Positions 1 to 64,000 of a DNA stretch of 64,000 bases are shown one piece after another (within the stretch, counting starts at the first letter, position 1; each line of letters begins with the position of its first letter). The notes under the pieces are model-generated. The model did not search any database, was not told where the DNA came from, and saw only the letters and a list, made by a program, of their open reading frames with translations. The stretch is from Saccharopolyspora gloriosae (GTDB taxonomy: Bacteria; Actinomycetota; Actinomycetes; Mycobacteriales; Pseudonocardiaceae). The position numbers were made by a program, and so were the translations under genes. Where the stretch lies: assembly GCF_014203325.1 (NCBI RefSeq), contig NZ_JACHIV010000001.1, positions 3,225,501 to 3,289,500 of the forward strand. The letters run 5' to 3'.

Positions 1-1
1 G

Positions 2-937
2 GACGCGATCGTCGGCGCCTACCTCGGGCACTCCGACGTCCTGGACACCTACCGCGCGCTCGACGAGCAGGGGCTGCTGACCGGCCGGGTGCAGGGCGCG
101 CTCTGGTGGGATCGGCGTCGAGGTCCGGAGCAGCTGCCGGAGCTCGTCGAACGCCGGGCGCGGGCTCGCGGAGCGCGGTTCCGCGCGGACCACGTGAAGC
201 TCATGATCGACGGTGTCTGCGAGAACCGGACGGCGTCGATGGTGCGGCCCTACCTCGGCGAGCGCCGCAGCGGTCTCTCGCACCTGTCGGCCGACGCGCT
301 CCGCGAGGTGGTCGGCCTGCTCAGCGCCGAGGGGTTCGCGGTGCACTTCCACGCCGTGGGGGACCGCGCGGTGCGCGACGCGCTGGACGCGGTGGCCGCC
401 GCGCCGGGCTCCGGCCTGCGCCACCAGATCGCGCACGTCCAGGTCATCCGGACCGAGGACCTCCCGCGCTTCCGGGAGCTCGGGGTCACGGCGAACGTCC
501 AGGAGGCCTGGGCGATCAACGACGCGGCCATGACCGAGCTGACGATTCCCCGTCTGGGCGCCGAACGCGCCGCGCGGCAGTACCCTTTCCGGTCGTTGCT
601 CGACTCGGGGGCGCCGCTGGCCGCGGGCAGCGACTGGCCGGTCTCCGACGTGGCGCCGCTGAGCGCGGTGCACGCCGCGGTCACCCGCTGCGAGCCGGGC
701 GGGACGGACCCGTTCCTGCCGGAGCAGGCGCTCGAGCTCGGCACGGCGCTCGCGGTGCACACCCTGGGCAGCGCTCGGGCGAACGGGTTCGCCGCGGAGA
801 CGGGGTCGCTGGAAGTGGGCAAGGCGGCCGATCTCGCGGTGCTCGATCGCGACCCGTTCTCCGCGCCCAGCGCGGAAATCGGGCGCGCCCGGGTCGATCT
901 GACCATCGTGGACGGAGCCGTCGTGCACCGGCGCTGA
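2..937 (+). CDS. Amidohydrolase, YtcJ-like (C-terminal part, 5' end outside window)
   Basis: The reading frame is already open at the left edge and stops at 935-937, so this is the last ~311 residues of a longer protein. The visible part carries signatures of metal-dependent amidohydrolases of the YtcJ/LAF group: a DHVKLMIDG strand, HFHAVGDRAV, HQIAHVQVI and AAGSDWPVSD. The last is the SDWP motif that carries the terminal metal/catalytic Asp. The end (GSLEVGKAADLAVLDRDPF) is the usual beta-sandwich return of the superfamily. Full-length members are about 520-550 aa, so roughly 40% is missing. These enzymes hydrolyse C-N bonds; the substrate cannot be told. It converges on the serine hydrolase downstream with only 95 bp between them. 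Confidence 0.85.
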   Translation, partial: DAIVGAYLGHSDVLDTYRALDEQGLLTGRVQGALWWDRRRGPEQLPELVERRARARGARFRADHVKLMIDGVCENRTASMVRPYLGERRSGLSHLSADALREVVGLLSAEGFAVHFHAVGDRAVRDALDAVAAAPGSGLRHQIAHVQVIRTEDLPRFRELGVTANVQEAWAINDAAMTELTIPRLGAERAARQYPFRSLLDSGAPLAAGSDWPVSDVAPLSAVHAAVTRCEPGGTDPFLPEQALELGTALAVHTLGSARANGFAAETGSLEVGKAADLAVLDRDPFSAPSAEIGRARVDLTIVDGAVVHRR

Positions 938-1003
938 TCCGGCGACCTCGGCACGTTCAGCTTGGCGCGCAAGGTGTTGCTGTAGTCACCGGGCGCGGAT
1001 CGG

Positions 1004-1034
1004 GAGGAAACCCTTCCCACGCAAGGATTTCCTC
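1004..1034. terminator. Bidirectional terminator hairpin
   Basis: Arms 1004-1015 and 1023-1034 pair over 12 bp with one mismatch around a 7-nt loop, exactly between two convergent genes. The right arm overlaps the stop codon of the minus-strand gene. Confidence 0.5.
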
Positions 1035-1830
1035 AGCCGAGCGCGCGGAACACCCGCAGCCCCAGGTCCGCGATCCGGTCGTACACCGGACTGCGCCCGG
1101 CGCCGCGGCGGGACGGTTCGTCGGTGAGCTCGTCCACCAGCACCGCGACCACCGCGCGCGGCCGGTCGTCCCCGATCAACGCCACGTCGTGGCGGGATCC
1201 CTGGATCTCGCCCGTCTTGTTCCAGCACCGCGCCTCCACCGGCAGCGCGGCGGGCAGCCGGTCCCGGATCTGCTGGCGGGACAGCACGTCCAACGCGTGC
1301 ACGGTGAGCGCCACCGGCAGCGCCCGGCCGGTCGCGAGCCGGTCCAGGATCCGCGCCTGGTCCAGCGCGCAGGTGGTGTTGCGTCCCGGCGCGTCGACGT
1401 CCATCAAGCGCCGTTCGACCCGGGTGGCGAGGCAGCCGAGATCCTCGGCGCAGCTCGCGATCGCCGGGAACCCGACGGTGTCGATCACCGCGTTCGTCGC
1501 CGCGTTGTCGCTGACGACGATCATGAGCGTGATCAGGTCGGCGAGCGTGAGCCGGTGCACGCCGCGCAACTCCCGCAGCACCCCGAAACCGCCCGCCCGC
1601 TGCTCCGGGAGGGGCACTTCGGTGTCCAAGGCGAACCGTCCTGCGTGGACCTCCCGCAAAGCGGCGATCATGACGAGCACCTTGATGGTGCTCGCCGGAT
1701 GCACTTCGCGCTCCGCCTCCACCAGCACGGGAACGCGCTCGTCCAAGTCCCACGCGGCGAACCCGATCCGGCCCGGGAAATCCCGCCGGGCCTCCGCCAG
1801 GGACGCCTCCAACCGCTCCGCGAAGCCCAT
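1033..1830 (-). CDS. Class A beta-lactamase-like serine hydrolase, no signal peptide
   Basis: The protein has all three class A beta-lactamase/DD-peptidase signatures: Ser-x-x-Lys (STIK, about residues 47-50), SDN (about 107-109) and KTG (about 205-207), spaced as in the family. Length (265 aa) fits the catalytic domain alone. There is no signal peptide or lipobox, so it should stay in the cytosol, which is odd for a beta-lactamase and suggests an amidase/esterase or peptide-cleaving role. I chose the ATG at 1830 because AGGGGGA lies 8 nt upstream; a GTG at 1848, overlapping the stop of the preceding gene, would add six residues. It follows the ornithine cyclodeaminase-like gene in an apparent two-gene operon. 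Confidence 0.75.
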   Translation of the reverse strand: MGFAERLEASLAEARRDFPGRIGFAAWDLDERVPVLVEAEREVHPASTIKVLVMIAALREVHAGRFALDTEVPLPEQRAGGFGVLRELRGVHRLTLADLITLMIVVSDNAATNAVIDTVGFPAIASCAEDLGCLATRVERRLMDVDAPGRNTTCALDQARILDRLATGRALPVALTVHALDVLSRQQIRDRLPAALPVEARCWNKTGEIQGSRHDVALIGDDRPRAVVAVLVDELTDEPSRRGAGRSPVYDRIADLGLRVFRALG

Positions 1831-1844
1831 CCGGCCGCTCCCCC

Positions 1845-2789
1845 TCACAGCGTTCCGAGCGCGGCGTGCGCCGCGGCGGCGTCCTGGACGCCGATTCCGA
1901 CGCTGTTGTAGAACACCAGCTGCCCCGGATCGGTCCTGCCCGGTGCACGCCCGGTCAGCACCTCCCCCAGCGAGTGCAGCCGCTCGCGGGTGCGGTCACC
2001 GCGTTCCAGCGCGCGCACGATCGGTCCGGCGTGGTGCGCGGCGGTGTCCACGTCGTCGACGACGACCAGGTCGGCGCGCCGCACGAGCTCGTCGTCCACC
2101 TCCCGCCGGTGCGGTTCGAAGCTGCCCACCGACACCACCGTGGCACCGGGTTCGACCTCGTCGGCGGTGATCACCGGCTCGGTGCTGAGCGTGCACGCGG
2201 CGACGAGCGAAGCGCCGCGCACCGCCTGCTGCGCGGTGTCCGCGGCGCGCACGTCCAGGTCCAGTTCGGCGGCGAGTTCGCTCGCGAGTGCCTCCCGGCG
2301 CCGCCGGTCGCGGCCGTGGATCCGCACCGTCCGCAGCGCGCGCACCCGGGTGATCGCGCGCACGTGCGCGCGGGCCTGCACCCCGGAGCCGAGCACCGCC
2401 AGTTCGTCGGCCGATTCCGGCGCCAGCACGTCGACGGCGACGGCGCTGCCCGCGGCGGTGCGCAGCTCGGTCAGCGCGGTCGCGGCCATGACGGCCCGGA
2501 CGCGGCCGTCGGCGGCGTCGAGCACCAGCACGGTCGCCGAGATCACGGGCAGTCCACGCTCGGCGTTGCCGGGGTGCGCGGCGACGAGCTTGCTCACCGC
2601 GCCGTGCTCCGGGGAGATCGTGCCGAGGTAGCCCAGCGCGGTACCGGTGCCGCTGGGGACCGAGACCTTCTGGGCCAGCCGCGCGCGACCGTCGCCCAGC
2701 GCCGCGAAGGCCGTGCGCTGCGAGCGGATCGCCGTGTCGAGGTCCAGCGCCGCGGTCACGTCCGCGTCGGTCCACATCATGTCCGTCAT
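1845..2789 (-). CDS. Ornithine cyclodeaminase / mu-crystallin family protein
   Basis: A 314-aa NAD(P)-binding enzyme of the OCD/mu-crystallin/alanine dehydrogenase-like family. The Rossmann motif is VLGSGVQARAH, preceded by the substrate-lysine region (AQKVSVPSG) and ELRTAAGSAVA. The family includes ornithine cyclodeaminases, ketimine reductases (for example delta1-piperideine-2-carboxylate reductase) and amino-acid dehydrogenases; sequence alone does not separate them. The start at 2789 is supported by GGAGG 6 nt upstream. It is divergent from an ALDH/flavoenzyme operon, which fits a role in imino- or amino-acid turnover, and is coupled to the serine hydrolase downstream. Confidence 0.8.
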   Translation of the reverse strand: MTDMMWTDADVTAALDLDTAIRSQRTAFAALGDGRARLAQKVSVPSGTGTALGYLGTISPEHGAVSKLVAAHPGNAERGLPVISATVLVLDAADGRVRAVMAATALTELRTAAGSAVAVDVLAPESADELAVLGSGVQARAHVRAITRVRALRTVRIHGRDRRRREALASELAAELDLDVRAADTAQQAVRGASLVAACTLSTEPVITADEVEPGATVVSVGSFEPHRREVDDELVRRADLVVVDDVDTAAHHAGPIVRALERGDRTRERLHSLGEVLTGRAPGRTDPGQLVFYNSVGIGVQDAAAAHAALGTL

Positions 2790-3167
2790 CCGTGCCTCCA
2801 AGCTCGCCGCTCCCCCGCCACCGGCACACGGTAGGCGGGCGGTGGTGGTGATCGTTCTGAGCAACAGCAGAACTGTCGCTCAGAGAACCAGGAAATCACT
2901 CTTCTGATGCTCGATGTTCGAACGCCTGCGCGGTTACGGTGGGTTTCGTGACCGGCGGCACAACGCAGGCCGGTTCCGGCGGTTCGGACTGCGGTCCGGG
3001 CCGCACACGCGGGAAGACGCCAGCCACGCCCCCGAAACCCGAGGCCGCCGCGGCCACGGCCGCCCGGCTCCGACATCGGCACCGACCGTCGCGACCTCCG
3101 CGACGTCTCGACCGGCAGCACGACCGCACTGCACACGCCCGCACGGATGAGGAAGAGGTGGACCACG
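2790..3167. promoter_or_regulatory. Divergent promoter region with imperfect inverted repeat
   Basis: This 378-bp gap separates the minus-strand OCD-like gene from the plus-strand ALDH gene. It contains TTCTGAGC at 2855-2862 and GCTCAGAGAA at 2878-2887, an imperfect inverted repeat that could be an operator. No convincing gene is seen in it. Confidence 0.35.
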
Positions 3168-4766
3168 GTGTCGACGACGGTGAGTTCGGTGATCGGAGCA
3201 GCCCCGCGCGAGGCGGCCCCCGGAGCCGGAGCCCCCGGGTCAGGATCGGCGGAGTACTCGTCCCGCAACCCCGCCCGGCTGGACGACGTGGTGGCGCGGG
3301 TCGAGTTGAGCGGCCCGGAGGACGTGCACGCGGCGGCCGCTGCCGCCCGCGCCGCGCAGCGCGAGTGGGCGCAGGTGCCCGCTCCGGTGCGCGGTCGTGT
3401 CGTGGCCGAGCTCGGCAGACTGGTCGAGGCGAACAAGGAATCGCTGGCCCGGCTGGTGACCCGCGAGATCGGCAAGCCCTACGCCGAGGCGCTCGGCGAG
3501 GTCCAGGAGATCGTCGACACCTGCGACTTCTTCCTGGGCGAGGGGCGCAGGCTCTACGGCCAGACGGTCCCGTCGGAGATGCCGGACAAGCAGCTGTTCA
3601 CCTTCCGCGTTCCGGTGGGCGTCGCGATGGTGATCACGGCGGGCAACTTCCCGGTGGCGGTGCCGTCCTGGTACCTGGTTCCGGCGCTGCTGTGCGGCAA
3701 CGCGGTGGTGTGGAAGCCTGCCGAGTACGCGGCGGCGGCCGCGCGGGCGGTCGCCGAACTGGCTTGGCGCGCGGGAGTTCCGCAGGGCGTGCTGAACCTG
3801 GTCTACGCCGACGGGGAGGCCACCTTCGCGGGCTTGGAGTCCGCGTTGCGGGACGGCCTCGTCGACAAGGTCGGCTTCACCGGTTCCAGCGCGGTGGGCT
3901 CCCGGGTCGGTGAGCTGTGCGGCAAGTACACGCAGAGCCCGTGCCTCGAACTCGGCGGGAAGAACCCGATGGTGGTGGCCGCGGACGCGGACCTCGACCT
4001 CGCCGTCGAGGGCGCGCTGTTCTCCGGGTGGGGCACCGCCGGGCAGCGCTGCACCTCGCTGGGCAACCTGATCGTGCACCGCGACGTGCACGACGAGTTC
4101 GTCGGCCGGTTGGACCAGGCGCTGCGGGCCGCGGTGATCGGCGACCCGGCCGGGGACGTGCTGTACGGACCGCTGCTGGACCAGAAGTTCGCCGACGGCT
4201 TCGAATCGGTGCTCAGCACCATCGCCGATCACCACAAGGTGCTCGGGTCCTCCGCGGTCGGCCGCATCGGTGCCACCGCCCCGCGCGCCGGGTTCCAGGG
4301 CGATCCGGAAGCGGGCTTGTTCTACCACCCGGTGCTGCTGGACGGACTGCGCCCGGACGACCACGTGTTCACTCAGGAGACCTTCGGCCCGATCGTCGGG
4401 GTGAGCACCTTCGACGACCTCGACGAAGCGATCGAACTGGGCAACGCGCCCGGCTACGGGCTCTCCGCGGCCGTCTACACCTCCGACCCGGCCACCGCTT
4501 TCCGGTTCCGCCAGGGCACCGGGGCGGGGATGGTCAGCGTGAACAACTCGACCTCCGGGGCCGAGGCGCACCTCCCCTTCGGCGGGAACGGCCGCTCCGG
4601 CAACGGCAGCCGCCAGTCGGGCATCTGGGTACTCGACCAGTTCACCCGATGGCAGTCGCTGAACTGGGACTTCTCCGGGAAGTTGCAGAAGGCGCAGATG
4701 GACGTCGCCACCGTCGAACCGGACCGGGGATACCGGCTGCCGCCCGAACTGGGCGGCACCTCGTGA
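3168..4766 (+). CDS. NAD(P)-dependent aldehyde dehydrogenase
   Basis: An aldehyde dehydrogenase of about 532 aa with ITAGNFPVAVPSW, the GFTGSSAVG cofactor motif, catalytic Glu in ELGGKNP (around residue 261) and catalytic Cys in GTAGQRCTS (around 295). The context around the Cys resembles antiquitin/ALDH7 (alpha-aminoadipate semialdehyde dehydrogenase), but this is a weak assignment. The C-terminus (NGRSGNGSRQSGIWVLDQFT) is longer than usual. The GTG at 3168 has GAGGTGG at 3155-3161; an upstream ATG at 3147 has no ribosome site. Its stop overlaps the start of the next gene (GTGA), so the two are translationally coupled. Confidence 0.85.
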   Translation: MSTTVSSVIGAAPREAAPGAGAPGSGSAEYSSRNPARLDDVVARVELSGPEDVHAAAAAARAAQREWAQVPAPVRGRVVAELGRLVEANKESLARLVTREIGKPYAEALGEVQEIVDTCDFFLGEGRRLYGQTVPSEMPDKQLFTFRVPVGVAMVITAGNFPVAVPSWYLVPALLCGNAVVWKPAEYAAAAARAVAELAWRAGVPQGVLNLVYADGEATFAGLESALRDGLVDKVGFTGSSAVGSRVGELCGKYTQSPCLELGGKNPMVVAADADLDLAVEGALFSGWGTAGQRCTSLGNLIVHRDVHDEFVGRLDQALRAAVIGDPAGDVLYGPLLDQKFADGFESVLSTIADHHKVLGSSAVGRIGATAPRAGFQGDPEAGLFYHPVLLDGLRPDDHVFTQETFGPIVGVSTFDDLDEAIELGNAPGYGLSAAVYTSDPATAFRFRQGTGAGMVSVNNSTSGAEAHLPFGGNGRSGNGSRQSGIWVLDQFTRWQSLNWDFSGKLQKAQMDVATVEPDRGYRLPPELGGTS

Positions 4767-5905
4767 CCCTGCCGGTCCGGGCCGAGGTCGTCGTGATCGG
4801 CGGCGGGGCGATGGGCACGTCCATCGCCTTCCACCTCGCCGAGGCGGGAACGCAGGTGCTCCTGCTGGAACGCGACGAGCTCGGGTCGGGCAGCACCGGC
4901 AAGGCCGCGGGCGGGGTGCGGGCGCAGTTCTCCGATCCGGTCAACATCGCGCTGGGCGCCCGCAGCCTCCGCGCCTTCGAGCGGTTCGCGGAGCGGCCGG
5001 GCGGGGAGATCGACCTGCGCAGGCACGGCTACCTGTTCCTGCTCTCGGACCCGGCGGACGTGGCGGAGTTCGAGAACTCCGTGCGGTTGCAGAACGAACT
5101 CGGCGTGCCGAGCCGGATGCTCACCGCGCGGGAAGCGGGCGAACTCGCCCCGCTGGTGTCGGTCGACGGCGTCCTAGCCGGTGCCTTCTCCCCCACCGAC
5201 GGGCACTGCACGCCCGACGCGGTCGTGCAGGGCTACGCCGCCGGTGTCCGGCGGTTCGGCGGTGACGTCCGCCGGCACTGCGCGGTCGAGGGCATCGAGG
5301 TGTCCGGCGGCAGGATCACCGGCGTGCGCACCGATGCCGGCGCAGTGGCCACGTCCACCGTGATCTGCGCGGCGGGCGCCTGGTCGGCCGAGGTGGGCGC
5401 GATGGCCGGGGTGGAGTTACCGGTGCGGCGCTTGCGGCGGCAGATCCTGGTCACCGAGCCGGTCCCCAGCCTGCCTGATCGACTGCCGTTCACGATCGAC
5501 TTCAGCACCGGGTTCTACTTCCACGACGAAGGGCCCGGCCTGCTGATGGGCATGCCGGATCCGGTCGAGAGCACCGAATCGCGCACCGACGACCGGTGGC
5601 TCGACGTTCTCGCCGACACCGTGGCTCGGCGAGCGCCCGCGTTGTCCGCGATCGGTGCGGCGCACCGCTGGGCGGGGTTGTACGAGCTGAGCCCGGACCA
5701 CAACGCGCTGATCGGCGCTTCGTCCGAAGTGGACGGATTCCGCTATGCGACGGGCTTCTCCGGGCACGGCTTCCTGCAGAGCCCGGCGGTGGGCGAGGTG
5801 GTCCGCGACCTCGTCCTCGGCCGACCACCCGAGGTGGACGTCGGGGGCTTGAGCGTCGACCGCTTCGCCCGCGCCGCCCACCGACCGGAGCGCAACCTCG
5901 TCTGA
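4763..5905 (+). CDS. FAD-dependent oxidoreductase, DAO/sarcosine-oxidase family
   Basis: A 380-aa flavoenzyme beginning with the dinucleotide-binding motif VVVIGGGAMG (about residues 9-18) and a second FAD contact in STGKAAGGVRAQFS. The C-terminal YATGFSGHGFLQSPAVGEV is typical of D-amino acid oxidase, sarcosine oxidase beta and related secondary-amine oxidases. It oxidises a C-N bond to an imine; possible substrates are N-methyl amino acids, proline or pipecolate. The GTG start lies inside the stop of the ALDH gene, and the pairing suggests it supplies the aldehyde or semialdehyde. A strong hairpin follows, ending this two-gene unit. Confidence 0.82.
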   Translation: MTLPVRAEVVVIGGGAMGTSIAFHLAEAGTQVLLLERDELGSGSTGKAAGGVRAQFSDPVNIALGARSLRAFERFAERPGGEIDLRRHGYLFLLSDPADVAEFENSVRLQNELGVPSRMLTAREAGELAPLVSVDGVLAGAFSPTDGHCTPDAVVQGYAAGVRRFGGDVRRHCAVEGIEVSGGRITGVRTDAGAVATSTVICAAGAWSAEVGAMAGVELPVRRLRRQILVTEPVPSLPDRLPFTIDFSTGFYFHDEGPGLLMGMPDPVESTESRTDDRWLDVLADTVARRAPALSAIGAAHRWAGLYELSPDHNALIGASSEVDGFRYATGFSGHGFLQSPAVGEVVRDLVLGRPPEVDVGGLSVDRFARAAHRPERNLV

Positions 5906-5934
5906 CGGTTCGCTCCACGCGTTTCGCCGGTGTT

Positions 5935-5963
5935 CCCGGTCAGCGGCAGCTCCGCTGACCGGG
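5935..5963 (+). terminator. Intrinsic-type hairpin terminator
   Basis: A perfect 12-bp stem (CCCGGTCAGCGG with CCGCTGACCGGG) and 5-nt loop, 30 bp after the flavoenzyme stop. There is no long T tract, as is common in actinomycetes. Confidence 0.6.
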
Positions 5964-6134
5964 AGCCACCGGAACAGCAAGACCACCGGAGGTTCGCGCC
6001 GGTCGCCGCACGGGGACAGCGATTCCTCGTGCGCCGGCACCACTTCCGGACGGGATTTCGCAGTGCCGATGCCGTCGCGGTTCCGCCACGGCCACCACCC
6101 AGCTCACTTCGGACGGACCACGCAGGAGGCAGTC

Positions 6135-7310
6135 GTGAACGACCTGTTGCAGTCGATCGACGAATGGGGACCCGAGAAGATCGTCTGCGTCTCCGATTCC
6201 CGCAGCGGGATGCGGGGCGTGCTGGTGGTCGACAACACGGCCCGTGGCACCGGCAAGGGCGGGATCCGGATGAGCCCGACGGTGAGCGTCGCCGAGATCG
6301 CCAGGCTGGCCCGGGTGATGACGTGGAAGTGGGCGGCGGCCGACCTGTTCCACGGCGGTGCCAAGGCGGGCATCGTGGCCGACCCGGCGGCCCCCGACAA
6401 AGAACGGATCGTGCGCGCCTTCGCCCGCAAGCTCGCAGATCAGATCCCGGCCAGCTACGTCGCCGGCCTCGACATGGGCATGACCGAGCGGGACGCGGCG
6501 ATCATCCAGGACGAACTCGGCGATCGGGGCACCGCCGTGGGCGTCCCGGAGGTGCTGGGCGGAGTCCCCTACGACGAGCTCGGCGTGACCGGTCATGGCG
6601 TGGTCGCCGCGCTCGCCGCCGCGCTGGAACTGCGGAACCGGCCGATGGCGGGCACGCGGGTCGCGGTCCAGGGGTTCGGCGCGGTGGGTGCCGCGGCCGT
6701 GCGGCGGTTGCACGAGCTGGGCGCCCAGGTCGTCGCACTGTCCACCGTGGACGGTGGCGTGCACGATCCGGACGGGCTCGACGTGCCGTCGTGGCTGGCG
6801 CGGCGCGCCGAGCACGGCGACGCGTGCGTGCACGGCGCTCCGGCGGCCAAGCGCCTCGATCGCGGCGAGGAGCTGGTGGTCGACTGCGACGTGCTGATCC
6901 CCGCGGCCGGGCAGGACGTGCTCGGGGAACGCGTCGCGGCGGAGGTCCGGGCCGAAGTCGTCGTGGAGGGCGCGAACCTCCCGACCACACCGGACGCGCG
7001 GGCCGCGCTGGCGGCGCGTGGGGTCACCGTCGTACCGGACTTCATCGCCAACGCGGGCGGGGCCATCGCCGCCGGCTTCGCGATGGACGCCCGTCGATCC
7101 GCGTTCCGCCCGGCACCGGACCGCATCCTCGACGAGGTCGCGCAGCGGTGCCGGGACAACACCCGGCTGGTGCTGCGCTCGGCGTTGGAGCACGGGGTCG
7201 ACCCGCACTCCGCCGCACTGGACATCGCGCAGAGCCGGGTGCGCGCCGCGATGGAGCTGCGCGGGCGGCTCGCGACTGTCGAAGCCGAACCGGTCGGCGC
7301 GGGCGGCTGA
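6135..7310 (+). CDS. Glu/Leu/Phe/Val dehydrogenase family protein
   Basis: A 391-aa amino acid dehydrogenase of the ELFV family. It has GTGKGGIRM in the substrate pocket, the catalytic-lysine segment FHGGAKAGI, the Asp-containing YVAGLDMGM, and the NAD-binding loop VAVQGFGAVGAAA. The end VVPDFIANAGGAI matches the family's conserved NAGG region. It converts an L-amino acid and NAD(P)+ into a 2-oxoacid and ammonia. Substrate class is uncertain, but the fused 2-oxoacid dehydrogenase E1 two genes on suggests a branched-chain or similar amino acid. The GTG at 6135 is fixed by AGGAGG at 6124-6129; upstream in-frame ATGs lack a ribosome site. Confidence 0.82.
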   Translation: MNDLLQSIDEWGPEKIVCVSDSRSGMRGVLVVDNTARGTGKGGIRMSPTVSVAEIARLARVMTWKWAAADLFHGGAKAGIVADPAAPDKERIVRAFARKLADQIPASYVAGLDMGMTERDAAIIQDELGDRGTAVGVPEVLGGVPYDELGVTGHGVVAALAAALELRNRPMAGTRVAVQGFGAVGAAAVRRLHELGAQVVALSTVDGGVHDPDGLDVPSWLARRAEHGDACVHGAPAAKRLDRGEELVVDCDVLIPAAGQDVLGERVAAEVRAEVVVEGANLPTTPDARAALAARGVTVVPDFIANAGGAIAAGFAMDARRSAFRPAPDRILDEVAQRCRDNTRLVLRSALEHGVDPHSAALDIAQSRVRAAMELRGRLATVEAEPVGAGG

Positions 7311-7314
7311 TCAC

Positions 7315-8370
7315 ATGCTCAACCCGATCCACCTGCGCACCTTGCAGGAATGCGTGCGCACCGGCTCGTTCGCGGAGGCGGGCAGAGCCCTCGGCTACAC
7401 CGCGTCCGCGGTGTCGCAGCAGATGGCGTTGCTCGAACGCGCCGTCGGAGCACCGCTGTTCGAGCGCTCGGCGCGCAGCGCCCGGTGCACCGCGCTCGCG
7501 TCCCGGCTTGCCGAGCGCAGCCGGGACGCGCTGGGCGCGCTGCAATCCCTGGAGCGCGAGGTGCGCGCGATGGTCAGCGGGGAGGAGGGCAGCCTGCGGC
7601 TGGCCGGGTTCGCCACCGCCAACGCCCGCATCCTGCCCGGCGTGCTGGCCTCGGTGATCGAGCAGCGCCCGCACGCCGAGCTGCAGCTGGACGAGGGCGA
7701 ACCGGACGAGGTCGTCGACAGCGTGCTCGACGGGGTGCTCGACGCGGCGGTCGTGTTCGAGTACGACCTGGACCCGCGGCAGTGGCCGACGGACCTGCGC
7801 GTGGACGAAGTGGTGTCCGAGCCGCTGCGCCTCGTGCTCCCGGGCTCGCACCGGCTGGCCGGGGCCGCGGAGATCTCGCTGCACGAACTCGCCGACGAAC
7901 CGTGGATCTGCACCCGCCGCGACACCGCCGGGGCGCGCTCGCTGGTCCGGCTCGCGGCGGCCAGCGGCTTCGTCCCGCGCATCACCTTCCGCAGCAACGA
8001 CTACTCGGTCATCCGGGACCTGGTGGCCCGCGGCATGGGGGTCGCGATGCTGCCCGGCTTGGCACTCGGGACGGGGTCGGTCCGGGTGACCCGCATCGCC
8101 GGGCGGCAGCCGCAGCGCCGGGTGCGCGCCCTGTACCGCAAGGAGAACACCAACCCGCTGCTGCCCATCGCACTGGACTGCCTGCACCGGGCGGGCTCCG
8201 AGCTCGCCGTGCTCTGGGGACCGGACACCGCGGCGCACCACCCCGAACCGGATCCGCGGGAGCTGCCGGCGGAGGTGCCCCCGTCGCCACCCGGTGGTCC
8301 GCCTGATCTGCGGTGGCACGGCGTCGGCACCGGAGCGTCGGGGACTCGGGACAGCGGAGCGGAGCGGTGA
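7315..8370 (+). CDS. LysR-family transcriptional regulator
   Basis: The N-terminus is a LysR winged helix-turn-helix (LRTLQECVRTGSFAEAGR, then YTASAVSQQMALLERAVG and LFERS). A type 2 periplasmic-binding-protein fold effector domain follows from about residue 90. Length is 351 aa; the usual length is about 300, and the extra is a Pro/Gly-rich C-terminal tail after WGPDTAAHH. It lies 4 bp after the dehydrogenase gene and its stop overlaps the start of the E1 gene (GGTGATG), so it is made with the enzymes it probably controls. Effector unknown. Confidence 0.85.
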   Translation: MLNPIHLRTLQECVRTGSFAEAGRALGYTASAVSQQMALLERAVGAPLFERSARSARCTALASRLAERSRDALGALQSLEREVRAMVSGEEGSLRLAGFATANARILPGVLASVIEQRPHAELQLDEGEPDEVVDSVLDGVLDAAVVFEYDLDPRQWPTDLRVDEVVSEPLRLVLPGSHRLAGAAEISLHELADEPWICTRRDTAGARSLVRLAAASGFVPRITFRSNDYSVIRDLVARGMGVAMLPGLALGTGSVRVTRIAGRQPQRRVRALYRKENTNPLLPIALDCLHRAGSELAVLWGPDTAAHHPEPDPRELPAEVPPSPPGGPPDLRWHGVGTGASGTRDSGAER

Positions 8371-10607
8371 TGAGCCAGGGCAGCGATCACGTCGAGCAGA
8401 TCGACGAGCACTTCCTGTCGGCGGTGCAGGCGCTCACCGGTCCCCCCGCCGGAGCGGGACCGCCGCGTCCCGACGTCGCGGGCGCACCGGGTGCGAGCTC
8501 GGCGCCGCAGTTGCTGGCACTGTTCGACGCGCAAGCGGGCAGCAGGCACCTGGACTTCGCCGCGCGCGAGTTGGGTCGCCGCAAGCTCGGCTACTACAGC
8601 ATCGGTTCCTCCGGCCACGAGTCGAACGCGGCGGTGGCCGCGGCCCTGCGCCCCACCGATCCGGCGCTGCTGCACTACCGCTCCGGCGGGTTCTACCTGC
8701 GCCGGGCGCACCAGGTACCGGGCCGGGACCCGGTGCGCGACGTACTGCTCGGCGTGGTCGCCTCGGCCGAGGAACCGATCTCCGCGGGAAGGCACAAGGT
8801 GTTCGGGCACGGCGAGCTCGGGATCATCCCGCAGACCTCCACCATCGCCTCCCACCTGCCTCGGGCGATGGGGCTGGCCTTCTCGGTGGGCCGCGCCGAA
8901 CGGCTGGACGTCACGTCCGAGTGGCCCGCCGACGCGGTCGTGGTGAGCAGCTTCGGCGACGCCTCGGCGAACCACTCCACCGCGCTCGGCGCGATCAACG
9001 CCGCCGCGCACTGCGCGCACCAGGGCTTGCCGATGCCGCTGCTGCTGGTCTGCGAGGACAACGGGCTCGGCATCAGCGTGCGCACCCCGCCGGAGTGGGT
9101 GGCCTCGGCGCACTCCCGCCACCCGGGGATCCGCTATTCCGCAGTGGACGGTGCCGATCCCGCTCAGTGCTTGGAAACGGCGGCGGAGCTGGCGGAGTGG
9201 GTGCGCGAGCACCGCAGGCCCGCGCTGCTGCACCTGCGCACCGTCCGCCTGATGGGGCACGCGGGGTCCGATGTGGAATCCGGGTACCGGACGCGGTCGG
9301 AGATCCTCGCCGACTACGACCGGGACCCGCTGCTGGCCACCGCCGCCGCACTGATCCACCGCGGCGTCCGCTCCCCCGCCGAGGTCCTCGACCGATACGA
9401 GTCGTGGCGCGCCGAGGTCGCTCGGATCGCCGAAGAAGTGCTGTCCCGCCCCAAGCTCGCCGACCGGGCCGAGGTGATGGCCGCCATCGCCCCCGCCGAT
9501 CCCGGCGCGGTGCGAGACCGGGCGGCCCACCGGACCGCGCAGCGCGCACGGCACTTCGGTGAGAACGCACCGGAATCGGCCGGACCGCTCACCCTGGCCG
9601 AGTCGATCAACCGCGGCCTGGCCGACGCGCTGGCCACCGATCCGGGCACGCTGGTCTTCGGCGAGGACGTGGCGGGCAAGGGCGGGGTCTACGGGGTGAC
9701 GCGGGGCTTGCGCCGCGCGTTCGGCGGCCTCCGCGTGTTCGACACGCTGCTCGACGAGCAGAGCATCCTCGGCACCGCGCTCGGCGCGGGCCTCGCCGGG
9801 ATGGTGCCGGTTCCGGAGATCCAGTACCTGGCCTACCTGCACAACGCGGCCGACCAGTTGCGCGGCGAGGCCGCCACTCTCGGGTTCTTCTCCAACGGCC
9901 GGTTCCGCAATCCGATGGTGGTGCGCATCGCGGGTTACGGCTACCAGAAGGGCTTCGGCGGGCACTTCCACAACGACAACTCGGTGGCGGCGCTGCGCGA
10001 CATCCCCGGCCTGGTGGTCGCCTCCCCGTCCTGCCCGGACGACGCCGCCGCGATGCTGCGCACCTGCATCGCCGCGGCGCGGGTGGACGGCCGGGTGTGC
10101 GCGTTCCTGGAACCCATCGCGCTCTACCACGAGCGGGATCTCCACGAGCCGGGCGACAACGCGTGGCTCGCCCGCTACCCGGCGCCCGGCGACGGGCACG
10201 TGCCGATCGGCAGCGCCCGCACGCACGGCAGCGGCGACGAGTTGACCTTGGTGACCTTCGGCAACGGCGTGCCGCGCTGCCTGCGGGTCGCGCGGCGGTT
10301 GGAGCGCGAAGGTGTCGGTGTCCGCGTGCTGGACCTGCGCTGGCTGAGTCCGCTGCCCACCGAGGACCTGCTCACCGCGGCGATGGCGACCGGGCGGGTG
10401 CTGGTGGCCGACGAGACGAGGCGCTCCGGGGGCGTGTCCGAACCGGTGGTGACGGCACTGGTGGACGCCGGTTTCACGGGCTCGATCGCGCGGGTCACCA
10501 GTGCGGACAGCTTCATCCCGCTCGGGGGCGCGGCCCAGCACGTGCTGCTGAGCGAGGATTCCATCGAGGGTGCCGCCCGTGACCTCCTCCGCCGAAGCAC
10601 GAGGTGA
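8370..10607 (+). CDS. Two-oxoacid dehydrogenase E1, alpha and beta subunits fused
   Basis: A 745-aa single chain. Residues ~45-380 match the E1 alpha subunit, with the thiamine-diphosphate motif from FGDASANHS (about 195) to CEDNGLGIS (about 229-236). Residues ~395-745 match the transketolase-like beta subunit (LVFGEDVAGKGGVYGVTRGL, GFGGHFHNDNS, DLRWLSPLP). Most bacteria encode these as two genes, as in BkdA/BkdB and PdhA/PdhB. The enzyme decarboxylates a 2-oxoacid and passes the acyl group to a lipoyl E2, but no E2 or E3 gene is present here, so it must borrow them. Start ATG overlaps the LysR stop. Likely substrates are branched-chain or other amino-acid-derived oxoacids. Confidence 0.85.
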   Translation: MSQGSDHVEQIDEHFLSAVQALTGPPAGAGPPRPDVAGAPGASSAPQLLALFDAQAGSRHLDFAARELGRRKLGYYSIGSSGHESNAAVAAALRPTDPALLHYRSGGFYLRRAHQVPGRDPVRDVLLGVVASAEEPISAGRHKVFGHGELGIIPQTSTIASHLPRAMGLAFSVGRAERLDVTSEWPADAVVVSSFGDASANHSTALGAINAAAHCAHQGLPMPLLLVCEDNGLGISVRTPPEWVASAHSRHPGIRYSAVDGADPAQCLETAAELAEWVREHRRPALLHLRTVRLMGHAGSDVESGYRTRSEILADYDRDPLLATAAALIHRGVRSPAEVLDRYESWRAEVARIAEEVLSRPKLADRAEVMAAIAPADPGAVRDRAAHRTAQRARHFGENAPESAGPLTLAESINRGLADALATDPGTLVFGEDVAGKGGVYGVTRGLRRAFGGLRVFDTLLDEQSILGTALGAGLAGMVPVPEIQYLAYLHNAADQLRGEAATLGFFSNGRFRNPMVVRIAGYGYQKGFGGHFHNDNSVAALRDIPGLVVASPSCPDDAAAMLRTCIAAARVDGRVCAFLEPIALYHERDLHEPGDNAWLARYPAPGDGHVPIGSARTHGSGDELTLVTFGNGVPRCLRVARRLEREGVGVRVLDLRWLSPLPTEDLLTAAMATGRVLVADETRRSGGVSEPVVTALVDAGFTGSIARVTSADSFIPLGGAAQHVLLSEDSIEGAARDLLRRSTR

Positions 10608-10611
10608 CCGC

Positions 10612-10665
10612 ATGGACCACGACGCCCCGCCGCAACGACCGCCGCACGAGCGGGCCATCGGATGA
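10612..10665 (+). CDS. Possible 17-codon coupling mini-ORF
   Basis: ATG at 10612 has GAGG 7 nt upstream, overlapping the E1 stop, and reads 17 codons to a TGA at 10663-10665. That TGA overlaps the acetyltransferase ATG (ATGA). The peptide (MDHDAPPQRPPHERAIG) has no recognisable domain. It may serve only to pass ribosomes from the E1 gene to the acetyltransferase gene, which has no clear ribosome site of its own. This is an inference. Confidence 0.3.
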   Translation: MDHDAPPQRPPHERAIG

Positions 10666-11207
10666 TCAGCTGGCGCACGCTGACCGAGCAGGACTTCCCG
10701 CTGCTGGGGAGCTGGCTCGCGCAACCGCACGTGGCCCGGTGGTGGCACCACGAGAGCTCCGCCGCGGCGGTCGCGCGCGATTTCGGGGCGGCGGCGCGCG
10801 GCGAGGAGCCGTCGGACGACCTGCTCGTGTTCCTCGACGGGCGGCCGGTGGGCTTGCTGCAACGCAGCAGGTACGGCGACTACCCGGAGCACGCGGCCGA
10901 GCTCGCACCGATCATCGAGGTTCCGGCGGAGGCGGTGTGCCTCGACTACTTCATCGGCGATCCGCGGCTGATCGGTGCCGGGCTGGGCACCCGCGTGATC
11001 CGGTCGATCGTCGAGGCGACCTGGCACGACTACCCGGAGGCGCCGTCGATCGTGGTGCCCGTGTCCGCCGCCAACCGGGCGTCCTGGCGTGCACTGGAGA
11101 AAGCGGGCCTGCGCCGCGTCGCCGAGGGCGAGATGACCCCGGACAACCCGCTCGACGACCGGGACCACTACGTCTACGAGGCGGTCCGCCCACCGGCCGG
11201 ATTCTGA
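10662..11207 (+). CDS. GNAT acetyltransferase, AAC(6')-like
   Basis: A 181-aa GNAT-fold N-acetyltransferase. LDYFIGDPRLIGAGLGTRVI contains the acetyl-CoA pyrophosphate loop (R/Q-x-x-G-x-G/A), followed by VSAANRASWRALEKAGLRRV, the usual alpha4 segment. The overall pattern (ARWWHH near the N-terminus, DNPLDDRDHYVY near the end) resembles the aminoglycoside 6'-acetyltransferase/siderophore acetyltransferase branch. An acyl donor other than acetyl-CoA and a non-antibiotic substrate are equally possible. It is the last gene of the plus-strand catabolic run and converges on the FAD oxidase. Confidence 0.75.
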   Translation: MISWRTLTEQDFPLLGSWLAQPHVARWWHHESSAAAVARDFGAAARGEEPSDDLLVFLDGRPVGLLQRSRYGDYPEHAAELAPIIEVPAEAVCLDYFIGDPRLIGAGLGTRVIRSIVEATWHDYPEAPSIVVPVSAANRASWRALEKAGLRRVAEGEMTPDNPLDDRDHYVYEAVRPPAGF

Positions 11208-11352
11208 CCGTCAACCGCGTTGGCCACGGAGGAGGAAGGGCCGACGACGCACTCCCCTGCGCCGCCGGCACTCGCCATGCTAAGCGCCGATTCCACTCGG
11301 ATCATGTTGTTCATGAGGCGCTGACCTGCGACTTGATCCTGTCGCAGCGCGC

Positions 11353-12747
11353 TCAGCGGGTGGGCTCGCCGAAGACCTTCCCCGGGTTGAAGATCCCGGC
11401 GGGGTCGAGCCCGTTCTTCACCGCGTGGTGCATGCCCACGACGGTGGGCCCGAGTTCGTCGTGCAGGCCCGCCCGCTTGAGCAGGCCGATGCCGTGTTCG
11501 CCGCTGACCGTGCCGCCCAGCGCGATGGCGTCGGCGACGATGTCGTCGAACGCGCGCTGCGCCCGTTCCCGGGCGGCGTCGTCCCCGGCCGGGGTGATGA
11601 TCAGCGGGTGCAGGTTGCCGTCGCCCGCGTGCGCGATGTTCGCGATCAACGTGTCGTGGCGGACCGCGGCGGCCTCGACCTTCGCGAGCATGTCCGGCAC
11701 CAGCGCTCGCGGCACGCACACGTCCTCGGTCAGCAGCGGGCCGAGCCGCTCCAGGGCCGGGTAGGCCAGTCGGCGCGCGGCGAACAGCGCATCGGCCTCG
11801 TGCTGATCGGTGGAGGCCGCGCTGAACGTCGCACCGGCCTTCTCGAAGCATTCGACGAGGGTCGCCACCTCCTGCTCACCGGCTTCGCCGGGAGTGTCGG
11901 AGCGCCCGAGCAGCAGCACCTCGGCTTCGTCGCTGAGCCCCATGTTCTTCCACTCGTCCACCGCGCGCAGGCAGTGCCGGTCGAGCAGTTCCAGCGCGGA
12001 GGGCACCACCCCGGACGCGGCGACGGCGGCGACGGCTTCGCCCGCCGCGACCAGCGAGTCGAAGTAACCGACCACGGTCCGCTCCGGGGCGCGAACGCCG
12101 GGCAGCAATTTGACCGTGATCTCGGTGATCACGCCGAGGGTGCCTTCGGAACCGACGAACAAGCCGCACAGGTCGTAGCCGGTGACGCCCTTCGCGGTGC
12201 GCCGCCCGAGCCGCACGACCTCCCCGTCGCCGACGACCGCTTCCAGCCCGAGGACGTAGTCCCTGGTCACGCCGTACTTCACGCAGCACACGCCACCGGC
12301 GTTGGTGGCGACGTTGCCGCCGATGGTCGACCACGGGGAGCTCGCCGGGTCCGGCGGGTACCAGGCCCCGTGTTCGCGGCAGGCGGCGCGGAAGTCGTCG
12401 TTGATCACTCCCGGCTGGGTGACGGCGAGCTGTTCCCGCGGGTTGATCTCCAGCACCGAGTTCATGTGCTCGAACGAGATCATCACGCACCCGTCGAGGG
12501 CGTTGGCCCCGCCGGACAGGCCGGTGCCCGCGCCGCGCGGCACCACCGGAACCCCCAGCTCGGCGCAGGTGCGCACGACCGCGACGACGTCCTCGGTGCG
12601 CACCGGGCGCACGACGGCGGCCGGGGTGCCGTGCGGGGCCCATTCGGCTTCGTCGTGGGCGTAGCGGCCGACGGAGTCCGGGTCGGTCACCAACAGCTGT
12701 TCCGGTACCCGCGCCCGCAGTGCCGCGAGCGTGTTCTCCGTGTCCAT
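11353..12747 (-). CDS. FAD-linked oxidase, glycolate oxidase GlcD/D-lactate dehydrogenase type
   Basis: A 464-aa protein with a PCMH-type FAD domain (VVPRGAGTGLSGGANA, GGNVATNAGG, GYDLCGLFVGSEGTLGVIT) and the C-terminal domain of the vanillyl-alcohol oxidase superfamily. The latter has NIAHAGDGNLHPL, SGEHGIGLLKR and IFNPGKVF. This layout is that of GlcD and FAD-dependent D-lactate or D-2-hydroxyacid dehydrogenases, which oxidise a 2-hydroxyacid to a 2-oxoacid. No GlcE/GlcF partner genes are nearby, so a stand-alone 2-hydroxyacid dehydrogenase is more likely than a glycolate oxidase complex. ATG at 12747 is preceded by GGAGG at 5-nt spacing. Confidence 0.85.
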   Translation of the reverse strand: MDTENTLAALRARVPEQLLVTDPDSVGRYAHDEAEWAPHGTPAAVVRPVRTEDVVAVVRTCAELGVPVVPRGAGTGLSGGANALDGCVMISFEHMNSVLEINPREQLAVTQPGVINDDFRAACREHGAWYPPDPASSPWSTIGGNVATNAGGVCCVKYGVTRDYVLGLEAVVGDGEVVRLGRRTAKGVTGYDLCGLFVGSEGTLGVITEITVKLLPGVRAPERTVVGYFDSLVAAGEAVAAVAASGVVPSALELLDRHCLRAVDEWKNMGLSDEAEVLLLGRSDTPGEAGEQEVATLVECFEKAGATFSAASTDQHEADALFAARRLAYPALERLGPLLTEDVCVPRALVPDMLAKVEAAAVRHDTLIANIAHAGDGNLHPLIITPAGDDAARERAQRAFDDIVADAIALGGTVSGEHGIGLLKRAGLHDELGPTVVGMHHAVKNGLDPAGIFNPGKVFGEPTR

Positions 12748-12917
12748 CACGCCTCCGTTTCGCCGGTCCGCACCCACGTTAACCCGGTGCCTCGTCGGCA
12801 CCCAGCATCGTTCCGGAAAACGCGATCATGGCTTCCACCACGGATTTCGCGCGCGTTGACGTCCTGTCAGCACCGCCCCACCGAGCGTGTCGACGGCCCC
12901 TCGGGCCGCCCCCGTGG

Positions 12918-13124
12918 TCAGCGCGCCGAGGCGTCGCGCTTGCGACGCCACTGGTCGGAACCGACCAGGACGAGGAACCCGCGCCACCGCTCCCGCGAGA
13001 CGCACAGCCGGGCGCCGTGCGGCTGCTTGGAATCGCGGATCAGCGTCACCCCCGCGCGCCGGGCGACCTCGACGCAGTTGCCCACGGACCCGCTGCGGGT
13101 GCTTCTGTGCCACTCCTCGGACAT
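12918..13124 (-). CDS. DUF397 small protein (orphan)
   Basis: A 68-aa protein matching the DUF397 pattern: an N-terminal W-x-x-S-x-x-S-G-S-x-x-x-N-C-V-E-V core, RDSKQPHG in the middle and the terminal SRERWRGFL. ATG at 13124 has AGGGG 5 nt upstream. DUF397 proteins in Streptomyces relatives are usually paired with an XRE/DUF5753 regulator and are involved in development. This copy has no such partner next to it; the second DUF397 1.3 kb away does. A short hairpin (12894-12908) follows its stop. Confidence 0.75.
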   Translation of the reverse strand: MSEEWHRSTRSGSVGNCVEVARRAGVTLIRDSKQPHGARLCVSRERWRGFLVLVGSDQWRRKRDASAR

Positions 13125-13305
13125 GGCGGCCCCTCTCTCGTGGCGTCGGGGACCCTGTCCATCTTTCTTGTTCCCGGAGCGGTTTCCAGTGGTCAGCTGT
13201 CGTAACGGCCTGCGCCCAACGCGTCGGCGAACCCGCCCGATCGCCACGTTCGCGCGCTGCCCCGTTCGCCCACGAGATGCCTGCCCGAGAGACCGCCGCG
13301 GCGGG

Positions 13306-14307
13306 TCAGGAATTCCGGGAGATCACCTCGTCGATGAGGTCGCCGCCGGGGAAGTCCATCAGCACGACACCGGTGCGGGGAACGTCGTTGCCCGCCAGGT
13401 GTTCCAGCGCGTAGTCGTTGACGCCGCGGGTGCCGCCGGTGCCGCAGGACACGGTCTTCGGGTTGGCGCCCAGGCTCGAACCGCTGGTGAAGTTCCAGAA
13501 CATCTCACCGGAGTCGGCGGAGTTCGTCTCGTCCCAGTGGTCGCGCACGTGGTTCCACTTGTCGTCGATGTCGCCGATCGTGGGCACCTGGTATTCGTCC
13601 TGCACGTAGTCGCCCCAGTTGTCGTTGGTGAACTGGGAGAGGCCGTAGCCGTCGACCAGGCCGCCCTGCGCTTCCTGCAGCGACCCGAGCACGATCTTGC
13701 CGCGGGCGTCGCCGAGCGTCGGCATGCCGTCGGAGGCGGGGTTTTGCAGCCGCCCGCCGTGGGGGTCCTCGTCGGCGTAGCGGTCGAGGATGGTCGCGGT
13801 GTCCTGATCGCTGTTCTCGTCGGTGCAGGACCCGATGTCCCCGGTGCATTCGGCCTTCAACCGCATCAGGATCGTCTCGCCGGGGTGCGCGGCGAGGAAG
13901 GCGTCCGCTTTCGCCAGCACATCGGCGAAGTTGGCGTTCTGGTAGAAGGTGCCGTGGTGGATGGTGAACTGGTTGTCCACCTTGCGGACCCGGATGTCGA
14001 TGGCGCGCACTCCGGCGTCGAGCTGCGCGGTGAGCGTTTCCGCGCTGTCGCCGTGGTCCTCCTGGGTCTGCGTGATGTCCCCACCGTGCAGCGACAACGT
14101 GTCGTGGGTGCCGGGGATGGACAGCGCGGCGAGGCTGGTGTCGTCGGGCAGCCCGCCCATCCAGTCCGGGTTGGCGGCCTCGGTGAGGCTTTCGCAGTAG
14201 GCCGTCGCGGCGTGCGCGGTCCCGGCGGGAACGAGGGTGACCGCCAGGGCCGCGGCGAACGCGGCGGCGATCCGGGCGGTGGACGAGGCGACTCCGGTCA
14301 TGCGCAC
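13306..14307 (-). CDS. Secreted PI-PLC X-domain phospholipase
   Basis: A 333-aa protein with a clear Sec signal peptide (cleavage likely after AHA, about residue 33). It then has a phosphatidylinositol-specific phospholipase C X domain: IPGTHDT with the first catalytic His (about 68), AIDIRVRK, and TIHHGTFYQ with the second catalytic His (about 118). It would cleave phosphoinositides or GPI-type lipids outside the cell, with general acid/base histidines and no need for calcium. The GTG start has GGAG 5 nt before it. It sits between the two DUF397 genes, with no obvious functional link. Confidence 0.85.
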   Translation of the reverse strand: MRMTGVASSTARIAAAFAAALAVTLVPAGTAHAATAYCESLTEAANPDWMGGLPDDTSLAALSIPGTHDTLSLHGGDITQTQEDHGDSAETLTAQLDAGVRAIDIRVRKVDNQFTIHHGTFYQNANFADVLAKADAFLAAHPGETILMRLKAECTGDIGSCTDENSDQDTATILDRYADEDPHGGRLQNPASDGMPTLGDARGKIVLGSLQEAQGGLVDGYGLSQFTNDNWGDYVQDEYQVPTIGDIDDKWNHVRDHWDETNSADSGEMFWNFTSGSSLGANPKTVSCGTGGTRGVNDYALEHLAGNDVPRTGVVLMDFPGGDLIDEVISRNS

Positions 14308-14384
14308 ATGATCTCCACCCGCAGGTCACGACCAGGCCACCCTGGCGTGATCCCGCCAGCATCGGAGTTCCCAGGCTTCGGAAC

Positions 14385-14428
14385 CCGGTCCCGCTCCGGC
14401 CTTGTCCTCACAGCCGAGGCGGGACCGG
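14385..14428 (-). terminator. Hairpin after the DUF397 gene
   Basis: A perfect 10-bp stem (CCGGTCCCGC with GCGGGACCGG) around a 24-nt loop, starting 12 bp after the DUF397 stop on the minus strand. Confidence 0.45.
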
Positions 14429-14440
14429 CGTGGGGCGAGA

Positions 14441-14629
14441 TCAGCCTTCGTAGCGGCCGGAGGTCACGGCGCCCAGGAAGCTCCCCCACCGTTCGCGCGA
14501 GACCCGCAGCCGACCGTCGCGCGGTGCTTTCGAGTCCCGGACGGCCACCTCTCCCGTCAAGACGGCCACCTCCACGCAATCACCGTTCGATCCGCTGTAG
14601 GTGCTCTTCTTCCACCGGTGCACACTCAT
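14441..14629 (-). CDS. DUF397 small protein paired with XRE regulator
   Basis: A 62-aa DUF397 protein (STYSGSNGDCVEVAV, VRDSKAPRDG, SRERWGSFL). Its first ~50 bases overlap the 3' end of the upstream XRE/DUF5753 gene in a different frame, which is a tight coupling arrangement. The pairing of an XRE regulator with a DUF397 protein is common in filamentous actinomycetes (whiJ-like loci), where the small protein is thought to modulate the regulator. It is more acidic than the orphan DUF397 at 12918-13124. Confidence 0.8.
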   Translation of the reverse strand: MSVHRWKKSTYSGSNGDCVEVAVLTGEVAVRDSKAPRDGRLRVSRERWGSFLGAVTSGRYEG

Positions 14630-15455
14630 CGGACAGCTCCTTCTTGATCGACTCGATCAGCTCAGCGGACTGATCACCGGTCAACACGACATCTTCGAGT
14701 TCGGCCAGGCCATCGGTAAAGGGCTCCACGTCCTGCGGACGAGTCAAGAAGAGTCCGACACGGCGGGCCTCGATGTAGACGTGCGGAGCTCGGTCCGGAA
14801 AGGCCAACATCATGAACGGCCCGTCGAGGCCCGGATGAGCCCCGGCGCTCCTGGGGATGATTCGGATGCTCACGTTCGGCCTGGTGCTCACCCGAAGCAA
14901 ATGCCCGAGTTGGCCGCGCATGACATCCGGGCCACCGATGAGCCTGCTCAGCACGAGTTCGTCCATGAGCACCGTGACTTCCGGCGCATCGGGCCGCGTC
15001 AACAACGCCTGACGTGCGAGCCGAGCGGCGAGCAACCATTCCTGTTCGGCTCCGGATCCGATGACGGCACGCGCGTATTCCTGGGTCTGGAATAACCCGG
15101 GCACAAGGCTCATCGCAACACTCGTGATCTCCGAGGCTTTCGTTTCCAAGGCGACGAGGCTGGTGATCTGCTGTGCGGTGGCGGGCCCGGTGGCCAGCCA
15201 CGCCGTGCTCGCGTCCGTGCCGTCGACCTGCTCGACCATCTGGTCCCGCCGCCTGCCGGTGATTCCGTAGACGGCGCACAGCGCGATGACCTCCTCCGGC
15301 TCCGGGACTCGCGTGCCCAGTTCGGTGCGCGCGACCGAGGTGTGCGAGACACCGATCCGCTCGGCCACCGATCGGGTGGACATCCGGCATTGCTCGCGGG
15401 CTTTGCGGAGATCCGCTCCGAGCCCCATCTGACGCACCTTGCTGCGCTGCCGCAC
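14580..15455 (-). CDS. XRE-family regulator with DUF5753 domain (WhiJ-like)
   Basis: A 291-aa protein with an N-terminal Cro/C1 helix-turn-helix (MSTRSVAERIGVSHTSVART within residues ~20-50). A DUF5753-type C-terminal domain follows, with LVPGLFQTQEYARA, RLARQALL and the region up to LIESIKKEL. The GTG at 15455 follows GGAGGT with 6-nt spacing; upstream in-frame ATGs would add a Cys-rich leader of no obvious meaning. It overlaps its DUF397 partner at the 3' end and is divergent from a 74-aa protein gene. The intervening region holds an ACAATTGT palindrome that could be its operator. Confidence 0.82.
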   Translation of the reverse strand: MRQRSKVRQMGLGADLRKAREQCRMSTRSVAERIGVSHTSVARTELGTRVPEPEEVIALCAVYGITGRRRDQMVEQVDGTDASTAWLATGPATAQQITSLVALETKASEITSVAMSLVPGLFQTQEYARAVIGSGAEQEWLLAARLARQALLTRPDAPEVTVLMDELVLSRLIGGPDVMRGQLGHLLRVSTRPNVSIRIIPRSAGAHPGLDGPFMMLAFPDRAPHVYIEARRVGLFLTRPQDVEPFTDGLAELEDVVLTGDQSAELIESIKKELSDECAPVEEEHLQRIER

Positions 15456-15610
15456 CCACCGACCTCCGAACATGCGAGAACAATTGTCACAGAATCCGTT
15501 ACACGCGTTCCACATCAATTCTCAGTCGCCTTTGTAACCGCTTGCTGTTCCGAGAGGAAGCCTTCTAGCCTCCGCTTCACGCAATCGGTTGATCACGAAC
15601 TGGAGGAATC

Positions 15611-15835
15611 ATGCGGCAAGAAGGCTGGCGCATTCCCGCGGGAGCGAACCCGGCGACGGGTGAAGTGGTGCTGGGGGTGGCGACGCCGCAGAGCGTGGCG
15701 ATCCGGCAGGGGGATTCGGTGCTCGAACTGACCACCGAGCAGCTCGGCGAGCTCAGCGATCGGATCTTCTACCTGCACGAACTGCTGCGGATCGACCTCT
15801 CCGACATCGCGGAGGGACTGCAACCGAGCTGGTGA
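15611..15835 (+). CDS. Hypothetical 74-aa protein
   Basis: ATG at 15611 has GGAGGA at good spacing. The protein starts MRQEGWRIPAGANPATGEVV and ends in an amphipathic helix (LTTEQLGELSDRIFYLHELLR) followed by a short acidic tail. I recognise no domain. It is divergent from the WhiJ-like regulator across ~155 bp and may be one of its targets. It ends just before the homocysteine methyltransferase unit. Confidence 0.6.
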   Translation: MRQEGWRIPAGANPATGEVVLGVATPQSVAIRQGDSVLELTTEQLGELSDRIFYLHELLRIDLSDIAEGLQPSW

Positions 15836-15900
15836 TCGCGCGGCGGTCCGGGTCGGTCGACGGCGTGAGCGAGTGTCCGGGAGGGATTACCGTTCGGGGT

Positions 15901-16842
15901 ATGAGCATCGCGGCGCAGGACCTCTTCCGGGACGGTCCGCGCATCCTGGACGGCGGGCTGGCCACGGAGTTGGAGGCGCGCGGCGGGGATCTCTCCGGCG
16001 GGCTGTGGTCGGCCCGGTACCTGCTGGAGGCACCGGAGAAGATCGTCGGCGCGCACGAGGCGTTCTTCGCGGCGGGGGCGGACGTGGCGAAGTCCGCCGG
16101 GTACCAGGCGAGCTTCGAAGGGTTCGCCGCGCACGGGGTCGGCCGCGAGCAGGCGGCCGAACTGATGCGCCGCAGCGTCGAACTCGCAGGGGAGGCGGCG
16201 CACCTGGCTCCGGTGCGGGACCAGGTCTCCAAGACCGGGGCGCATCGCACCGGGCGGCTCGTCGCCGCCTCCGTCGGGCCGTACGGCGCGATGCTCGCGG
16301 ACGGTTCGGAGTACCGCGGGCGCTACGGGCTCGGCCACCGCGAGCTCGTCGCGTTCCACCGGCCCCGGATGGAGGCGTTCGCGGCGGCCGAGCCGGACCT
16401 GTTCGCGCTGGAGACCGTTCCCGACGTGGACGAGGCCGCCGCGCTGCTCGACGCGCTCGACGGGCTCGGCGTTCCCGCCTGGTTGTCGTACACGATCTCC
16501 GGTGGGCGCACCCGGGCCGGGCAACCGCTGGCGGAGGCGTTCGCCGTGGCCGCCGGCCGGGACGACGTGCTGGCCGTCGGGATCAACTGCTGCTCCCCCG
16601 CCGACGCGACGCGCGCCGTGCCGATAGCGCGGGAGGTCAGCGGCAAACCGGTGGTGGTGTATCCGAACAGCGGTGAGGGCTGGGACGCCGAGCACCAGCT
16701 GTGGACCGGCCGCTCCGGTTTCGACGCCGCCCACGTCACCGGCTGGATCGCCGACGGCGCCCAGCTCGTCGGCGGCTGCTGCCGAGTCACCCCCGCCGAC
16801 ATCGCCGAGGTCGCAGCCCACCTCCACCCCCGACCCCAGTAA
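15901..16842 (+). CDS. mmuM: Homocysteine S-methyltransferase
   Basis: A 313-aa protein with the homocysteine-binding (betaine/Hcy methyltransferase) fold: DGGLATELEARG at the N-terminus, and the zinc ligands GINCC (about residue 240) and VGGCC (about 295). It transfers a methyl group from S-methylmethionine or SAM to homocysteine. The length matches E. coli MmuM. It converges on the methyl-cycle operon, only ~350 bp from metF, so it offers a second, cobalamin-independent route back to methionine. The start ATG has a weak ribosome site; the next gene start on the same strand is far away. Confidence 0.82.
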   Translation: MSIAAQDLFRDGPRILDGGLATELEARGGDLSGGLWSARYLLEAPEKIVGAHEAFFAAGADVAKSAGYQASFEGFAAHGVGREQAAELMRRSVELAGEAAHLAPVRDQVSKTGAHRTGRLVAASVGPYGAMLADGSEYRGRYGLGHRELVAFHRPRMEAFAAAEPDLFALETVPDVDEAAALLDALDGLGVPAWLSYTISGGRTRAGQPLAEAFAVAAGRDDVLAVGINCCSPADATRAVPIAREVSGKPVVVYPNSGEGWDAEHQLWTGRSGFDAAHVTGWIADGAQLVGGCCRVTPADIAEVAAHLHPRPQ

Positions 16843-16866
16843 CCCCCACCTCACCGAAGAGCCTGC

Positions 16867-16962
16867 CTAGCGGCGAAGCCGTGCCTTGGGCTGCGGAGCA
16901 CGCCTGCCTTGCGGCCGAAGGCCGTGCCTGTATTCGCGCAGCGAATAGCCCACGCAAGCAAG
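16867..16962. repeat. Chain of short hairpins preceding structured repeat copy 1
   Basis: The sequence is a run of small stem-loops with purine-rich 3-nt loops: CGGC-GAA-GCCG, CGGCC-GAA-GGCCG and TATTCGC-GCA-GCGAATA. They are separated by related CCTGCCT/TGCCT words. In the other three copies this place is taken by a single hairpin, TCAGCGGCGAAGCCGCTGA. It looks like an expanded version of the 5' module. Confidence 0.5.
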
Positions 16963-17078
16963 GCGACCACCCGCGGGTTCTCAGTCGGTCTCTCGCGAGG
17001 ACAGCTTTTTCCCTCGTGGCGGAGCCACTCGGGAAAAAGATCCCGCAGCGAGAGACCGACTGAGGTTCCGCCACCGGA
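16963..17078. repeat. Structured intergenic repeat, copy 1
   Basis: Outer stem 16980-16996 with 17048-17064 (17 bp, perfect); invariant internal loop GAGGACAG (16997-17004) and ATCCCGCA (17040-17047). Inner stem 17005-17013 with 17031-17039 (9 bp); apical stem GTGGC-GGA-GCCAC at 17016-17028. It lies between the convergent mmuM and metF genes, before metF's own terminator. The outer stem sequence differs from the other copies but remains fully paired. Confidence 0.85.
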
Positions 17079-17112
17079 CCACCAAAGCAAAACGACCCCG
17101 AAAACCCAACGA

Positions 17113-17153
17113 GAACGGACCGCCGCCCAAGGGAGGGAGGCGGCGGTCCGTTC
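17113..17153 (-). terminator. Terminator of metF
   Basis: A perfect 15-bp stem (17113-17127 with 17139-17153) around an 11-nt loop, 40 bp after the metF stop. Confidence 0.7.
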
Positions 17154-17192
17154 GGTGCGAGGCGATCCGGGATCGCCGGGTTTCGGTGCGGC

Positions 17193-18086
17193 TCAGGCCG
17201 CCTGGGGCTTCGGCGCCCAGTAGTCGATCATCGAGGCGAACACGTCGAACGCGGGCTTCGAGTACCCGTACGGCGCTTCCAGGTGCAGGCTCAGCGGGAA
17301 GCCGAGGTCCACCACCCCGTCGATGACGCGCTTGTAGAGGTCGAGCAGCTTCTGCTTGCGCTCCTCGAAGGTGAGGTCGGTGATGCCCGCGACGAACTTC
17401 TGCTCCGCCTCCACCGCCGGGTTGCCGGGGTCCTGGATGAGCCAGTCGATGAGCTTGCGGCGACCTTCGACGCCCGGCACGAAACCGAACGACAGCAGGA
17501 TCTCCGGGCGGTGCGGCGTCTTGTCCGCGAATTCCTTCAGGAATCCGACGATGGCGTCCGAGTACAGCAGTTGCGTCATGCCGTAGGTGGCGCCGCGCTC
17601 GCACTTGAAGTTGAACCGGCCGTGCTCGCCCTCGCGGGTCGGGATGAGGATGGAGCCACGGTTCGGGACGACGTCCTGGAACTGGGTCAGCGCGTCGGTG
17701 GGCGGTAAGCCGCCGCCCTCGCCGTCGGACATGGTGCGCGGCACGCCGACGAACGCGATGCCCTCCATGCCCGCCGCCTGCAGGTCCCGGATGCGGTCGG
17801 TGAGCTGCGGCTTGTCCATGAACGCGGTGACCTGCGTGCACAGGCCCTTCACGTCGCCGATCTCCGGGCGCACCGTGTTCCAGAAGTCGATGACGTCCAT
17901 CTTCGGCTTCATCTCGATCGGACGGTCGTCGTCCTCGGCGATGATGCCGGGAATCATCAGGTGACCGATGCGGTCGGCGAGCCCGGCGGCGCGGCTGTTC
18001 TCGGCCACCTTGCGGCCTTCCTCCACGGCCCTCTCGTGTCCACCGTCGAGGTCGGGCGGTGCCAATTCGAGTGCGATCGTGTCCAT
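17193..18086 (-). CDS. metF: Methylenetetrahydrofolate reductase (actinobacterial type)
   Basis: A 297-aa protein that aligns in my memory with the mycobacterial-type MTHFR homologues. It has HLMIPGIIAEDDDRP near the N-terminus, KGLCTQVTAF, GMEGIAFVGVPRTM and FKCERGATYGMTQLLYSDAI. It should reduce methylene-THF to methyl-THF, the methyl donor for MetH. Some members of this branch have been reported to work without flavin; I cannot test that here. ATG at 18086 has GAGG 5-6 nt upstream; a GTG at 18119 does not. It is the last gene of the methyl-cycle series. Confidence 0.75.
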   Translation of the reverse strand: MDTIALELAPPDLDGGHERAVEEGRKVAENSRAAGLADRIGHLMIPGIIAEDDDRPIEMKPKMDVIDFWNTVRPEIGDVKGLCTQVTAFMDKPQLTDRIRDLQAAGMEGIAFVGVPRTMSDGEGGGLPPTDALTQFQDVVPNRGSILIPTREGEHGRFNFKCERGATYGMTQLLYSDAIVGFLKEFADKTPHRPEILLSFGFVPGVEGRRKLIDWLIQDPGNPAVEAEQKFVAGITDLTFEERKQKLLDLYKRVIDGVVDLGFPLSLHLEAPYGYSKPAFDVFASMIDYWAPKPQAA

Positions 18087-18255
18087 GTCGGCCTCAGGTC
18101 TTCCTTCCTCGCCGGTCACCGTGCCAGTCCGGCCGCTCCCGCGGGCAGCCGTGAGGGCGGGGACCGTGCAACCGGAAATCGAATTCGAGGGAGGGCGGAA
18201 ACGAGATCGAACGCGGATTCCCTCGACAGGTCTTCTCGATCGAGAACCGGGGGGC

Positions 18256-18290
18256 CGCCACCGCCCGGACCGAACCGGCCCGGGCGGTGG
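18256..18290 (-). terminator. Hairpin between ahcY and metF
   Basis: A perfect 12-bp stem (18256-18267 with 18279-18290) about 45 bp after the ahcY stop, in a 248-bp gap before metF. It would end or attenuate transcription from ahcY. Confidence 0.55.
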
Positions 18291-18334
18291 CGTACGACCA
18301 CCGGTCGCTCACGCCACGAGGGGCGCTGAGCGGA

Positions 18335-19795
<1,461 letters not shown>

Positions 19796-19810
19796 GATTT
19801 CCTTTCTAGA

Positions 19811-19862
19811 TTTCCCTGCTCGGGTTTCATCCCTGTCAGGGCGCTTTCCCTGCTCGGGTTTC
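19811..19862 (-). promoter_or_regulatory. ahcY leader with three tandem mini-hairpins
   Basis: In RNA sense the leader holds GAAACCCGAGCAGGGAAA twice (19845-19862, then 19811-19828). Each copy can form CCC-GAGCA-GGG. Between them is CCCT-GAC-AGGG, so three small hairpins are arrayed with A-rich linkers. The last copy ends about 15 nt before the start codon, close to the ribosome site. No known riboswitch class is recognised. Confidence 0.5.
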
Positions 19863-19867
19863 CGCGG

Positions 19868-19913
19868 CACGTGCGCGGGCCGCTGATGATCAACCTTACG
19901 GCCCGCGCACGTG
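19868..19913 (-). terminator. Hairpin between metH and ahcY
   Basis: A 15-bp perfect stem (19868-19882 with 19899-19913) starting 3 bp after the metH stop. It may be a terminator or attenuator, since the next gene follows in the same direction. Confidence 0.55.
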
Positions 19914-19916
19914 GCC

Positions 19917-22900
19917 TCATGTGTTGAAGTACTTCGCCTCGGGGTGGTGGGCGACGATCGCGTCCGTGGACTGCTCCGGGTGCAGCTGGAACTCCTCGGA
20001 GAGCTCCACGCCGATCCGCTCGCTCTCCAGCAGCTCCACGATCTTTGCGCGGTCCTCGATCTCCGGGCAGGCGCCGTAGCCGAAGGAGTAGCGCGCACCG
20101 CGGTAGCCGAGCTTGAAGAACTCGGTCACCTCGTTCGGGTCCTCCTCGGACACCGCACGCCCGCTGGACCACAGCAGTTCCCGCCGGACCCGCCGGTGCC
20201 AGTACTCGGCGAGCGCCTCGGTGAGCTGCACGCCCATCCCGTGGATCTCGAGGTAGTCGCGGTAGGAGTTCTTCGCGAACAGCTCGTTGGCGTAGTCGGC
20301 GATGGGCTGGCCCATCGTCACCAGCTGCATCGGCAGCACGTCGACCTGGCCGGTCTCCAGCGCCTTCTCCCTGGTCCGGTAGAAGTCGGCGAGGCTGAGC
20401 CTGCGGTCGCGCTGCTGGCGCGGGAACGTGAACCGGGTGCGTTCCGCGGCGTCCGGCTCCTCCTTGTCCAGGACGATCACCGAGTTGCCCTCGGTCACGA
20501 CCGGGAAGTAGCCGTACACCACCGCCGCGTGCTGCAGGATGCCCGCGGTGGCCAGCTCGTCCATCCAGTAGCGCAGCCGCGGCCGGCCCTCGGATTCGAC
20601 GAGCTCCTCGTACGACGGCCCCTCGCCCTTCTTGGAACCGCGCAGGCCCCACTGGCCGAAGAACGTGGCGCGTTCGTCGAGCAGCGCCAAGTAGTCGGCG
20701 ACGGGCACGCCCTTGATGACCTTCGAACCCCAGAACGGCGGGGTCGGCACCGGGGCGTCGGCGTCCACGTCGGAGCGGATGGAGTCGTCGTAGAGGTCGG
20801 GCAGCGGTCCCTGCTCGGCCTTGCGCTTCTCGGCGATGCGTTTGGAACGCTCGTGGCGCTCCTTGCGCTCGGCCTTCTTGGCCTCTTCCGCCTCGTTCAC
20901 CTCGGGGTTGTCGCCGCGCTTGATGGACATCAGGCGGTCCATCAGGTTCAGGCCCTCGAAGGCGTCCTTCGCGTAGCGCACATCGCCCTGGTAGACCTCG
21001 TCGAGGTCGTTCTCCACGAAGGACCTGGTCAGCGCGGCGCCGCCGAGCATCACCGGGTACTTCTCGGCGATGCCGCGGGTGTTCATCTCCTGCAGGTTGT
21101 CCTTCATGATCACGGTGGACTTCACCAGCAGGCCCGACATGCCGATCACGTCGACCTTGTTCTCGTCCGCGGCTTCGAGGATCGCGTTCACCGGCTGCTT
21201 GATGCCGATGTTGACCACGTCGTAGCCGTTGTTGGACACGATGATGTCGACGAGGTTCTTGCCGATGTCGTGCACATCGCCCTTGACCGTCGCCAGCAGC
21301 AGCTTGCCCTTGCCGCCGGAGTCGTCCTTCTCCATGTGCGGTTCGAGGTAGGCCACGGCGGCCTTCATCGTCTCCGCGGACTGGAGCACGAACGGCAGCT
21401 GCATCTGCCCGGAACCGAACAGGTCACCGACGACCTTCATACCGGCGAGCAGGTTCTCGTTGACGATCTGCAGCGGCTTCTTCTCCTGCATGGCCGCTTC
21501 GAGGTCGTCGTCGAGGCCGTTGCGCTCGCCGTCGACGATGCGCTTCTCCAGCCGTTCGAACAGCGGCAGCTTCGCCAGTTCCTCCGCGCGGGAGGCACCG
21601 GTCGAGGAGGCCGTCTTGCCCTCGAACAGCTGCATCAGCTTCTGCAGCGGGTCGTAGTCCTCGGTGCGCCGGTCGTAGACCAGGTCGAGGGCGACCTGCC
21701 GCTGCTCCTCCTCGATCTTGCTCATCGGCAGGATCTTGGAGGCGTTCAGGATCGCCGAGTCCAGCCCGGCCTCGCGGCACTCGTTGAGGAACACCGAGTT
21801 CAGCACCTGGCGCGCGGCCGGGTTCAGGCCGAACGACACGTTGGACAGGCCCAGCGTGGTGTTCACCCGCGGGTGGCGGCGCTTGAGTTCCCGGATGGCC
21901 TCGATGGTCTCGATGCCGTCCCGGCGCACCTCCTCCTGACCCGTGGTGATCGGGAAGACCAGGCAGTCGATGATGATCGCCGACTCGTCCAGGCCCCAGG
22001 TCCCGGTGATCTCGGCGATGAGGCGCTCGGCGATCCGCAGCTTCCACTCGGCGGTGCGGGCCTGGCCCTCCTCGTCGATGCACAGCGCGACGACGGTGGC
22101 GCCGTGCTCGCGCACCATCGCCATCACCTTCTGGAACCGCGAGTCCGGCCCGTCGCCGTCCTCGTAGTTCACCGAGTTCACCGCGCAACGCCCGCCGAGG
22201 TGCTCCAGCCCGGCCTGGATCACGTTCGCCTCGGTGGAGTCGACCATGACCGGCAGCGTGGAGGCGGTGGCCAGCCGGCTGGCCAGCTCGCGCATGTCCT
22301 CGGCGCCGTCGCGGCCCACGTAGTCCACGCACAGGTCCAGCATGTGCGCGCCCTCGCGGGTCTGGGCCTTCGCGATCTCCACGCAGTCGTCCCAGCGGGC
22401 GTCGAGCATGGCCTCGCGGAACTTCTTGGAGCCGTTGGTGTTGGTCCGCTCACCGACGTTGAGGATGCTCGCGTCCTGCTGGAACGGCACCGCCTGGTAC
22501 ACCGACGACACCGACGGAACGATCTCCGGGGTGCGCGCCTGCGGGGTGAGCGAGGACACGGCCTCGGAGACCGCGCGCACGTGCTCACCGGTGGTGCCGC
22601 AGCAGCCGCCGACGAGCCGGGCGCCGAAGTCGTTGACGAAGCCGACCAGCGCCTGCGCCAGCTCGTCCGGCTGCAGCGGGTACACAGCGCCGTTCGGCCC
22701 GAGCTCCGGCAGGCCCGCGTTCGGCATCACCGAGATCGGCACGTTCGCGTGCTGCGCCAGCACCCGCAGGTGCTCGCTCATCTCGGCCGGGCCGGTCGCG
22801 CAGTTCATGCCGATCAGGTCGATGCCCAGCGGCTCCAGCGCCGTGAGCGCCGCGCCGATCTCGGAACCGACCAGCATCGTGCCGGTCTGCTCCACGGTGA

Positions 22901-23510
22901 CTTGCGCGATGATCGGCAGCCAGCGGCCGGTCTGCTCCATCGCGCGCTTGGCGGCCACGATCGCCGCCTTGGTCTGCAGCAGGTCCTGGGAGGTCTCCAC
23001 CAGGACCACGTCGATGCCGCCGTCGATCATGCCCAGCACGTTCTCGACGTAGGCGTCGCGCAGGTCCGCGTACGGCGCGTGACCCAGCGTGGGCAGCTTC
23101 GTGCCCGGCCCCATCGAGCCCAGCACGAACCGCGGCTTGTCCTTCGTGGAGAACTCGTCGGCGGCCTCCCTGGCCAGCCGCGCGCCCTTCTCCGCCAGGT
23201 CCCGGATGCGCTCCGGGATGCCGTACTCGCCGAGGTTGGCGAGGTTCGTGCCGAACGTGTTCGACTCGATCGCGTCCGAACCGGCTTCCAAGAACCCGCG
23301 GTACACCCCGGAGACCACGTCCGGGCGGGTCTCGTTGAGGATCTCGTTGCAGCCTTCGAGGTTCGCGAAGTCGTCCAACGACAGGTCGTAGGCCTGCAAC
23401 GCGGTACCCATGCCGCCGTCCGCGACGAGCACGCGCTCGTTGAGCGCGGTCAGGAACCCGCTCGGGTCGCGCCCCGAGCCGGTATCGCCGTTCGTGTTGA
23501 CCCCATTCAT
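19917..23510 (-). CDS. metH: Cobalamin-dependent methionine synthase
   Basis: A 1197-aa multi-domain MetH. It has an N-terminal homocysteine domain ([12 protein letters not shown]; zinc ligands NCATG and GGCCGTT), a pterin-binding domain from about residue 350 ([36 protein letters not shown]), and a cobalamin domain with DVHDIGKN and SGLLVKST. The C-terminal SAM-binding reactivation domain ends [15 protein letters not shown]. Length is close to E. coli MetH (1227). It methylates homocysteine using methyl-THF from MetF. ATG at 23510 has AGAGG 7 nt upstream. A Lys/Glu/Arg-rich linker ([17 protein letters not shown]) joins the last two domains. Confidence 0.95.
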
Positions 23511-23566
23511 GTCGCTGCCTCTTCCCACGCTTACCTGCGCCACGCCCGATACCTCAAGTGTGCTCG

Positions 23567-23608
23567 CCGGGGGCGGCACCGGGCTCTCGCCCCCGGTGCC
23601 GCCCCCGG
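23567..23608 (-). terminator. Hairpin between adenosine kinase gene and metH
   Basis: A perfect 17-bp GC-rich stem (23567-23583 with 23592-23608) around 8 nt, directly after the kinase stop. Confidence 0.65.
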
Positions 23609-23612
23609 TACA

Positions 23613-24587
23613 TCAGCGCAGCTTCGAACCGATCTCGGCGGCGGCGGTGTCGCCGTACGCCTCACCGATGCGCGCGAGGAACGACTCGCGCTCGACGTCG
23701 TACTCCTGCGGCCCGTCGGTCTCCAGCGAGACGGTCGCCAGCGTGCAGCCGAGCTGCAAGGCCCGCTCCACGCCCAGCCCGCCGGACAGACCGGAGAGGA
23801 ACCCGGCGCGCAACGCGTCGCCGACCCCCGTCGGGTCGCCCTTCTGCTTCTCCTTGGGCGGCTGCACCTCGAAGGTCGGCGACGACGCCGACTCGACCTT
23901 GAGGCCCTTCGCGCCCAGCGAGGTGACCCAGCTGCCGACCTCGGCCAGGACCTCGTCGTGGGTCCAGCCGGTGCTCTGCAGCAGCAGGCTGTGCTCGTAC
24001 TCGTTCGTGAACAGGTACTCCGCGCCGCGAACCAGCTCGCGGACCGACTCGCCGTCCATCCGGGCCAGCTGCTGGCCCGGATCGGCGAGGAACTTGTACC
24101 CGCGCTCCCGGCATTCCTTGGTGTACTTCACCATCGCGTCCGGGTCGTTCGCCGAGATCACCACGAGGTCGAGCCCGCCGACGCGGTCGGCGACCGACTT
24201 GAGCTCGATCTCCGCGGCCTCGGTCATGGCACCCGGGTAGAACGAGGCGATCTGGTTGAAGTCCTGGTCGGTGGTGCAGAGGAACCGGGACGTGTGCTTG
24301 GTCTCCGAGACGCGCACCGAAGCGGTGTCCACGCCGTGACGCTCCAGCCACGTCCGGTATTCCTCGAAGTCCTGCCCGACCGCGCCGACCAGCAGCGAGG
24401 TGACGCCGAGCTTGCCGAGCCCGAAGGTGATGTTGGCCGCGACCCCGCCGCGACGCACCTCCAGCTCGTCGACCAGGAAGGACAGGGACACCGATTCGAG
24501 CTGATCGGCGATCAGCTGCTCGGCGATCCTGCCGGGGAAGGACATCAGGTGGTCGGTGGCGATCGACCCGGTCACCGCAATCCGCAC
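23613..24587 (-). CDS. adoK: Adenosine kinase, PfkB family
   Basis: A 324-aa ribokinase-like protein closely resembling mycobacterial adenosine kinase (Rv2202c). It starts MRIAVTGSIATDHLMSFPGR and has RGGVAANITFGLGKLG, IASFYPGAMTEA and SANDPDAM. The catalytic DPTGVGDALRAGFL carries the anion-hole GVGD and base Asp. It phosphorylates adenosine to AMP, pulling the AhcY reaction forward. GTG at 24587 has AAGGAG 8 nt upstream. Sitting between metK and metH makes it part of the methyl-cycle series. Confidence 0.88.
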   Translation of the reverse strand: MRIAVTGSIATDHLMSFPGRIAEQLIADQLESVSLSFLVDELEVRRGGVAANITFGLGKLGVTSLLVGAVGQDFEEYRTWLERHGVDTASVRVSETKHTSRFLCTTDQDFNQIASFYPGAMTEAAEIELKSVADRVGGLDLVVISANDPDAMVKYTKECRERGYKFLADPGQQLARMDGESVRELVRGAEYLFTNEYEHSLLLQSTGWTHDEVLAEVGSWVTSLGAKGLKVESASSPTFEVQPPKEKQKGDPTGVGDALRAGFLSGLSGGLGVERALQLGCTLATVSLETDGPQEYDVERESFLARIGEAYGDTAAAEIGSKLR

Positions 24588-24669
24588 TGCAACAACTCCT
24601 TATCGGCCGGCCGGCGACATCGTCGGCCACCGGCCCCAAGAACTTCTCGATACCTGGCCCGCACCGGGC

Positions 24670-24698
24670 CGCGGGGCGTGGCCGTGCCACGCCCCGCG
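24670..24698 (-). terminator. Hairpin between metK and adenosine kinase gene
   Basis: A perfect 13-bp stem (CGCGGGGCGTGGC with GCCACGCCCCGCG) and 3-nt loop, 31 bp after the metK stop. Confidence 0.65.
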
Positions 24699-24729
24699 AC
24701 AGCCGGTACGAACGTCCGCATGTGTTCGA

Positions 24730-25932
<1,203 letters not shown>

Positions 25933-25974
25933 GGCTCAACCTCACCTCTCAGCTTCTTTGGCGACTTCGATCCT

Positions 25975-26055
25975 TGCGTACGGGCAGCAGTAATGTCATG
26001 AGTGTCCACTCACTGGCACCCCTGCCATCCGGCCCAGCGGGACCGGCCGTACGCA
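25975..26055 (-). ncRNA. Candidate structured RNA (four-way-junction-like) in the metK leader
   Basis: In RNA sense the element opens with TGCGTACGG (26055-26047) and closes with CCGTACGCA (25983-25975), a 9-bp P1. Inside are three hairpins with 0-1 nt between them. P2 is 26046-26029 (7 bp with one GU pair, loop CGCT). P3 is 26027-26014 (TGGCA-GGGG-TGCCA). P4 is 26012-25999 (TGAGT-GGAC-ACTCA). A 15-nt single strand returns to P1. It sits 43 nt before the metK start. It does not match the SAM riboswitch cores I know. No T tract follows. Confidence 0.5.
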
Positions 26056-26065
26056 TCACTGATGA

Positions 26066-27775
26066 TCATGCACGGGCGTGGATGATGCCCCATGCCAGGC
26101 TTCCGCCGTTACCGGACTCCACCCAGGCACGCAGGCCACGCTTCATCTTGGTGCGATATTCCTCACTGATCCGGTCGGACAGTTCGGACTCGCGGGCTTC
26201 GAGCACCTCGAGCACCCGCTGGTAGTGCACCGGCAGGTACGAGCTGAGGTCCTCGAAGTCGATCGTCTGCAGGCCCAAGCGGGCCAGTTCGCGCCGGTAG
26301 AAGCCGGGCGAACCCATAGTGTCCAGGCTCAGCCGGTCCAGGATCGGACCCAGGTCCTGTTTGCGGGCGTTGTCGGCGGCCATCGGGTCGGTGAACACGA
26401 ACGAACCGCCCTTGCTCAGGACGCGCGTCACCTCTTCCAGCACCCGCTCGCGGTCCCCGCTGTGCAGGATGGCGTCCTGCGACCAGACCACGTCGAAGGC
26501 GTTGTCCTGGAACGGGATGTCCTCGAAGGACCCGTCCTTGACCTCGATGAGGTGGTCGAGGCCCGCCGCCCGGTTGAACTCGACGTTGCGGGCGTTCTCG
26601 ACCTCGCTGAGGTTCAGGCAGGCGACCTTGCAGCCGTAGGTCTTGGCCAGGTAGCGCGCCGCACCACCGTATCCGGCACCGATGTCCAGGATCCGGGTCT
26701 CCGGTGTGATCTCGACCTTGGCCGCCATGCGCTCGACGGTGCGCCGCGACGCGGCATCGATGTCCTCGTCCGGGGTGTTGTAGAGGCCGACGTGAATGTC
26801 GTTGCCGCCCCAGACGTGGTAGTAGAAATTATCCGCGTCTTCGGAGTTGTAGTAGTCGCGGGCGGTGTGAACCGCGGTCGAGTACACGTCGGACAGTTCG
26901 TCCTCGGTGCGGTAGTTCTTCTCCGCGACGTGAATGTAGAAGTCCGGGTCCTGGTCCGCGTACGTTTCCTGGAAATCGCCGTAGGTGTCGATTCGCTGGA
27001 ATCCGACCTCGCGCAGCAGGCGACGCACGTAATTCTTCCGCAACGGGTACATGTTGAGGAAGAATTCGCTCTTGTCCGGGAAGGTGTACTTGAATCGGGC
27101 CAGGCCCTCGTCCACGTGGTCCGGCTCCGCGGACACGTCCTCACCAGCGTAGTAGTACGTGTGCTTGCTGGAGAATCCGTCGTCCAGGATCGCGTCGTAG
27201 TTGCGCTGGTCGATGATCAAAACGCCGTCGTGCTTGAGCATGGCGTAGAACTCGGCCAGGGCCTTGCGCCGGTCGCGCTCGGAGAACAGGTGCGTGAACG
27301 AGTTGCCCAAGCAGATGATCGCGTCGTACTCGCCGTGCACGTCGCGGTTGAGCCAGCGCCAGTCGGCGTGCACGACGCGCAGGATGTGCCCGCCGTAGGT
27401 CAGGCCGTTGCGGAAGGCCTGGGCCAGCATCTGGGGGCTGCCGTCGGCGCTGACCGTCTCGAAGCCCTCTTCCAGCAGCCGCACCGAGTGGAAACCGGTG
27501 CCGGTGGCCACGTCCAGGACGGACTCCACACCACGGGCTTTGAGCTGGTCGATGAAGAACCGGCCCTCGCTCTCGTAGCGCTTCTTCCAGTCGATCAGAT
27601 CGTCCCACTTGTCGACGAATCCACCGACGTACTCGTGCGTGTAATGGTCGGATTCGCGCACTTCCAACGGGTTGTCGCCGAAGACCTGCTCCTCACGGGC
27701 GACCAGTTCGGCCGCATCCTCGGCCACACCGTTGCGTTCGCCGTGCTGCGCCAGGTCGTCCACGCTCTTGGCCAT
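26066..27775 (-). CDS. Fused glycine/sarcosine and sarcosine/dimethylglycine N-methyltransferase
   Basis: A 569-aa protein made of two SAM-dependent methyltransferase domains. Residues ~1-290 resemble glycine sarcosine N-methyltransferase, with motif I VLDVATGTGF (86-95). Residues ~295-569 resemble sarcosine dimethylglycine N-methyltransferase, with motif I ILDIGAGYGG (362-371) and SQDAILHS. Together they convert glycine to sarcosine, dimethylglycine and betaine, using three SAM. The protein is strongly acidic, as in salt-tolerant organisms. Such a fusion is known from Actinopolyspora halophila; most halophiles have two genes. ATG at 27775 has GGGAG 6 nt upstream. Long AT-richer promoter region with a CRP-type site upstream. 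Confidence 0.92.
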   Translation of the reverse strand: MAKSVDDLAQHGERNGVAEDAAELVAREEQVFGDNPLEVRESDHYTHEYVGGFVDKWDDLIDWKKRYESEGRFFIDQLKARGVESVLDVATGTGFHSVRLLEEGFETVSADGSPQMLAQAFRNGLTYGGHILRVVHADWRWLNRDVHGEYDAIICLGNSFTHLFSERDRRKALAEFYAMLKHDGVLIIDQRNYDAILDDGFSSKHTYYYAGEDVSAEPDHVDEGLARFKYTFPDKSEFFLNMYPLRKNYVRRLLREVGFQRIDTYGDFQETYADQDPDFYIHVAEKNYRTEDELSDVYSTAVHTARDYYNSEDADNFYYHVWGGNDIHVGLYNTPDEDIDAASRRTVERMAAKVEITPETRILDIGAGYGGAARYLAKTYGCKVACLNLSEVENARNVEFNRAAGLDHLIEVKDGSFEDIPFQDNAFDVVWSQDAILHSGDRERVLEEVTRVLSKGGSFVFTDPMAADNARKQDLGPILDRLSLDTMGSPGFYRRELARLGLQTIDFEDLSSYLPVHYQRVLEVLEARESELSDRISEEYRTKMKRGLRAWVESGNGGSLAWGIIHARA

Positions 27776-28910
27776 ACTTCACTCCCACCACTCGCGTTGG
27801 TCATGCGCCTCATGCACCACTCAGGTCCGCGCGAATCCGCCCCGAGATCAACTCGTAGGTCGTGCGGGGTCGCCAATCGAATAAGGCGACACCTGCGCAC
27901 CGGTGTGGGCGGCCGAAGAACTCAGGCCGCGCACCTGCACCAGCGCTCGCACTCAGTCAGCCCCATTGCCGACCGGGTTCGACGCGAATTCGTGCGTCGA
28001 GTAACCAAACTATGCGAATGAGTTGTCGAAGCAAGCGTACAAGAGTGTGACACTGATCACAGCAATGGGATATATGCGTGATTCGGATCGTCACCCTGGG
28101 TGAAAAAATGCGCTGCTACCAGCGTTTTCTCCGACCATTTTTCGGACGTGTCACGATCGCATAAGTGCACCGCAGCGACGATGTGTGTATGATCGCGTAC
28201 GCAGCACTTACCATGACAACATTGAATAGCGCAACCGCGAATGCCTACAAAACCGATCACGGGAGGCTCGCGGGGTGATACCGATTTCCCTTTTTCGCTC
28301 GGGACATCGACCCGGGGGCTCAGGATGTTACGATGCCCGCCCCCGCTGCGCCAGACTTGGGCGGAAATTACTGGGGAGATCCTTAGTGGATCGCCGCCCC
28401 ACCAGGCTCGACCGGGCCTTCCGGACCGCGCGGAAGGCCTGCTCCGAGCCGCGGCCCACCTCCTCGGCCACGCGCTCCGACCTGCGCCGGACGCCGCGAA
28501 CCGCATCAGCCCGACCGTTTTTTCTCGCATTCGCACAACGCGCGAACGTTGGAATTCATTCCGCCATTTCATGAACCGCGATTCATCGGAGGACGGCGCT
28601 CGTCCGCATCCGGTGAACGGCGCGGAACCCGTCGCCCACCGGCCGCCGCGACGCCGATCTCCGCGGCGATCACCGCTGCGGAGACAAGTGTCACCGCGCC
28701 ACGAGAAACCGCAGCGCACGAACCCAGGGTCGACCTCCGACTCCCCCGGGTGACCGCCCAGTACGCCGTCGGCGCGGGCGCGGTCGCATCCGGGTGAGCA
28801 TCGCCACCGCGGGGCGCGGGCCGGGCCGACGCGAATTCATCGACGGACGAGGGGCGGCGCTCCGTTCGCCCCGAGCGGCCCCCTCCTCGCCCGGGAGCGG
28901 CGAGCGCGCT
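27776..28910. other. 1.1-kb AT-richer intergenic region upstream of the betaine genes
   Basis: This is the longest gene-free stretch in the window. Bases ~28000-28400 are clearly more AT-rich than their surroundings, and no frame shows actinomycete codon bias. It contains a consensus CRP-type palindrome (28046-28061), a CACCC-T-GGGTG palindrome near 28092 and a small CGCTG-CTAC-CAGCG hairpin near 28110. I read it as the regulatory region of the salt-stress gene, possibly with an unannotated small RNA. No RNA boundary can be fixed. Confidence 0.4.
28046..28061. promoter_or_regulatory. CRP/GlxR-type operator
   Basis: TGTGACACTGATCACA is an exact TGTGA-N6-TCACA match to the CRP-family consensus used by mycobacterial Crp and corynebacterial GlxR. 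It lies 271 bp upstream of the betaine methyltransferase start codon, in the AT-rich region. Confidence 0.55.
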
Positions 28911-29549
28911 TCAGTACTTGCGCCAGCGCGCGTCCAGCTTCAGCGCGGCGTCGAGGACCCGCTCCGGCACCTTCGTACCCGCTTGGCTCTTCGCGATGCG
29001 GCCGGCGCTGGGCACCGACTCCCGATCCGGCCAGCCCGCCGGGTCCCACAGCGACGACCGCAGGAACGCCTTCGCGCAGTGCAGGAACAGCTCGTCGATC
29101 CGAACCGAGATGGCCAGGTCGGGCCGCTTGCCCTCGACCTCGAGGCGTTCGAAGTACGGCGCTTCCCGCACGATCGTCGCCGTGCCGTTCACCCGCAGCG
29201 TGTCGTTGACGCCGGGGACCATGAACAGCATCCCCACCTGCGGGTGCCGGAGGATGTTGCGCAGGCTGTCGAGCCGCCGGTTGCCCGGACGGTCGGCGAA
29301 CACGAGCGTCCGGCCCTCGTCCTCCACCAGCACGGCGCCCGCCGGGTCGCCGCGGGGCGAGACGTCCAGGGACCCGTCGGAGGACGTCGTCGCCAGCAGG
29401 AAGAAGGGCGAGGCCGCCAGGAACAGGCGGGACTGCTCGTCCACCCGGTCGATCGACTTCTCCGCGATCACGGGATGCGGTTGCGCCACCAGTTCCCGCA
29501 GCTCGGCATCCGAGCTCACCGCGGCGATCCCACTCGTCTCGTTCTGCAC
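28911..29549 (-). CDS. PPOX-type FMN flavoprotein (MSMEG_1061-like)
   Basis: A 212-aa split-barrel protein of the pyridoxamine 5'-phosphate oxidase superfamily: FFLLATTSSDGSLDVSPRGD, DRPGNRRLDSLRNIL and VGMLFMVPGVNDTLRVNG. The FMN phosphate contacts and the NRxxDS motif fit. The C-terminal block (ISVRIDELFLHCAKAFLRS) matches the MSMEG_1061 subgroup of unknown substrate. GTG start with a GGGGG ribosome site. An iron-regulator-like box lies 38-56 bp upstream of the start, so expression probably rises in iron limitation. Reductive or haem-related chemistry is possible but not shown. Confidence 0.75.
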   Translation of the reverse strand: MQNETSGIAAVSSDAELRELVAQPHPVIAEKSIDRVDEQSRLFLAASPFFLLATTSSDGSLDVSPRGDPAGAVLVEDEGRTLVFADRPGNRRLDSLRNILRHPQVGMLFMVPGVNDTLRVNGTATIVREAPYFERLEVEGKRPDLAISVRIDELFLHCAKAFLRSSLWDPAGWPDRESVPSAGRIAKSQAGTKVPERVLDAALKLDARWRKY

Positions 29550-29586
29550 GCGCCCCCACCGTCCTGTTCCGAACCACCCGATCAGT

Positions 29587-29605
29587 TTTGCTTAGGCTAG
29601 CCTAA
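29587..29605. promoter_or_regulatory. DtxR/IdeR-type iron box
   Basis: TTTGCTTAGGCTAGCCTAA matches the 19-bp DtxR/IdeR consensus (TTAGGTTAGGCTAACCTAA) at 16 of 19 positions by hand count, with a perfect TTAGGC-TA-GCCTAA core. It is enclosed by an 11-bp inverted repeat, CCACCCGATCA (29574-29584) and TGATCGGGTGG (29608-29618). It is placed to control the flavoprotein gene at 28911-29549. Confidence 0.65.
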
Positions 29606-29666
29606 CTTGATCGGGTGGTCGACTTCCCCTCCTCGCCGGAGGCGGCACCCGCGGAGGAGGCGAAAG

Positions 29667-29703
29667 CGGACCGGCCGCCCGAGGAGATCGGGCGGCCGGT
29701 CCG
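29667..29703 (-). terminator. Terminator of the acyl-CoA synthetase gene
   Basis: A perfect 15-bp stem (29667-29681 with 29689-29703) and 7-nt loop, 34 bp after the synthetase stop. Confidence 0.7.
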
Positions 29704-29737
29704 TTCGAACGACGTCGAGAAACGCGCGGAAACGCGG

Positions 29738-31462
29738 TCAGGATTTGAGCTCGGGGAAGTCCTCCTCCCGGTACTCCCCCGCCGGAGAAGGATCCTCGTG
29801 GATCTCCACTTCGCGAGTGCGCAACTGCACCCGCCGGATCTTCCCGGAGATCGTCTTGGGCAGGTCGGTGAATTCGAGGCGGCGGATCCGCTTGTACGGC
29901 GCCAAGTGCTCCCGCGCGAACCGCAGGATCGCCAGCGCCGTGCCGTCGGACGGTTCCCACCCCTGCGCGAGCACCACGTAGGCCTTCGGCACCGCGAGCC
30001 TGATCGGGTCCGGCGAGGGGACCACCGCGGCCTCCGCGACCGCCTCGTGCTCCAGCAGCACGCTCTCCAGCTCGAACGGCGATATCCGGTAGTCCGAGGC
30101 CTTGAACACGTCGTCGGTGCGGCCGACGTAGGTGATGTAGCCGTCCTCGTCCACCGAGCCCACGTCGCCGGTGTGGTAGTAGCCGCCGCGCAGCACCTCG
30201 GCGTTGCGCTCGGCGTCGTCGGCGTAACCGGTCATCAGCCCGACCGGGCGCGGGTCGACGCGCAGGCAGATCTCGCCTTCGGCGGCCTCCTGCCCGCTGG
30301 CGGGATCGACCAGCGCGACCTCGAACCCGGGCAGCGCCCGGCCCATCGAACCCGGCTTGAGCTCCTGGCCGGGGGTGTTCGCCACCTGGACGCTGGTCTC
30401 GGTCTGGCCGAAGCCGTCCCGGATGGTCACTCCCCACGCCCGGCGCACCTGCTCGACGATCTCCGGGTTCAGCGGTTCGCCCGCGCCCACGACCTTGTTC
30501 GGCGGCGTCGCCAGCCCGGTGAGATCGGCCTGGATGAGCATCCGCCACACCGTCGGCGGCGCGCAGAAGCTCGTCACCTCGCAGCGCTGCATCTCGCGCA
30601 GCAGCGCGAGCGCGTCGAAGCGCTCGTAGTTGTAGAGGAACACCGTCGCCTCGGCGTTCCACGGCGCGAACACGTTGCTCCACGCGTGCTTCGCCCACCC
30701 CGGCGAGGAGATGTTCAGGTGCACGTCGCCCGGTTCCAGCCCGATCCAGTACATCGTGGACAGGTGCCCGATCGGATAGGACACGTGGGTGTGCTCGACC
30801 AGCTTGGGCTTCGCGGTGGTGCCCGAGGTGAAGTACAGCAGCAGCGGGTCCTCGGCCCGGGTCGCGCCGTCCGGCTCGAACGCCGTCGCCGCACCCGCGC
30901 TGTCCGAATAGGACTCCCAGCCGTCCGCGCCGCCCACGGCGATCCGGGTGTAGCCGCCCGGCACGTCCGCGAACTTGGCGGTGTGCGCCGAGGACGTCAC
31001 CACGTGGCGGGCGGCGCCGCGATCCACCCGGTCCCGGAGGTCGTCGGGGCCGAGCAGCGGTGTCGCGGGGATGATGACCGCACCGAGCTTCATCGCCGCG
31101 AGGATCGTCTCCCACAGCTCCACCTGGTTGCCGAGCATCAGGATCAACCGGTCGCCGCGCGACACCCCGAGCCCGCGCAGCCAGTTCGCGACCTGGTTCG
31201 AGCGGCGCGTCAGATCCGAGAACGCCAGCTTCTGCTCGCTGCCGTCGGCTTCGACGATCCACAGCGCGATGCGGTCCTCGCGCTCGGCGATGGTGTCGAA
31301 CCAGTCCAGCGCCCAGTTGAACTCGACCGGGCGGGGCCAGCGGAACTCGGCGCGGGCCGTGGCGTAGTCCTCCCGCGTGTTCAGCAGCAGATCTCGTGCT
31401 GCCAGGAACTCCGCTCCACCCGGTCCTGCGGCGGCTCGGCCGCTCACCGCTTGCTGGGCCAT
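29738..31462 (-). CDS. AMP-forming acyl-CoA synthetase (medium-chain ACSM-like)
   Basis: A 574-aa adenylate-forming enzyme. FNWALDWFD near the N-terminus, the P-loop LLYFTSGTTAKPKLVEHTH, DGFGQTETS (motif A5) and YHTGDVGSVDEDGYITYVGR lead to the C-terminal lid with LPKTISGKIRR, which carries the catalytic Lys. The pattern around FNWALDWFD and the P-loop fits medium-chain acyl/aryl-CoA synthetases rather than acetyl-CoA synthetase. It activates a carboxylic acid to its CoA ester through an acyl-AMP. ATG at 31462 has GAGGAGG 8 nt upstream. Divergent from the GH2 gene; no partner gene identifies the substrate. Confidence 0.85.
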   Translation of the reverse strand: MAQQAVSGRAAAGPGGAEFLAARDLLLNTREDYATARAEFRWPRPVEFNWALDWFDTIAEREDRIALWIVEADGSEQKLAFSDLTRRSNQVANWLRGLGVSRGDRLILMLGNQVELWETILAAMKLGAVIIPATPLLGPDDLRDRVDRGAARHVVTSSAHTAKFADVPGGYTRIAVGGADGWESYSDSAGAATAFEPDGATRAEDPLLLYFTSGTTAKPKLVEHTHVSYPIGHLSTMYWIGLEPGDVHLNISSPGWAKHAWSNVFAPWNAEATVFLYNYERFDALALLREMQRCEVTSFCAPPTVWRMLIQADLTGLATPPNKVVGAGEPLNPEIVEQVRRAWGVTIRDGFGQTETSVQVANTPGQELKPGSMGRALPGFEVALVDPASGQEAAEGEICLRVDPRPVGLMTGYADDAERNAEVLRGGYYHTGDVGSVDEDGYITYVGRTDDVFKASDYRISPFELESVLLEHEAVAEAAVVPSPDPIRLAVPKAYVVLAQGWEPSDGTALAILRFAREHLAPYKRIRRLEFTDLPKTISGKIRRVQLRTREVEIHEDPSPAGEYREEDFPELKS

Positions 31463-31787
31463 GTCCGCGTCCTCCTCGACTCCGGCGGCGGGGTTCGCAT
31501 CGCTTCGGGCGGCCCGGGACGGGCCGCACGTGATGCGCCGGACCAACCTAACCGGCACACCCGATCAGATCCATGGCGTTGCTCCGATGCGCGGGCATTC
31601 GGGTGGTGCCGTTGACTTCGCGTGTGGTTGTGGTCACTGTTGTTGCTTGTTGTGGTTTCGCATTCGTCCTGATTTCCCGGCTCGACGCCGAGAACTCCCG
31701 ACTTTCAGCACTGGGGCTGGACCTGACCTGCTGGAAGCGGCTCGGCGCCCGCCCAGTCCCGCTGATTCGAATCCACCAGGAGGCCAC
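31463..31787. promoter_or_regulatory. Divergent intergenic region before the GH2 gene
   Basis: A 325-bp gap between the synthetase and GH2 genes. TGTGGTTGTGGTCACT at 31623-31638 is a CRP-like palindrome with two mismatches to TGTGA-N6-TCACA. A TTGACT hexamer lies just upstream of it. Otherwise no gene is seen. Confidence 0.3.
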
Positions 31788-33614
31788 GTGCACCGTCGCG
31801 CGTCGACCCGCCGCCCACTACTCCGATTCCGCGTCGGTGCTCTGATCGGCGCCACTTCGCTCGCTACCGTGATCGGCATGCCCGCTCAGGCGTCCCCGTC
31901 CGCATGGGAACCGCAGGATCCACCGCTGGCGACCCGGTGGACCGACCAGGTCGGACCGGACAACGCGTTGCCCGAATACCCCCGTCCGCAGCTCACGCGC
32001 GAACGCTGGCAGAACCTCAACGGCCTATGGGACTTCGCCGGTGCCGACGCTCCCCCGTCGGAGACCTCCGAGCAGATCCTGGTGCCCTACCCGCCGGAGT
32101 CCGGCCTGTCCGGCATCCAGCGCCACGACGACCACCTGCGCTACGAGCGCACCTTCGAGGTGCCCGCCGACTGGGCCGGGCAGCGGCTGCTGCTGCACTT
32201 CGGCGCGGTCGACCAGAAGGCGGTGGTCAGCGTCAACGGCCAGGAGGTCGCCACCCACGAAGGCGGGTTCACCGCGTTCAGCGCGGACGTCACCGACGCC
32301 CTCACCGGTAGCGGCCCGCAGCAGCTGACCGTCGAGGTCGAGGACCGCAACGACGCGAACCCCTACCCGGTCGGCAAGCAGCGCAACGAGCCTGGCGGCA
32401 TCTTCTACACCGGCGCCTCCGGCATCTGGCAGACCGTCTGGATGGAACCGGTTCCGGACGCGCACATCACCCACCTGCGCTCCACCCCGGACCTCGGATC
32501 CGGCAGCCTCACCGTGAACGCCGCCTCCTCGCAGGGCGGGCAGATCGAGGCCGTGCTCAGCGAACCGGGCGGCGGCGAGGTCGCGCGCACGACCGGGCCC
32601 GCCGGTGAGGACGTGCGCCTGGACGTGCCGGACCCGCACCTGTGGTCGCCGGACGACCCGTACCTCTACGACCTCGCGGTGCGCCTGCTCGACGCGAACG
32701 GGCAGCCGGTCGACGAGGTCGGCAGCTACGCGGGGATGCGCTCCATCGGGCTCGTCGACGACGAGCAGGGCCGGCCGCGGCTGGCGCTCAACGGCGAGAT
32801 CCTCTTCCAGCACGGCCCGCTGGACCAGGGCTACTGGCCGGACGGCATCTTCACCGCGCCCACCGACGAGGCGCTGCGGTTCGACCTGGAGCAGACCAAG
32901 GAACTCGGCTTCAACATGGTCCGCAAGCACATCAAGGTGGAACCGGCGCGCTGGTACCACCACGCGGACCGGCTCGGTCTGCTGGTGTGGCAGGACGTGC
33001 CCGCGCTCGTCAACGGCCAGACGCCCGGTGACGAGGCGAAGGCGAACTTCGAGGCGGAGACCGCCGAGATGATCGACCAACTCGGCAGCTCGCCGTCGAT
33101 CGTGACGTGGGTGCCGTTCAACGAGGGCTGGGGCGAGTTCGACACCGCTCGCGTCGCCGAACAGGTCCAGGCCCAGGACCCGTCCCGGTTGGTCAACCCG
33201 GCCAGCGGCGTGAACTGCTGCGACTCGTTGCCGGACACCGGAGCCGGGCACATCTACGACGACCACACCTACGTCGGTCCGGGCGCCCCGGACGTCACCG
33301 GCGACCGCGCCTCGGTGGACGGCGAGTACGGCGGGCTGGGCCTCATCGAGGACGGGCACCTGTGGCCCGGTGAGCCCTCGTCGTACGAGATCGTCGAGAC
33401 CCGCGAGGACCTGACCCGCCGCTACCAGGAGGTGCACGACGACCTGGTGCGCATCATCGGCGAGAAGGGGATCTCCGCCTCGGTCTACACGCAGACGACC
33501 GACGTGGAGAACGAGGTGAACGGCTTCTTCACCTACGATCGCGAGATCCTCAAACCGGACCTGGACGCGGTCCGCGCCGCGAACCGGGCCGTGATCGACG
33601 CGGGCACCCCGTAA
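31788..33614 (+). CDS. Secreted glycoside hydrolase family 2 protein
   Basis: A 608-aa exported GH2 enzyme. Residues 1-35 are a signal sequence (TRRPLLRF then a hydrophobic stretch, cleavage near AQA) that could use the Tat route. A sugar-binding jelly roll (about 60-220), an immunoglobulin-like domain and a TIM barrel follow. The acid/base Glu is in VPFNEGWGE (about 446) and the nucleophile Glu in SVDGEYGG (about 513). GH2 includes beta-galactosidases, mannosidases and glucuronidases; the specificity is open. GTG at 31788 has AGGAGG 4 nt upstream. A terminator follows, then a secreted aldose epimerase gene. Confidence 0.85.
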   Translation: MHRRASTRRPLLRFRVGALIGATSLATVIGMPAQASPSAWEPQDPPLATRWTDQVGPDNALPEYPRPQLTRERWQNLNGLWDFAGADAPPSETSEQILVPYPPESGLSGIQRHDDHLRYERTFEVPADWAGQRLLLHFGAVDQKAVVSVNGQEVATHEGGFTAFSADVTDALTGSGPQQLTVEVEDRNDANPYPVGKQRNEPGGIFYTGASGIWQTVWMEPVPDAHITHLRSTPDLGSGSLTVNAASSQGGQIEAVLSEPGGGEVARTTGPAGEDVRLDVPDPHLWSPDDPYLYDLAVRLLDANGQPVDEVGSYAGMRSIGLVDDEQGRPRLALNGEILFQHGPLDQGYWPDGIFTAPTDEALRFDLEQTKELGFNMVRKHIKVEPARWYHHADRLGLLVWQDVPALVNGQTPGDEAKANFEAETAEMIDQLGSSPSIVTWVPFNEGWGEFDTARVAEQVQAQDPSRLVNPASGVNCCDSLPDTGAGHIYDDHTYVGPGAPDVTGDRASVDGEYGGLGLIEDGHLWPGEPSSYEIVETREDLTRRYQEVHDDLVRIIGEKGISASVYTQTTDVENEVNGFFTYDREILKPDLDAVRAANRAVIDAGTP

Positions 33615-33622
33615 TCGCAGCC

Positions 33623-33652
33623 GCCCCCGGCCGGTGCGCACCGGTCGGGGGC
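33623..33652 (+). terminator. Terminator of the GH2 gene
   Basis: A 30-bp near-palindrome (33623-33637 with 33638-33652, one GU pair) beginning 9 bp after the stop. Confidence 0.6.
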
Positions 33653-33692
33653 CTCCGTCCCAACAGGACTTCCCGCAACGAGGAGGACAACG

Positions 33693-34745
33693 ATGTCCGG
33701 TGAGCACGTCTCGTCCCGCAAGTGGAGCAGGCGAACGCTGGGTGGTGCGGCACTGGCCGCGGCGGGAACGGCGGGGCTCACCGCCGCCGGCATGTCCGCG
33801 ACCGGGCAGCGGCGGGCGCACGCGGAGCCCGCCGGTGCTTCGCTGCACGGGCGGCTCTACGAGCTGCGCTCCGGCCGCCACAGCGCCGTGGTGGCCGGAG
33901 TCGCGGCGACCTTGCTGTCCTGGCGGGTCGACGGCACCGAGATGCTGCTGACGCACGCGGCCGACGAGCTCGGCGAGGGCTGGCAGGGCAAAACCCTGCT
34001 GCCGTGGGCGAATCGCATCGACCAGGGGCGCTACGAGTTCGGCGGCGAGCAGTTGCAGGTGCCGATCAACGAACCGGAGCGGGAGTCGGCGCTGCACGGG
34101 CTGATGGGCTTCACCGAGTGGACTCCGGTCGAGCACCGGCGCGACCGGGTCGTGTTGGAGCACGTGCTGCACCCGCACTACGGCTACCCGTTCCAGCTGG
34201 CGTTCCGCATCGAGTTCGCGTTGGGGGACGACGGGATTCGCAGCACGCTGTCGGCCCGCAACATCGGGAAGGCCGACGCGCCGTTCGCCACCGCCAACCA
34301 CACCTACCTGGCGGCCGGGACGGGCAGCATCGACGACATCGTCTTCGAACTGCCGGCGAGCACCTACTACCTGACCAATGATCGGCTGATCCCCACCGGT
34401 ACCGCCCCGGTGGAGGGCGGCGAGTTCGACTACCGCGCCGCGCGGCCGATCGGCGCGACCGTGATGGACACCGCGTTCACCGACCTGGCCCGCGACGCCG
34501 AGGGCATCGCGACCATCCGATTCGGACGGTCCGACGGGAGCCGGGTGGAGCTGTGGGTGGACCGCACCCACGGATACCTGCAGGTCTACACCGACGACTC
34601 CCCGGAAGCGGACCGGCCGGCCCGCTCCGGCATCACCGTGGAACCGATGACGTGCGCCCCCAACGCTTTCGTCACAGGTGACGGATTGATCGTGCTCCGC
34701 CCCGGCGAGGTCCACGAAGGCTCCTGGGGCTACCGCCTGACCTGA
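33693..34745 (+). CDS. Exported aldose 1-epimerase (Tat signal)
   Basis: A 350-aa protein with a twin-arginine leader (KWSRRTLGGAALAAAGTAG, likely cleaved after AHA, about residue 44) and an aldose-1-epimerase (GalM-like) fold. Visible parts: LLPWANRIDQGRYEFGG, the catalytic-His region ALHGLMGFTEW, FATANHTYLAAG with the second His, and SGITVEPMTCAPNAF with the catalytic Glu. It interconverts alpha and beta anomers of free sugars. An exported, Tat-dependent mutarotase is unusual and fits the neighbouring secreted GH2 enzyme, whose released sugar it could process. ATG follows GAGGAGG by 6 nt. Structured repeat copy 2 follows. Confidence 0.82.
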   Translation: MSGEHVSSRKWSRRTLGGAALAAAGTAGLTAAGMSATGQRRAHAEPAGASLHGRLYELRSGRHSAVVAGVAATLLSWRVDGTEMLLTHAADELGEGWQGKTLLPWANRIDQGRYEFGGEQLQVPINEPERESALHGLMGFTEWTPVEHRRDRVVLEHVLHPHYGYPFQLAFRIEFALGDDGIRSTLSARNIGKADAPFATANHTYLAAGTGSIDDIVFELPASTYYLTNDRLIPTGTAPVEGGEFDYRAARPIGATVMDTAFTDLARDAEGIATIRFGRSDGSRVELWVDRTHGYLQVYTDDSPEADRPARSGITVEPMTCAPNAFVTGDGLIVLRPGEVHEGSWGYRLT

Positions 34746-34814
34746 CAAGACCAAGAACCGGGCTGAAATCCCGTCTTCGATCTCGCCTATCCGACGCTAT
34801 TGGACGTTTTCTTG

Positions 34815-34972
34815 TCAGCGGCGAAGCCGCTGAGCAGTGACCAGCTAGAGCAAGCCGACCACCGGCGGGTTCTCAGCGGCTTCCTCGCGAGGACAGCCAT
34901 TTCGCCGTGTATGGCATACATCAGAAATGGATCCCGCAGCGAGGAAGCCGCTGAGGTTCCGCCACCCGACCA
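34815..34972. repeat. Structured intergenic repeat, copy 2
   Basis: 5' hairpin TCAGCGGC-GAA-GCCGCTGA (34815-34833). Main hairpin: outer stem 34872-34888 with 34939-34955 (17 bp), invariant loop GAGGACAG (34889-34896) and ATCCCGCA (34931-34938). Inner stem CCATTTC/GAAATGG (34897-34903, 34924-34930). Apical stem TGTAT-GGC-ATACA (34908-34920), different from the other copies yet still paired. It lies upstream of the epoxide-hydrolase-like gene. Confidence 0.85.
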
Positions 34973-35025
34973 CTACGCAAGCCAAGATCAATCAAAGGCT
35001 CCACGACGGGGGTTAAGGTGCGGGG

Positions 35026-35865
35026 GTGGCTGACTACATCGAGATCCCCACCCCTGCGGGCACCTTCGACGCGTTGAGCGCGGGCGAGGAGGGCGACCGG
35101 CCGGTGCTGCTCCTGCACGGGTTCCCGCAAGCAGCCATAGAGTGGCGGGAGCAGTTGGCGGTGCTCGGCGGCGCCGGATGCCACGCGGTCGCCCCTGATC
35201 AGCGCGGCTACTCCCCCGGCGTGCGCCCCACCGAGGTCGCCGACTACCGGATGGAGGAGTTGGTCGCCGACGTGCTCGCGATCGCGGACCGGCTCGGCTG
35301 GGCGCGGTTCGACCTGGTCGGCCACGACTGGGGTGCCGCCGTCGCCTGGGCGGTCGCCGCGGCCCACCCGGACCGCGTCAAGTCGCTCACCGCGGTCTCC
35401 GTCCCGCACCTGGACGCGTTCGCCCGCGCCCTGCGCGAGGACGAGGACCAGCAGCGGCGCTCCGAGTACATGCAGGTGTTCCGCCGGTCCGGCTCCGACA
35501 AGCTGCTGCTGGAGGACGGGGCGCGGCGGCTGCGGCGGATGTACGAGCACAAGATCCCCGAGCACCACGTCGAGGAGTACGTGCAGCGGTTCAGCGAGCC
35601 GGGCGCGCTGGACGCCGCGCTGAACTGGTACCGCGCGTCGAAGCTCACCGAGGCGATCGGCCCGATCCGGGTCCCGACGCTGTACGTGTGGAGCACCGAC
35701 GACGGCGCCCTCGGCTCGACCGCCGCGCTGGCCACCGGGGACCACGTCACCGCCGACTACCGCTTCGAGATGATCGAGGACGTCTCCCACTGGGTCCCGG
35801 AGCAGGCCGCGGACGACCTCACCCGAGTCCTCCTGGAACACCTCATCGCCCACCAGGACGCCTGA
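35026..35865 (+). CDS. Alpha/beta hydrolase, epoxide hydrolase-like
   Basis: A 279-aa alpha/beta-hydrolase with the oxyanion motif LLHGFPQ, the nucleophile elbow VGHDWGAA (Asp at about 101 instead of Ser), a helical cap, an acidic residue in VWSTDDGAL and a terminal His in EDVSHWVPEQ. An Asp nucleophile with HGFP is typical of epoxide hydrolases and haloalkane dehalogenases; absence of the Trp halide-binding pattern favours the former. GTG start at 35026. The gene is bracketed by structured repeat copies 2 and 3, 53 bp before its start and 27 bp after its stop, which suggests a discrete gene cassette. Confidence 0.8.
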   Translation: MADYIEIPTPAGTFDALSAGEEGDRPVLLLHGFPQAAIEWREQLAVLGGAGCHAVAPDQRGYSPGVRPTEVADYRMEELVADVLAIADRLGWARFDLVGHDWGAAVAWAVAAAHPDRVKSLTAVSVPHLDAFARALREDEDQQRRSEYMQVFRRSGSDKLLLEDGARRLRRMYEHKIPEHHVEEYVQRFSEPGALDAALNWYRASKLTEAIGPIRVPTLYVWSTDDGALGSTAALATGDHVTADYRFEMIEDVSHWVPEQAADDLTRVLLEHLIAHQDA

Positions 35866-35892
35866 GCCCGAACAAGCCCTCGTTGAGCCTCT

Positions 35893-36049
35893 TCAGCGGC
35901 GAAGCCGCTGAGCAGTGACCACCGAAGCAAAAAGACCACCCGCGGGTTCTCAGCGGCTTCCTCGCGAGGACAGCGATTTCGCGTGTGGCGGAGCCACTCG
36001 AAAAATCGATCCCGCAGCGAGGAAGCCGCTGAGGTTCCGCCACCCGACC
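35893..36049. repeat. Structured intergenic repeat, copy 3
   Basis: 5' hairpin TCAGCGGCGAAGCCGCTGA (35893-35911). Main hairpin: outer stem 35949-35965 with 36017-36033 (17 bp, same sequence as copy 2). Invariant loop GAGGACAG (35966-35973) and ATCCCGCA (36009-36016). Inner stem CGATTT/AAATCG (35974-35979, 36003-36008). Apical GTGGC-GGA-GCCAC (35985-35997). It lies between convergent genes. Confidence 0.85.
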
Positions 36050-36084
36050 CCTACGCAGACCAGACCAAGGACAACTCCTGCGGT

Positions 36085-36114
36085 CCGCTGCTCCGGGCGG
36101 CCGGAGAGCAGCGG
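36085..36114. terminator. Hairpin terminator
   Basis: A 9-bp stem CCGCTGCTC (36085-36093) with GAGCAGCGG (36106-36114), immediately after the stop of the minus-strand acetyltransferase gene. Confidence 0.5.
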
Positions 36115-36645
36115 TCAGTCCAGGTCGCCCGGGCGGATGCGGTAGACGTGCAAGGTGCGGTCGTAGTACTTGGTGGTCTCGCCGACCCATTCCATGCCCA
36201 GCCGCTGCGCCGTGCGGTGGGCGCGGTCGTTGAGCGGGTCGACGACCGCGAACAGCTCCACGGCTTCGTGCGCGAACGCCCAGCGGATCAGTTCCCGCGT
36301 CGCTTCCTTCGCGTAGCCCTGGCCCCACGAGTTGGGGCGCAGGTGCCAGGCGACCTCCACGTCTACGAGGTGCGGCGGCAACAACCGCAGTTCGGCGCCG
36401 CCGATGACCTCGCCGCTCTCGCGGTGTTCGAAGGCCCACCGGCCCAGCGGCGGCGGCAGCTCGCGCTGCTCCTCGATCCACTGGGACAGCACCCGGCGCA
36501 TCGCGGCGAGGTCGGCGACGCGCGGCATCGAGGGCACCAGCCAGTCGGTGACCGTGGCGGTGCCGTACACGGCGAACGCGTCGTCGACGTCGTCGGGACC
36601 CCACTCCCGCAGCACGACTCGCTCGGTGACCGGCATCGGGACCAT
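36115..36645 (-). CDS. GNAT acetyltransferase, RimJ/RimL-like
   Basis: A 176-aa GNAT protein. TERVVLREWGPDDVDD at the start, GGAELRLLPPHLVDVEVAWHL in the beta4 region, the acetyl-CoA loop NSWGQGYAKEATRELI, and LNDRAHRTAQRLGMEWVG. This is the layout of ribosomal-protein-alanine acetyltransferase-like enzymes, most of which act on unknown small molecules or peptides. No neighbour suggests the substrate; the flanking genes are an epoxide hydrolase-like gene and a GH26 gene. Confidence 0.75.
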   Translation of the reverse strand: MVPMPVTERVVLREWGPDDVDDAFAVYGTATVTDWLVPSMPRVADLAAMRRVLSQWIEEQRELPPPLGRWAFEHRESGEVIGGAELRLLPPHLVDVEVAWHLRPNSWGQGYAKEATRELIRWAFAHEAVELFAVVDPLNDRAHRTAQRLGMEWVGETTKYYDRTLHVYRIRPGDLD

Positions 36646-36883
36646 GGGGAAACGTTAGCCGCCGCCGGAGCCGGTGGCAGATTGGATGTTCCGGCGCCGA
36701 CGGGTGGGTGCGCCTCCCCGTCGCCCCACGCGTCCCGGTGGTGCGCACCGACCGGATTGCGCCGCACGGCCCAGGCGAGCCGGGCGTGCCCGGCGAGTAT
36801 GCGACAGCTTCGCCGCGATCGTTGACCGCTGATCGAGCGCGCGTCGAGACTTCCCGGCGGATGCCGATCACCCTGGAGGGCCG

Positions 36884-37861
36884 ATGCGCCGTCGCCGTTC
36901 CGTTCCGCTGCTGGCCGTCGCGGCCGTGCTGCTCGCGACCGCCGGCCCGGCGACCGCGGCGCCCCCGGCCGCGACGGGGACCCTCGACTACCTGCGGGCG
37001 GTGTCCGGCACGAACACCATCAGCGGGCAGCACAACAAGGAACCGCTGTCGAACCCGACGCACTGGACCCAGCAGGTCCACGACATCACCGGGGACTACC
37101 CGGGGCTGTGGGGCGGGGACCTGCTGTTCTCCGAGGCCGACGTGCGCGACCGGCAGAACCTGGTCGACGAGGCGATCAACCAGTGGAACAACGGCGCGCT
37201 GGTCAGCCTCACCTGGCACGTGTGCCCGCCGACCCAGGGTTCGTCGTGCACGTGGGACGACGGGGTGCGGGCCGAGCTCTCCGACGAGCAGTGGCAGGAG
37301 CTCATCACCGACGGCACCCCGCTCAACGAGGCGTGGAAGGCCCGGCTGGACGAAGCGGTGCCGTACCTGCGCCAGCTGCAGGACGCCGGGGTGCAGGTCC
37401 TGTGGCGCCCGCTGCACGAGATCAACGACGGCTGGTCCTGGTGGGGCGGACGTCCCGGCCCCGACGGCAGCGCCGCGCTGTACCGGATCACCCACGAGCA
37501 CCTGACCGGCCAGGGGCTGACGAGCCTCGTGTGGAACTGGAACGTGAAGGACTCCGACATCAGCGACCTGGGCGCGTACCTGCCCGCGGACGAGCAGGTG
37601 GACGTGGCCTCGATCGACATCTGGGAAAAGGCCGCCCCCACCGACGCCGACTACCAGGCCATGCTCGCGGTGGCGGGCGACCGGCCGATCGCGCTCGGCG
37701 AGGTCGGCACCGCCCCGACGCCGGAGCTGCTCGACGCCCAGCCGGGGTGGACGTACTTCATGCTGTGGGCGGAGTACCTCGACGATCACGACCCGGCGGA
37801 GCTCCAGCGCACCTATTGGGACGACCGGGTCCTCGTGCTCGACGAGATGAGCCGCGGCTGA
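36884..37861 (+). CDS. Secreted glycoside hydrolase family 26 (beta-mannanase-like)
   Basis: A 325-aa exported protein: Arg-rich signal peptide cleaved near ATA/APP (about residue 26), then a GH26 TIM barrel. GQHN near the start and WRPLHEINDGWSWWG contain the acid/base Glu (about 179); IALGEVG contains the nucleophile Glu (about 273). Trp-rich subsites (WNWN, IDIW) fit an endo-mannanase or related endo-glycanase. ATG at 36884 is preceded by GGAGGG. Together with the GH2 and epimerase genes it forms a loose polysaccharide-use region, although there is no transporter. Confidence 0.85.
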   Translation: MRRRRSVPLLAVAAVLLATAGPATAAPPAATGTLDYLRAVSGTNTISGQHNKEPLSNPTHWTQQVHDITGDYPGLWGGDLLFSEADVRDRQNLVDEAINQWNNGALVSLTWHVCPPTQGSSCTWDDGVRAELSDEQWQELITDGTPLNEAWKARLDEAVPYLRQLQDAGVQVLWRPLHEINDGWSWWGGRPGPDGSAALYRITHEHLTGQGLTSLVWNWNVKDSDISDLGAYLPADEQVDVASIDIWEKAAPTDADYQAMLAVAGDRPIALGEVGTAPTPELLDAQPGWTYFMLWAEYLDDHDPAELQRTYWDDRVLVLDEMSRG

Positions 37862-37910
37862 CGTCGAAAAGGATTTCCGCCGCCGTCACCTGGCGTGGCA
37901 GGGTCGAGCG

Positions 37911-38438
37911 GTGCCCACTTCGCGCCCGGAGCTGCTGCGCTGGCAGTTCGACATGACCTGGTCGCTGTTCGAGTACCACTTGGAGCGGCTGGAGGAAGCC
38001 GACTTCCGGTGGGAGCCCGCGGAGCTCTGCTGGACGCTGCGCCCGGACGCCGGAGGCGGCTGGACGCCGGATTTCGCCGAGGTCGAGCCCGATCCCGTTC
38101 CGGTCCCGACGATCGCCTGGGTCGCCTGGCACATCGGCTGGTGGTGGGGAACGACCCTCGACCACCTGCGCGGCAGGCCGCCGCGCGACCGCGCGGACAT
38201 CACCTGGCCCGGCGACGGCGACCTGGCGGTCGGCTGGTTGCGCGACCTGCGCGCCGAGTGGCTGGTCGTGCTGGACGAGCTCACCGACCGGCGGCTCGAC
38301 GACCCCGCCCCGTTCCCCTGGCGGGACGATCCGGCGATGACCGTGGCCCACACGGTCGCCTGGGTGAACGCCGAGCTGATGAAGAACGTCGCGGAGATCG
38401 GCCACCTGCGCATGCTGCGCGCCGCGGGTTCGCCGTGA
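37911..38438 (+). CDS. DinB-family protein
   Basis: A 175-aa four-helix-bundle protein of the DinB/YfiT-like superfamily. It has RWQFDMTWSLFEYHLERL, an internal WVAWHIGWWWGTTLDHL and VAHTVAWVNAELMKNVAEIGHL. Histidines in the second and last blocks match the usual metal triad positions. Members include mycothiol- or bacillithiol-dependent transferases; the function here is unknown. GTG start; ends one base before the paaE stop on the other strand, so the two genes converge with no gap. Confidence 0.72.
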   Translation: MPTSRPELLRWQFDMTWSLFEYHLERLEEADFRWEPAELCWTLRPDAGGGWTPDFAEVEPDPVPVPTIAWVAWHIGWWWGTTLDHLRGRPPRDRADITWPGDGDLAVGWLRDLRAEWLVVLDELTDRRLDDPAPFPWRDDPAMTVAHTVAWVNAELMKNVAEIGHLRMLRAAGSP

Positions 38439-39521
38439 TCAGGTGTCGTAGTCGACGGTGACCTCGTCGGTGACGGGCAGGGATTGGCAGGTGAGCACGA
38501 ATCCCGCGTCCACTTCGGACTGTTCGAGGGCGAAGTTGCGGCGCATCGCGACCGCACCGGAGGTGACCTGGGCGCGGCAGGTGCCGCAGACGCCGCCCTT
38601 GCAGGCGAACGGCAGGTCCGGGCGGGACCGCTGGGCTCCGTCGAGGACCGGGACGTCGCGCGGCAGCGACAGCGTGCTGGTGCGTCCGTCGAGCACCACG
38701 GTCACGTCGCTGCGCGCGCCGGCGGGCGGGGCGTCCTCCGGCCGGATCGGGTTCGGCGGGGGCTCGTCGACGTAGAACAGCTCCTGGTGCACCTGCTCGC
38801 GGGCGACGCCGAGCCCGGTGAGCACGTCTTGCGCGGCGGTGACCATGCCGTACGGGCCGCACAGCCACCAGTGCGCGTCCTCGTCCACCGGGATCAGCGC
38901 GTCCAGCAGCGCCGCCAGCTTCGCCGCGTCGAGGCGACCGGACAGCAGCTCCGATTCGCGCGGTTCGCGGGAGAGCACGTGCACCAGGTCCAGCCGGGCC
39001 GGGTAGCGGTCCTTGAGGTCGGCGAGCTCGTCGGCGAACATCACCGTGTCGCTGCGCCGGTTGCCGTACACCAAGGTCACGTCCGCGCCGCTGTCCCGCA
39101 GCAGGCTCGCCGCGATCGAGAGCACCGGTGTGATGCCGGAACCCGCCGCGATCAGCACGTGCCTGCCGGTGGCGTCCAGGTCGGGGGTGAACGATCCGGA
39201 CGGCGGCGCCACGTCGATCAGGTCGCCGGGGCGCACCTCCTCCACCAGCCACGCGGAGAACAGCCCGTCCGGAACCAGCCGCACCCCGATGCGGGGGCGC
39301 TCCCCCACCGGCGCGCAGATCGAATAGGAGCGGCGGTGCTCGCCGTCGGTTCCGGCGCGGCGCAGCGTAAGCGACTGCCCCGGGCGGAACGCGAACTCGG
39401 CGGCGAGCTCGTCCGGCACGTCGAAGGTGACGGCGACGGCGTCGTCGCACAGCCGGTCCACCGCGGCCACCCGCAACGGGTGGAAACCGGTGCCGCGGCG
39501 CGAAGTCACCGGCCCGTCCAT
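38439..39521 (-). CDS. paaE: Phenylacetyl-CoA epoxidase reductase subunit PaaE
   Basis: A 360-aa flavin/iron-sulfur reductase. FAD-binding RRSYSIC (63-69), NAD-binding GSGITP (127-132) and CGPYGM (about 221), and a C-terminal plant-type [2Fe-2S] ferredoxin domain with Cys at about 307, 312, 315 and 345. It passes electrons from NAD(P)H to the PaaAC diiron oxygenase. I chose ATG at 39521; a GTG at 39533, immediately after the GAGG of the paaD stop region, would add four residues. Last gene of the paaABCDE operon. Confidence 0.92.
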   Translation of the reverse strand: MDGPVTSRRGTGFHPLRVAAVDRLCDDAVAVTFDVPDELAAEFAFRPGQSLTLRRAGTDGEHRRSYSICAPVGERPRIGVRLVPDGLFSAWLVEEVRPGDLIDVAPPSGSFTPDLDATGRHVLIAAGSGITPVLSIAASLLRDSGADVTLVYGNRRSDTVMFADELADLKDRYPARLDLVHVLSREPRESELLSGRLDAAKLAALLDALIPVDEDAHWWLCGPYGMVTAAQDVLTGLGVAREQVHQELFYVDEPPPNPIRPEDAPPAGARSDVTVVLDGRTSTLSLPRDVPVLDGAQRSRPDLPFACKGGVCGTCRAQVTSGAVAMRRNFALEQSEVDAGFVLTCQSLPVTDEVTVDYDT

Positions 39522-39535
39522 CGTGGAAGTCACCC

Positions 39536-40042
39536 TCAGATCTCCTTGACGTGTTCGAAGGGTTCGGCGCAGTCGGTGCAGCGCCGCAGCGCCTTGCAGG
39601 CGGTGGCGCTGAACCGCGACAGCTCCTCGGTGCGCGGCGAACCGCAGCGGGGGCAGCGAACCTGAGCCCGCGGCGGCTCCAGCCGCAGCGGCACCGGGCC
39701 GCCGCGCGCCGGTGCGGTGCCCGGTGGGGCGATGCCGTGCTCGGCGAGCCTGTGCCGCCCGCGCGGGCTGATCCAGTCGGTGGTCCACGGCGGGTCCAGC
39801 GCGGTGCGGACCCGCACCCGCTCGAAACCTCCGGCGGTGAGGCCGCGGTGCACGTCGGCGCGCATCTCCGCCATCGCCGGGCATCCCGAGTACGTCGGGG
39901 TGAGCGTCACGACGACGGTGCCGTCGCCGGTGAGCTCGACGCCGCGCAGCACGCCCAGGTCGGCGAGGGTGAGCATCGGCAGCTCGGGGTCGGTCACCGC
40001 CTCGGCGATCTCCCGGGCGCGGGGCAGTCCGGTCGCGGTCAT
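39536..40042 (-). CDS. paaD: PaaD, iron-sulfur maturation protein of the phenylacetyl-CoA epoxidase
   Basis: A 168-aa protein with an N-terminal MIP18/DUF59 domain (DPELPMLTLADLG, TPTYSGCPAM with Cys54) and a C-terminal zinc-ribbon-like part. That part has Cys at 130, 133, 155 and 158 (CPRCG, CTDC), plus Cys149. PaaD is needed for an active epoxidase complex and is thought to help assemble its Fe-S or metal centres. ATG overlaps the paaC stop (TGATG), with GGAGGGG 8 nt upstream. Confidence 0.92.
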   Translation of the reverse strand: MTATGLPRAREIAEAVTDPELPMLTLADLGVLRGVELTGDGTVVVTLTPTYSGCPAMAEMRADVHRGLTAGGFERVRVRTALDPPWTTDWISPRGRHRLAEHGIAPPGTAPARGGPVPLRLEPPRAQVRCPRCGSPRTEELSRFSATACKALRRCTDCAEPFEHVKEI

Positions 40043-40914
40043 CACCACGTCCCCTCCGGGTGCGCGCGGGCGACGCCCTGGAGTTCCGCGAGCAGCGGGG
40101 CCAGGTGGGCGGTGTGCTCGCCGACGCGCCCGGACACCTCGGTGGCGGGTGCGATCGGCGGGGCGTCCACGGTGGCCGCGGAGCACACCTGCTCCAGCAC
40201 GGCCGTCACCTCGTCCAGCGCCGCGGCGGGATCCGCGCCGACGCCCTGCGCGGTCGCGGCGCGTTCGACGTCGCCGACCGCGAACAGTTCCGCCAAGAAG
40301 GGCCGGACCTCGTCGAACCCGGCCCGCATCCGGCGGTGCGATTCGGCGGTGCCGTCGCCGAGCCGCACCACCCACTGCGCCGCGTAGTCGCGGTGGTAGG
40401 CGAGTTCCTTGGCGCCCTTCGCCGCGATCGCGGCCAGCACCGGGTCCTCCGACGACGTCAGCCGGGTGAACAGGGCGAGCCGCCAGCTCGACAGGACCAG
40501 CAGCCTCGCCACCGTCTCCGCGAAGTCGCCGTGCGGCTGCTCGACCAGCCGCACGTTGCGGAACTCGTGGGCGTCGCGGAAGTACGCCAGCTCGTCCTCG
40601 TCGCGCACCGCCTCGCCCGTGCGCCCGGCGCGCGCCAGCAGCAGCCGCGCCTGGCCGAGCAGGTCGAGCGCGATGTTCGCCAGCGCCACCTCGTCCTCCA
40701 GCTCCGGCGCGCGGGTCACCCACTCGGCGAGGCGCTGCGACGCGATCAGCGCGTCGTCGGCCAGCGCCAGGCAGTACCCGGACAGCACGGCCGCGTCGAC
40801 GCCCGGTGGCAGTGCGGTGTCCACCCCGGCCAGCGGATCGTCGAAACCGGTGCCGAACGCCCACCGCGCGTCGTTCTGCTCGGTGAGCGCCTCGTAGGCG
40901 TTGTCGAAGGACAT
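40042..40914 (-). CDS. paaC: Phenylacetyl-CoA epoxidase subunit PaaC
   Basis: A 290-aa ferritin-like structural partner of PaaA. LEDEVALANIALDLLGQARLL, DELAYFRDAHEFRNVRLVEQP and KGAKELAYHRDYAAQWVVRLGDG are the conserved helices. The subunit lacks an active diiron site but is essential to the PaaAC core. Length close to E. coli PaaC (248) plus a small N- and C-terminal extension. Separated from paaB by 7 bp and overlapping paaD. Confidence 0.93.
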   Translation of the reverse strand: MSFDNAYEALTEQNDARWAFGTGFDDPLAGVDTALPPGVDAAVLSGYCLALADDALIASQRLAEWVTRAPELEDEVALANIALDLLGQARLLLARAGRTGEAVRDEDELAYFRDAHEFRNVRLVEQPHGDFAETVARLLVLSSWRLALFTRLTSSEDPVLAAIAAKGAKELAYHRDYAAQWVVRLGDGTAESHRRMRAGFDEVRPFLAELFAVGDVERAATAQGVGADPAAALDEVTAVLEQVCSAATVDAPPIAPATEVSGRVGEHTAHLAPLLAELQGVARAHPEGTW

Positions 40915-40921
40915 GGCGGCC

Positions 40922-41221
40922 TCACATGTGCGGGACGTCGTCGGGGATGTCGTAGAACGTGGGGTGCCGGTAGACCTTGTCGCCGCTGGGCGCGAAGAAC
41001 GGGTCCTTCTCGTCCGGGCTCGACGCGGTGATCGCGGCGGCCGGCACCACCCAGATGCTCACGCCCTCGTTGCGGCGGGTGTAGAGGTTCCTGGCGTTGT
41101 GCAACGCCATCTGCTCGTCCGCGGCGTGCAGCGAACCGACGTGCACGTGGTTGAGGCCGCGCTTGCCGCGCACGAAGACCTCGTACAGCGGCCAGTTCGA
41201 CCGCTCCTGCTGCTCGCTCAT
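40922..41221 (-). CDS. paaB: Phenylacetyl-CoA epoxidase subunit PaaB
   Basis: A 99-aa subunit ([37 protein letters not shown]), which bridges the PaaAC heterodimers. The size matches E. coli PaaB (95 aa). ATG overlaps the paaA stop (ATGA), with a GGAGG-type site inside the paaA end. Confidence 0.93.
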
Positions 41222-42177
41222 GCCGTCGCCTCCTGCCGTGCGGCCCGCTTCGCGGCGTGCGCCGCGGCGGCCTCCCGCACCCATTCGCCCTGTTCGTGGG
41301 CGGTCCTGCGGCGTTCCACGCGTTCCGCGTTGCACGCGCCGTCACCGCTGATGACGCGCTTGAGCTCCGCCCAGTCCGGCTCGCCGAAGTCGTGCGCGCC
41401 GCGGTCGGCGTTCCAGCGCAATTCCGGGTCGGGCAGCGAGACGCCGAGCGCGTCGGCCTGCGGCACCGTCATGTCCACGAACTTCTGGCGCAGTTCGTCG
41501 TTGGTGTGGCGCTTGACCTTCCAGGCCATCGACTGCCGCGTGTTCGGCGAGTCCCCGTCGGGCGGGCCGAACATCATCAGCGACGGCCACCACCAGCGGT
41601 CCACCGCGTCGCGCACCATGTCCCGCTGCGCCTCGGTGCCGCGCATCATCGTCAGCAGCAGTTCGTAGCCCTGCCGCTGATGGAACGACTCCTCCTTGCA
41701 GATTCGCACCATGGCCCGCGCGTAGGGCCCGTAGGAGCTGCGGCACAGCGGTACCTGGTTGCAGATCGCGGCGCCGTCGACGAGCCAGCCGATGACGCCG
41801 ATGTCGGCGAAGTTCAGCGTCGGGTAGTTGAAGATCGACGAGTACTTCTGCCGCCCCGAGATCAGCTTCGCGGTGAGGTCGGCGCGGTCGGCGCCCAGCG
41901 TCTCCGCCGCCGAGTACAGGTAGAGCCCGTGGCCCGCTTCGTCCTGCACCTTCGCCAGCAGGATCGCCTTGCGCCGCAACGAGGGCGCCCGCGCGATCCA
42001 GGCGCCTTCGGGCTGCATCCCGATGATCTCGGAGTGGGCGTGCTGGGCGACCTGGCGCACCAGGGTCTTGCGGTAGCCCTCGGGCATCCAGTCCCGCGGC
42101 TCGATCCGCTGATCCCGCTCGATCGTCTCCTCGAAGACCCGCTCCGGCGTCGTCACCTCCGCCGCGCTGCTCGCCAC
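41218..42177 (-). CDS. paaA: Phenylacetyl-CoA epoxidase catalytic subunit PaaA
   Basis: A 319-aa diiron oxygenase subunit. It contains the helix pairs with metal ligands ([32 protein letters not shown] and [17 protein letters not shown]). It adds one oxygen atom across the aromatic ring of phenylacetyl-CoA to give the 1,2-epoxide. An upstream GTG (42240) would put a PaaR-type operator (42206-42223) inside the coding region; the GTG at 42177 has GGAGG 8 nt before it and gives a length near E. coli PaaA (309), so I prefer it. First gene of the operon paaABCDE. Confidence 0.93.
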
Positions 42178-42205
42178 GTGCGCCACCTCCACCTCTCCAC
42201 TCCGA

Positions 42206-42223
42206 ACCGACCATTCGGTCAGT
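42206..42223. promoter_or_regulatory. PaaR-type operator in front of paaA
   Basis: ACCGACCATTCGGTCAGT, two 7-bp half-sites (ACCGACC and GGTCAGT) around 4 bp. It matches the box at 44647-44664 in 16 of 18 positions. Located 29 bp upstream of the paaA start. Confidence 0.75.
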
Positions 42224-42312
42224 AAATTTTCCCGCGCCACCCCCCGAAAAGCAAGGCACCCGCCCCGCCTCTCCGAGAGCGGCCCTAGACCGCATCTCTC
42301 GTCTTTGTCTTG

Positions 42313-42472
42313 TCAGCGGCGAAGCCGCTGAGCAGCGACCACGCACGCAGATCGACCACCCGCGGGTTCTCAGGTGTCTTCTCGCGAGGACAGCTTTTTC
42401 CCTCGTGGCGGAGCCACTCGGGAAAAAGATCCCGCAGCGAGAAGACACCTGAGAACCCGCCACCCGCCCCCA
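42313..42472. repeat. Structured intergenic repeat, copy 4
   Basis: 5' hairpin TCAGCGGCGAAGCCGCTGA (42313-42331). Main hairpin: outer stem 42362-42385 with 42437-42460, perfect over 24 bp, the longest of the four. Invariant loop GAGGACAG (42386-42393) and ATCCCGCA (42429-42436). Inner stem 42394-42402 with 42420-42428, apical GTGGC-GGA-GCCAC (42405-42417). It separates paaZ from paaA on the same strand. Confidence 0.85.
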
Positions 42473-42494
42473 TCGCAACGGAAGCAGCAGCCAC

Positions 42495-44543
42495 TCACCT
42501 CGTCTGCTTGGCGACCAAGGTGAGGACGTCGTACTTGGCTACTGAGGCTCCGTCCTGGTTCGTGACGTCGGCGTCCCAGCGGACCTCGCCGTAGTCGGCG
42601 TTCTGCCGCGGGGTGATCTGCTTCGCCGTCAGCGTCACCGTGATCTCGTCGCCGGGGTAGGTGGGCGTGAGGAACCGCAGGTTCTCCAGCCCGTAGTTCG
42701 CCAGCACCGGCCCCGGTTCGGGCGAGACGAACAGCCCGGCCGCCAACGACACCACCAGGTAGCCGTGCGCGACCTTGCCCCCGAAGAACGGGTTGGCGCG
42801 GGCCGCTTCCTCGTCGGTGTGCGCGTAGAAGGTGTCGCCGGTGAACTCGGCGAAGTGCGCCACGTCCTGTTCGGTCACGGTGCGCGGGCCCGCCACCACG
42901 GCGTCGCCGGGGCGCAGCTGTTCCAGGTGCTTGCGGAACGGGTGCTCGTCGGTGCGGGTGCGTTCGCTGCCGGGCACCCATTGGCCGGTGATGGCGGTGA
43001 GGGTCTGCGGGTCGCCTTGCACCGCGGTGCGTTGCATGTGGTGCAGCACGCTGCGGATGCCGCCGAGCTCTTCGCCGCCGCCCGCGCGGCCGGGGCCGCC
43101 GTGGACCAGTTGCGGCAGCGGCGAGCCGTGCCCGGTGGATTCGGCGGCGTCGTGCCGGTTGAGCACGAGCAGCCGCCCGTGCCGGGAGGCGGCGCCGAGC
43201 ACCACGTCGCGGGCGAATTCGGCGTCGGCGGTCACGACCGAGCCGACGAGGCTGCCCTTGCCGAGGCGGGCGAGGTGCACGGCGTGCTCGGTGTCGTCGT
43301 AGGGCAGCAGGGTGCTGACCGGGCCGAACGCCTCCACTTCGTGCGGCTGGGGCTGTTCGGGGTCGTCGCAGCGCAGCAGGATCGGAGCCAGGAACGCGCC
43401 GCGTTCGGCGTCGGCGCCGACCGGTTCCACCGAGTCCGGGTCGCCGTGCACGACGCGCGCGACCTCCAGCAGCGATTTCAGCGACCGCCGCACTTCTTCC
43501 CGCTGGTCCAGGCCCGCCAGCGCGCCCATCCGCACGCCTTCGGCGCCAGGCGCCCCCACGGTGATCTCCGCCAGCTTCGCCGAGACCGCCGCGGCCACCT
43601 CGTCGATGCGCGAGGCGGGCACCAGCGCCCGGCGGATGGCGGTGCACTTCTGGCCCGCCTTCACGGTCATCTCGGTGACGAGCTGGTCGACGAACAGGTC
43701 GAACTCGGGAGTGCCCGGCCGCGCGTCGGGGCCGAGGATCGAGCAGTTCAGCGAGTCCGCTTCGGCGTTGAACCGCACCGAGTTCGCCACCACCGCCGGG
43801 TGCGCGCGCAGCCGCTGCGCGGTGGCGGCCGAGCCGGTGAACGACACCAGGTCCTGGTCGGTGACGTGGTCGAGCAGGTCGCCAGCGCCGCCGCAGACCA
43901 GTTGCACGGACCCGTCCGGCAGCAGCCCGGATTCGACGATGAGCTCGACCAGCCGGTGGGTCAGGTACGCGGTGCGGCTGCCCGGTTTGATCAGGCTCGG
44001 CACCCCGGCGAGGAAGGCGGGCGCGAACTTCTCCAGCGGACCCCACACGGGGAAGTTGAACGCGTTGATCTGCACCGCGACGCCCTGCAGCGGGGTGCAC
44101 AGGTGCTGGGCGACGAACGTCCCGCCCTTGCCCAGCGGCTCCACGGCGCCGTCGAGGTAGGCGGTGCCGTCGGGCAGTTCGCGGCGGCCCTTGCTGGAGT
44201 AGGTGAACAGCACCCCGATGCCGCCGTCGACGTCGAACTTCGAGTCGCCGCGCGTCGCACCGGTGCGCGCGGACAGCGCGTAGAGCTCCTCGCGGTGCTC
44301 CCGCAGGTACGACGCGAGCGATTTGAGCAGCGCCGCCCGCTGGTGGAAGGTCAGCGCCCGCAGCGCGGCTCCGCCGACGCGGCGGCCGTGGTCGAGCGCG
44401 GCGCCCATGTCGATGCCCGCCGAGGAGATCCGCGCGACCGGTTCCCCCGTGACCGCGTCCGGCAGCACCACTCCCTCGTCGGCCGGGGACTGCCATCGTC
44501 CTTGCACGAAACTGGGCAGAACCTGCACTGGCGCGCTGCTCAT
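42495..44543 (-). CDS. paaZ: PaaZ: oxepin-CoA hydrolase / 3-oxo-5,6-dehydrosuberyl-CoA semialdehyde dehydrogenase
   Basis: A 682-aa bifunctional ring-opening enzyme. Residues ~1-520 are an aldehyde dehydrogenase (INAFNFPVWGPLEKFAPA, SFTGSAATAQ, FNAEADSLNC with Glu, VKAGQKCTAIRR with Cys). Residues ~540-682 are a MaoC-like R-specific hydratase domain (FTGDTFYAHTDEEAARANPF, GKVAHGYLVVSLAAGLF with the Asp/His pair). The hydratase opens oxepin-CoA and the dehydrogenase oxidises the resulting aldehyde. Length equals E. coli PaaZ (681). Divergent from paaI across a PaaR-type operator. Confidence 0.94.
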   Translation of the reverse strand: MSSAPVQVLPSFVQGRWQSPADEGVVLPDAVTGEPVARISSAGIDMGAALDHGRRVGGAALRALTFHQRAALLKSLASYLREHREELYALSARTGATRGDSKFDVDGGIGVLFTYSSKGRRELPDGTAYLDGAVEPLGKGGTFVAQHLCTPLQGVAVQINAFNFPVWGPLEKFAPAFLAGVPSLIKPGSRTAYLTHRLVELIVESGLLPDGSVQLVCGGAGDLLDHVTDQDLVSFTGSAATAQRLRAHPAVVANSVRFNAEADSLNCSILGPDARPGTPEFDLFVDQLVTEMTVKAGQKCTAIRRALVPASRIDEVAAAVSAKLAEITVGAPGAEGVRMGALAGLDQREEVRRSLKSLLEVARVVHGDPDSVEPVGADAERGAFLAPILLRCDDPEQPQPHEVEAFGPVSTLLPYDDTEHAVHLARLGKGSLVGSVVTADAEFARDVVLGAASRHGRLLVLNRHDAAESTGHGSPLPQLVHGGPGRAGGGEELGGIRSVLHHMQRTAVQGDPQTLTAITGQWVPGSERTRTDEHPFRKHLEQLRPGDAVVAGPRTVTEQDVAHFAEFTGDTFYAHTDEEAARANPFFGGKVAHGYLVVSLAAGLFVSPEPGPVLANYGLENLRFLTPTYPGDEITVTLTAKQITPRQNADYGEVRWDADVTNQDGASVAKYDVLTLVAKQTR

Positions 44544-44646
44544 GGGCGGGCCGACCTCCTGGTGGCCGGCTGCGCCGCCGACCGGATGGGAACGGGATCG
44601 CGGCGGGTTGACATCGTGACCGCCGCCACCAACACTGCAATTAATA

Positions 44647-44664
44647 ACCGACTGTTCGGTCAGT
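44647..44664. promoter_or_regulatory. PaaR-type operator between paaZ and paaI
   Basis: ACCGACTGTTCGGTCAGT, the partner of the box upstream of paaA. It lies 104 bp from the paaZ start and 8 bp from the paaI start, so a bound repressor could block both divergent promoters. Confidence 0.75.
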
Positions 44665-44671
44665 ACGCAAG

Positions 44672-45121
44672 GTGGTGGAGCCGTTGAGCACGGCGGAAGA
44701 CGTGGCCGGACCGGCGCGAGCGATGTTCGACGAGGACGACGCGTCCCGCGCTCTCGGCATCGAACTGCGCACGGCGGCCGACGGGCGGGCCACCGCCCGC
44801 ATGACCGTCACCCCGGCGATGGTCAACGGCCACGGCATCGCGCACGGCGGCTACGTGTTCCTGCTCGCCGACACCGCGTTCGCCTGCGCCTGCAACAGCC
44901 ACGGCCCGGTGACCGTCGCGGCGAGCGCCGAGATCACCTTCGTCGCGCCCGCCCACGCCGGCGACGACCTGCACGCCGAGGCCGCCGAGCGCACCCGCTT
45001 CGGGCGCAGCGGCATCTACGACATCACCGTGCGCCGCGGCGCGGCGCCGGACGCCCCGGTGATCGCCGAATTCCGCGGCCACAGCAGAACCCTCAACGGT
45101 GGGAAGGACCCGAGGCCATGA
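44672..45121 (+). CDS. paaI: Hydroxyphenylacetyl-CoA thioesterase PaaI
   Basis: A 149-aa hotdog-fold thioesterase with VNGHGIAHGGYVFLLADTAFA (active-site region with Asp) and SAEITFVAPAHAGDDLHAEA. It releases CoA from dead-end hydroxyphenylacetyl-CoA products formed by the pathway. The exact start is unsure: two GTGs (44672, 44675) and a TTG follow closely, with AAGGTGGTGGAG overlapping. Stop overlaps the paaK start (ATGA). Confidence 0.88.
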   Translation: MVEPLSTAEDVAGPARAMFDEDDASRALGIELRTAADGRATARMTVTPAMVNGHGIAHGGYVFLLADTAFACACNSHGPVTVAASAEITFVAPAHAGDDLHAEAAERTRFGRSGIYDITVRRGAAPDAPVIAEFRGHSRTLNGGKDPRP

Positions 45122-46431
45122 CGGGAACGACGACGGCGCCGGGCACCACCGCTCCCGGCGAGTCCGGGCGGCTCGGCGAGGACGAACTCCGCGCCCTGCA
45201 ACTGGAACGCCTCCAGTGGACGCTGGACCACGCGTACCGCAACGTCGCCTTCTACCGCGCCAAGTTCGACGCCGCCGGGGTGCATCCGAGCGACTGCCGG
45301 AGCCTGGCGGACCTCGCGAAGTTCCCCGCCACCACCAAGGACGACCTGCGGGCCAACTACCCCTTCGGCGCGTTCGCCGTCCCCCGCGAGCAGGTCAGCC
45401 GCATCCACGCCTCCAGCGGCACCACCGGGCAGCCCACCGTCGTCGGCTACACCCGCAACGACCTGCAGGTGTGGGCGGAGGTGGTGGCCCGCTCCATCCG
45501 GGCCGCGGGCGGCGGCCCCGGCGACCTGGTGCACATCTCCTACGGGTACGGCCTGTTCACCGGCGGGCTCGGCGCGCACTACGGCGCGGAGCACCTCGGC
45601 TGCACCGTGGTCCCCGCCTCCGGCGGGATGACGGCGCGCCAAGCGCAACTGATCCGCGACTTCCGGCCGGACCTGATCATGGTGACGCCGAGCTACATGC
45701 TCACCCTCGTCGACGAACTGCGGCGCCAGGGCATCGATCCGCGCGACACCGGGCTGCGCGCGGGGATCTTCGGCGCCGAGCCGTGGACCGAGGACATGCG
45801 CCGCGAGATCGAGCAGGCGCTCGGCATCGACGCGGTCGACATCTACGGGCTGTCCGAGGTGATGGGACCCGGCGTCGCGGCCGAGTTCGCCGAGACCAAG
45901 GACGGGCTGCACATCTGGGAGGACCACTTCTACCCCGAGGTGATCGACCCCGTCCTCGGCGATCCGCTTCCCGACGGCGAATCCGGGGAGCTGCTGTTCA
46001 CCTCGTTGACGAAGGACGCCCTGCCGATCATCCGCTACCGCACCCGCGACCTGACCCGGCTGCTGCCGGGGACCGCGCGCCCGGCGATGCGGCGGATGGA
46101 GCGGATCACGGGGCGCAGCGACGACCTGATCATCCTGCGCGGCGTCAACGTCTTCCCCACTCAGATCGAGGAACTCGTGCTGCGCGCCGACGGGCTGTCG
46201 CCGCACTTCCAGATCACGTTGTCCCGCCGCGAGCGGATGGACCACATGACGATCCGCGTCGAAGCGCTCGACGACACGACCGCCGACCAGCGACGAGCCG
46301 CACCCGCCTCGCTGACCAGGGCGGTCAAGGACGCGGTGGGCATCACCGCGGAGATCGCCGTCGTCGACCCCGGCACGCTCGAACGCTCGGTGGGCAAGCT
46401 GCGCCGGGTGCGCGACGAGCGCGGCGCATGA
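45118..46431 (+). CDS. paaK: Phenylacetate-CoA ligase
   Basis: A 437-aa adenylating ligase: ASSGTTGQPTVVGYT (P-loop), GIFGAEPWTEDMR, IYGLSEVMGPGVA, FTSLTKDALPIIRYRTRDL and the C-terminal ILRGVNVFPTQIEELVL. It activates phenylacetate to phenylacetyl-CoA, the entry step of the pathway and the maker of the PaaR effector. Size equals E. coli PaaK (437). Coupled to paaI and paaR by 4-nt overlaps. Confidence 0.94.
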   Translation: MTGTTTAPGTTAPGESGRLGEDELRALQLERLQWTLDHAYRNVAFYRAKFDAAGVHPSDCRSLADLAKFPATTKDDLRANYPFGAFAVPREQVSRIHASSGTTGQPTVVGYTRNDLQVWAEVVARSIRAAGGGPGDLVHISYGYGLFTGGLGAHYGAEHLGCTVVPASGGMTARQAQLIRDFRPDLIMVTPSYMLTLVDELRRQGIDPRDTGLRAGIFGAEPWTEDMRREIEQALGIDAVDIYGLSEVMGPGVAAEFAETKDGLHIWEDHFYPEVIDPVLGDPLPDGESGELLFTSLTKDALPIIRYRTRDLTRLLPGTARPAMRRMERITGRSDDLIILRGVNVFPTQIEELVLRADGLSPHFQITLSRRERMDHMTIRVEALDDTTADQRRAAPASLTRAVKDAVGITAEIAVVDPGTLERSVGKLRRVRDERGA

Positions 46432-47030
46432 CCCGCGGACGGGGCAGGCCCGGCCACGACGTGGATTCGCTGCTGCGCGTCGCGGCGGTCGTCTTCCACG
46501 AACGCGGCTACGACGGCACCAGCATGGAGGAGCTGGCCAAGCGCCTCGGCATCACCAAATCCGCGATCTACCACCACGTCTCCGGCAAGCAGGAGCTGCT
46601 GCGCCGCACGGTGGACCGCGCGCTGGACGCGCTGCTGGCCGTGACCGCCGAACCGGAATCCCGCGAGGGGCCCGCGATCGACCGGTTGCGCCACGTGGTG
46701 CGGCGCAGCGTGCACGTGCTCGTCGAGGAGCAACCGTTCGTGACGGTGCTGCTGCGGGTCCGCGGCAACAGCGAGGTGGAGCGCGCCGCGCTCGTCCGCC
46801 GTCGCGAGATCGACGCGTTCCTCGGCGCCCTGGTCGCGGAGGCGGAACGCGACGGCAGCCTGCGCTCCGACCTCGACCCGGCGCTGACCAGCCGGTTGCT
46901 GTTCGGAACGATCAACTCGATCATCGAGTGGTACCGCCCGCAGCCCGGTCTGGACGCCGCCGCGCTCGCCGACGCGGTCACCAAGCTCACCTTCGAAGGT
47001 TTGGAGGGCTGCCCCGGCGAACGGCCTTGA
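46428..47030 (+). CDS. paaR: TetR-family regulator PaaR
   Basis: A 200-aa TetR protein. The DNA-binding helices are in RVAAVVFHERGYDGTSMEEL and AKRLGITKSAIYHHVSGKQE; the effector domain follows. Position at the end of the paaI-paaK operon and the two matching operators point to it as the phenylacetyl-CoA-responsive repressor known from other paa clusters. ATG overlaps the paaK stop, so it would be autoregulated together with paaK. The operator-regulator link is inferred. Confidence 0.88.
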   Translation: MTRGRGRPGHDVDSLLRVAAVVFHERGYDGTSMEELAKRLGITKSAIYHHVSGKQELLRRTVDRALDALLAVTAEPESREGPAIDRLRHVVRRSVHVLVEEQPFVTVLLRVRGNSEVERAALVRRREIDAFLGALVAEAERDGSLRSDLDPALTSRLLFGTINSIIEWYRPQPGLDAAALADAVTKLTFEGLEGCPGERP

Positions 47031-47438
47031 TCAGTCCTGTTCGGAATGCACGATCGGGACACCGCACAAGCCCGTGGTGGGGCCGTCCTCGGGTTCGCCG
47101 AGGTCGCGGCTCCGGACCGCCGCCGCTCGCACGGCAGCACCGACCCTCGTGGCCACCGGGTTGTTGCCGGAAGCCCGAAGCGGGATCGCTTCCCGGTGGC
47201 AACAGGGACCATGGACCATGTCGGTCCCGCGCGGCGCGCGGCTAGCGTGGAGCCGCGTTGCGCAAGGCTGCGCGCGGGGAAACCGATCGACGCGCGCTCG
47301 AAGCACGCCAGCTGAGAGGCGTGCGGGTTCAGCTGGACGGCCCGCACCGCGCCTGCCGGCGGCGCGAGATGCGGTCGCACGCCTCCAGCGGTTCGGCGCC
47401 GTCGCCGCCACGGTCCGGTTTCAAGCGGGGGTTCAACC
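47031..47438. other. Gene-free region before the LuxR-type regulator
   Basis: No frame shows codon bias. It contains an imperfect hairpin (47163-47174 with 47188-47203) and an alternative pairing CCACCGGG (47153-47160) with CCCGGTGG (47192-47199). The two cannot form together. This may be a terminator or leader. Confidence 0.3.
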
Positions 47439-48173
47439 ATGATCGAGGTCGCTGTCATCGCCCCGAACCGGTTCTACCGGGAGGGCTTGGCGCTCATCCT
47501 GCGGAACATCGGCGGATTCCACGTGATCGCCGCCGTATCTCGGCCCGAGGAGATCGCACCGCTGTCGGCGGTGCGCGGGGTGATCCTGTTCGATGTGGTG
47601 GACTCCGGCGACGGGCTCGGCGCGGTGGGCTCGCTGGCGGCCCGCAACCCCGGGCTGCCGATCGTCGTGCTGGGCGTGTCCGAGGACGAAGTCGACATCA
47701 TCGCGTATGCCGAGATGGGCGCCGCCGGTTACCTGACGCGGGAGCAGCCGATCGCCGAACTGGGGCGCACCATCGAAAGCGCCGCGACCGGCGAGCTGCG
47801 CTGTTCGCCGCGGGTCGCGGCGGCCCTGAGCCACCGGGTGGCCGAGCTGACCGCCGAACTGCGGCCCGGCGGCCCGCTGGAGCCGTTGAGCAGGCGGGAA
47901 GCCGAGATCACCGAACTGCTGGAGCAGGGGTTGTCGAACCAGGAGATCTCCCGACGGCTGTGCATCGCGTTGCCGACGGTGAAGAACCACGTGCACCACA
48001 TCCTGGACAAGCTGGGGCTGCGGGCGCGCGCCGAGGCCGCCAGCCGGGCCCGCCGCCAGCGCCTCAACCACTCCGCGCTGATCCGGTCGAACAACGGGGT
48101 TCGAGCGAACCGCGCGGAGACCGCCCTGCACCGGGCCGACGCGCGAGGTGGTCCGGTCTCGGCCCCGAGCTGA
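47439..48173 (+). CDS. LuxR-family response regulator with atypical receiver
   Basis: A 244-aa NarL/FixJ-type regulator. The C-terminal LuxR helix-turn-helix is clear (LSRREAEITELLEQGLSNQE, LCIALPTVKNHVHHILDKLG). The N-terminal receiver keeps Asp at about 52 (ILFDVVDS) but lacks the acidic pair near the N-terminus (VIAPNRFYREGL), and the conserved Lys is replaced (YLTREQP). It may therefore not be regulated by phosphorylation. No histidine kinase gene is adjacent. The ~45-residue C-terminal tail after the HTH is basic and looks disordered. Confidence 0.82.
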   Translation: MIEVAVIAPNRFYREGLALILRNIGGFHVIAAVSRPEEIAPLSAVRGVILFDVVDSGDGLGAVGSLAARNPGLPIVVLGVSEDEVDIIAYAEMGAAGYLTREQPIAELGRTIESAATGELRCSPRVAAALSHRVAELTAELRPGGPLEPLSRREAEITELLEQGLSNQEISRRLCIALPTVKNHVHHILDKLGLRARAEAASRARRQRLNHSALIRSNNGVRANRAETALHRADARGGPVSAPS

Positions 48174-48530
48174 CGGCCCCGTTCCCCCGGCCTCCGATCA
48201 GCGGTCTCACCTGCTCCTGCCGCGCAACCGCCGGTTCAGGTGCGCCGAGCCCGCCGCAGACCCGTTCGGACGCGGCTCCTTCGCGCGTCGGCCGGTGGTA
48301 CTAGCGAGCACGAGCTCAGTCGCGCGAACCGGTGGCTCGCGGACGCGGCTCGACACCGGCACGTGATCCGCGTGATCGGTCACCGCGTGCCAGGACCAAC
48401 CCCCAATGAACCCGCCGGACCATTTCGGCCGCGTGCGCACGGAGGTGTACTCGGGACGGGTTTCGGCACATCGGCGGAGGGCGCCGCCGAAGCCCGCCAC
48501 CCGATCCGGACACCTCACCGGGAGGACGCC
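48174..48530. other. Gene-free region before the LysM gene
   Basis: A 357-bp stretch in which I see no gene with codon bias and no clear signal. The LysM gene's ribosome site (GGGAGG) ends it. Confidence 0.4.
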
Positions 48531-48875
48531 ATGACGAACTGCAACACCTACCGGGTCCAGACCCATGACACGCTCAGCGAGATCGGCGTCTGGTTCCACG
48601 TTCCGTGGCAGGAACTCGCGCGGATCAACAAGATCGAGGACCCGGACCACATCGAGGTCGGCGAGTTGTTGTTCCTGACCGAGGACGAGAACGTGTGCAA
48701 CGCCTACCAGATCAAGCCCGGCGACACGCTCTCCGAGCTCGCCGAGCGGTTCCACGTCGGGATGCGGCAGCTCGCGCACTACAACCACATCCTGAACCCG
48801 GACCAGATCCAGGCCGGAGCCACCCTCTGCGTTCCGCTGCCCGCCCACGTGGGCGCGGGACAACCGCAGGCATAG
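48531..48875 (+). CDS. Two-LysM-domain protein without signal peptide
   Basis: A 114-aa protein consisting almost only of two LysM modules (YRVQTHDTLSEIGVWFHVPW to IEVGELLFL, and YQIKPGDTLSELAERFHVGM to IQAGATLCVP). ATG at 48531 follows GGGAGG by 5 nt and the upstream frame has no codon bias, so no signal peptide is hidden there. LysM modules normally bind peptidoglycan or chitin outside the cell; a bare cytosolic pair is unusual. It may be exported by a non-Sec route, or bind an intracellular glycan. Confidence 0.82.
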   Translation: MTNCNTYRVQTHDTLSEIGVWFHVPWQELARINKIEDPDHIEVGELLFLTEDENVCNAYQIKPGDTLSELAERFHVGMRQLAHYNHILNPDQIQAGATLCVPLPAHVGAGQPQA

Positions 48876-48969
48876 CGGGGTCAGGCCGTGATCGGGTCCC
48901 CATCGCCCCGAGCGCTTCGGCCGGTGCGGTGGGATCCGCTCGTGAGCGGGTGGGCAAGGCCCCGGAGCC

Positions 48970-50475
48970 TCAGGACGTGCCCAGTGCGGACTCGGCGACC
49001 GGCTCGTCGTGCAGTCGCAGGGCGAAGTGCAGGTCGTAGCGGACCGACGGGCCGTGCAGCAGGGACCGTTCGAGCAGCCGCTCGATGCGCACGATCCGCT
49101 TGCGCACCGCCGGAACCGACAGGCCCAGGGTGCGCGCCGCCTGCTCCAGCCGGGCCCCGCCGCCCAGCCACGCGCGGAGCGTGTCGAGCAGGTGCTCCTC
49201 GGCGTGGTGCAGCGGTTCGAGCTGCCGCGCCGTCCAGGCCCGGACCGCGTCGGTCTCCAGCAGGTCCGGGAGGTCCGCCTCGTCGGGTTCGGCGGGCGGT
49301 TCGGCGGACCGGGCGGCCAAGCGCAGCGCCAAGTGCAGCCGAGCCTGGGTGGGCAGGTCCCGCACGTCGCAGTCGAGGATGCGGTCGAGCTGCGCCAACC
49401 TCGACGTCAGCGTGTTGCGGTGGATCTTGAGCTGGCGGGTGGCGCTGGTGCCGAGGGTCAGCCACGACCCCAGCGTCAGCTCCAAGGTCGCCGCGTCCGG
49501 GTCCTGGGTGCGGGCGGGAACGAACGCGCGCAGCGGCGCCAGGACCCGCGTGGCCCAGCCCTCCCCCTCCGGTCCGACGATCGCGGCGAGGCTCTCCTGG
49601 AAGGCGAACAGCTCGAAGGAACCGGCCCCGCCGCGAGCCGCGGCCAGCGCGTGGAAGCCCTGCTCGTAAGCGACCCCGACTTCGCGCAGCGACACGACCC
49701 GGCTCACGCCCACCCGGATCCGCTCCTGCCCGGCCACGACCCCGCGCACCAGGTCCGCCACGGCGTCGGCGGGGCGGTGGCGTTCGTGCTCGCCCGCGGG
49801 AACCAGCGCGATCAGGTGCTTGACGTACACCGGGCAGTGCACGATCCACGCCCGGCCGCCGGTGAGGCGCGCGATCCGCGCCGCGAGCGAATCCCGATCG
49901 GCCTTGTCCGCTTCGATCACGTAGAGCGTGAGGAACGCGGGCAGCCGCGGGGTGAGGGTGCTCGCGACCCGCTGGGCGCTGTCGGTGTGCCCCATCAGCA
50001 GCAGGTGGATCACGACCTCGCGGATCGCGGTGGCGGCCTGGCCGACGCGCTGCGCGGCCCGCAGCGCCTCGTCGGAATGCCAGCGCATCGACAGCAGCCG
50101 GGCCGCGTCCGCGATGAGCCGGTCGACGCCCTGGTAGGCCGCCGCCCGCGCCGAGATCAGCAGGATCGGCGCGTCCGCGCCGAGGGCCTGCGCGGAGATC
50201 AGCCGGTCGTCGTGGTGCACCGCCGCGGAATGCGCCTGGCCCGTCCGGATCCGGTCCAGGTCGGGCGCGATCGCGGCCACGGCGGCCGGATTCACGGGAG
50301 GGCCTTCCGCGACCGGTTCGCCCGCGGCGTCGACCAGCGCCGCCTCACCGCGCACGGCGTCGGCTACCCGGCGCAGCAGCAGTCTCGTGCCGTCGGGGCT
50401 CAACGCGTCGTGGTGCAAACGGCGGAGCCGTTCGGCGTCACCGTCCGGTTCAGTGGGTGGGGTCCGCTGCTGCAC
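48970..50475 (-). CDS. PucR/CdaR-family regulator with two C-terminal HTH motifs
   Basis: A 501-aa regulator. The N-terminal part (LLLRRVADAVRGEAALVDAA) looks like a GAF-type sensor. A GGDEF-like/CdaR middle domain follows (around YEQGFHALAAARGGAG). There are two PucR-type helix-turn-helix segments: RQLKIHRNTLTSRLAQLDRI at ~355-380 and ARTLGLSVPAVRKRIVRIER at ~450-475. The usual PucR protein has one. Neighbour of the citrate transporter gene, transcribed in the same direction after a 317-bp gap; a role in its control is possible but unproven. Confidence 0.78.
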   Translation of the reverse strand: MQQRTPPTEPDGDAERLRRLHHDALSPDGTRLLLRRVADAVRGEAALVDAAGEPVAEGPPVNPAAVAAIAPDLDRIRTGQAHSAAVHHDDRLISAQALGADAPILLISARAAAYQGVDRLIADAARLLSMRWHSDEALRAAQRVGQAATAIREVVIHLLLMGHTDSAQRVASTLTPRLPAFLTLYVIEADKADRDSLAARIARLTGGRAWIVHCPVYVKHLIALVPAGEHERHRPADAVADLVRGVVAGQERIRVGVSRVVSLREVGVAYEQGFHALAAARGGAGSFELFAFQESLAAIVGPEGEGWATRVLAPLRAFVPARTQDPDAATLELTLGSWLTLGTSATRQLKIHRNTLTSRLAQLDRILDCDVRDLPTQARLHLALRLAARSAEPPAEPDEADLPDLLETDAVRAWTARQLEPLHHAEEHLLDTLRAWLGGGARLEQAARTLGLSVPAVRKRIVRIERLLERSLLHGPSVRYDLHFALRLHDEPVAESALGTS

Positions 50476-50792
50476 GGCAGTCGACCTTATCGGCCGTGCA
50501 CGAGACGTGGCGCGATCGGCCCTGGACAGCGCAATGCCACGCTGGCATATTCCATTCGGCGCGATCTCTCATTCACGCAGCAATTTATTACCGGATTCCC
50601 GGTCGGCTGGGCAAGATGAAACTTCCCGCGAAGTGGATCAAGCTCTAATCTTGGTCCTTCGCAGGGGGCATCGAGTTCGGGCGACCTGGGGGCGCCCGAA
50701 CTCGGTCAACGACAGCCTCGCTCCGATCGCGAGCGGGCCGGTACTTCACGCGGCAGGCGGGACCCTCCCCGGACTCGCCTGCCGCGTGGAGA
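50476..50792. other. Intergenic region with two terminator-like hairpins
   Basis: Hairpin 50747-50759 with 50776-50788 (13 bp) ends the citrate transporter gene, and hairpin 50672-50683 with 50693-50704 (12 bp) follows. The remaining AT-richer part (50560-50660) is a likely promoter for the PucR-family gene. Confidence 0.55.
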
Positions 50793-52157
50793 TCAATGCA
50801 CCGAGATCAGGCCGAGCGCGAACCCGGCCGCGATCACGACCAGCGACACCAGCAACGCCCACTTGATGGCGAACCGGTGCTGGTCACCCAGATCCACCTT
50901 CGCCAGCCCGATCAGCACGTACATCGCGGGCACCAGCGGGCTGAGCATGTGGATCGGCTGGCCCAGCAACGACGCCCGCGCGACCTCCATCGCCGAAATC
51001 CCGTGCTGCGCCGCCGTTTCCGCAAGGATCGGCACCACGCCGAAGTAGAACGCGTCGTTGCTCATGAAGAACGTGAACGGGATGCTCAGCACCGCGATCA
51101 CGATGCTGAAGTACGGGAACAGCGCGTCCGGCATGCCGTGCAGCAGGTACTGCGCCATCTGCTCGATCATCCCGGTGCCCGAGAGCACCCCGGTGAACAC
51201 CGCGGCGGCGAACACCATCGACACCACCGCGACCACGCTGTCCGCGTGCGAGGCGATGCGCGCCGCCTGCTCCTTGATGCTCGGGTAGTTCACGATCAGC
51301 GCGATCCCGGTGCCGATCATGAACAGCACCGCGATGGGCAGCACACCGACGATCAGCGCGACCAGCAGCGCCGCGGTCAGCGCCGCGTTGAACCAGATCA
51401 GCTTCGGCCGCAGGCTCTCGCGGTCCGGGGCCAGCACGTCGAAGTCCCCGCCGGTGCCCGGCCCGTCGGCGGCATCGGACTCCGATCCGCCCAGGCCGCC
51501 GCCGCCCGCGCCCACACCGGCCGGCACCGGTTCGGCGCTGCGCGCCCGCAGCTTCGCCCGCTCCCGCAGACCGAGCACGTAGGCGATCACGAACACCGCC
51601 ACCAGTCCGGCACCCAGCGCCGGGATCATCGGCACGAACATCTCCTGCGGGTCCAGACGCAGCACGCTCGCCGCCCGCGCCGCCGGACCGCCCCACGGGA
51701 CGATGTTGAGGATGGCGTTGGTCATGCAGGCCAAGCCGGTCATCAGCACCGGGCTGACCTCCAGCTTGCGGTAGATCGGCAGCAGCGCCGACACCGTGAT
51801 CATGAACGTCGTGGTGCCGTCGCCGTCGAGCGAGACCACGGCGACCAGCGCCACCGTTCCCATGATCAGCTTCAGCGGGTCGTTGCCGGTGAGCCGGACG
51901 ACCACCCGCGCCACCGGGTCGAACAACCCCGCGTCGATCATGATTCCGAAGTAGAGGATGGCGAACATCAGCATCGCCGCGGTCGGCGCCAGCGAGGTGA
52001 TGCCCTCGGTGACCATGTCGCCCAGATCAGGGGCGAAACCGGCTATCACCGCGAAGATCGCCGGAATGACGATCAGCGCGACCATCGGGGCCAGCCGCTT
52101 GCTCATCACCAGATAGAGAAAGACCGCCACCATTGCCAACCCGAGCAACGCGATCAA
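50793..52157 (-). CDS. CitMHS-family citrate-metal:H+ symporter
   Basis: A 454-aa membrane protein with about 11-12 hydrophobic segments. CitMHS/ion-transporter superfamily features include LDGDGTTTFMITVSALLP, MTNAILNIVPWGGPAARAAS and FTFFMSNDAFYFGVVPILAE. A Gly/Ser-rich acidic cytoplasmic loop (GAGGGGLGGSESD) divides two halves. It imports citrate (or another tricarboxylate) complexed with a divalent metal. A TTG at 52157 with AAGGGGGG 7 nt upstream is the most likely start; a GTG at 52199 would add 14 residues. It diverges from a CitA/CitB-type two-component system that probably controls it. Confidence 0.88.
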   Translation of the reverse strand: MIALLGLAMVAVFLYLVMSKRLAPMVALIVIPAIFAVIAGFAPDLGDMVTEGITSLAPTAAMLMFAILYFGIMIDAGLFDPVARVVVRLTGNDPLKLIMGTVALVAVVSLDGDGTTTFMITVSALLPIYRKLEVSPVLMTGLACMTNAILNIVPWGGPAARAASVLRLDPQEMFVPMIPALGAGLVAVFVIAYVLGLRERAKLRARSAEPVPAGVGAGGGGLGGSESDAADGPGTGGDFDVLAPDRESLRPKLIWFNAALTAALLVALIVGVLPIAVLFMIGTGIALIVNYPSIKEQAARIASHADSVVAVVSMVFAAAVFTGVLSGTGMIEQMAQYLLHGMPDALFPYFSIVIAVLSIPFTFFMSNDAFYFGVVPILAETAAQHGISAMEVARASLLGQPIHMLSPLVPAMYVLIGLAKVDLGDQHRFAIKWALLVSLVVIAAGFALGLISVH

Positions 52158-52358
52158 CGCACTACCCCCCTTCGAACCACGACGTGGCCCACGTAACACC
52201 GTTGTTTCATTTCGCGGAACCGTAGGTGCTGCACGCCCGGGGCGGGAGGGTTGCGGATGTTGTACGCCTATTCCGCGTTCGGCGCGTTCTGCTCGTTCTG
52301 CTCACCGCCCGCAGCCGCGCGTCCCGGCCGCGCCGAAACGGCTGGGTAGGGTCGCGGC

Positions 52359-53978
52359 ATGTCCCGCCGCCCCATGCGGTTCGCCCGGCAGGTGCTCGCG
52401 TTGCAGATCGGGCTGATCGTCCTGGTCACCGGCATCGGTTTCGCGATCGCCGCCGCCCTGCTCGACCGCGGTCTCGTCGAGCAGTACGGGCAGCGCGCGC
52501 TCGGCGTGGCGCGCTCGGTCGCCGCCGACGACGAACTCGCCCGCGGCGTCACCGACCCCGCGCTGCACCCGCTGGTCGCGGCGAAGGCCGAACGCGTCCG
52601 AGCCGCCACCGGTGCGCTGTTCATCGTCGTCACCGACAGCCGCGGAGTCCGGCTCTCGCACCCCGTTCCGGAGAAGATCGGCGACCCCGTCAGCACCGAC
52701 CCCTCGGCGGCGCTCACCGGGCGCGAAGCGGTCGACGTGCAGCGCGGCACGCTCGGGTGGTCCGCGCGCGGGAAGGTGCCGCTGCGCACCGCCGACGGCA
52801 CCGTCGTCGGGCAGGTCAGCGTCGGCTTCGACGCCCACGAGATCGACACCGCCTTCCTGCGCCTGCTGGGCACCTCCGCCGGGCTGGCCGCGGGCGCGCT
52901 GCTGCTCGGCGTCGCCGGTGCCGCGCTGCTCACCAGACTGCTCAAGCGGCGCACGCTCGGCCTCGAACCGCACGAACTCGCCGAGCTGGTGCGGCAGCGC
53001 GAAGCGGTGCTCTACGGGATCGGCGAAGGAGTGCTCGCCCTCGACGCCGACGAACGGGTCACGGTGTGCAACGCGGAGACCGAACGGCTGCTGGGCCGCC
53101 CCGTCGAACCGGGCACCCCGGTCCGCGAACTGGACCTGCCGCCCCGGCTGCGCTCCGCGCTGCTGGCGCGGCGGCCGGTCGACAACCTGATCACGGTGAC
53201 CGCGGACCGGGTGCTCGTCGTGCACCACCGCCCGGTTCTCCGCGAGGGCGTCGACCTCGGCGCGGTGGTGACCTTGCGCGACCGCACCGACCTGGACAAG
53301 CTCACCCGCGAACTGGACGCGGTGCGCGGCACCGCCGACGTGCTGCGGGCGCAGCGCCACGAGTTCACCAACCGGCTGCACGCGCTGTCCGGCCTGTTGC
53401 AGACCGGGCACCGCCAGGAAGCCGAGGACTACCTGCAAGCGCTGTTCAGCGGCTCGATCGCCGGGCTGGGGCCGGCGGCCGACGCGGTGCGGGATTCCTA
53501 CCTGGTGTCCTTCCTCGGAGCGAAGAAGGCCGCCGCCGGGGAGAAGGACGTGACCCTGGAACTCGGCGAGACCAGCTGGGTCGCCACCGGCGTGGTCGCG
53601 CCGGTCGAAGTGACCACGGTGCTCGGCAACCTCGTCGACAACGCCTGCGACGCCGCCCGCTCCGGGCGCACCCGGCCGGCCGTGGTGGAGGTCGATCTGC
53701 TCTCCGACGGCACCGCCCTGCACCTGTCGGTGCTCGACAGCGGCGACGGCGTGCCCGCCGCGATGCGTGACGAGGTGTTCACCGAAGGAACGTCCACGAA
53801 AGGCGGCGAGGGCCACGGCATCGGCCTCGCGCTGGCCCGGCAGGCTGCGCACAGCCTCGGCGGCGAGGTCCGGCTCGCCGACCCCGGCGGCGCGGGCCGG
53901 GGCGCGCTGTTCGTGGCCCGGCTGCCCGGCGCGCTGGCCGCGACCGGCGAAACCACCGAACAGGAGACGAAGCGATGA
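52359..53978 (+). CDS. CitA/DcuS-type sensor histidine kinase
   Basis: A 539-aa kinase: TM1 at ~12-35, extracytoplasmic PAS-type sensor ~36-165 with the citrate-sensor-like RLSHPVPEKIGDPVSTD, and TM2 ~168-192. An inner PAS (about 205-310), phospho-acceptor His at about 334 (RHEFTNRLHALSGLL) and an HATPase domain (LVDNACDAA, GHGIGLALAR) follow. It senses an external di/tricarboxylate. Divergent from the citrate transporter, and overlaps its response regulator gene by 4 nt. Confidence 0.9.
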   Translation: MSRRPMRFARQVLALQIGLIVLVTGIGFAIAAALLDRGLVEQYGQRALGVARSVAADDELARGVTDPALHPLVAAKAERVRAATGALFIVVTDSRGVRLSHPVPEKIGDPVSTDPSAALTGREAVDVQRGTLGWSARGKVPLRTADGTVVGQVSVGFDAHEIDTAFLRLLGTSAGLAAGALLLGVAGAALLTRLLKRRTLGLEPHELAELVRQREAVLYGIGEGVLALDADERVTVCNAETERLLGRPVEPGTPVRELDLPPRLRSALLARRPVDNLITVTADRVLVVHHRPVLREGVDLGAVVTLRDRTDLDKLTRELDAVRGTADVLRAQRHEFTNRLHALSGLLQTGHRQEAEDYLQALFSGSIAGLGPAADAVRDSYLVSFLGAKKAAAGEKDVTLELGETSWVATGVVAPVEVTTVLGNLVDNACDAARSGRTRPAVVEVDLLSDGTALHLSVLDSGDGVPAAMRDEVFTEGTSTKGGEGHGIGLALARQAAHSLGGEVRLADPGGAGRGALFVARLPGALAATGETTEQETKR

Positions 53979-54634
53979 TCCGGGTACTGGTCGTCGAGGA
54001 CGACTTCCGCGTGGCGCAGGTGCACGCCGAGTTCACCGACCGGGTGCGCGGCTTCCGCACCGTCGGCATCGCGCACTCCGCGGCCGAAGCCCGCGACCTC
54101 CTGGCCGAGCACCGGCCGGAACTGGTCCTGCTGGACAACTACCTGCCGGACGGGCCGGGCATCGCGCTGCTCGCCGAACTGGACGTCGACGCCATCATGC
54201 TCACCGCCGCGTCCGACCCCGCGTCGGTGCGCGCCGCGCTCGCCGCCGGAGCGCTCAACTACCTGGTGAAACCGTTCACCGCCCACCAGCTGAAGGACCG
54301 GCTCACCGCCTACGCGCACTACCGGTCCCGGCTGCCCGCCACCGACGGCGCCGTCGACCAGGAGGAGATCGACCGGGCCATGCGGTCGCTGCGGGAAGGC
54401 GATCGGCCCGGTTCGCCCAAGGGCCAGTCCAGCATCACCACGAAGCTGATCACCGACGCGCTGCGCAGCGCCACCGCACCGAAATCCGCCTCCGAGGTCG
54501 CCGACGAGCTCGGCATCGCCCGCGCCACCGCGCAGCGCTACCTCGCCGGACTCGCCCAGGACGGCAAGGTGACCATGACGCTGCGATACGGAGCCAGCGG
54601 GAGACCTGAGCACCAGTACGAACTCGACGGCTGA
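53975..54634 (+). CDS. CitB/DcuR-type response regulator
   Basis: A 219-aa regulator with a canonical receiver (VVEDD, phospho-acceptor Asp at about 54 in LLDNYLPDG, Thr in MLTAAS, Lys in LVKPF) and a C-terminal winged helix (APKSASEVADELGIARATAQ, then RYLAGLAQDG). The domain type fits CitB/DctR partners of CitA kinases. It should activate the divergent CitMHS gene when citrate is present. Confidence 0.9.
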   Translation: MIRVLVVEDDFRVAQVHAEFTDRVRGFRTVGIAHSAAEARDLLAEHRPELVLLDNYLPDGPGIALLAELDVDAIMLTAASDPASVRAALAAGALNYLVKPFTAHQLKDRLTAYAHYRSRLPATDGAVDQEEIDRAMRSLREGDRPGSPKGQSSITTKLITDALRSATAPKSASEVADELGIARATAQRYLAGLAQDGKVTMTLRYGASGRPEHQYELDG

Positions 54635-54801
54635 CTCACCTCACGGCCGGGGCGCCCGAAGTGCGCGGGAATCGACTCGCTCAAGCCGGTGGCCGCTTCA
54701 GCGGTGTCGCCGCCGGCAGGACGACGATCGACAACGCCGCCCTCCTGGAACGCGACAAGATCGAAGGTGGCTGAGGTGCGCCCGTGCACGGCGACCGGCG
54801 G

Positions 54802-55338
54802 TCAGCTGCGGTGGTGCACCCCTGCGCCGGCGAGGTGGTAATCGCGCATCACGTGCAGCATCGCGTGCAACGAGAGGTCGCCGGGGCGGCGCAGGCGGGC
54901 CTTCTCGGACGCGCACAGCGCGGTCGCCGGATTCATGCCCAGCGCGCGCATCCAGCCGACGAAATCCGGGTGCGGCATCGTGCCCTCGGCGGCGTTCGGG
55001 CTCAGCTCCAGCACGGCCTCCAGCACCGGCAGCAGCATCCGGTTGAACGCCGCCTCGCCCTGCTCGAACAGGAGGTCTTCGCAGGCCTGGTGGAAGCGGT
55101 CGCGACTGATCTCCGCCCCGGCCCCGGCCACGAGCGCGATCTGCTCGAACAACCAGCACAGCGAATTGCGCAATCGGCTGGTGTCCATCGTGGACCCCGA
55201 TCGGAATTCGCGGACCACACGATCCGCCTCCGCCGCCCAGTCGCACCGTTGCAGCACGGCGTTTCCCGTCAGGCTCCGCACCGCGGCTCGCGGCTCGCAT
55301 CTGCGACTCATCACGACATGCACCATGACCCCCACCAT
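54802..55338 (-). CDS. Calerythrin-like protein with degenerate EF-hands
   Basis: A 178-aa protein that aligns with the intact calerythrin 4 kb away over its whole length. Helix landmarks are shared: LFEQIALVAG with MFEYLAVEAG, EDLLFEQGEAAFNRML with QKLIFEDGEEQFNRVL, and DFVGWMRALGM with EFASWLNAVGV. The calcium-binding loops are lost: the third loop reads SPNAAEGTMPHP instead of DKNNDGKIDATE, and the first and fourth lack acidic ligands. It is thus probably a calcium-blind relative. ATG at 55338 with AGGGGGAGAA; 39 bp after the DUF4239 gene on the same strand. Confidence 0.75.
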   Translation of the reverse strand: MVGVMVHVVMSRRCEPRAAVRSLTGNAVLQRCDWAAEADRVVREFRSGSTMDTSRLRNSLCWLFEQIALVAGAGAEISRDRFHQACEDLLFEQGEAAFNRMLLPVLEAVLELSPNAAEGTMPHPDFVGWMRALGMNPATALCASEKARLRRPGDLSLHAMLHVMRDYHLAGAGVHHRS

Positions 55339-55377
55339 TTCTCCCCCTGCATTCGGAACGAGGCTGCGACGCTCGAC

Positions 55378-56154
55378 TCATTCGGTCGCCGATGTACCTT
55401 CCGGCAGCGCTTCCAGGAATGTGCGGAAGGAATCAGGATCGACACCGAACGGTCCTTGCAATGGGTGCATCAGTTGCACCGAGAGGTAAATGGTGAATCC
55501 GAGGGTCAACGTCAGCAGCGCCATGGTCACCACGTTGGCCGGACGAGCGCTCAACCCGACCAGCAACGGAAACACGATCATGAGCACCGCGCCGAGGATG
55601 CTGCCCACGAGCAGCACCACGTTGAAGCTCTGGTCGTCGGTCGCCACGTCGACCCGTTCCCGGTGCCCCTCGTCGATCTGGCGCACGTCGGCGAGCACCT
55701 GCTCCCGCGCCGACTTCTGCACCTCGGTGTCGGCGAGCAGCGCGATCGCCTCCGCCCGCAACCCGACGAGCAGGCGGTCCGCCTCCGCGTCGCCGCGCCC
55801 CTGGCCCAGCGCCGCCCACTCGTGCTCGGCGACCCGGTGCGCGTACTGCTCGGCCAGCGAGCGGATCGACGCGGCCTGCTCCGCCGGAACCGCGCTGACC
55901 TGCCAATACGCATCGTTGAGCGCATTGACCTCTTGCTGCGCCGCCTTGTCGACGTCGTCGCCGTTCTGCCACGCGAACACGATGTAGAACGCCAGCAGCA
56001 CGGTGAACAGCGCGTTGAGCACGCCGCCCACGAAGGACTGCGAGTCGGAGTCGGAGCCGCCGGCGGCGACCGCTTCACGCCGGGCGCCCAGCAAGGTGAC
56101 CGCGGCGACGGCCGCGGTGAGCAACACCAGCACCAGAAGAATGAGGAAGATCAC
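55378..56154 (-). CDS. DUF4239 (bestrophin-like) membrane protein
   Basis: A 258-aa membrane protein: TM at ~1-22, second TM ~43-63 (ALFTVLLAFYIVFAWQNGD), a long helical extramembrane region rich in Glu, Ala and Arg, then two TMs at ~178-230 and a short C-terminal tail. The layout and the FYIVFAW segment match DUF4239, related to bestrophin-like channels. GTG start. It forms a two-gene unit with the calerythrin-like gene that follows it. Confidence 0.75.
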   Translation of the reverse strand: MIFLILLVLVLLTAAVAAVTLLGARREAVAAGGSDSDSQSFVGGVLNALFTVLLAFYIVFAWQNGDDVDKAAQQEVNALNDAYWQVSAVPAEQAASIRSLAEQYAHRVAEHEWAALGQGRGDAEADRLLVGLRAEAIALLADTEVQKSAREQVLADVRQIDEGHRERVDVATDDQSFNVVLLVGSILGAVLMIVFPLLVGLSARPANVVTMALLTLTLGFTIYLSVQLMHPLQGPFGVDPDSFRTFLEALPEGTSATE

Positions 56155-56585
56155 GAGAAGTCCGTTCCTGACGGCACGACCGGGCGAGGTCGATTTGTGC
56201 TGTGCGATGACCGGGACCGGGCCGCGCGAAATGGCGCGCCCGAAGGGGAACGAATCCGGAGTTCGGCTGCTATCTCCGGTCCGCCGCGAAGAACCCTACC
56301 CGCCACGCTGCGTTAAAAGGAGGAACTTTCCAAGCGTCAGGCGCAAAATTCACCGAATAGGGTGATCTTGAACGATTCCCGAAACGGATAACTCATCTCG
56401 ACCATTCCGCGCAGTTCGACAAAATTCCCACATCTCCGCTGGTCAGCAGGCCAATTAGGCCAATGTGGACTTTCCACGAAGAGCACTCGGGGTTCGAATT
56501 CGCAGTGCTACGGTTTTCCCGGCCGCCGATAAGGACCTGCCGTCTCCGGTCATTCCGCTGCTTTCCACGTGCCCGAGGGGGTGAG
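56155..56585. promoter_or_regulatory. Divergent promoter region
   Basis: A 431-bp gap, AT-richer than its surroundings between ~56330 and 56530, with a GGCC-AATTA-GGCC palindrome near 56450. No gene is seen; likely promoters for the DUF4239 and cell-surface genes. Confidence 0.35.
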
Positions 56586-57596
56586 ATGTTGCGGAAGCAA
56601 TCCATTCTGAACCGATGCGCCCCGCGCCGAGCGGCCGCACGGCGTTCCGCCGTGCTGTCGTGCTGCGGGCTGGCCCTGCTGATCCCGCTGCTGACGTCCG
56701 CGTACGTCCCGCCGCACCCGGGCGCTCCGGCGCCCGGAGAGCACGTCGGAGAGCACGAGAGCGGGTGGCCGATCGAGCACCCCTCGCTGTCGCTGCGCAC
56801 CGAGGTCGCGCCCGCCGTCGCGCGGCCCGGTGACCCGATCACGCAGACCGCCGTCGTCGGCAACACCGGCGACACCACGCTCGCCGGTGTCGTCGTGACC
56901 CTGGATTCCGGCCCCTGCCACGAAGTTCTCGGCCACCTCCGGCCCGGAGCGACGGAAACCGCCTCGTGCTCCGGTACGGCGCCCGCGCACGGCCGGGTGT
57001 CGGCGCGCGCGGTAGGCATGAGCCACGGCGGCCTGCCCGTCGTCGAGCGCGCCACCGCGGAGATCGCCGAATCACCGCCCGAGCCCGAACCGCCCGCACC
57101 GAAACGGCCCTCGGTCGCGCTGGAGATCCTGCCCGCGCGTGCCGGATCGGTGCCGGTGCCGGTGCGCAACACCTCGACCGTCCCGCTGCTGGGAGTCGAG
57201 GTCACCGGCGAGCCGCCCGCGTGCCGGCGCACGCTCGGCACGCTGGAACCGGGTCGCTCGGTCACCTACACCTGCCGGGCGGCTCCCGGCGAGACGGTGC
57301 GCCTCGCGGTCTCCGCCCGGTCGCTGGCGGGCGAGGTCACCGCCGCCGACGCACTGGTCGTGCCCCCGCTGCCCCCTGCGCCGCCTGCCGCCGAACCGTC
57401 CCCGCCCGCCGAACGGCCGCCACCGGCGGCGCGTCCGGTCCCGCCGCCGCTCGACGAGACCCGGGTGGAGCTCGCGGATTCCGGCGGGCCGCGCGAATCC
57501 CCCGCCCAGACCGCCGGATTCATCGCGGTCCTCGGCGTGCTCGTGATGATGGTCAGCGTCGGCGCGCTGTCGTCGGCGACCCGAGCGGGCCGGTGA
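56586..57596 (+). CDS. Cell-surface protein with repeat domains and Pro-rich stalk
   Basis: A 336-aa exported protein: basic N-terminus, hydrophobic signal (AVLSCCGLALLIPLLTSAY, about 22-40), and two tandem beta-sandwich modules of DUF11/CARDB character. Each module holds a G-N-T/N-T-S motif and paired Cys (GPCHEVLGHLRPGATETASC, then PPACRRTLGTLEPGRSVTYT). A Pro/Ala-rich stalk (~270-300) and a C-terminal TM (about 311-332) with a short basic tail follow. This is a wall-spanning anchored display protein. ATG at 56586 has GAGGGGG 3-4 nt before. Function unknown. Confidence 0.72.
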   Translation: MLRKQSILNRCAPRRAAARRSAVLSCCGLALLIPLLTSAYVPPHPGAPAPGEHVGEHESGWPIEHPSLSLRTEVAPAVARPGDPITQTAVVGNTGDTTLAGVVVTLDSGPCHEVLGHLRPGATETASCSGTAPAHGRVSARAVGMSHGGLPVVERATAEIAESPPEPEPPAPKRPSVALEILPARAGSVPVPVRNTSTVPLLGVEVTGEPPACRRTLGTLEPGRSVTYTCRAAPGETVRLAVSARSLAGEVTAADALVVPPLPPAPPAAEPSPPAERPPPAARPVPPPLDETRVELADSGGPRESPAQTAGFIAVLGVLVMMVSVGALSSATRAGR

Positions 57597-57702
57597 CCTA
57601 CGGCCCGGGACGCGGCGACGCGCTCGTCCCGGGTGCAACCCCGCCACTCCCCGATCGGGTGCCACCGGCGGGAATTCCCCCACACAGAACAGGAATCGCA
57701 CC

Positions 57703-58011
57703 ATGCGCTCGACCGCACGTCTACTGGTGGCCGCGACGGCCGCGATCCTGGCCGCCGGCTTCCCCGCGGCCACGGCGGCCGCCGCCTCCAGCGGCCAAGT
57801 CCTGATCTTCAGCACCGAGCTCGAACCGGTGACGACCTACGACACGCCGAACGGGTGCTACCGGGCCCCCCTCACCGCGCACGTGCTGATCAACGAGACG
57901 GACTCGCCCGTTCGCATCTACGGCGATCCGTTCTGCATGACGGCGTCCCTCGTCGTCGCCCCCGGCCACGGAGCGCACGTGCCCCCGGGCACCGGCAGCT
58001 TCCAGGCCTGA
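57703..58011 (+). CDS. Small secreted protein
   Basis: A 102-aa protein with a typical Sec signal peptide (MRSTARLLVAATAAILAAGF, cleavage after AAA, about 28). The mature ~74-aa domain has two Cys (NGCYRAP, DPFCMTAS). I recognise no family. AGGA precedes the ATG at about 8 nt. It lies between the surface-protein gene and the nucleotide-sugar dehydrogenase gene, 106 bp after the former. Confidence 0.65.
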   Translation: MRSTARLLVAATAAILAAGFPAATAAAASSGQVLIFSTELEPVTTYDTPNGCYRAPLTAHVLINETDSPVRIYGDPFCMTASLVVAPGHGAHVPPGTGSFQA

Positions 58012-58058
58012 CCCGACCGTCCCCGCAGGACCGGAACCAGCATCGGACGAGGAGTCGG

Positions 58059-59321
58059 ATGATGTCTGTTGATCTCGTGGTGGTCGGACTCGGCTACGTC
58101 GGCCTGCCGCTGGCGTCCGCCGCCTGCTCCGCAGGCGTGACCACGGTCGGGCTGGACGTGTCCGACGAGGTCGTGGCCGGGTTGAACGCGGGCCGGTCCC
58201 ACGTCGGGGACGTGCCGGAGGCGGCCGTGGCCGAGATGGTCGCCGCCGGGTTCACCGCGACCACCGACCCGGCGGTGCTGGCCACCGCGGACACCGTGGT
58301 GCTCTGCGTGCCCACCGGTCTGTCCGCCTCCGGCGATCCGGACCTGAGCGCCGTGCGGGCCGCGGCCGGGACCGTCGCCGCCCGGCTGCGCGCCGGAACC
58401 CTGGTGGTCCTGGAGTCCACCAGTCATCCCGGCACCACCGAGGAGGTCGTGCGGCCGATCCTCGAACGGGGCAGCGGACTGCGCGTCGGCGAGGACTTCC
58501 ACCTGGTGTACTCGCCGGAGCGGATCGATCCGGGCAACGAGCGGTTCTCGATGCACAACACCCCGAAAATCATCAGCGGTTGCACCCCGCTGTGCGCCAA
58601 GTACGGCGTCGCCTTCTACGGCCGGTTCGTCGAATCCCTCGTGGTCTCCCGAGGGACCAGGGAGGCCGAGATGGCGAAGCTCCTGGAGAACAGCTACCGG
58701 TACGTCAACATCGCGCTGGTGAACGAGGTCGCGCTGTTCTGCGACCGGATGGGCATCGACGTGTGGGACGTGCTGCACTGCGCGGGAACCAAGCCCTTCG
58801 GGTTCGCGCCGTTCCAGCCGGGCCCCGGCGTCGGCGGCCACTGCATTCCGATCGACCCGCGCTACCTGGAGAGCAAGGCGCGCAGCGCCGGGTTCACCTT
58901 CGACACGTTGTCGGCCGCTCGCGCCGTGAACGAACGCATGCCTTCGCACGTGGTGCTGCGGGCGGCCGCGCTGCTCGCCGAGCGGGGCGCGGCGCTCGCG
59001 GGTTCGCGGGTCCTGCTGCTGGGCGTGGCCTACAAGCCCGACGTCGCCGACACCCGCGAGTCGCCCGCGTACCCGATCGCCCGCGAACTGCTCGCCCGCG
59101 GCGCCCGCGTCTCGTTTCACGACCCGGAGGTCGCCGAGTTCGAAGTGGACGGTCGCCCGATCCGCAAGGAGCACCCGCTCCCGGAGGCGTTGGCAGACGC
59201 GGATCTCGTCGTCCTGCTGCAGGACCACTCCTGCTACGACCTCGTCGAGATCTCCAGCACTGGTCGCGCGCTGCTGGACACCCGAGGGAAGTCCGCCGGT
59301 GGCTCGGTGACGCTGCTCTGA
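58059..59321 (+). CDS. Nucleotide-sugar dehydrogenase (UDP-ManNAc/UDP-GlcNAc type)
   Basis: A 420-aa UDP-sugar dehydrogenase: NAD motif LVVVGLGYVGLPLASAA, STSHPGTTEEV, VYSPERIDPGN, EMAKLLENSYRYVNIALVNE, and the catalytic Cys in GPGVGGHCIPIDPRY. The IPIDPRY end of that motif fits the UDP-ManNAc/UDP-GlcNAc 6-dehydrogenase branch (WecC/TviB/WbpA-like) rather than UDP-glucose dehydrogenase. It would give a UDP-aminouronic acid for a surface glycan. ATG at 58059 has GAGGAG 4 nt upstream. No glycosyltransferase genes are nearby. Confidence 0.82.
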   Translation: MMSVDLVVVGLGYVGLPLASAACSAGVTTVGLDVSDEVVAGLNAGRSHVGDVPEAAVAEMVAAGFTATTDPAVLATADTVVLCVPTGLSASGDPDLSAVRAAAGTVAARLRAGTLVVLESTSHPGTTEEVVRPILERGSGLRVGEDFHLVYSPERIDPGNERFSMHNTPKIISGCTPLCAKYGVAFYGRFVESLVVSRGTREAEMAKLLENSYRYVNIALVNEVALFCDRMGIDVWDVLHCAGTKPFGFAPFQPGPGVGGHCIPIDPRYLESKARSAGFTFDTLSAARAVNERMPSHVVLRAAALLAERGAALAGSRVLLLGVAYKPDVADTRESPAYPIARELLARGARVSFHDPEVAEFEVDGRPIRKEHPLPEALADADLVVLLQDHSCYDLVEISSTGRALLDTRGKSAGGSVTLL

Positions 59322-59465
59322 CCCACCCCCGCCCCGGCGCGTCGGTGCACCCCGGCGCACCGGAACCGATCTTGCGCGAGGACTTCGGTCTCGCGCGGGC
59401 CGTCCGCTGCCGTCCGGTCGCGGGCGGAGCACCATTTCACCAACGAATCATCAAGGAGGATGGCC

Positions 59466-59999
59466 ATGACCGCGGCTATCGCTAACGACCGCCTGCGCAA
59501 GCGCTTCGCCAAGTGGGACTTGGACGGCAGTGGCCGTCTGGAGCGCTCGGACTTCGAGAAGGAAGCCGTGCAGATCGCCCAGGCCTTCGGCACGCAGGTC
59601 GACAGCGCCGAGGCCCAGTCGGTCCAGGACGCGCTCACCGGCATGTTCGAGTACCTGGCCGTCGAGGCCGGGACCACGGCCGGCGGTTCGCTCTCGGAGG
59701 ACGACTTCCTGCGCGTCACCCAGAAGCTGATCTTCGAGGACGGCGAGGAGCAGTTCAACCGCGTGCTCGGCCCGCTGGTGCGCAGCATCGTCGGCCTGTG
59801 CGACAAGAACAACGACGGCAAGATCGACGCGACGGAGTTCGCCTCCTGGCTCAACGCCGTCGGCGTCGACCACTCGCAGGCCGCGGAGGCGTTCGTCAAC
59901 GTGGACACCGACGCCAACGGTGAGCTCACCGTGGACGAGCTGCTCGCCGCCGTGCGCAACTTCCACTTCGGTCGGCTGGACGTCGAACTGCTGGGCTGA
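59466..59999 (+). CDS. Calerythrin, EF-hand calcium-binding protein
   Basis: A 177-aa EF-hand protein nearly identical in length and pattern to Saccharopolyspora erythraea calerythrin. Loops: DLDGSGRLERSD (18-29), DKNNDGKIDATE (113-124) and DTDANGELTVDE (147-158). The second site (AGTTAGGSLSED, 68-79) is degenerate, as in the known protein, so it binds three calcium ions. It ends HFGRLDVELLG. Calerythrin resembles sarcoplasmic calcium-binding proteins and probably buffers or senses cytosolic calcium. ATG at 59466 follows AAGGAGGA by 5 nt. A paralogue lacking the ligands lies at 54802-55338. Confidence 0.92.
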   Translation: MTAAIANDRLRKRFAKWDLDGSGRLERSDFEKEAVQIAQAFGTQVDSAEAQSVQDALTGMFEYLAVEAGTTAGGSLSEDDFLRVTQKLIFEDGEEQFNRVLGPLVRSIVGLCDKNNDGKIDATEFASWLNAVGVDHSQAAEAFVNVDTDANGELTVDELLAAVRNFHFGRLDVELLG

Positions 60000-60014
60000 T
60001 CCGCCCCCGGCGAA

Positions 60015-60057
60015 CGAACGGCCGGTGACCTTCCCCCAGAAGGTCACCGGCCGTTCG
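60015..60057. terminator. Bidirectional terminator
   Basis: A perfect 19-bp stem (60015-60033 with 60039-60057) and 5-nt loop between convergent genes, the strongest terminator in the window. Confidence 0.8.
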
Positions 60058-60069
60058 GCTGCGGCGGCG

Positions 60070-60486
60070 TCAGACGCGGACGGACGCCTGGTCGAAGGCG
60101 AGGGCCGTTTCCGGTTCCAGGCCGATCTCCTCGCCGGTGCACGGGATCGAGGTCCGCACGAGGATGTTGTAGTGGTTCGGGTAGTGGCAGGCGTCGAAGC
60201 CGAGCACGGTGCCCACCAGCCGGTCTCCGATCCGGAGCTCGTCGCCGCGGTCGAGCACCCCGGCGCTGCCGAACTCGGCGAAGCCGAGGAACCCGACCCG
60301 GTCGATGCGGGACCCGGTGGCGGTGTCGCCGTGGTCGGTGGTGACCAGCTCGTGCACCTCGCCCGCCCTGATGCAGCGGCTCAGGTGCGGTTCGAGGGAC
60401 ATGCCCCGGTCATCCCGGCGGTGCCGGAGCACCTTCACGACGGTGGCCCGCAGGCCCCGCTTGCGCCCGTCTTCGTGCGGGTTCAT
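60070..60486 (-). CDS. Unknown 138-aa protein
   Basis: A 138-aa protein with conserved-looking blocks: MNPHEDGRKRGLRATVVKVL, RAGEVHELVTTDHGD, GFLGFAEFGSAGVLDRGDEL and VLGFDACHYPNHYNILV. The His/Cys pattern in the last block could bind a metal or act in catalysis. I recall similar unnamed proteins in actinomycete clusters but cannot give a family number with confidence. ATG overlaps the stop of the Gfo/Idh gene (ATGA), so it is the last gene of a coupled operon. Confidence 0.6.
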   Translation of the reverse strand: MNPHEDGRKRGLRATVVKVLRHRRDDRGMSLEPHLSRCIRAGEVHELVTTDHGDTATGSRIDRVGFLGFAEFGSAGVLDRGDELRIGDRLVGTVLGFDACHYPNHYNILVRTSIPCTGEEIGLEPETALAFDQASVRV

Positions 60487-61442
60487 GACAGGCCCTCCCA
60501 TTCCGGTGCGGTGTCGAGGAATTCGGTGCGGTAGACCGCGTCGACCAGTTCCAGCGCGGCGAGCCCGCCGTCGGGCCGCCGGGCCGCGCCCGCGCCGCCC
60601 GCGTCGAGCACCGTCGCGAAGTCCTCCAAGATTCCGACGTACTCGTGCCACAGCGAGGCCTTGAACCCGCGGTGCCCGTGCAGCACGTCCGCGCGGTGCA
60701 CGGTGCCGTCGGCGCAGCGGACCTCGACGTCCTTGGTCTCGCCCGGGTGGGACCAGTCGAGTTCGACGACGGCGGGCACGCCGGTGGCGGACCGCAGTCC
60801 GAGCACGGCCTGCCGGTCGATCCCGTGCTCGTCCCTGACCACGGACACCCCGGTCGGTTCGACGTCGCCGAGGAACAACCGCACCAGGTCGAAGGCGTTC
60901 GGTCCGTTGTCGGCGACGCAGCCACCGCCGCAGCGGTCCGGGTCGAGGTACCAGGTGTCGCCGCCGATGTGCTCCTCGATGCGCTCCAGGTAGCGCACCA
61001 CCAGCGATTCGACCGGACCGCGCTCGCGCAGTTCGTCGACCAACCGCAGCACGTTGTCGTTGTAGCGGCGGTGGAACGCGGTGAACAGCGGGGTTCGCTC
61101 GGTGGCGAGTTCGGTGAGCGCGCGGGCCTCGTCCAGGTCGATGCCGAGGGGTTTCTCCACGCACACCGGCACTCCCGCCAGCAGCGCGTCGCGGCAGATC
61201 CGGGCGTGCACGTCGTTGGGCACCACGACGATCACGGCGTCCAGCGCGACGGTGGCGAGCAGGTCGCGGTGGTCGAGGAAACCGGGTACGTGCCCGCGGT
61301 GCACGGCCAGCGCCGAGCGGCGCACGTCGCACACGGCGACGAGTTCCCAACCGGGGAGCTCGTCGATCGCGGCCAGGTAGTACTTCGAGATCGTGCCGAG
61401 GCCGATCACGGCGACGCGGCGCGCGGTCTCCGGGTTCGTCAT
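60483..61442 (-). CDS. Gfo/Idh/MocA-family oxidoreductase
   Basis: A 319-aa NAD(P)-dependent oxidoreductase: Rossmann motif VAVIGLGTISKYYLAAI, VVVPNDVHARIC, the catalytic-lysine motif CVEKPLGIDLDEA (EKP) and the alpha/beta C-terminal domain (GGGCVADNGPNAFDLVRLFL, with the substrate-binding D/N/H region). Substrates are usually sugars, inositols or 2-hydroxyacid-type intermediates. Overlaps by 4 nt both its upstream and downstream neighbours. In this operon it could reduce or oxidise the product of the Ldh-type enzyme. Confidence 0.82.
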   Translation of the reverse strand: MTNPETARRVAVIGLGTISKYYLAAIDELPGWELVAVCDVRRSALAVHRGHVPGFLDHRDLLATVALDAVIVVVPNDVHARICRDALLAGVPVCVEKPLGIDLDEARALTELATERTPLFTAFHRRYNDNVLRLVDELRERGPVESLVVRYLERIEEHIGGDTWYLDPDRCGGGCVADNGPNAFDLVRLFLGDVEPTGVSVVRDEHGIDRQAVLGLRSATGVPAVVELDWSHPGETKDVEVRCADGTVHRADVLHGHRGFKASLWHEYVGILEDFATVLDAGGAGAARRPDGGLAALELVDAVYRTEFLDTAPEWEGLS

Positions 61443-62560
61443 CGCGCACCTCCGCCGGTGTCGGGCAGGCCGAGCTCGACCAGTTCCCGGTGCAGGCGCG
61501 GCCGCAGCGGCACCCCGTCCCGGCGACGGCGGGCGGCCAGTTCCGCCTCGTGCCAGCCGGGGTAGCGGACCGCGTCGCCGGAGGCGGCGGGCGGGCAGTC
61601 CAGCAGCGTGCCGAACAGGCTGCGCGCGTCGGCGGCGAACTCCCCTTCCGGGCGCAGCAGGTCCGGGGCTATCGCCAGCACGAAGTAGCCGATGTCGTCG
61701 TCGCGGCCGTGCGGTCCGCCGTCGCCGTGCAGCGCCTCCGGGGCAGGGCCGAGCCCGGCTCCCGGCAGCAGCGCGGACAGCAGTTCTACGACGAGGCCGA
61801 GCCCGAACCCCTTGTGGGAGCCGGTGTCCGGGTCGCCGCCGAGCCAGCGCAGGTGCGCGGTGCCCCGGTCGAACTCCGCCGGGTCGGTGACCGCGGCGCC
61901 GGTGTCGTCGGTCAGCCAGCCCGCCGGCACGCGCTCACCGCTGCTCGCCGCGACGCGCACCTTCCCGGTGGGTACGACGGTGGTGCTCATGTCGAGGACG
62001 AACGGGTGGTCGTCGAGGGCGGGAGCGGCGACGCTGAGCGGGTTGGTGCCCAGCATCGTCAGCGCGCCCAGCGGCGGGCGGGCGATGCGCTGGCCGCCGC
62101 AGTTGCTCGCGACGATCCCGATCATGCCGCGGTCGGCGACGCGGGCGGCGTGGAACCCGGCGCAGCCGAAGTGCGTGCCGCCCCGTACCGACACCATTCC
62201 GATGCCGTGCTCGGCGGCGCGTTCCGCGGCGGAGTCCGCGGCTTCGGCCGCGGCCCACAACCCGAGCGCGCGGCGGGCGTCCACGACGGCGCACGCGCCC
62301 AGGTCGGTCAGCGCGCGGAGCTGGGCGGCGGGATCGATCCGCCCGGACTTCAGCAACGGCAGGTACAACCGGGCGAGGTTGAACAGGCCGTGCGAGTCGA
62401 ATCCGCACAGATCGCCGTAGCACAGCGCGTCGGCCGCGAGGTGCGCTCGGCGATCAGGTATCCCGTGCTCGGCGAACACGCGCGCGGTGAACGCGTGCAG
62501 GTCCGCGTGGGACACCGTCGTTCGATCCCCGGAGTGTGCGATCTCCGGCAGCAGTGTCAT
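61439..62560 (-). CDS. Ldh/malate dehydrogenase-type (LDH2/YlbC) oxidoreductase
   Basis: A 373-aa member of the malate/L-lactate/ureidoglycolate dehydrogenase family (the NAD-binding family distinct from classical LDH). CYGDLCGFDSHGLFNLARLY carries the catalytic-His DSHG, and GMVSVRGGTHFGCAGFHAAR, LTMLGTNPLSVAAPA, FVLDMSTTVVPTGKV and GDPDTGSHKGFGLGLVVELL fit the rest. It oxidises a 2-hydroxyacid or reduces an imine/2-oxoacid (the family includes delta1-piperideine-2-carboxylate reductases). ATG overlaps the M20 peptidase stop (TGATG). Confidence 0.82.
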   Translation of the reverse strand: MTLLPEIAHSGDRTTVSHADLHAFTARVFAEHGIPDRRAHLAADALCYGDLCGFDSHGLFNLARLYLPLLKSGRIDPAAQLRALTDLGACAVVDARRALGLWAAAEAADSAAERAAEHGIGMVSVRGGTHFGCAGFHAARVADRGMIGIVASNCGGQRIARPPLGALTMLGTNPLSVAAPALDDHPFVLDMSTTVVPTGKVRVAASSGERVPAGWLTDDTGAAVTDPAEFDRGTAHLRWLGGDPDTGSHKGFGLGLVVELLSALLPGAGLGPAPEALHGDGGPHGRDDDIGYFVLAIAPDLLRPEGEFAADARSLFGTLLDCPPAASGDAVRYPGWHEAELAARRRRDGVPLRPRLHRELVELGLPDTGGGAR

Positions 62561-63855
62561 CAGGTGGTCTCCTCCCCGGCACCCCGGTGGTGCCGCTCGG
62601 TGAACTCGGTGAGCAACGACGCCACCGCGCGGGCGAAGGCCCGCAGTTCGGCGACGTCGGCGTATTCGCCTTCGGCGTGGGCGTGGTTGGTCTCCAGCGA
62701 ACCCGGCCCCAGCACGGCCGTGGCGGTGTCCGGGACGCCGTGCATCCAGATGGCGTCGCAGGTGAACGCGGGCAGCTCGTCCGGCCAGCGGGCGAGGCCG
62801 GCGGCGGCGAACAGCTCCCGCGCCCAGGCGGGCGAGTCGTCCAGGCAGGGCAGGCCGCGCTTGAGCCAGTCGACGTGCACGATCTCGGCGGCGTCGGCGG
62901 CGGTGCGGGCGAATTCCCTGGTGCGACCGAAGATCTCGGTGAACTCGCGCACCCCGGAGCGCACCGCCGCCCGCAGCGCCCGCTCGGCCTCGGCTCCTTC
63001 CGCCGCGGTGGCGTAGGACAGGTTCAGCAGCAGGTTCCCGCTGCCGTAGACCCGGTTGTGCTGCTCGCCCGTGCGCACCCCGGCGACGCAACACCGGCCC
63101 GGCCGCTCCCGCGGGTCGAGGTGGCGCGCCAGGTGCTGCGCGAGGAAGCCCAGCAGCACCGTCGCGTTGTGCCCGGCCGAGGGTTCGTCGTCGATGGCAC
63201 CGCGGCCGTCGACCCGGACCCGCGCGGTCATCGAGGCGGTCGCCCGCGGCAAGTACCGCAGTCCGGTGGGTTCGCAGAACACGTTGAGGCGCCCGAAGAA
63301 TCCGGCTTCGACCAGCGGCCGGGTGCCGTAGGTGCCCATCGCGCCGCCCTCCTCGCCGGAGACGATCTGCACCAGCACCCCGACGTCGCGCCCGAGCGCC
63401 GGATTCGCGGCGGCTGCCGTGCGGATGCCCGCCAGCAGCGCCACCGCGGGTCCCTTCGCGTCGATCGACCCGCGCCCGGTGATCCGTTCCGCGGAGCACG
63501 TGACGGGTTCGATCCCGGCCACCGTGTCCAGGTGGGCGTTGAACATGACCGTGCGCTCCGGCGGCAGCTCCGGGCCGAGCCGCAGCACCAGGCTCGGCTG
63601 CTCGGCCAGGAAGTCCGCGCTACCCGCCGCGGCCCGGACGGTGCGGGGCACGTCGTCGCGGTCCAGGACCGCCGGGTCGGGCGCGGCGTGGTGCGCGGTG
63701 CGGAACCCGATCGCCGCCGCCGCTCGGGCGTAGGCGCGCTGCGCCTGCCACATCCGAGCGGGCGGCTCCACCGATTCCAGCGGGTTCACCGTCGGCAGCA
63801 GCAACAGGTCCCGCAGCAGCTCCCGATCCGCCGCGCCGAACGGGTCGGCGGACAT
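62560..63855 (-). CDS. M20-family metallopeptidase/deacylase (ArgE/DapE-like)
   Basis: A 431-aa zinc-dependent amidohydrolase. It has metal ligands in FNAHLDTVAG, GRGSIDAKGP, VSGEEGGAMG (catalytic Glu-Glu) and FCEPTG, and the last in TNHAHAEGEYADV. Family enzymes cleave N-acyl amino acids or dipeptides. At 431 aa it is longer than ArgE/DapE (375-383) owing to insertions in the lid domain. In an operon with two dehydrogenases it may release an amino group after acyl-protected synthesis, or act in catabolism. Its ATG overlaps the upstream gene's stop (TGATG). Confidence 0.8.
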   Translation of the reverse strand: MSADPFGAADRELLRDLLLLPTVNPLESVEPPARMWQAQRAYARAAAAIGFRTAHHAAPDPAVLDRDDVPRTVRAAAGSADFLAEQPSLVLRLGPELPPERTVMFNAHLDTVAGIEPVTCSAERITGRGSIDAKGPAVALLAGIRTAAAANPALGRDVGVLVQIVSGEEGGAMGTYGTRPLVEAGFFGRLNVFCEPTGLRYLPRATASMTARVRVDGRGAIDDEPSAGHNATVLLGFLAQHLARHLDPRERPGRCCVAGVRTGEQHNRVYGSGNLLLNLSYATAAEGAEAERALRAAVRSGVREFTEIFGRTREFARTAADAAEIVHVDWLKRGLPCLDDSPAWARELFAAAGLARWPDELPAFTCDAIWMHGVPDTATAVLGPGSLETNHAHAEGEYADVAELRAFARAVASLLTEFTERHHRGAGEETT

Positions 63856-64000
63856 CAGGACCGGCCGCGTGCCGATGCCCCCGCCGCGTACGGCGCGAGC
63901 AGCTCCCCCAGCATCCGCTCCAGCGCCCGTCCGGCGTCGACGAACCGGTCGGCGGCGGAAGCATCGGCCTGCTCGCCGTCGTGCGGGCGGGCCACCAGGT
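63855..64000 (-). CDS. C-terminal end of an upstream operon gene (partial)
   Basis: On the minus strand a frame open at the window edge ends in TGA at 63857-63855, overlapping the M20 start. The visible 47 residues are Ala-rich and helical (FVDAGRALERMLGELLAPYA). No family can be assigned. The TGATG overlap shows that it belongs to the same operon. Confidence 0.55.
   Translation of the reverse strand, partial: LVARPHDGEQADASAADRFVDAGRALERMLGELLAPYAAGASARGRS

Follow-up and report, generated by a model that had tools for sequence, protein, structure and literature searches.

The analysed stretch of 64,000 nucleotides from Saccharopolyspora gloriosae (the window) ends at its right edge within a run of five minus-strand genes, which code for a TIM-barrel protein, an M20 metallohydrolase, an Ldh_2-type oxidoreductase, a Gfo/Idh/MocA oxidoreductase (GfoB) and a protein of 138 amino acids (Table 1). 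The run, already described in the initial annotation, is translationally coupled, and a sixth coupled gene, coding for a second, divergent Gfo/Idh protein (GfoA), lies just past the edge. From GfoA onwards the junctions overlap by 11, 1, 1, 4 and 4 nt, so that the overlaps of 4–5 nt reported initially hold for two of the five. The upstream gene, formerly called unknown, belongs to the AP_endonuc_2 TIM-barrels, and in full length it occupies positions 63855–64733 in window numbering (L009:4355–5233). Likewise, the 138-aa protein, formerly unrecognised, is a full-length member of DUF6917 (180.6 bits against a cut-off of 27, covering positions 2–126 of the 127 in the model).

Table 1. Features at the right end of the window and directly beyond it (window numbering).
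Feature	Position	Strand	Evidence or remark
S11, small, probably secreted protein, 102 aa	57703..58011	+	betagamma-crystallin fold (predicted)
Nucleotide-sugar 6-dehydrogenase (UDP-ManNAc/UDP-GlcNAc dehydrogenase-like)	58074..59321	+	TIGR03026; putative start
Calerythrin-family EF-hand protein, 179 aa	59460..59999	+	PDB 1NYA, E 2e-71; EF-hand Pfam models
Inverted repeat, 18-bp perfect arms, 5-nt loop	60016..60056		between the convergent calerythrin-like and DUF6917 genes
DUF6917 protein, 138 aa, last gene of the six-gene operon	60070..60486	-	PF21891
GfoB, Gfo/Idh/MocA oxidoreductase, 319 aa	60483..61442	-	PF01408 6e-22; PF22725 3e-11
Ldh_2 (malate/L-lactate dehydrogenase family) oxidoreductase, 373 aa	61439..62560	-	PF02615 8.5e-98
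M20 metallohydrolase, 431 aa	62560..63855	-	PF01546 1e-16
TIM-barrel protein (AP_endonuc_2, xylose-isomerase-like), 3' end	63855..64000	-	PF01261 6.4e-26
GfoA, divergent Gfo/Idh	64723..65763		outside the window; coupled to the minus-strand run

The six-gene operon and DUF6917

All six proteins match families, they retain many of the residues that activity would require, and their genes keep the same order across loci. Therefore, the run is more than a chance arrangement. In the TIM-barrel protein E147, D175, H201 and E243 are conserved; in the M20 protein H108, D110, D132, E168, E169, E195 and H393 are kept at 97% or more. The Ldh_2 protein reaches no NCBIfam equivalog cut-off, and the top NCBIfam match of GfoB, UDP-GlcNAc 3-dehydrogenase, stays at 68 bits under a cut-off of 450. 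The M20 protein scores at best 50.4 bits against 369 for an ArgE/DapE/LysK-type model and 38.1 against 163.1 for dapE-lys-deAc. A LysW-type amino-acid pathway was rejected, as the M20 protein is far under all curated cut-offs and neither an ATP-grasp ligase nor a carrier protein was found in the window cluster. A defence system was also dropped, since the PADLOC anti-phage models gave no match for the six proteins scanned. The inverted repeat, whose arms were paired by eye from the intergenic sequence, is probably a two-way terminator.

Nine residues of DUF6917 (R27, R37, C38, H45, E46, D98, H101, P103 and H105) are invariant in an alignment of 39 sequences. An AlphaFold2 model (mean pLDDT 94) predicts a single beta-barrel domain, for which Foldseek found no match at an E-value of 0.001 or better in PDB or viral models; by VIA, with Z of at most 4.0, the IF2/EF-Tu second-domain barrels and the PTS IIA protein 2f9h were tied, a weak match that is no proof of a new fold. 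The family is without a described function, and no paper naming it was found in the literature searched. Co-occurrence, a check already proposed for the 138-aa protein, was counted with the M20 protein: among 390 genomes, orthologs of both were present in 88, of either one alone in four each, and of neither in 294. In Streptomyces sp. NBC_00490 DUF6917 is fused to DXS, with a 2-oxoacid:ferredoxin oxidoreductase nearby. A part of DUF6917 in DXS chemistry was considered from this fusion and dropped, because IspG and IspH genes neighbour it in relatives and precursor supply is the simpler explanation. Nor was a general partnership with TPP enzymes retained: the neighbour in Thermomicrobium belongs to a different TPP family, and at L135, where a second copy lies far off, the match is only 27%.

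Companion genes on both sides

Three convergent plus-strand genes to the left of DUF6917 usually accompany the cluster. The nucleotide-sugar dehydrogenase is assigned at subfamily level (TIGR03026, 411 bits against 189.8), below the equivalog level (PRK11064, 254.8 bits against 459), and matches PDB Cap5O with an E-value of 1.3e-62. The EF-hand protein is a homolog of calerythrin, matching 1NYA over positions 4–179. From this match and its three strict EF loops, at residues 20, 115 and 149, it can be assigned to the calerythrin or sarcoplasmic calcium-binding type and is predicted to bind calcium. Calerythrin is a long-known orphan among calcium-binding proteins: decades of study have concerned its structure but assigned it to no pathway. 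To our knowledge, no EF-hand protein had been described in a prokaryote before it. Calerythrin of Saccharopolyspora erythraea itself (PDB 1NYA, 100% identity) is encoded within such a cluster (genome G767). For counting calerythrin the listed places with at least 134 bits were taken (100 places), which sets aside weaker EF-hand paralogs. In the literature searched we found no tie of calerythrin to any biosynthetic cluster; a review describes it as apparently just a calcium buffer or transporter (PMC10574481).

The third companion, S11, has no Pfam or NCBIfam match. Its model (pLDDT 83) retrieves mostly betagamma-crystallins in the top rows of Foldseek, with probabilities of 0.99–1.00 at E-values of only 0.03–0.1, and VIA gives Z up to 8.2, crystallin chains scoring 6.4–7.6. 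The predicted fold of S11 agrees with that of the betagamma-crystallins, but their canonical calcium motif, [ND][ND]xx[ST]S, occurs in none of 31 sequences.

The initial annotation had placed the other half of the gene set outside the window. Indeed, beyond the right edge there is a divergent operon for two DegT aminotransferases, the second with a putative start, a UbiA protein, an FAD amine oxidase, an AMP-ligase, a methyltransferase, a CaiB-type CoA-transferase and another AMP-ligase. UbiA reaches 62.8 bits in Pfam against 34.2, and its aspartates D78, D79, D85, D88, D220 and D224 are conserved. The best PDB relatives of DegT1 and DegT2 include the sugar aminotransferases QdtB, WbpE and 2oga, the last of which we take to be DesV. 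ATP-grasp, carrier-protein and transporter genes, which the initial annotation had proposed to look for, did not turn up in the extension to the right: neither these nor a glycosyltransferase are among the scanned genes of the window cluster, and the genes called and scanned from 57703 to 76715 (window numbering) include no carrier protein or ATP-grasp ligase. The evidence supports a larger cluster for a specialised metabolite, of which the window operon is one half, over an isolated operon. In this the earlier idea of a small natural-product cluster held for its kind and failed for its size, which is 15 or more genes.

Conservation and variation

The order GfoA-TIM-M20-Ldh-GfoB-DUF on one strand is found in 84 of 93 family loci (set 1) and in 71 of 75 named loci (set 2), counting loci with at least 6 kb upstream; some genomes belong to both sets. 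At 50 bits DUF6917 was not detected at L138 and L139. The gene set spans at least 17 genera, among them much-studied ones such as Saccharopolyspora and Amycolatopsis. Its presence is patchy, with 92 of 390 genomes in the family and one of 396 in a sample of the phylum. DegT1 accompanies it in 86 of 95 (set 1) and 73 of 80 loci (set 2), UbiA in 76 of 95 and 58 of 80, respectively. Among 20 extended loci AMP1 occurs in 19, MT in 18 and CaiB and AMP2 in 14 each. Since a UDP-sugar dehydrogenase was seen in only 38 of the 80 named loci, not all loci show entry from a UDP-sugar in the stretch that was examined.

Genes of the MEP pathway are co-inherited in a minority of the named loci (DXS and IspG in 7 of 80 each, IspH in 5 of 80). 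At L058, for instance, they lie by DUF6917 and score 547.6 bits against 465.95 (DXS), 479 against 32 (GcpE) and 221 against 24.5 (LytB). Their addition in some relatives points to an isoprenoid product. On the other hand, UbiA and the amine oxidase are missing near L126–L130 and L133, and at L061 both belong to a set that is displaced outwards (L149); prenylation may therefore not belong to the core. The order is broken in 9 of the 93 eligible family loci. The variants combine the core with tryptophan genes (L129) or with AICARFT and carbamoyltransferase genes (L126), or hold TIM-M20-GfoB-DUF only (L128, L130, L133), and at L132 DUF6917 stands without the rest of the operon near a terpene synthase.

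Possible product and alternative explanations

The closest known system is UDP-ManNAc3NAcA biosynthesis, in which WbpA, WbpB and WbpE act as UDP-HexNAc 6-dehydrogenase, 3-dehydrogenase and 3-aminotransferase. The same three enzyme families occur here: the nucleotide-sugar dehydrogenase matches UDP-ManNAc dehydrogenases, DegT1 matches WbpE structures (E 6e-68) and GfoB weakly matches WbpB (6e-5). However, the WbpD acetyltransferase and WbpI epimerase are not among the scanned cluster genes, and that pathway has nothing that corresponds to M20, Ldh_2, the TIM-barrel, DUF6917 or UbiA.

We consider it fairly probable that this conserved actinobacterial cluster makes a compound that carries an isoprenoid and whose polar part derives from an amino sugar. 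Each substrate, the sequence of reactions, the final compound and any involvement of calcium are inferred here, and as no enzyme of the window cluster reaches an NCBIfam equivalog cut-off, the substrates are guesses. The UDP-sugar dehydrogenase would oxidise a UDP-N-acetylhexosamine at C6; GfoB may then produce a 3-keto sugar to be transaminated by one of the DegT enzymes. M20 would take off the N-acyl group and the TIM-barrel protein isomerise the freed sugar, while Ldh_2, GfoA and the second DegT enzyme could bring about one more redox and amination step. Somewhere in this amino-sugar part DUF6917, which is coupled to GfoB, may act. Finally, UbiA would prenylate the product, with tailoring by the amine oxidase, methyltransferase, AMP-ligases and CoA-transferase. 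Against this explanation stands the lack of a glycosyltransferase in the cluster, an enzyme required for a simple glycoside. A prenylated product derived from an amino sugar suits the full gene set better than the unusual amino acid considered initially.

That the cluster makes a glycolipid or lipid-linked amino sugar as a structural part of the cell envelope, with UbiA linking the amino sugar to a polyprenyl chain, and not a secreted natural product, appears unlikely to us. The UDP-HexNAc 6-dehydrogenase and 3-aminotransferase-like enzymes do resemble those of surface-polysaccharide sugar pathways, conservation extends over several genera of the family and probably secreted proteins adjoin the cluster, but no glycosyltransferase, flippase or polymerase was seen in it, its patchiness is unlike an essential envelope part, and AMP-ligases and a CoA-transferase suit small-molecule tailoring. 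Slightly less probable still is that the six-gene operon supplies a nitrogen-bearing building block to several unrelated pathways, of which prenylation by UbiA is just the commonest; this is partly compatible with the amino-sugar-derived isoprenoid. The loci with other or fewer partners and the lone DUF6917 at L132 would speak for it, yet such variants are few, and part of them may be remnants or owe their neighbours to chance.

Catabolism of an N-acylated amino sugar, inositol-type or amino-acid compound, of which the initial annotation had suggested an N-acyl version, we regard as very improbable. Enzymes of the M20 and Ldh_2 families often act in catabolism, and the Gfo/Idh and TIM-barrel families are common to this cluster and inositol catabolism, where their partners differ. 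But GfoB and the TIM-barrel protein resemble IolG and IolE only weakly (65.6 bits against 355 and 33.5 against 290), far under the cut-offs, so inositol catabolism itself was rejected. Moreover, no sugar transporter, kinase or regulator was seen in the cluster, whereas UbiA, the DegT pair and the AMP-ligases, and in some loci MEP genes, are co-conserved. Genes of a common known catabolic pathway, which the initial annotation had named as speaking against its reading, were looked for upstream and did not occur; DegT, UbiA, amine oxidase, AMP-ligase and CoA-transferase genes were found instead.

A bolder version of the amino-sugar pathway, which we put forward as speculative and rather unlikely, would define a new cluster class: a UDP-N-acetylhexosaminuronate would be turned without a glycosyltransferase into a free, twice-aminated scaffold, DUF6917 would catalyse a new reaction, UbiA would prenylate the scaffold and calerythrin would be a dedicated, calcium-responsive component. 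The scaffold could possibly be a nitrogen heterocycle; a hexuronate has six carbons, as has piperidine- or pyridine-2-carboxylate. If true, this would give a physiological role to the EF-hand protein described first in prokaryotes.

In our literature searches, which covered few of the subscription journals, no listed title or abstract described this gene cluster, although this does not prove it new. It represents an uncharacterised biosynthetic gene set, without a PKS or NRPS core, that is common to many soil actinomycetes and for which DUF6917 can serve as a search handle. Calerythrin is thereby placed in a testable biological context.

The operon as one arm of a larger cluster

The window spans bases 3225501-3289500 of a genome of 6.83 Mb in one contig. 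The overlapping operon described in the initial annotation was borne out, and its extent is greater than was noted: it comprises six genes and is one arm of a conserved, larger gene cluster. Successive genes overlap by 11, 1, 1, 4 and 4 nt, hence the proposed overlaps of 4–5 nt hold for the last two junctions and not for the other three. A perfect 18-bp inverted repeat, found by eye (arms 60016-60033 and 60039-60056), lies between the operon and the convergent (+) gene.

Genes of the operon and of its left flank; numbers above 64000 extend the numbering rightward, beyond the window
Gene	Coordinates	Strand	Remark
GfoA (Gfo/Idh oxidoreductase)	65763-64723	-	first in transcription order; outside window
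TIM-barrel gene	64733-63855	-	second
M20	63855-62560	-	third
Ldh_2	62560-61439	-	fourth
GfoB (Gfo/Idh oxidoreductase)	61442-60483	-	fifth
138-aa gene (DUF6917)	60486-60070	-	sixth
Calerythrin homolog	59460-59999	+	convergent with operon; 1NYA, E 2e-71
Nucleotide-sugar 6-dehydrogenase	58074-59321	+	over subfamily cut-off
S11 (small secreted-type protein)	57703-58011	+	
377-aa protein	56463-57596	+	immediately left of S11; weak DUF7507 match
Second calerythrin-like protein	54826-55314	-	33% identity

To the right follow divergent genes for DegT1, DegT2, UbiA, an FAD amine oxidase, an AMP-ligase (AMP1), a methyltransferase, a CoA_transf_3 protein (CaiB) and a second AMP-ligase (AMP2), as well as an AhpD-like protein named from its sequence only. 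Calling the genes of the window's cluster turned up no ATP-grasp, carrier-protein or transporter genes, for which a search near the operon had been proposed, and no glycosyltransferase.

For comparison, 96 further DUF6917 loci from the window's family and 80 loci from named genomes were used, two sets which share genomes; gene order was counted only for loci with at least 6 kb upstream. The order GfoA-TIM-M20-Ldh-GfoB-DUF6917 on one strand is found in 84 of 93 family and 71 of 75 named loci. Frequent companions are DegT1 (86/95 family, 73/80 named loci), UbiA (76/95, 58/80), the amine oxidase (76/95, 57/80), a calerythrin-type EF-hand gene (75/95, 59/80), the UDP-sugar dehydrogenase (83/95, 38/80) and S11 (69/95, 45/80). 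Of 20 loci extended on the amine-oxidase side, 19 hold AMP1, 18 the methyltransferase, 14 CaiB and 14 AMP2, with one of these truncated at the end of a contig. The flanks outside the cluster genes vary from genus to genus. Among 390 genomes, 88 have both the M20 ortholog and DUF6917, four only the former, four only the latter and 294 neither. Several enzymes conserve residues expected of their families: the M20 ligands, the Glu/Asp/His/Glu set of the TIM barrel and the UbiA aspartates.

The order is broken in 9 of 93 family loci. A variant core lies beside AICARFT and carbamoyltransferase genes (L126:828-18809); in another locus (L129:78-10234) a GfoA-DegT-DegT-TIM-M20-Ldh-GfoB/DUF6917 operon begins right behind trpC-trpB-trpA, overlapping it by 4 nt, and the core may feed an indole pathway there. 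Three loci (L128, L130, L133) keep only TIM-M20-GfoB-DUF6917, and in L132 DUF6917 stands alone, near a terpene synthase. Given these variant loci, what the operon itself makes may serve as a building block that is put to several uses. The L126 locus also has radical-SAM-like and oxygenase-like proteins, so called from sequence.

The DUF6917 protein

The 138-aa protein had been taken as unrecognised; a profile search places it in DUF6917 (PF21891) with 180.6 bits versus a cut-off of 27. In a phylum-wide sample of 396 genomes only the window's own carries it, but in the window's family it is present in 92 of 390. Among named genomes 229 relatives came up; the best 80 of these, used as the named loci, come by their titles from 17 or more genera, including Saccharopolyspora, Amycolatopsis, Lentzea, Saccharothrix, Kutzneria, Actinomadura, Nocardiopsis, Streptomonospora, Streptacidiphilus and Streptomyces. 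The family name was not found in the literature searched.

Invariant residues in a 39-sequence alignment include R27, R37, C38, H45, E46, D98, H101, P103 and H105; the pattern may reflect a catalytic or metal site. The AlphaFold2 model is a single all-beta domain (mean pLDDT 94); no PDB chain matched it at E 0.001, and the VIA Z was 4.0 at best. Four genomes (G463, G543, G553, G460) match the profile by fragments only, which suggests decaying copies of the cluster. A distant DUF6917 (38% identity) on a Thermomicrobium roseum plasmid (L043:11938-14185) adjoins a three-domain TPP enzyme (TPP_enzyme_N/M/C) and a proline-racemase gene.

Calerythrin and S11

One genome (G767) encodes an EF-hand protein (L116:7442-7975) that matches PDB calerythrin without a difference over 176 residues; about 2.4 kb separate its gene from the DUF6917 gene there. 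A review names as apparent role of calerythrin only that of a calcium buffer or transporter (PMC10574481). Of 100 calerythrin-type places (at least 134 bits) in 390 family genomes, 83 have a DUF6917 gene no more than 20 kb away, a count inflated by shared ancestry. Per genome, and inflated likewise, both genes occur in 84, the EF-hand gene alone in 10, DUF6917 alone in 8 and neither in 288. Nevertheless, in Nocardiopsis and Actinomadura loci the calerythrin-type gene lies within the row of cluster genes despite rearranged order. In the window's second calerythrin-like protein no strict EF loop is left, and none of the Pfam EF-hand models matches it; in L085, too, a second EF-hand gene adjoins the cluster.

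S11, the third companion, is predicted to be a secreted protein of betagamma-crystallin fold; the canonical calcium motif is absent from 31 of 31 sequences. Its 377-aa neighbor is probably surface-anchored, and several Saccharopolyspora-type loci have another recurrent gene family at the equivalent place. Genus g240 has, in addition, a DUF3050 gene on the calerythrin/S11 side (L082:6850-7677 and relatives).

Probable isoprenoid and amino-sugar links

In Streptomyces sp. NBC_00490 the last gene of the operon, on a plasmid (L042:19989-22316), fuses DUF6917 to a full DXS, its sole annotation being dxs; a 2-oxoacid:ferredoxin oxidoreductase and a ferredoxin are encoded downstream. Separate DXS, IspG (GcpE) and IspH (LytB) genes, their identities checked by family tests, adjoin the operon in 7, 7 and 5 of 80 named loci and in 3 of 95 family loci each; the window's own cluster has none of these MEP genes. 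The extra MEP genes in some loci, together with UbiA in most others, point to an isoprenoid-derived product.

The nucleotide-sugar dehydrogenase is closest to UDP-ManNAc/UDP-GlcNAc enzymes, the nearest PDB relatives of DegT1 and DegT2 are sugar aminotransferases (2oga, 7b0d, WbpE, QdtB), and the top NCBIfam model for GfoB is UDP-GlcNAc 3-dehydrogenase, with a score well under cut-off. A start like WbpA-WbpB-WbpE of the UDP-ManNAc3NAcA pathway fits these dehydrogenase, GfoB and DegT enzymes. However, no equivalog cut-off was reached and the remaining Wbp enzymes are absent from the window's cluster, therefore we did not file it under that pathway. Among the characterised pathways tested, none was found to which the cluster belongs. 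It apparently is undescribed, and most likely its pathway combines an isoprenoid with a unit derived from an amino sugar.
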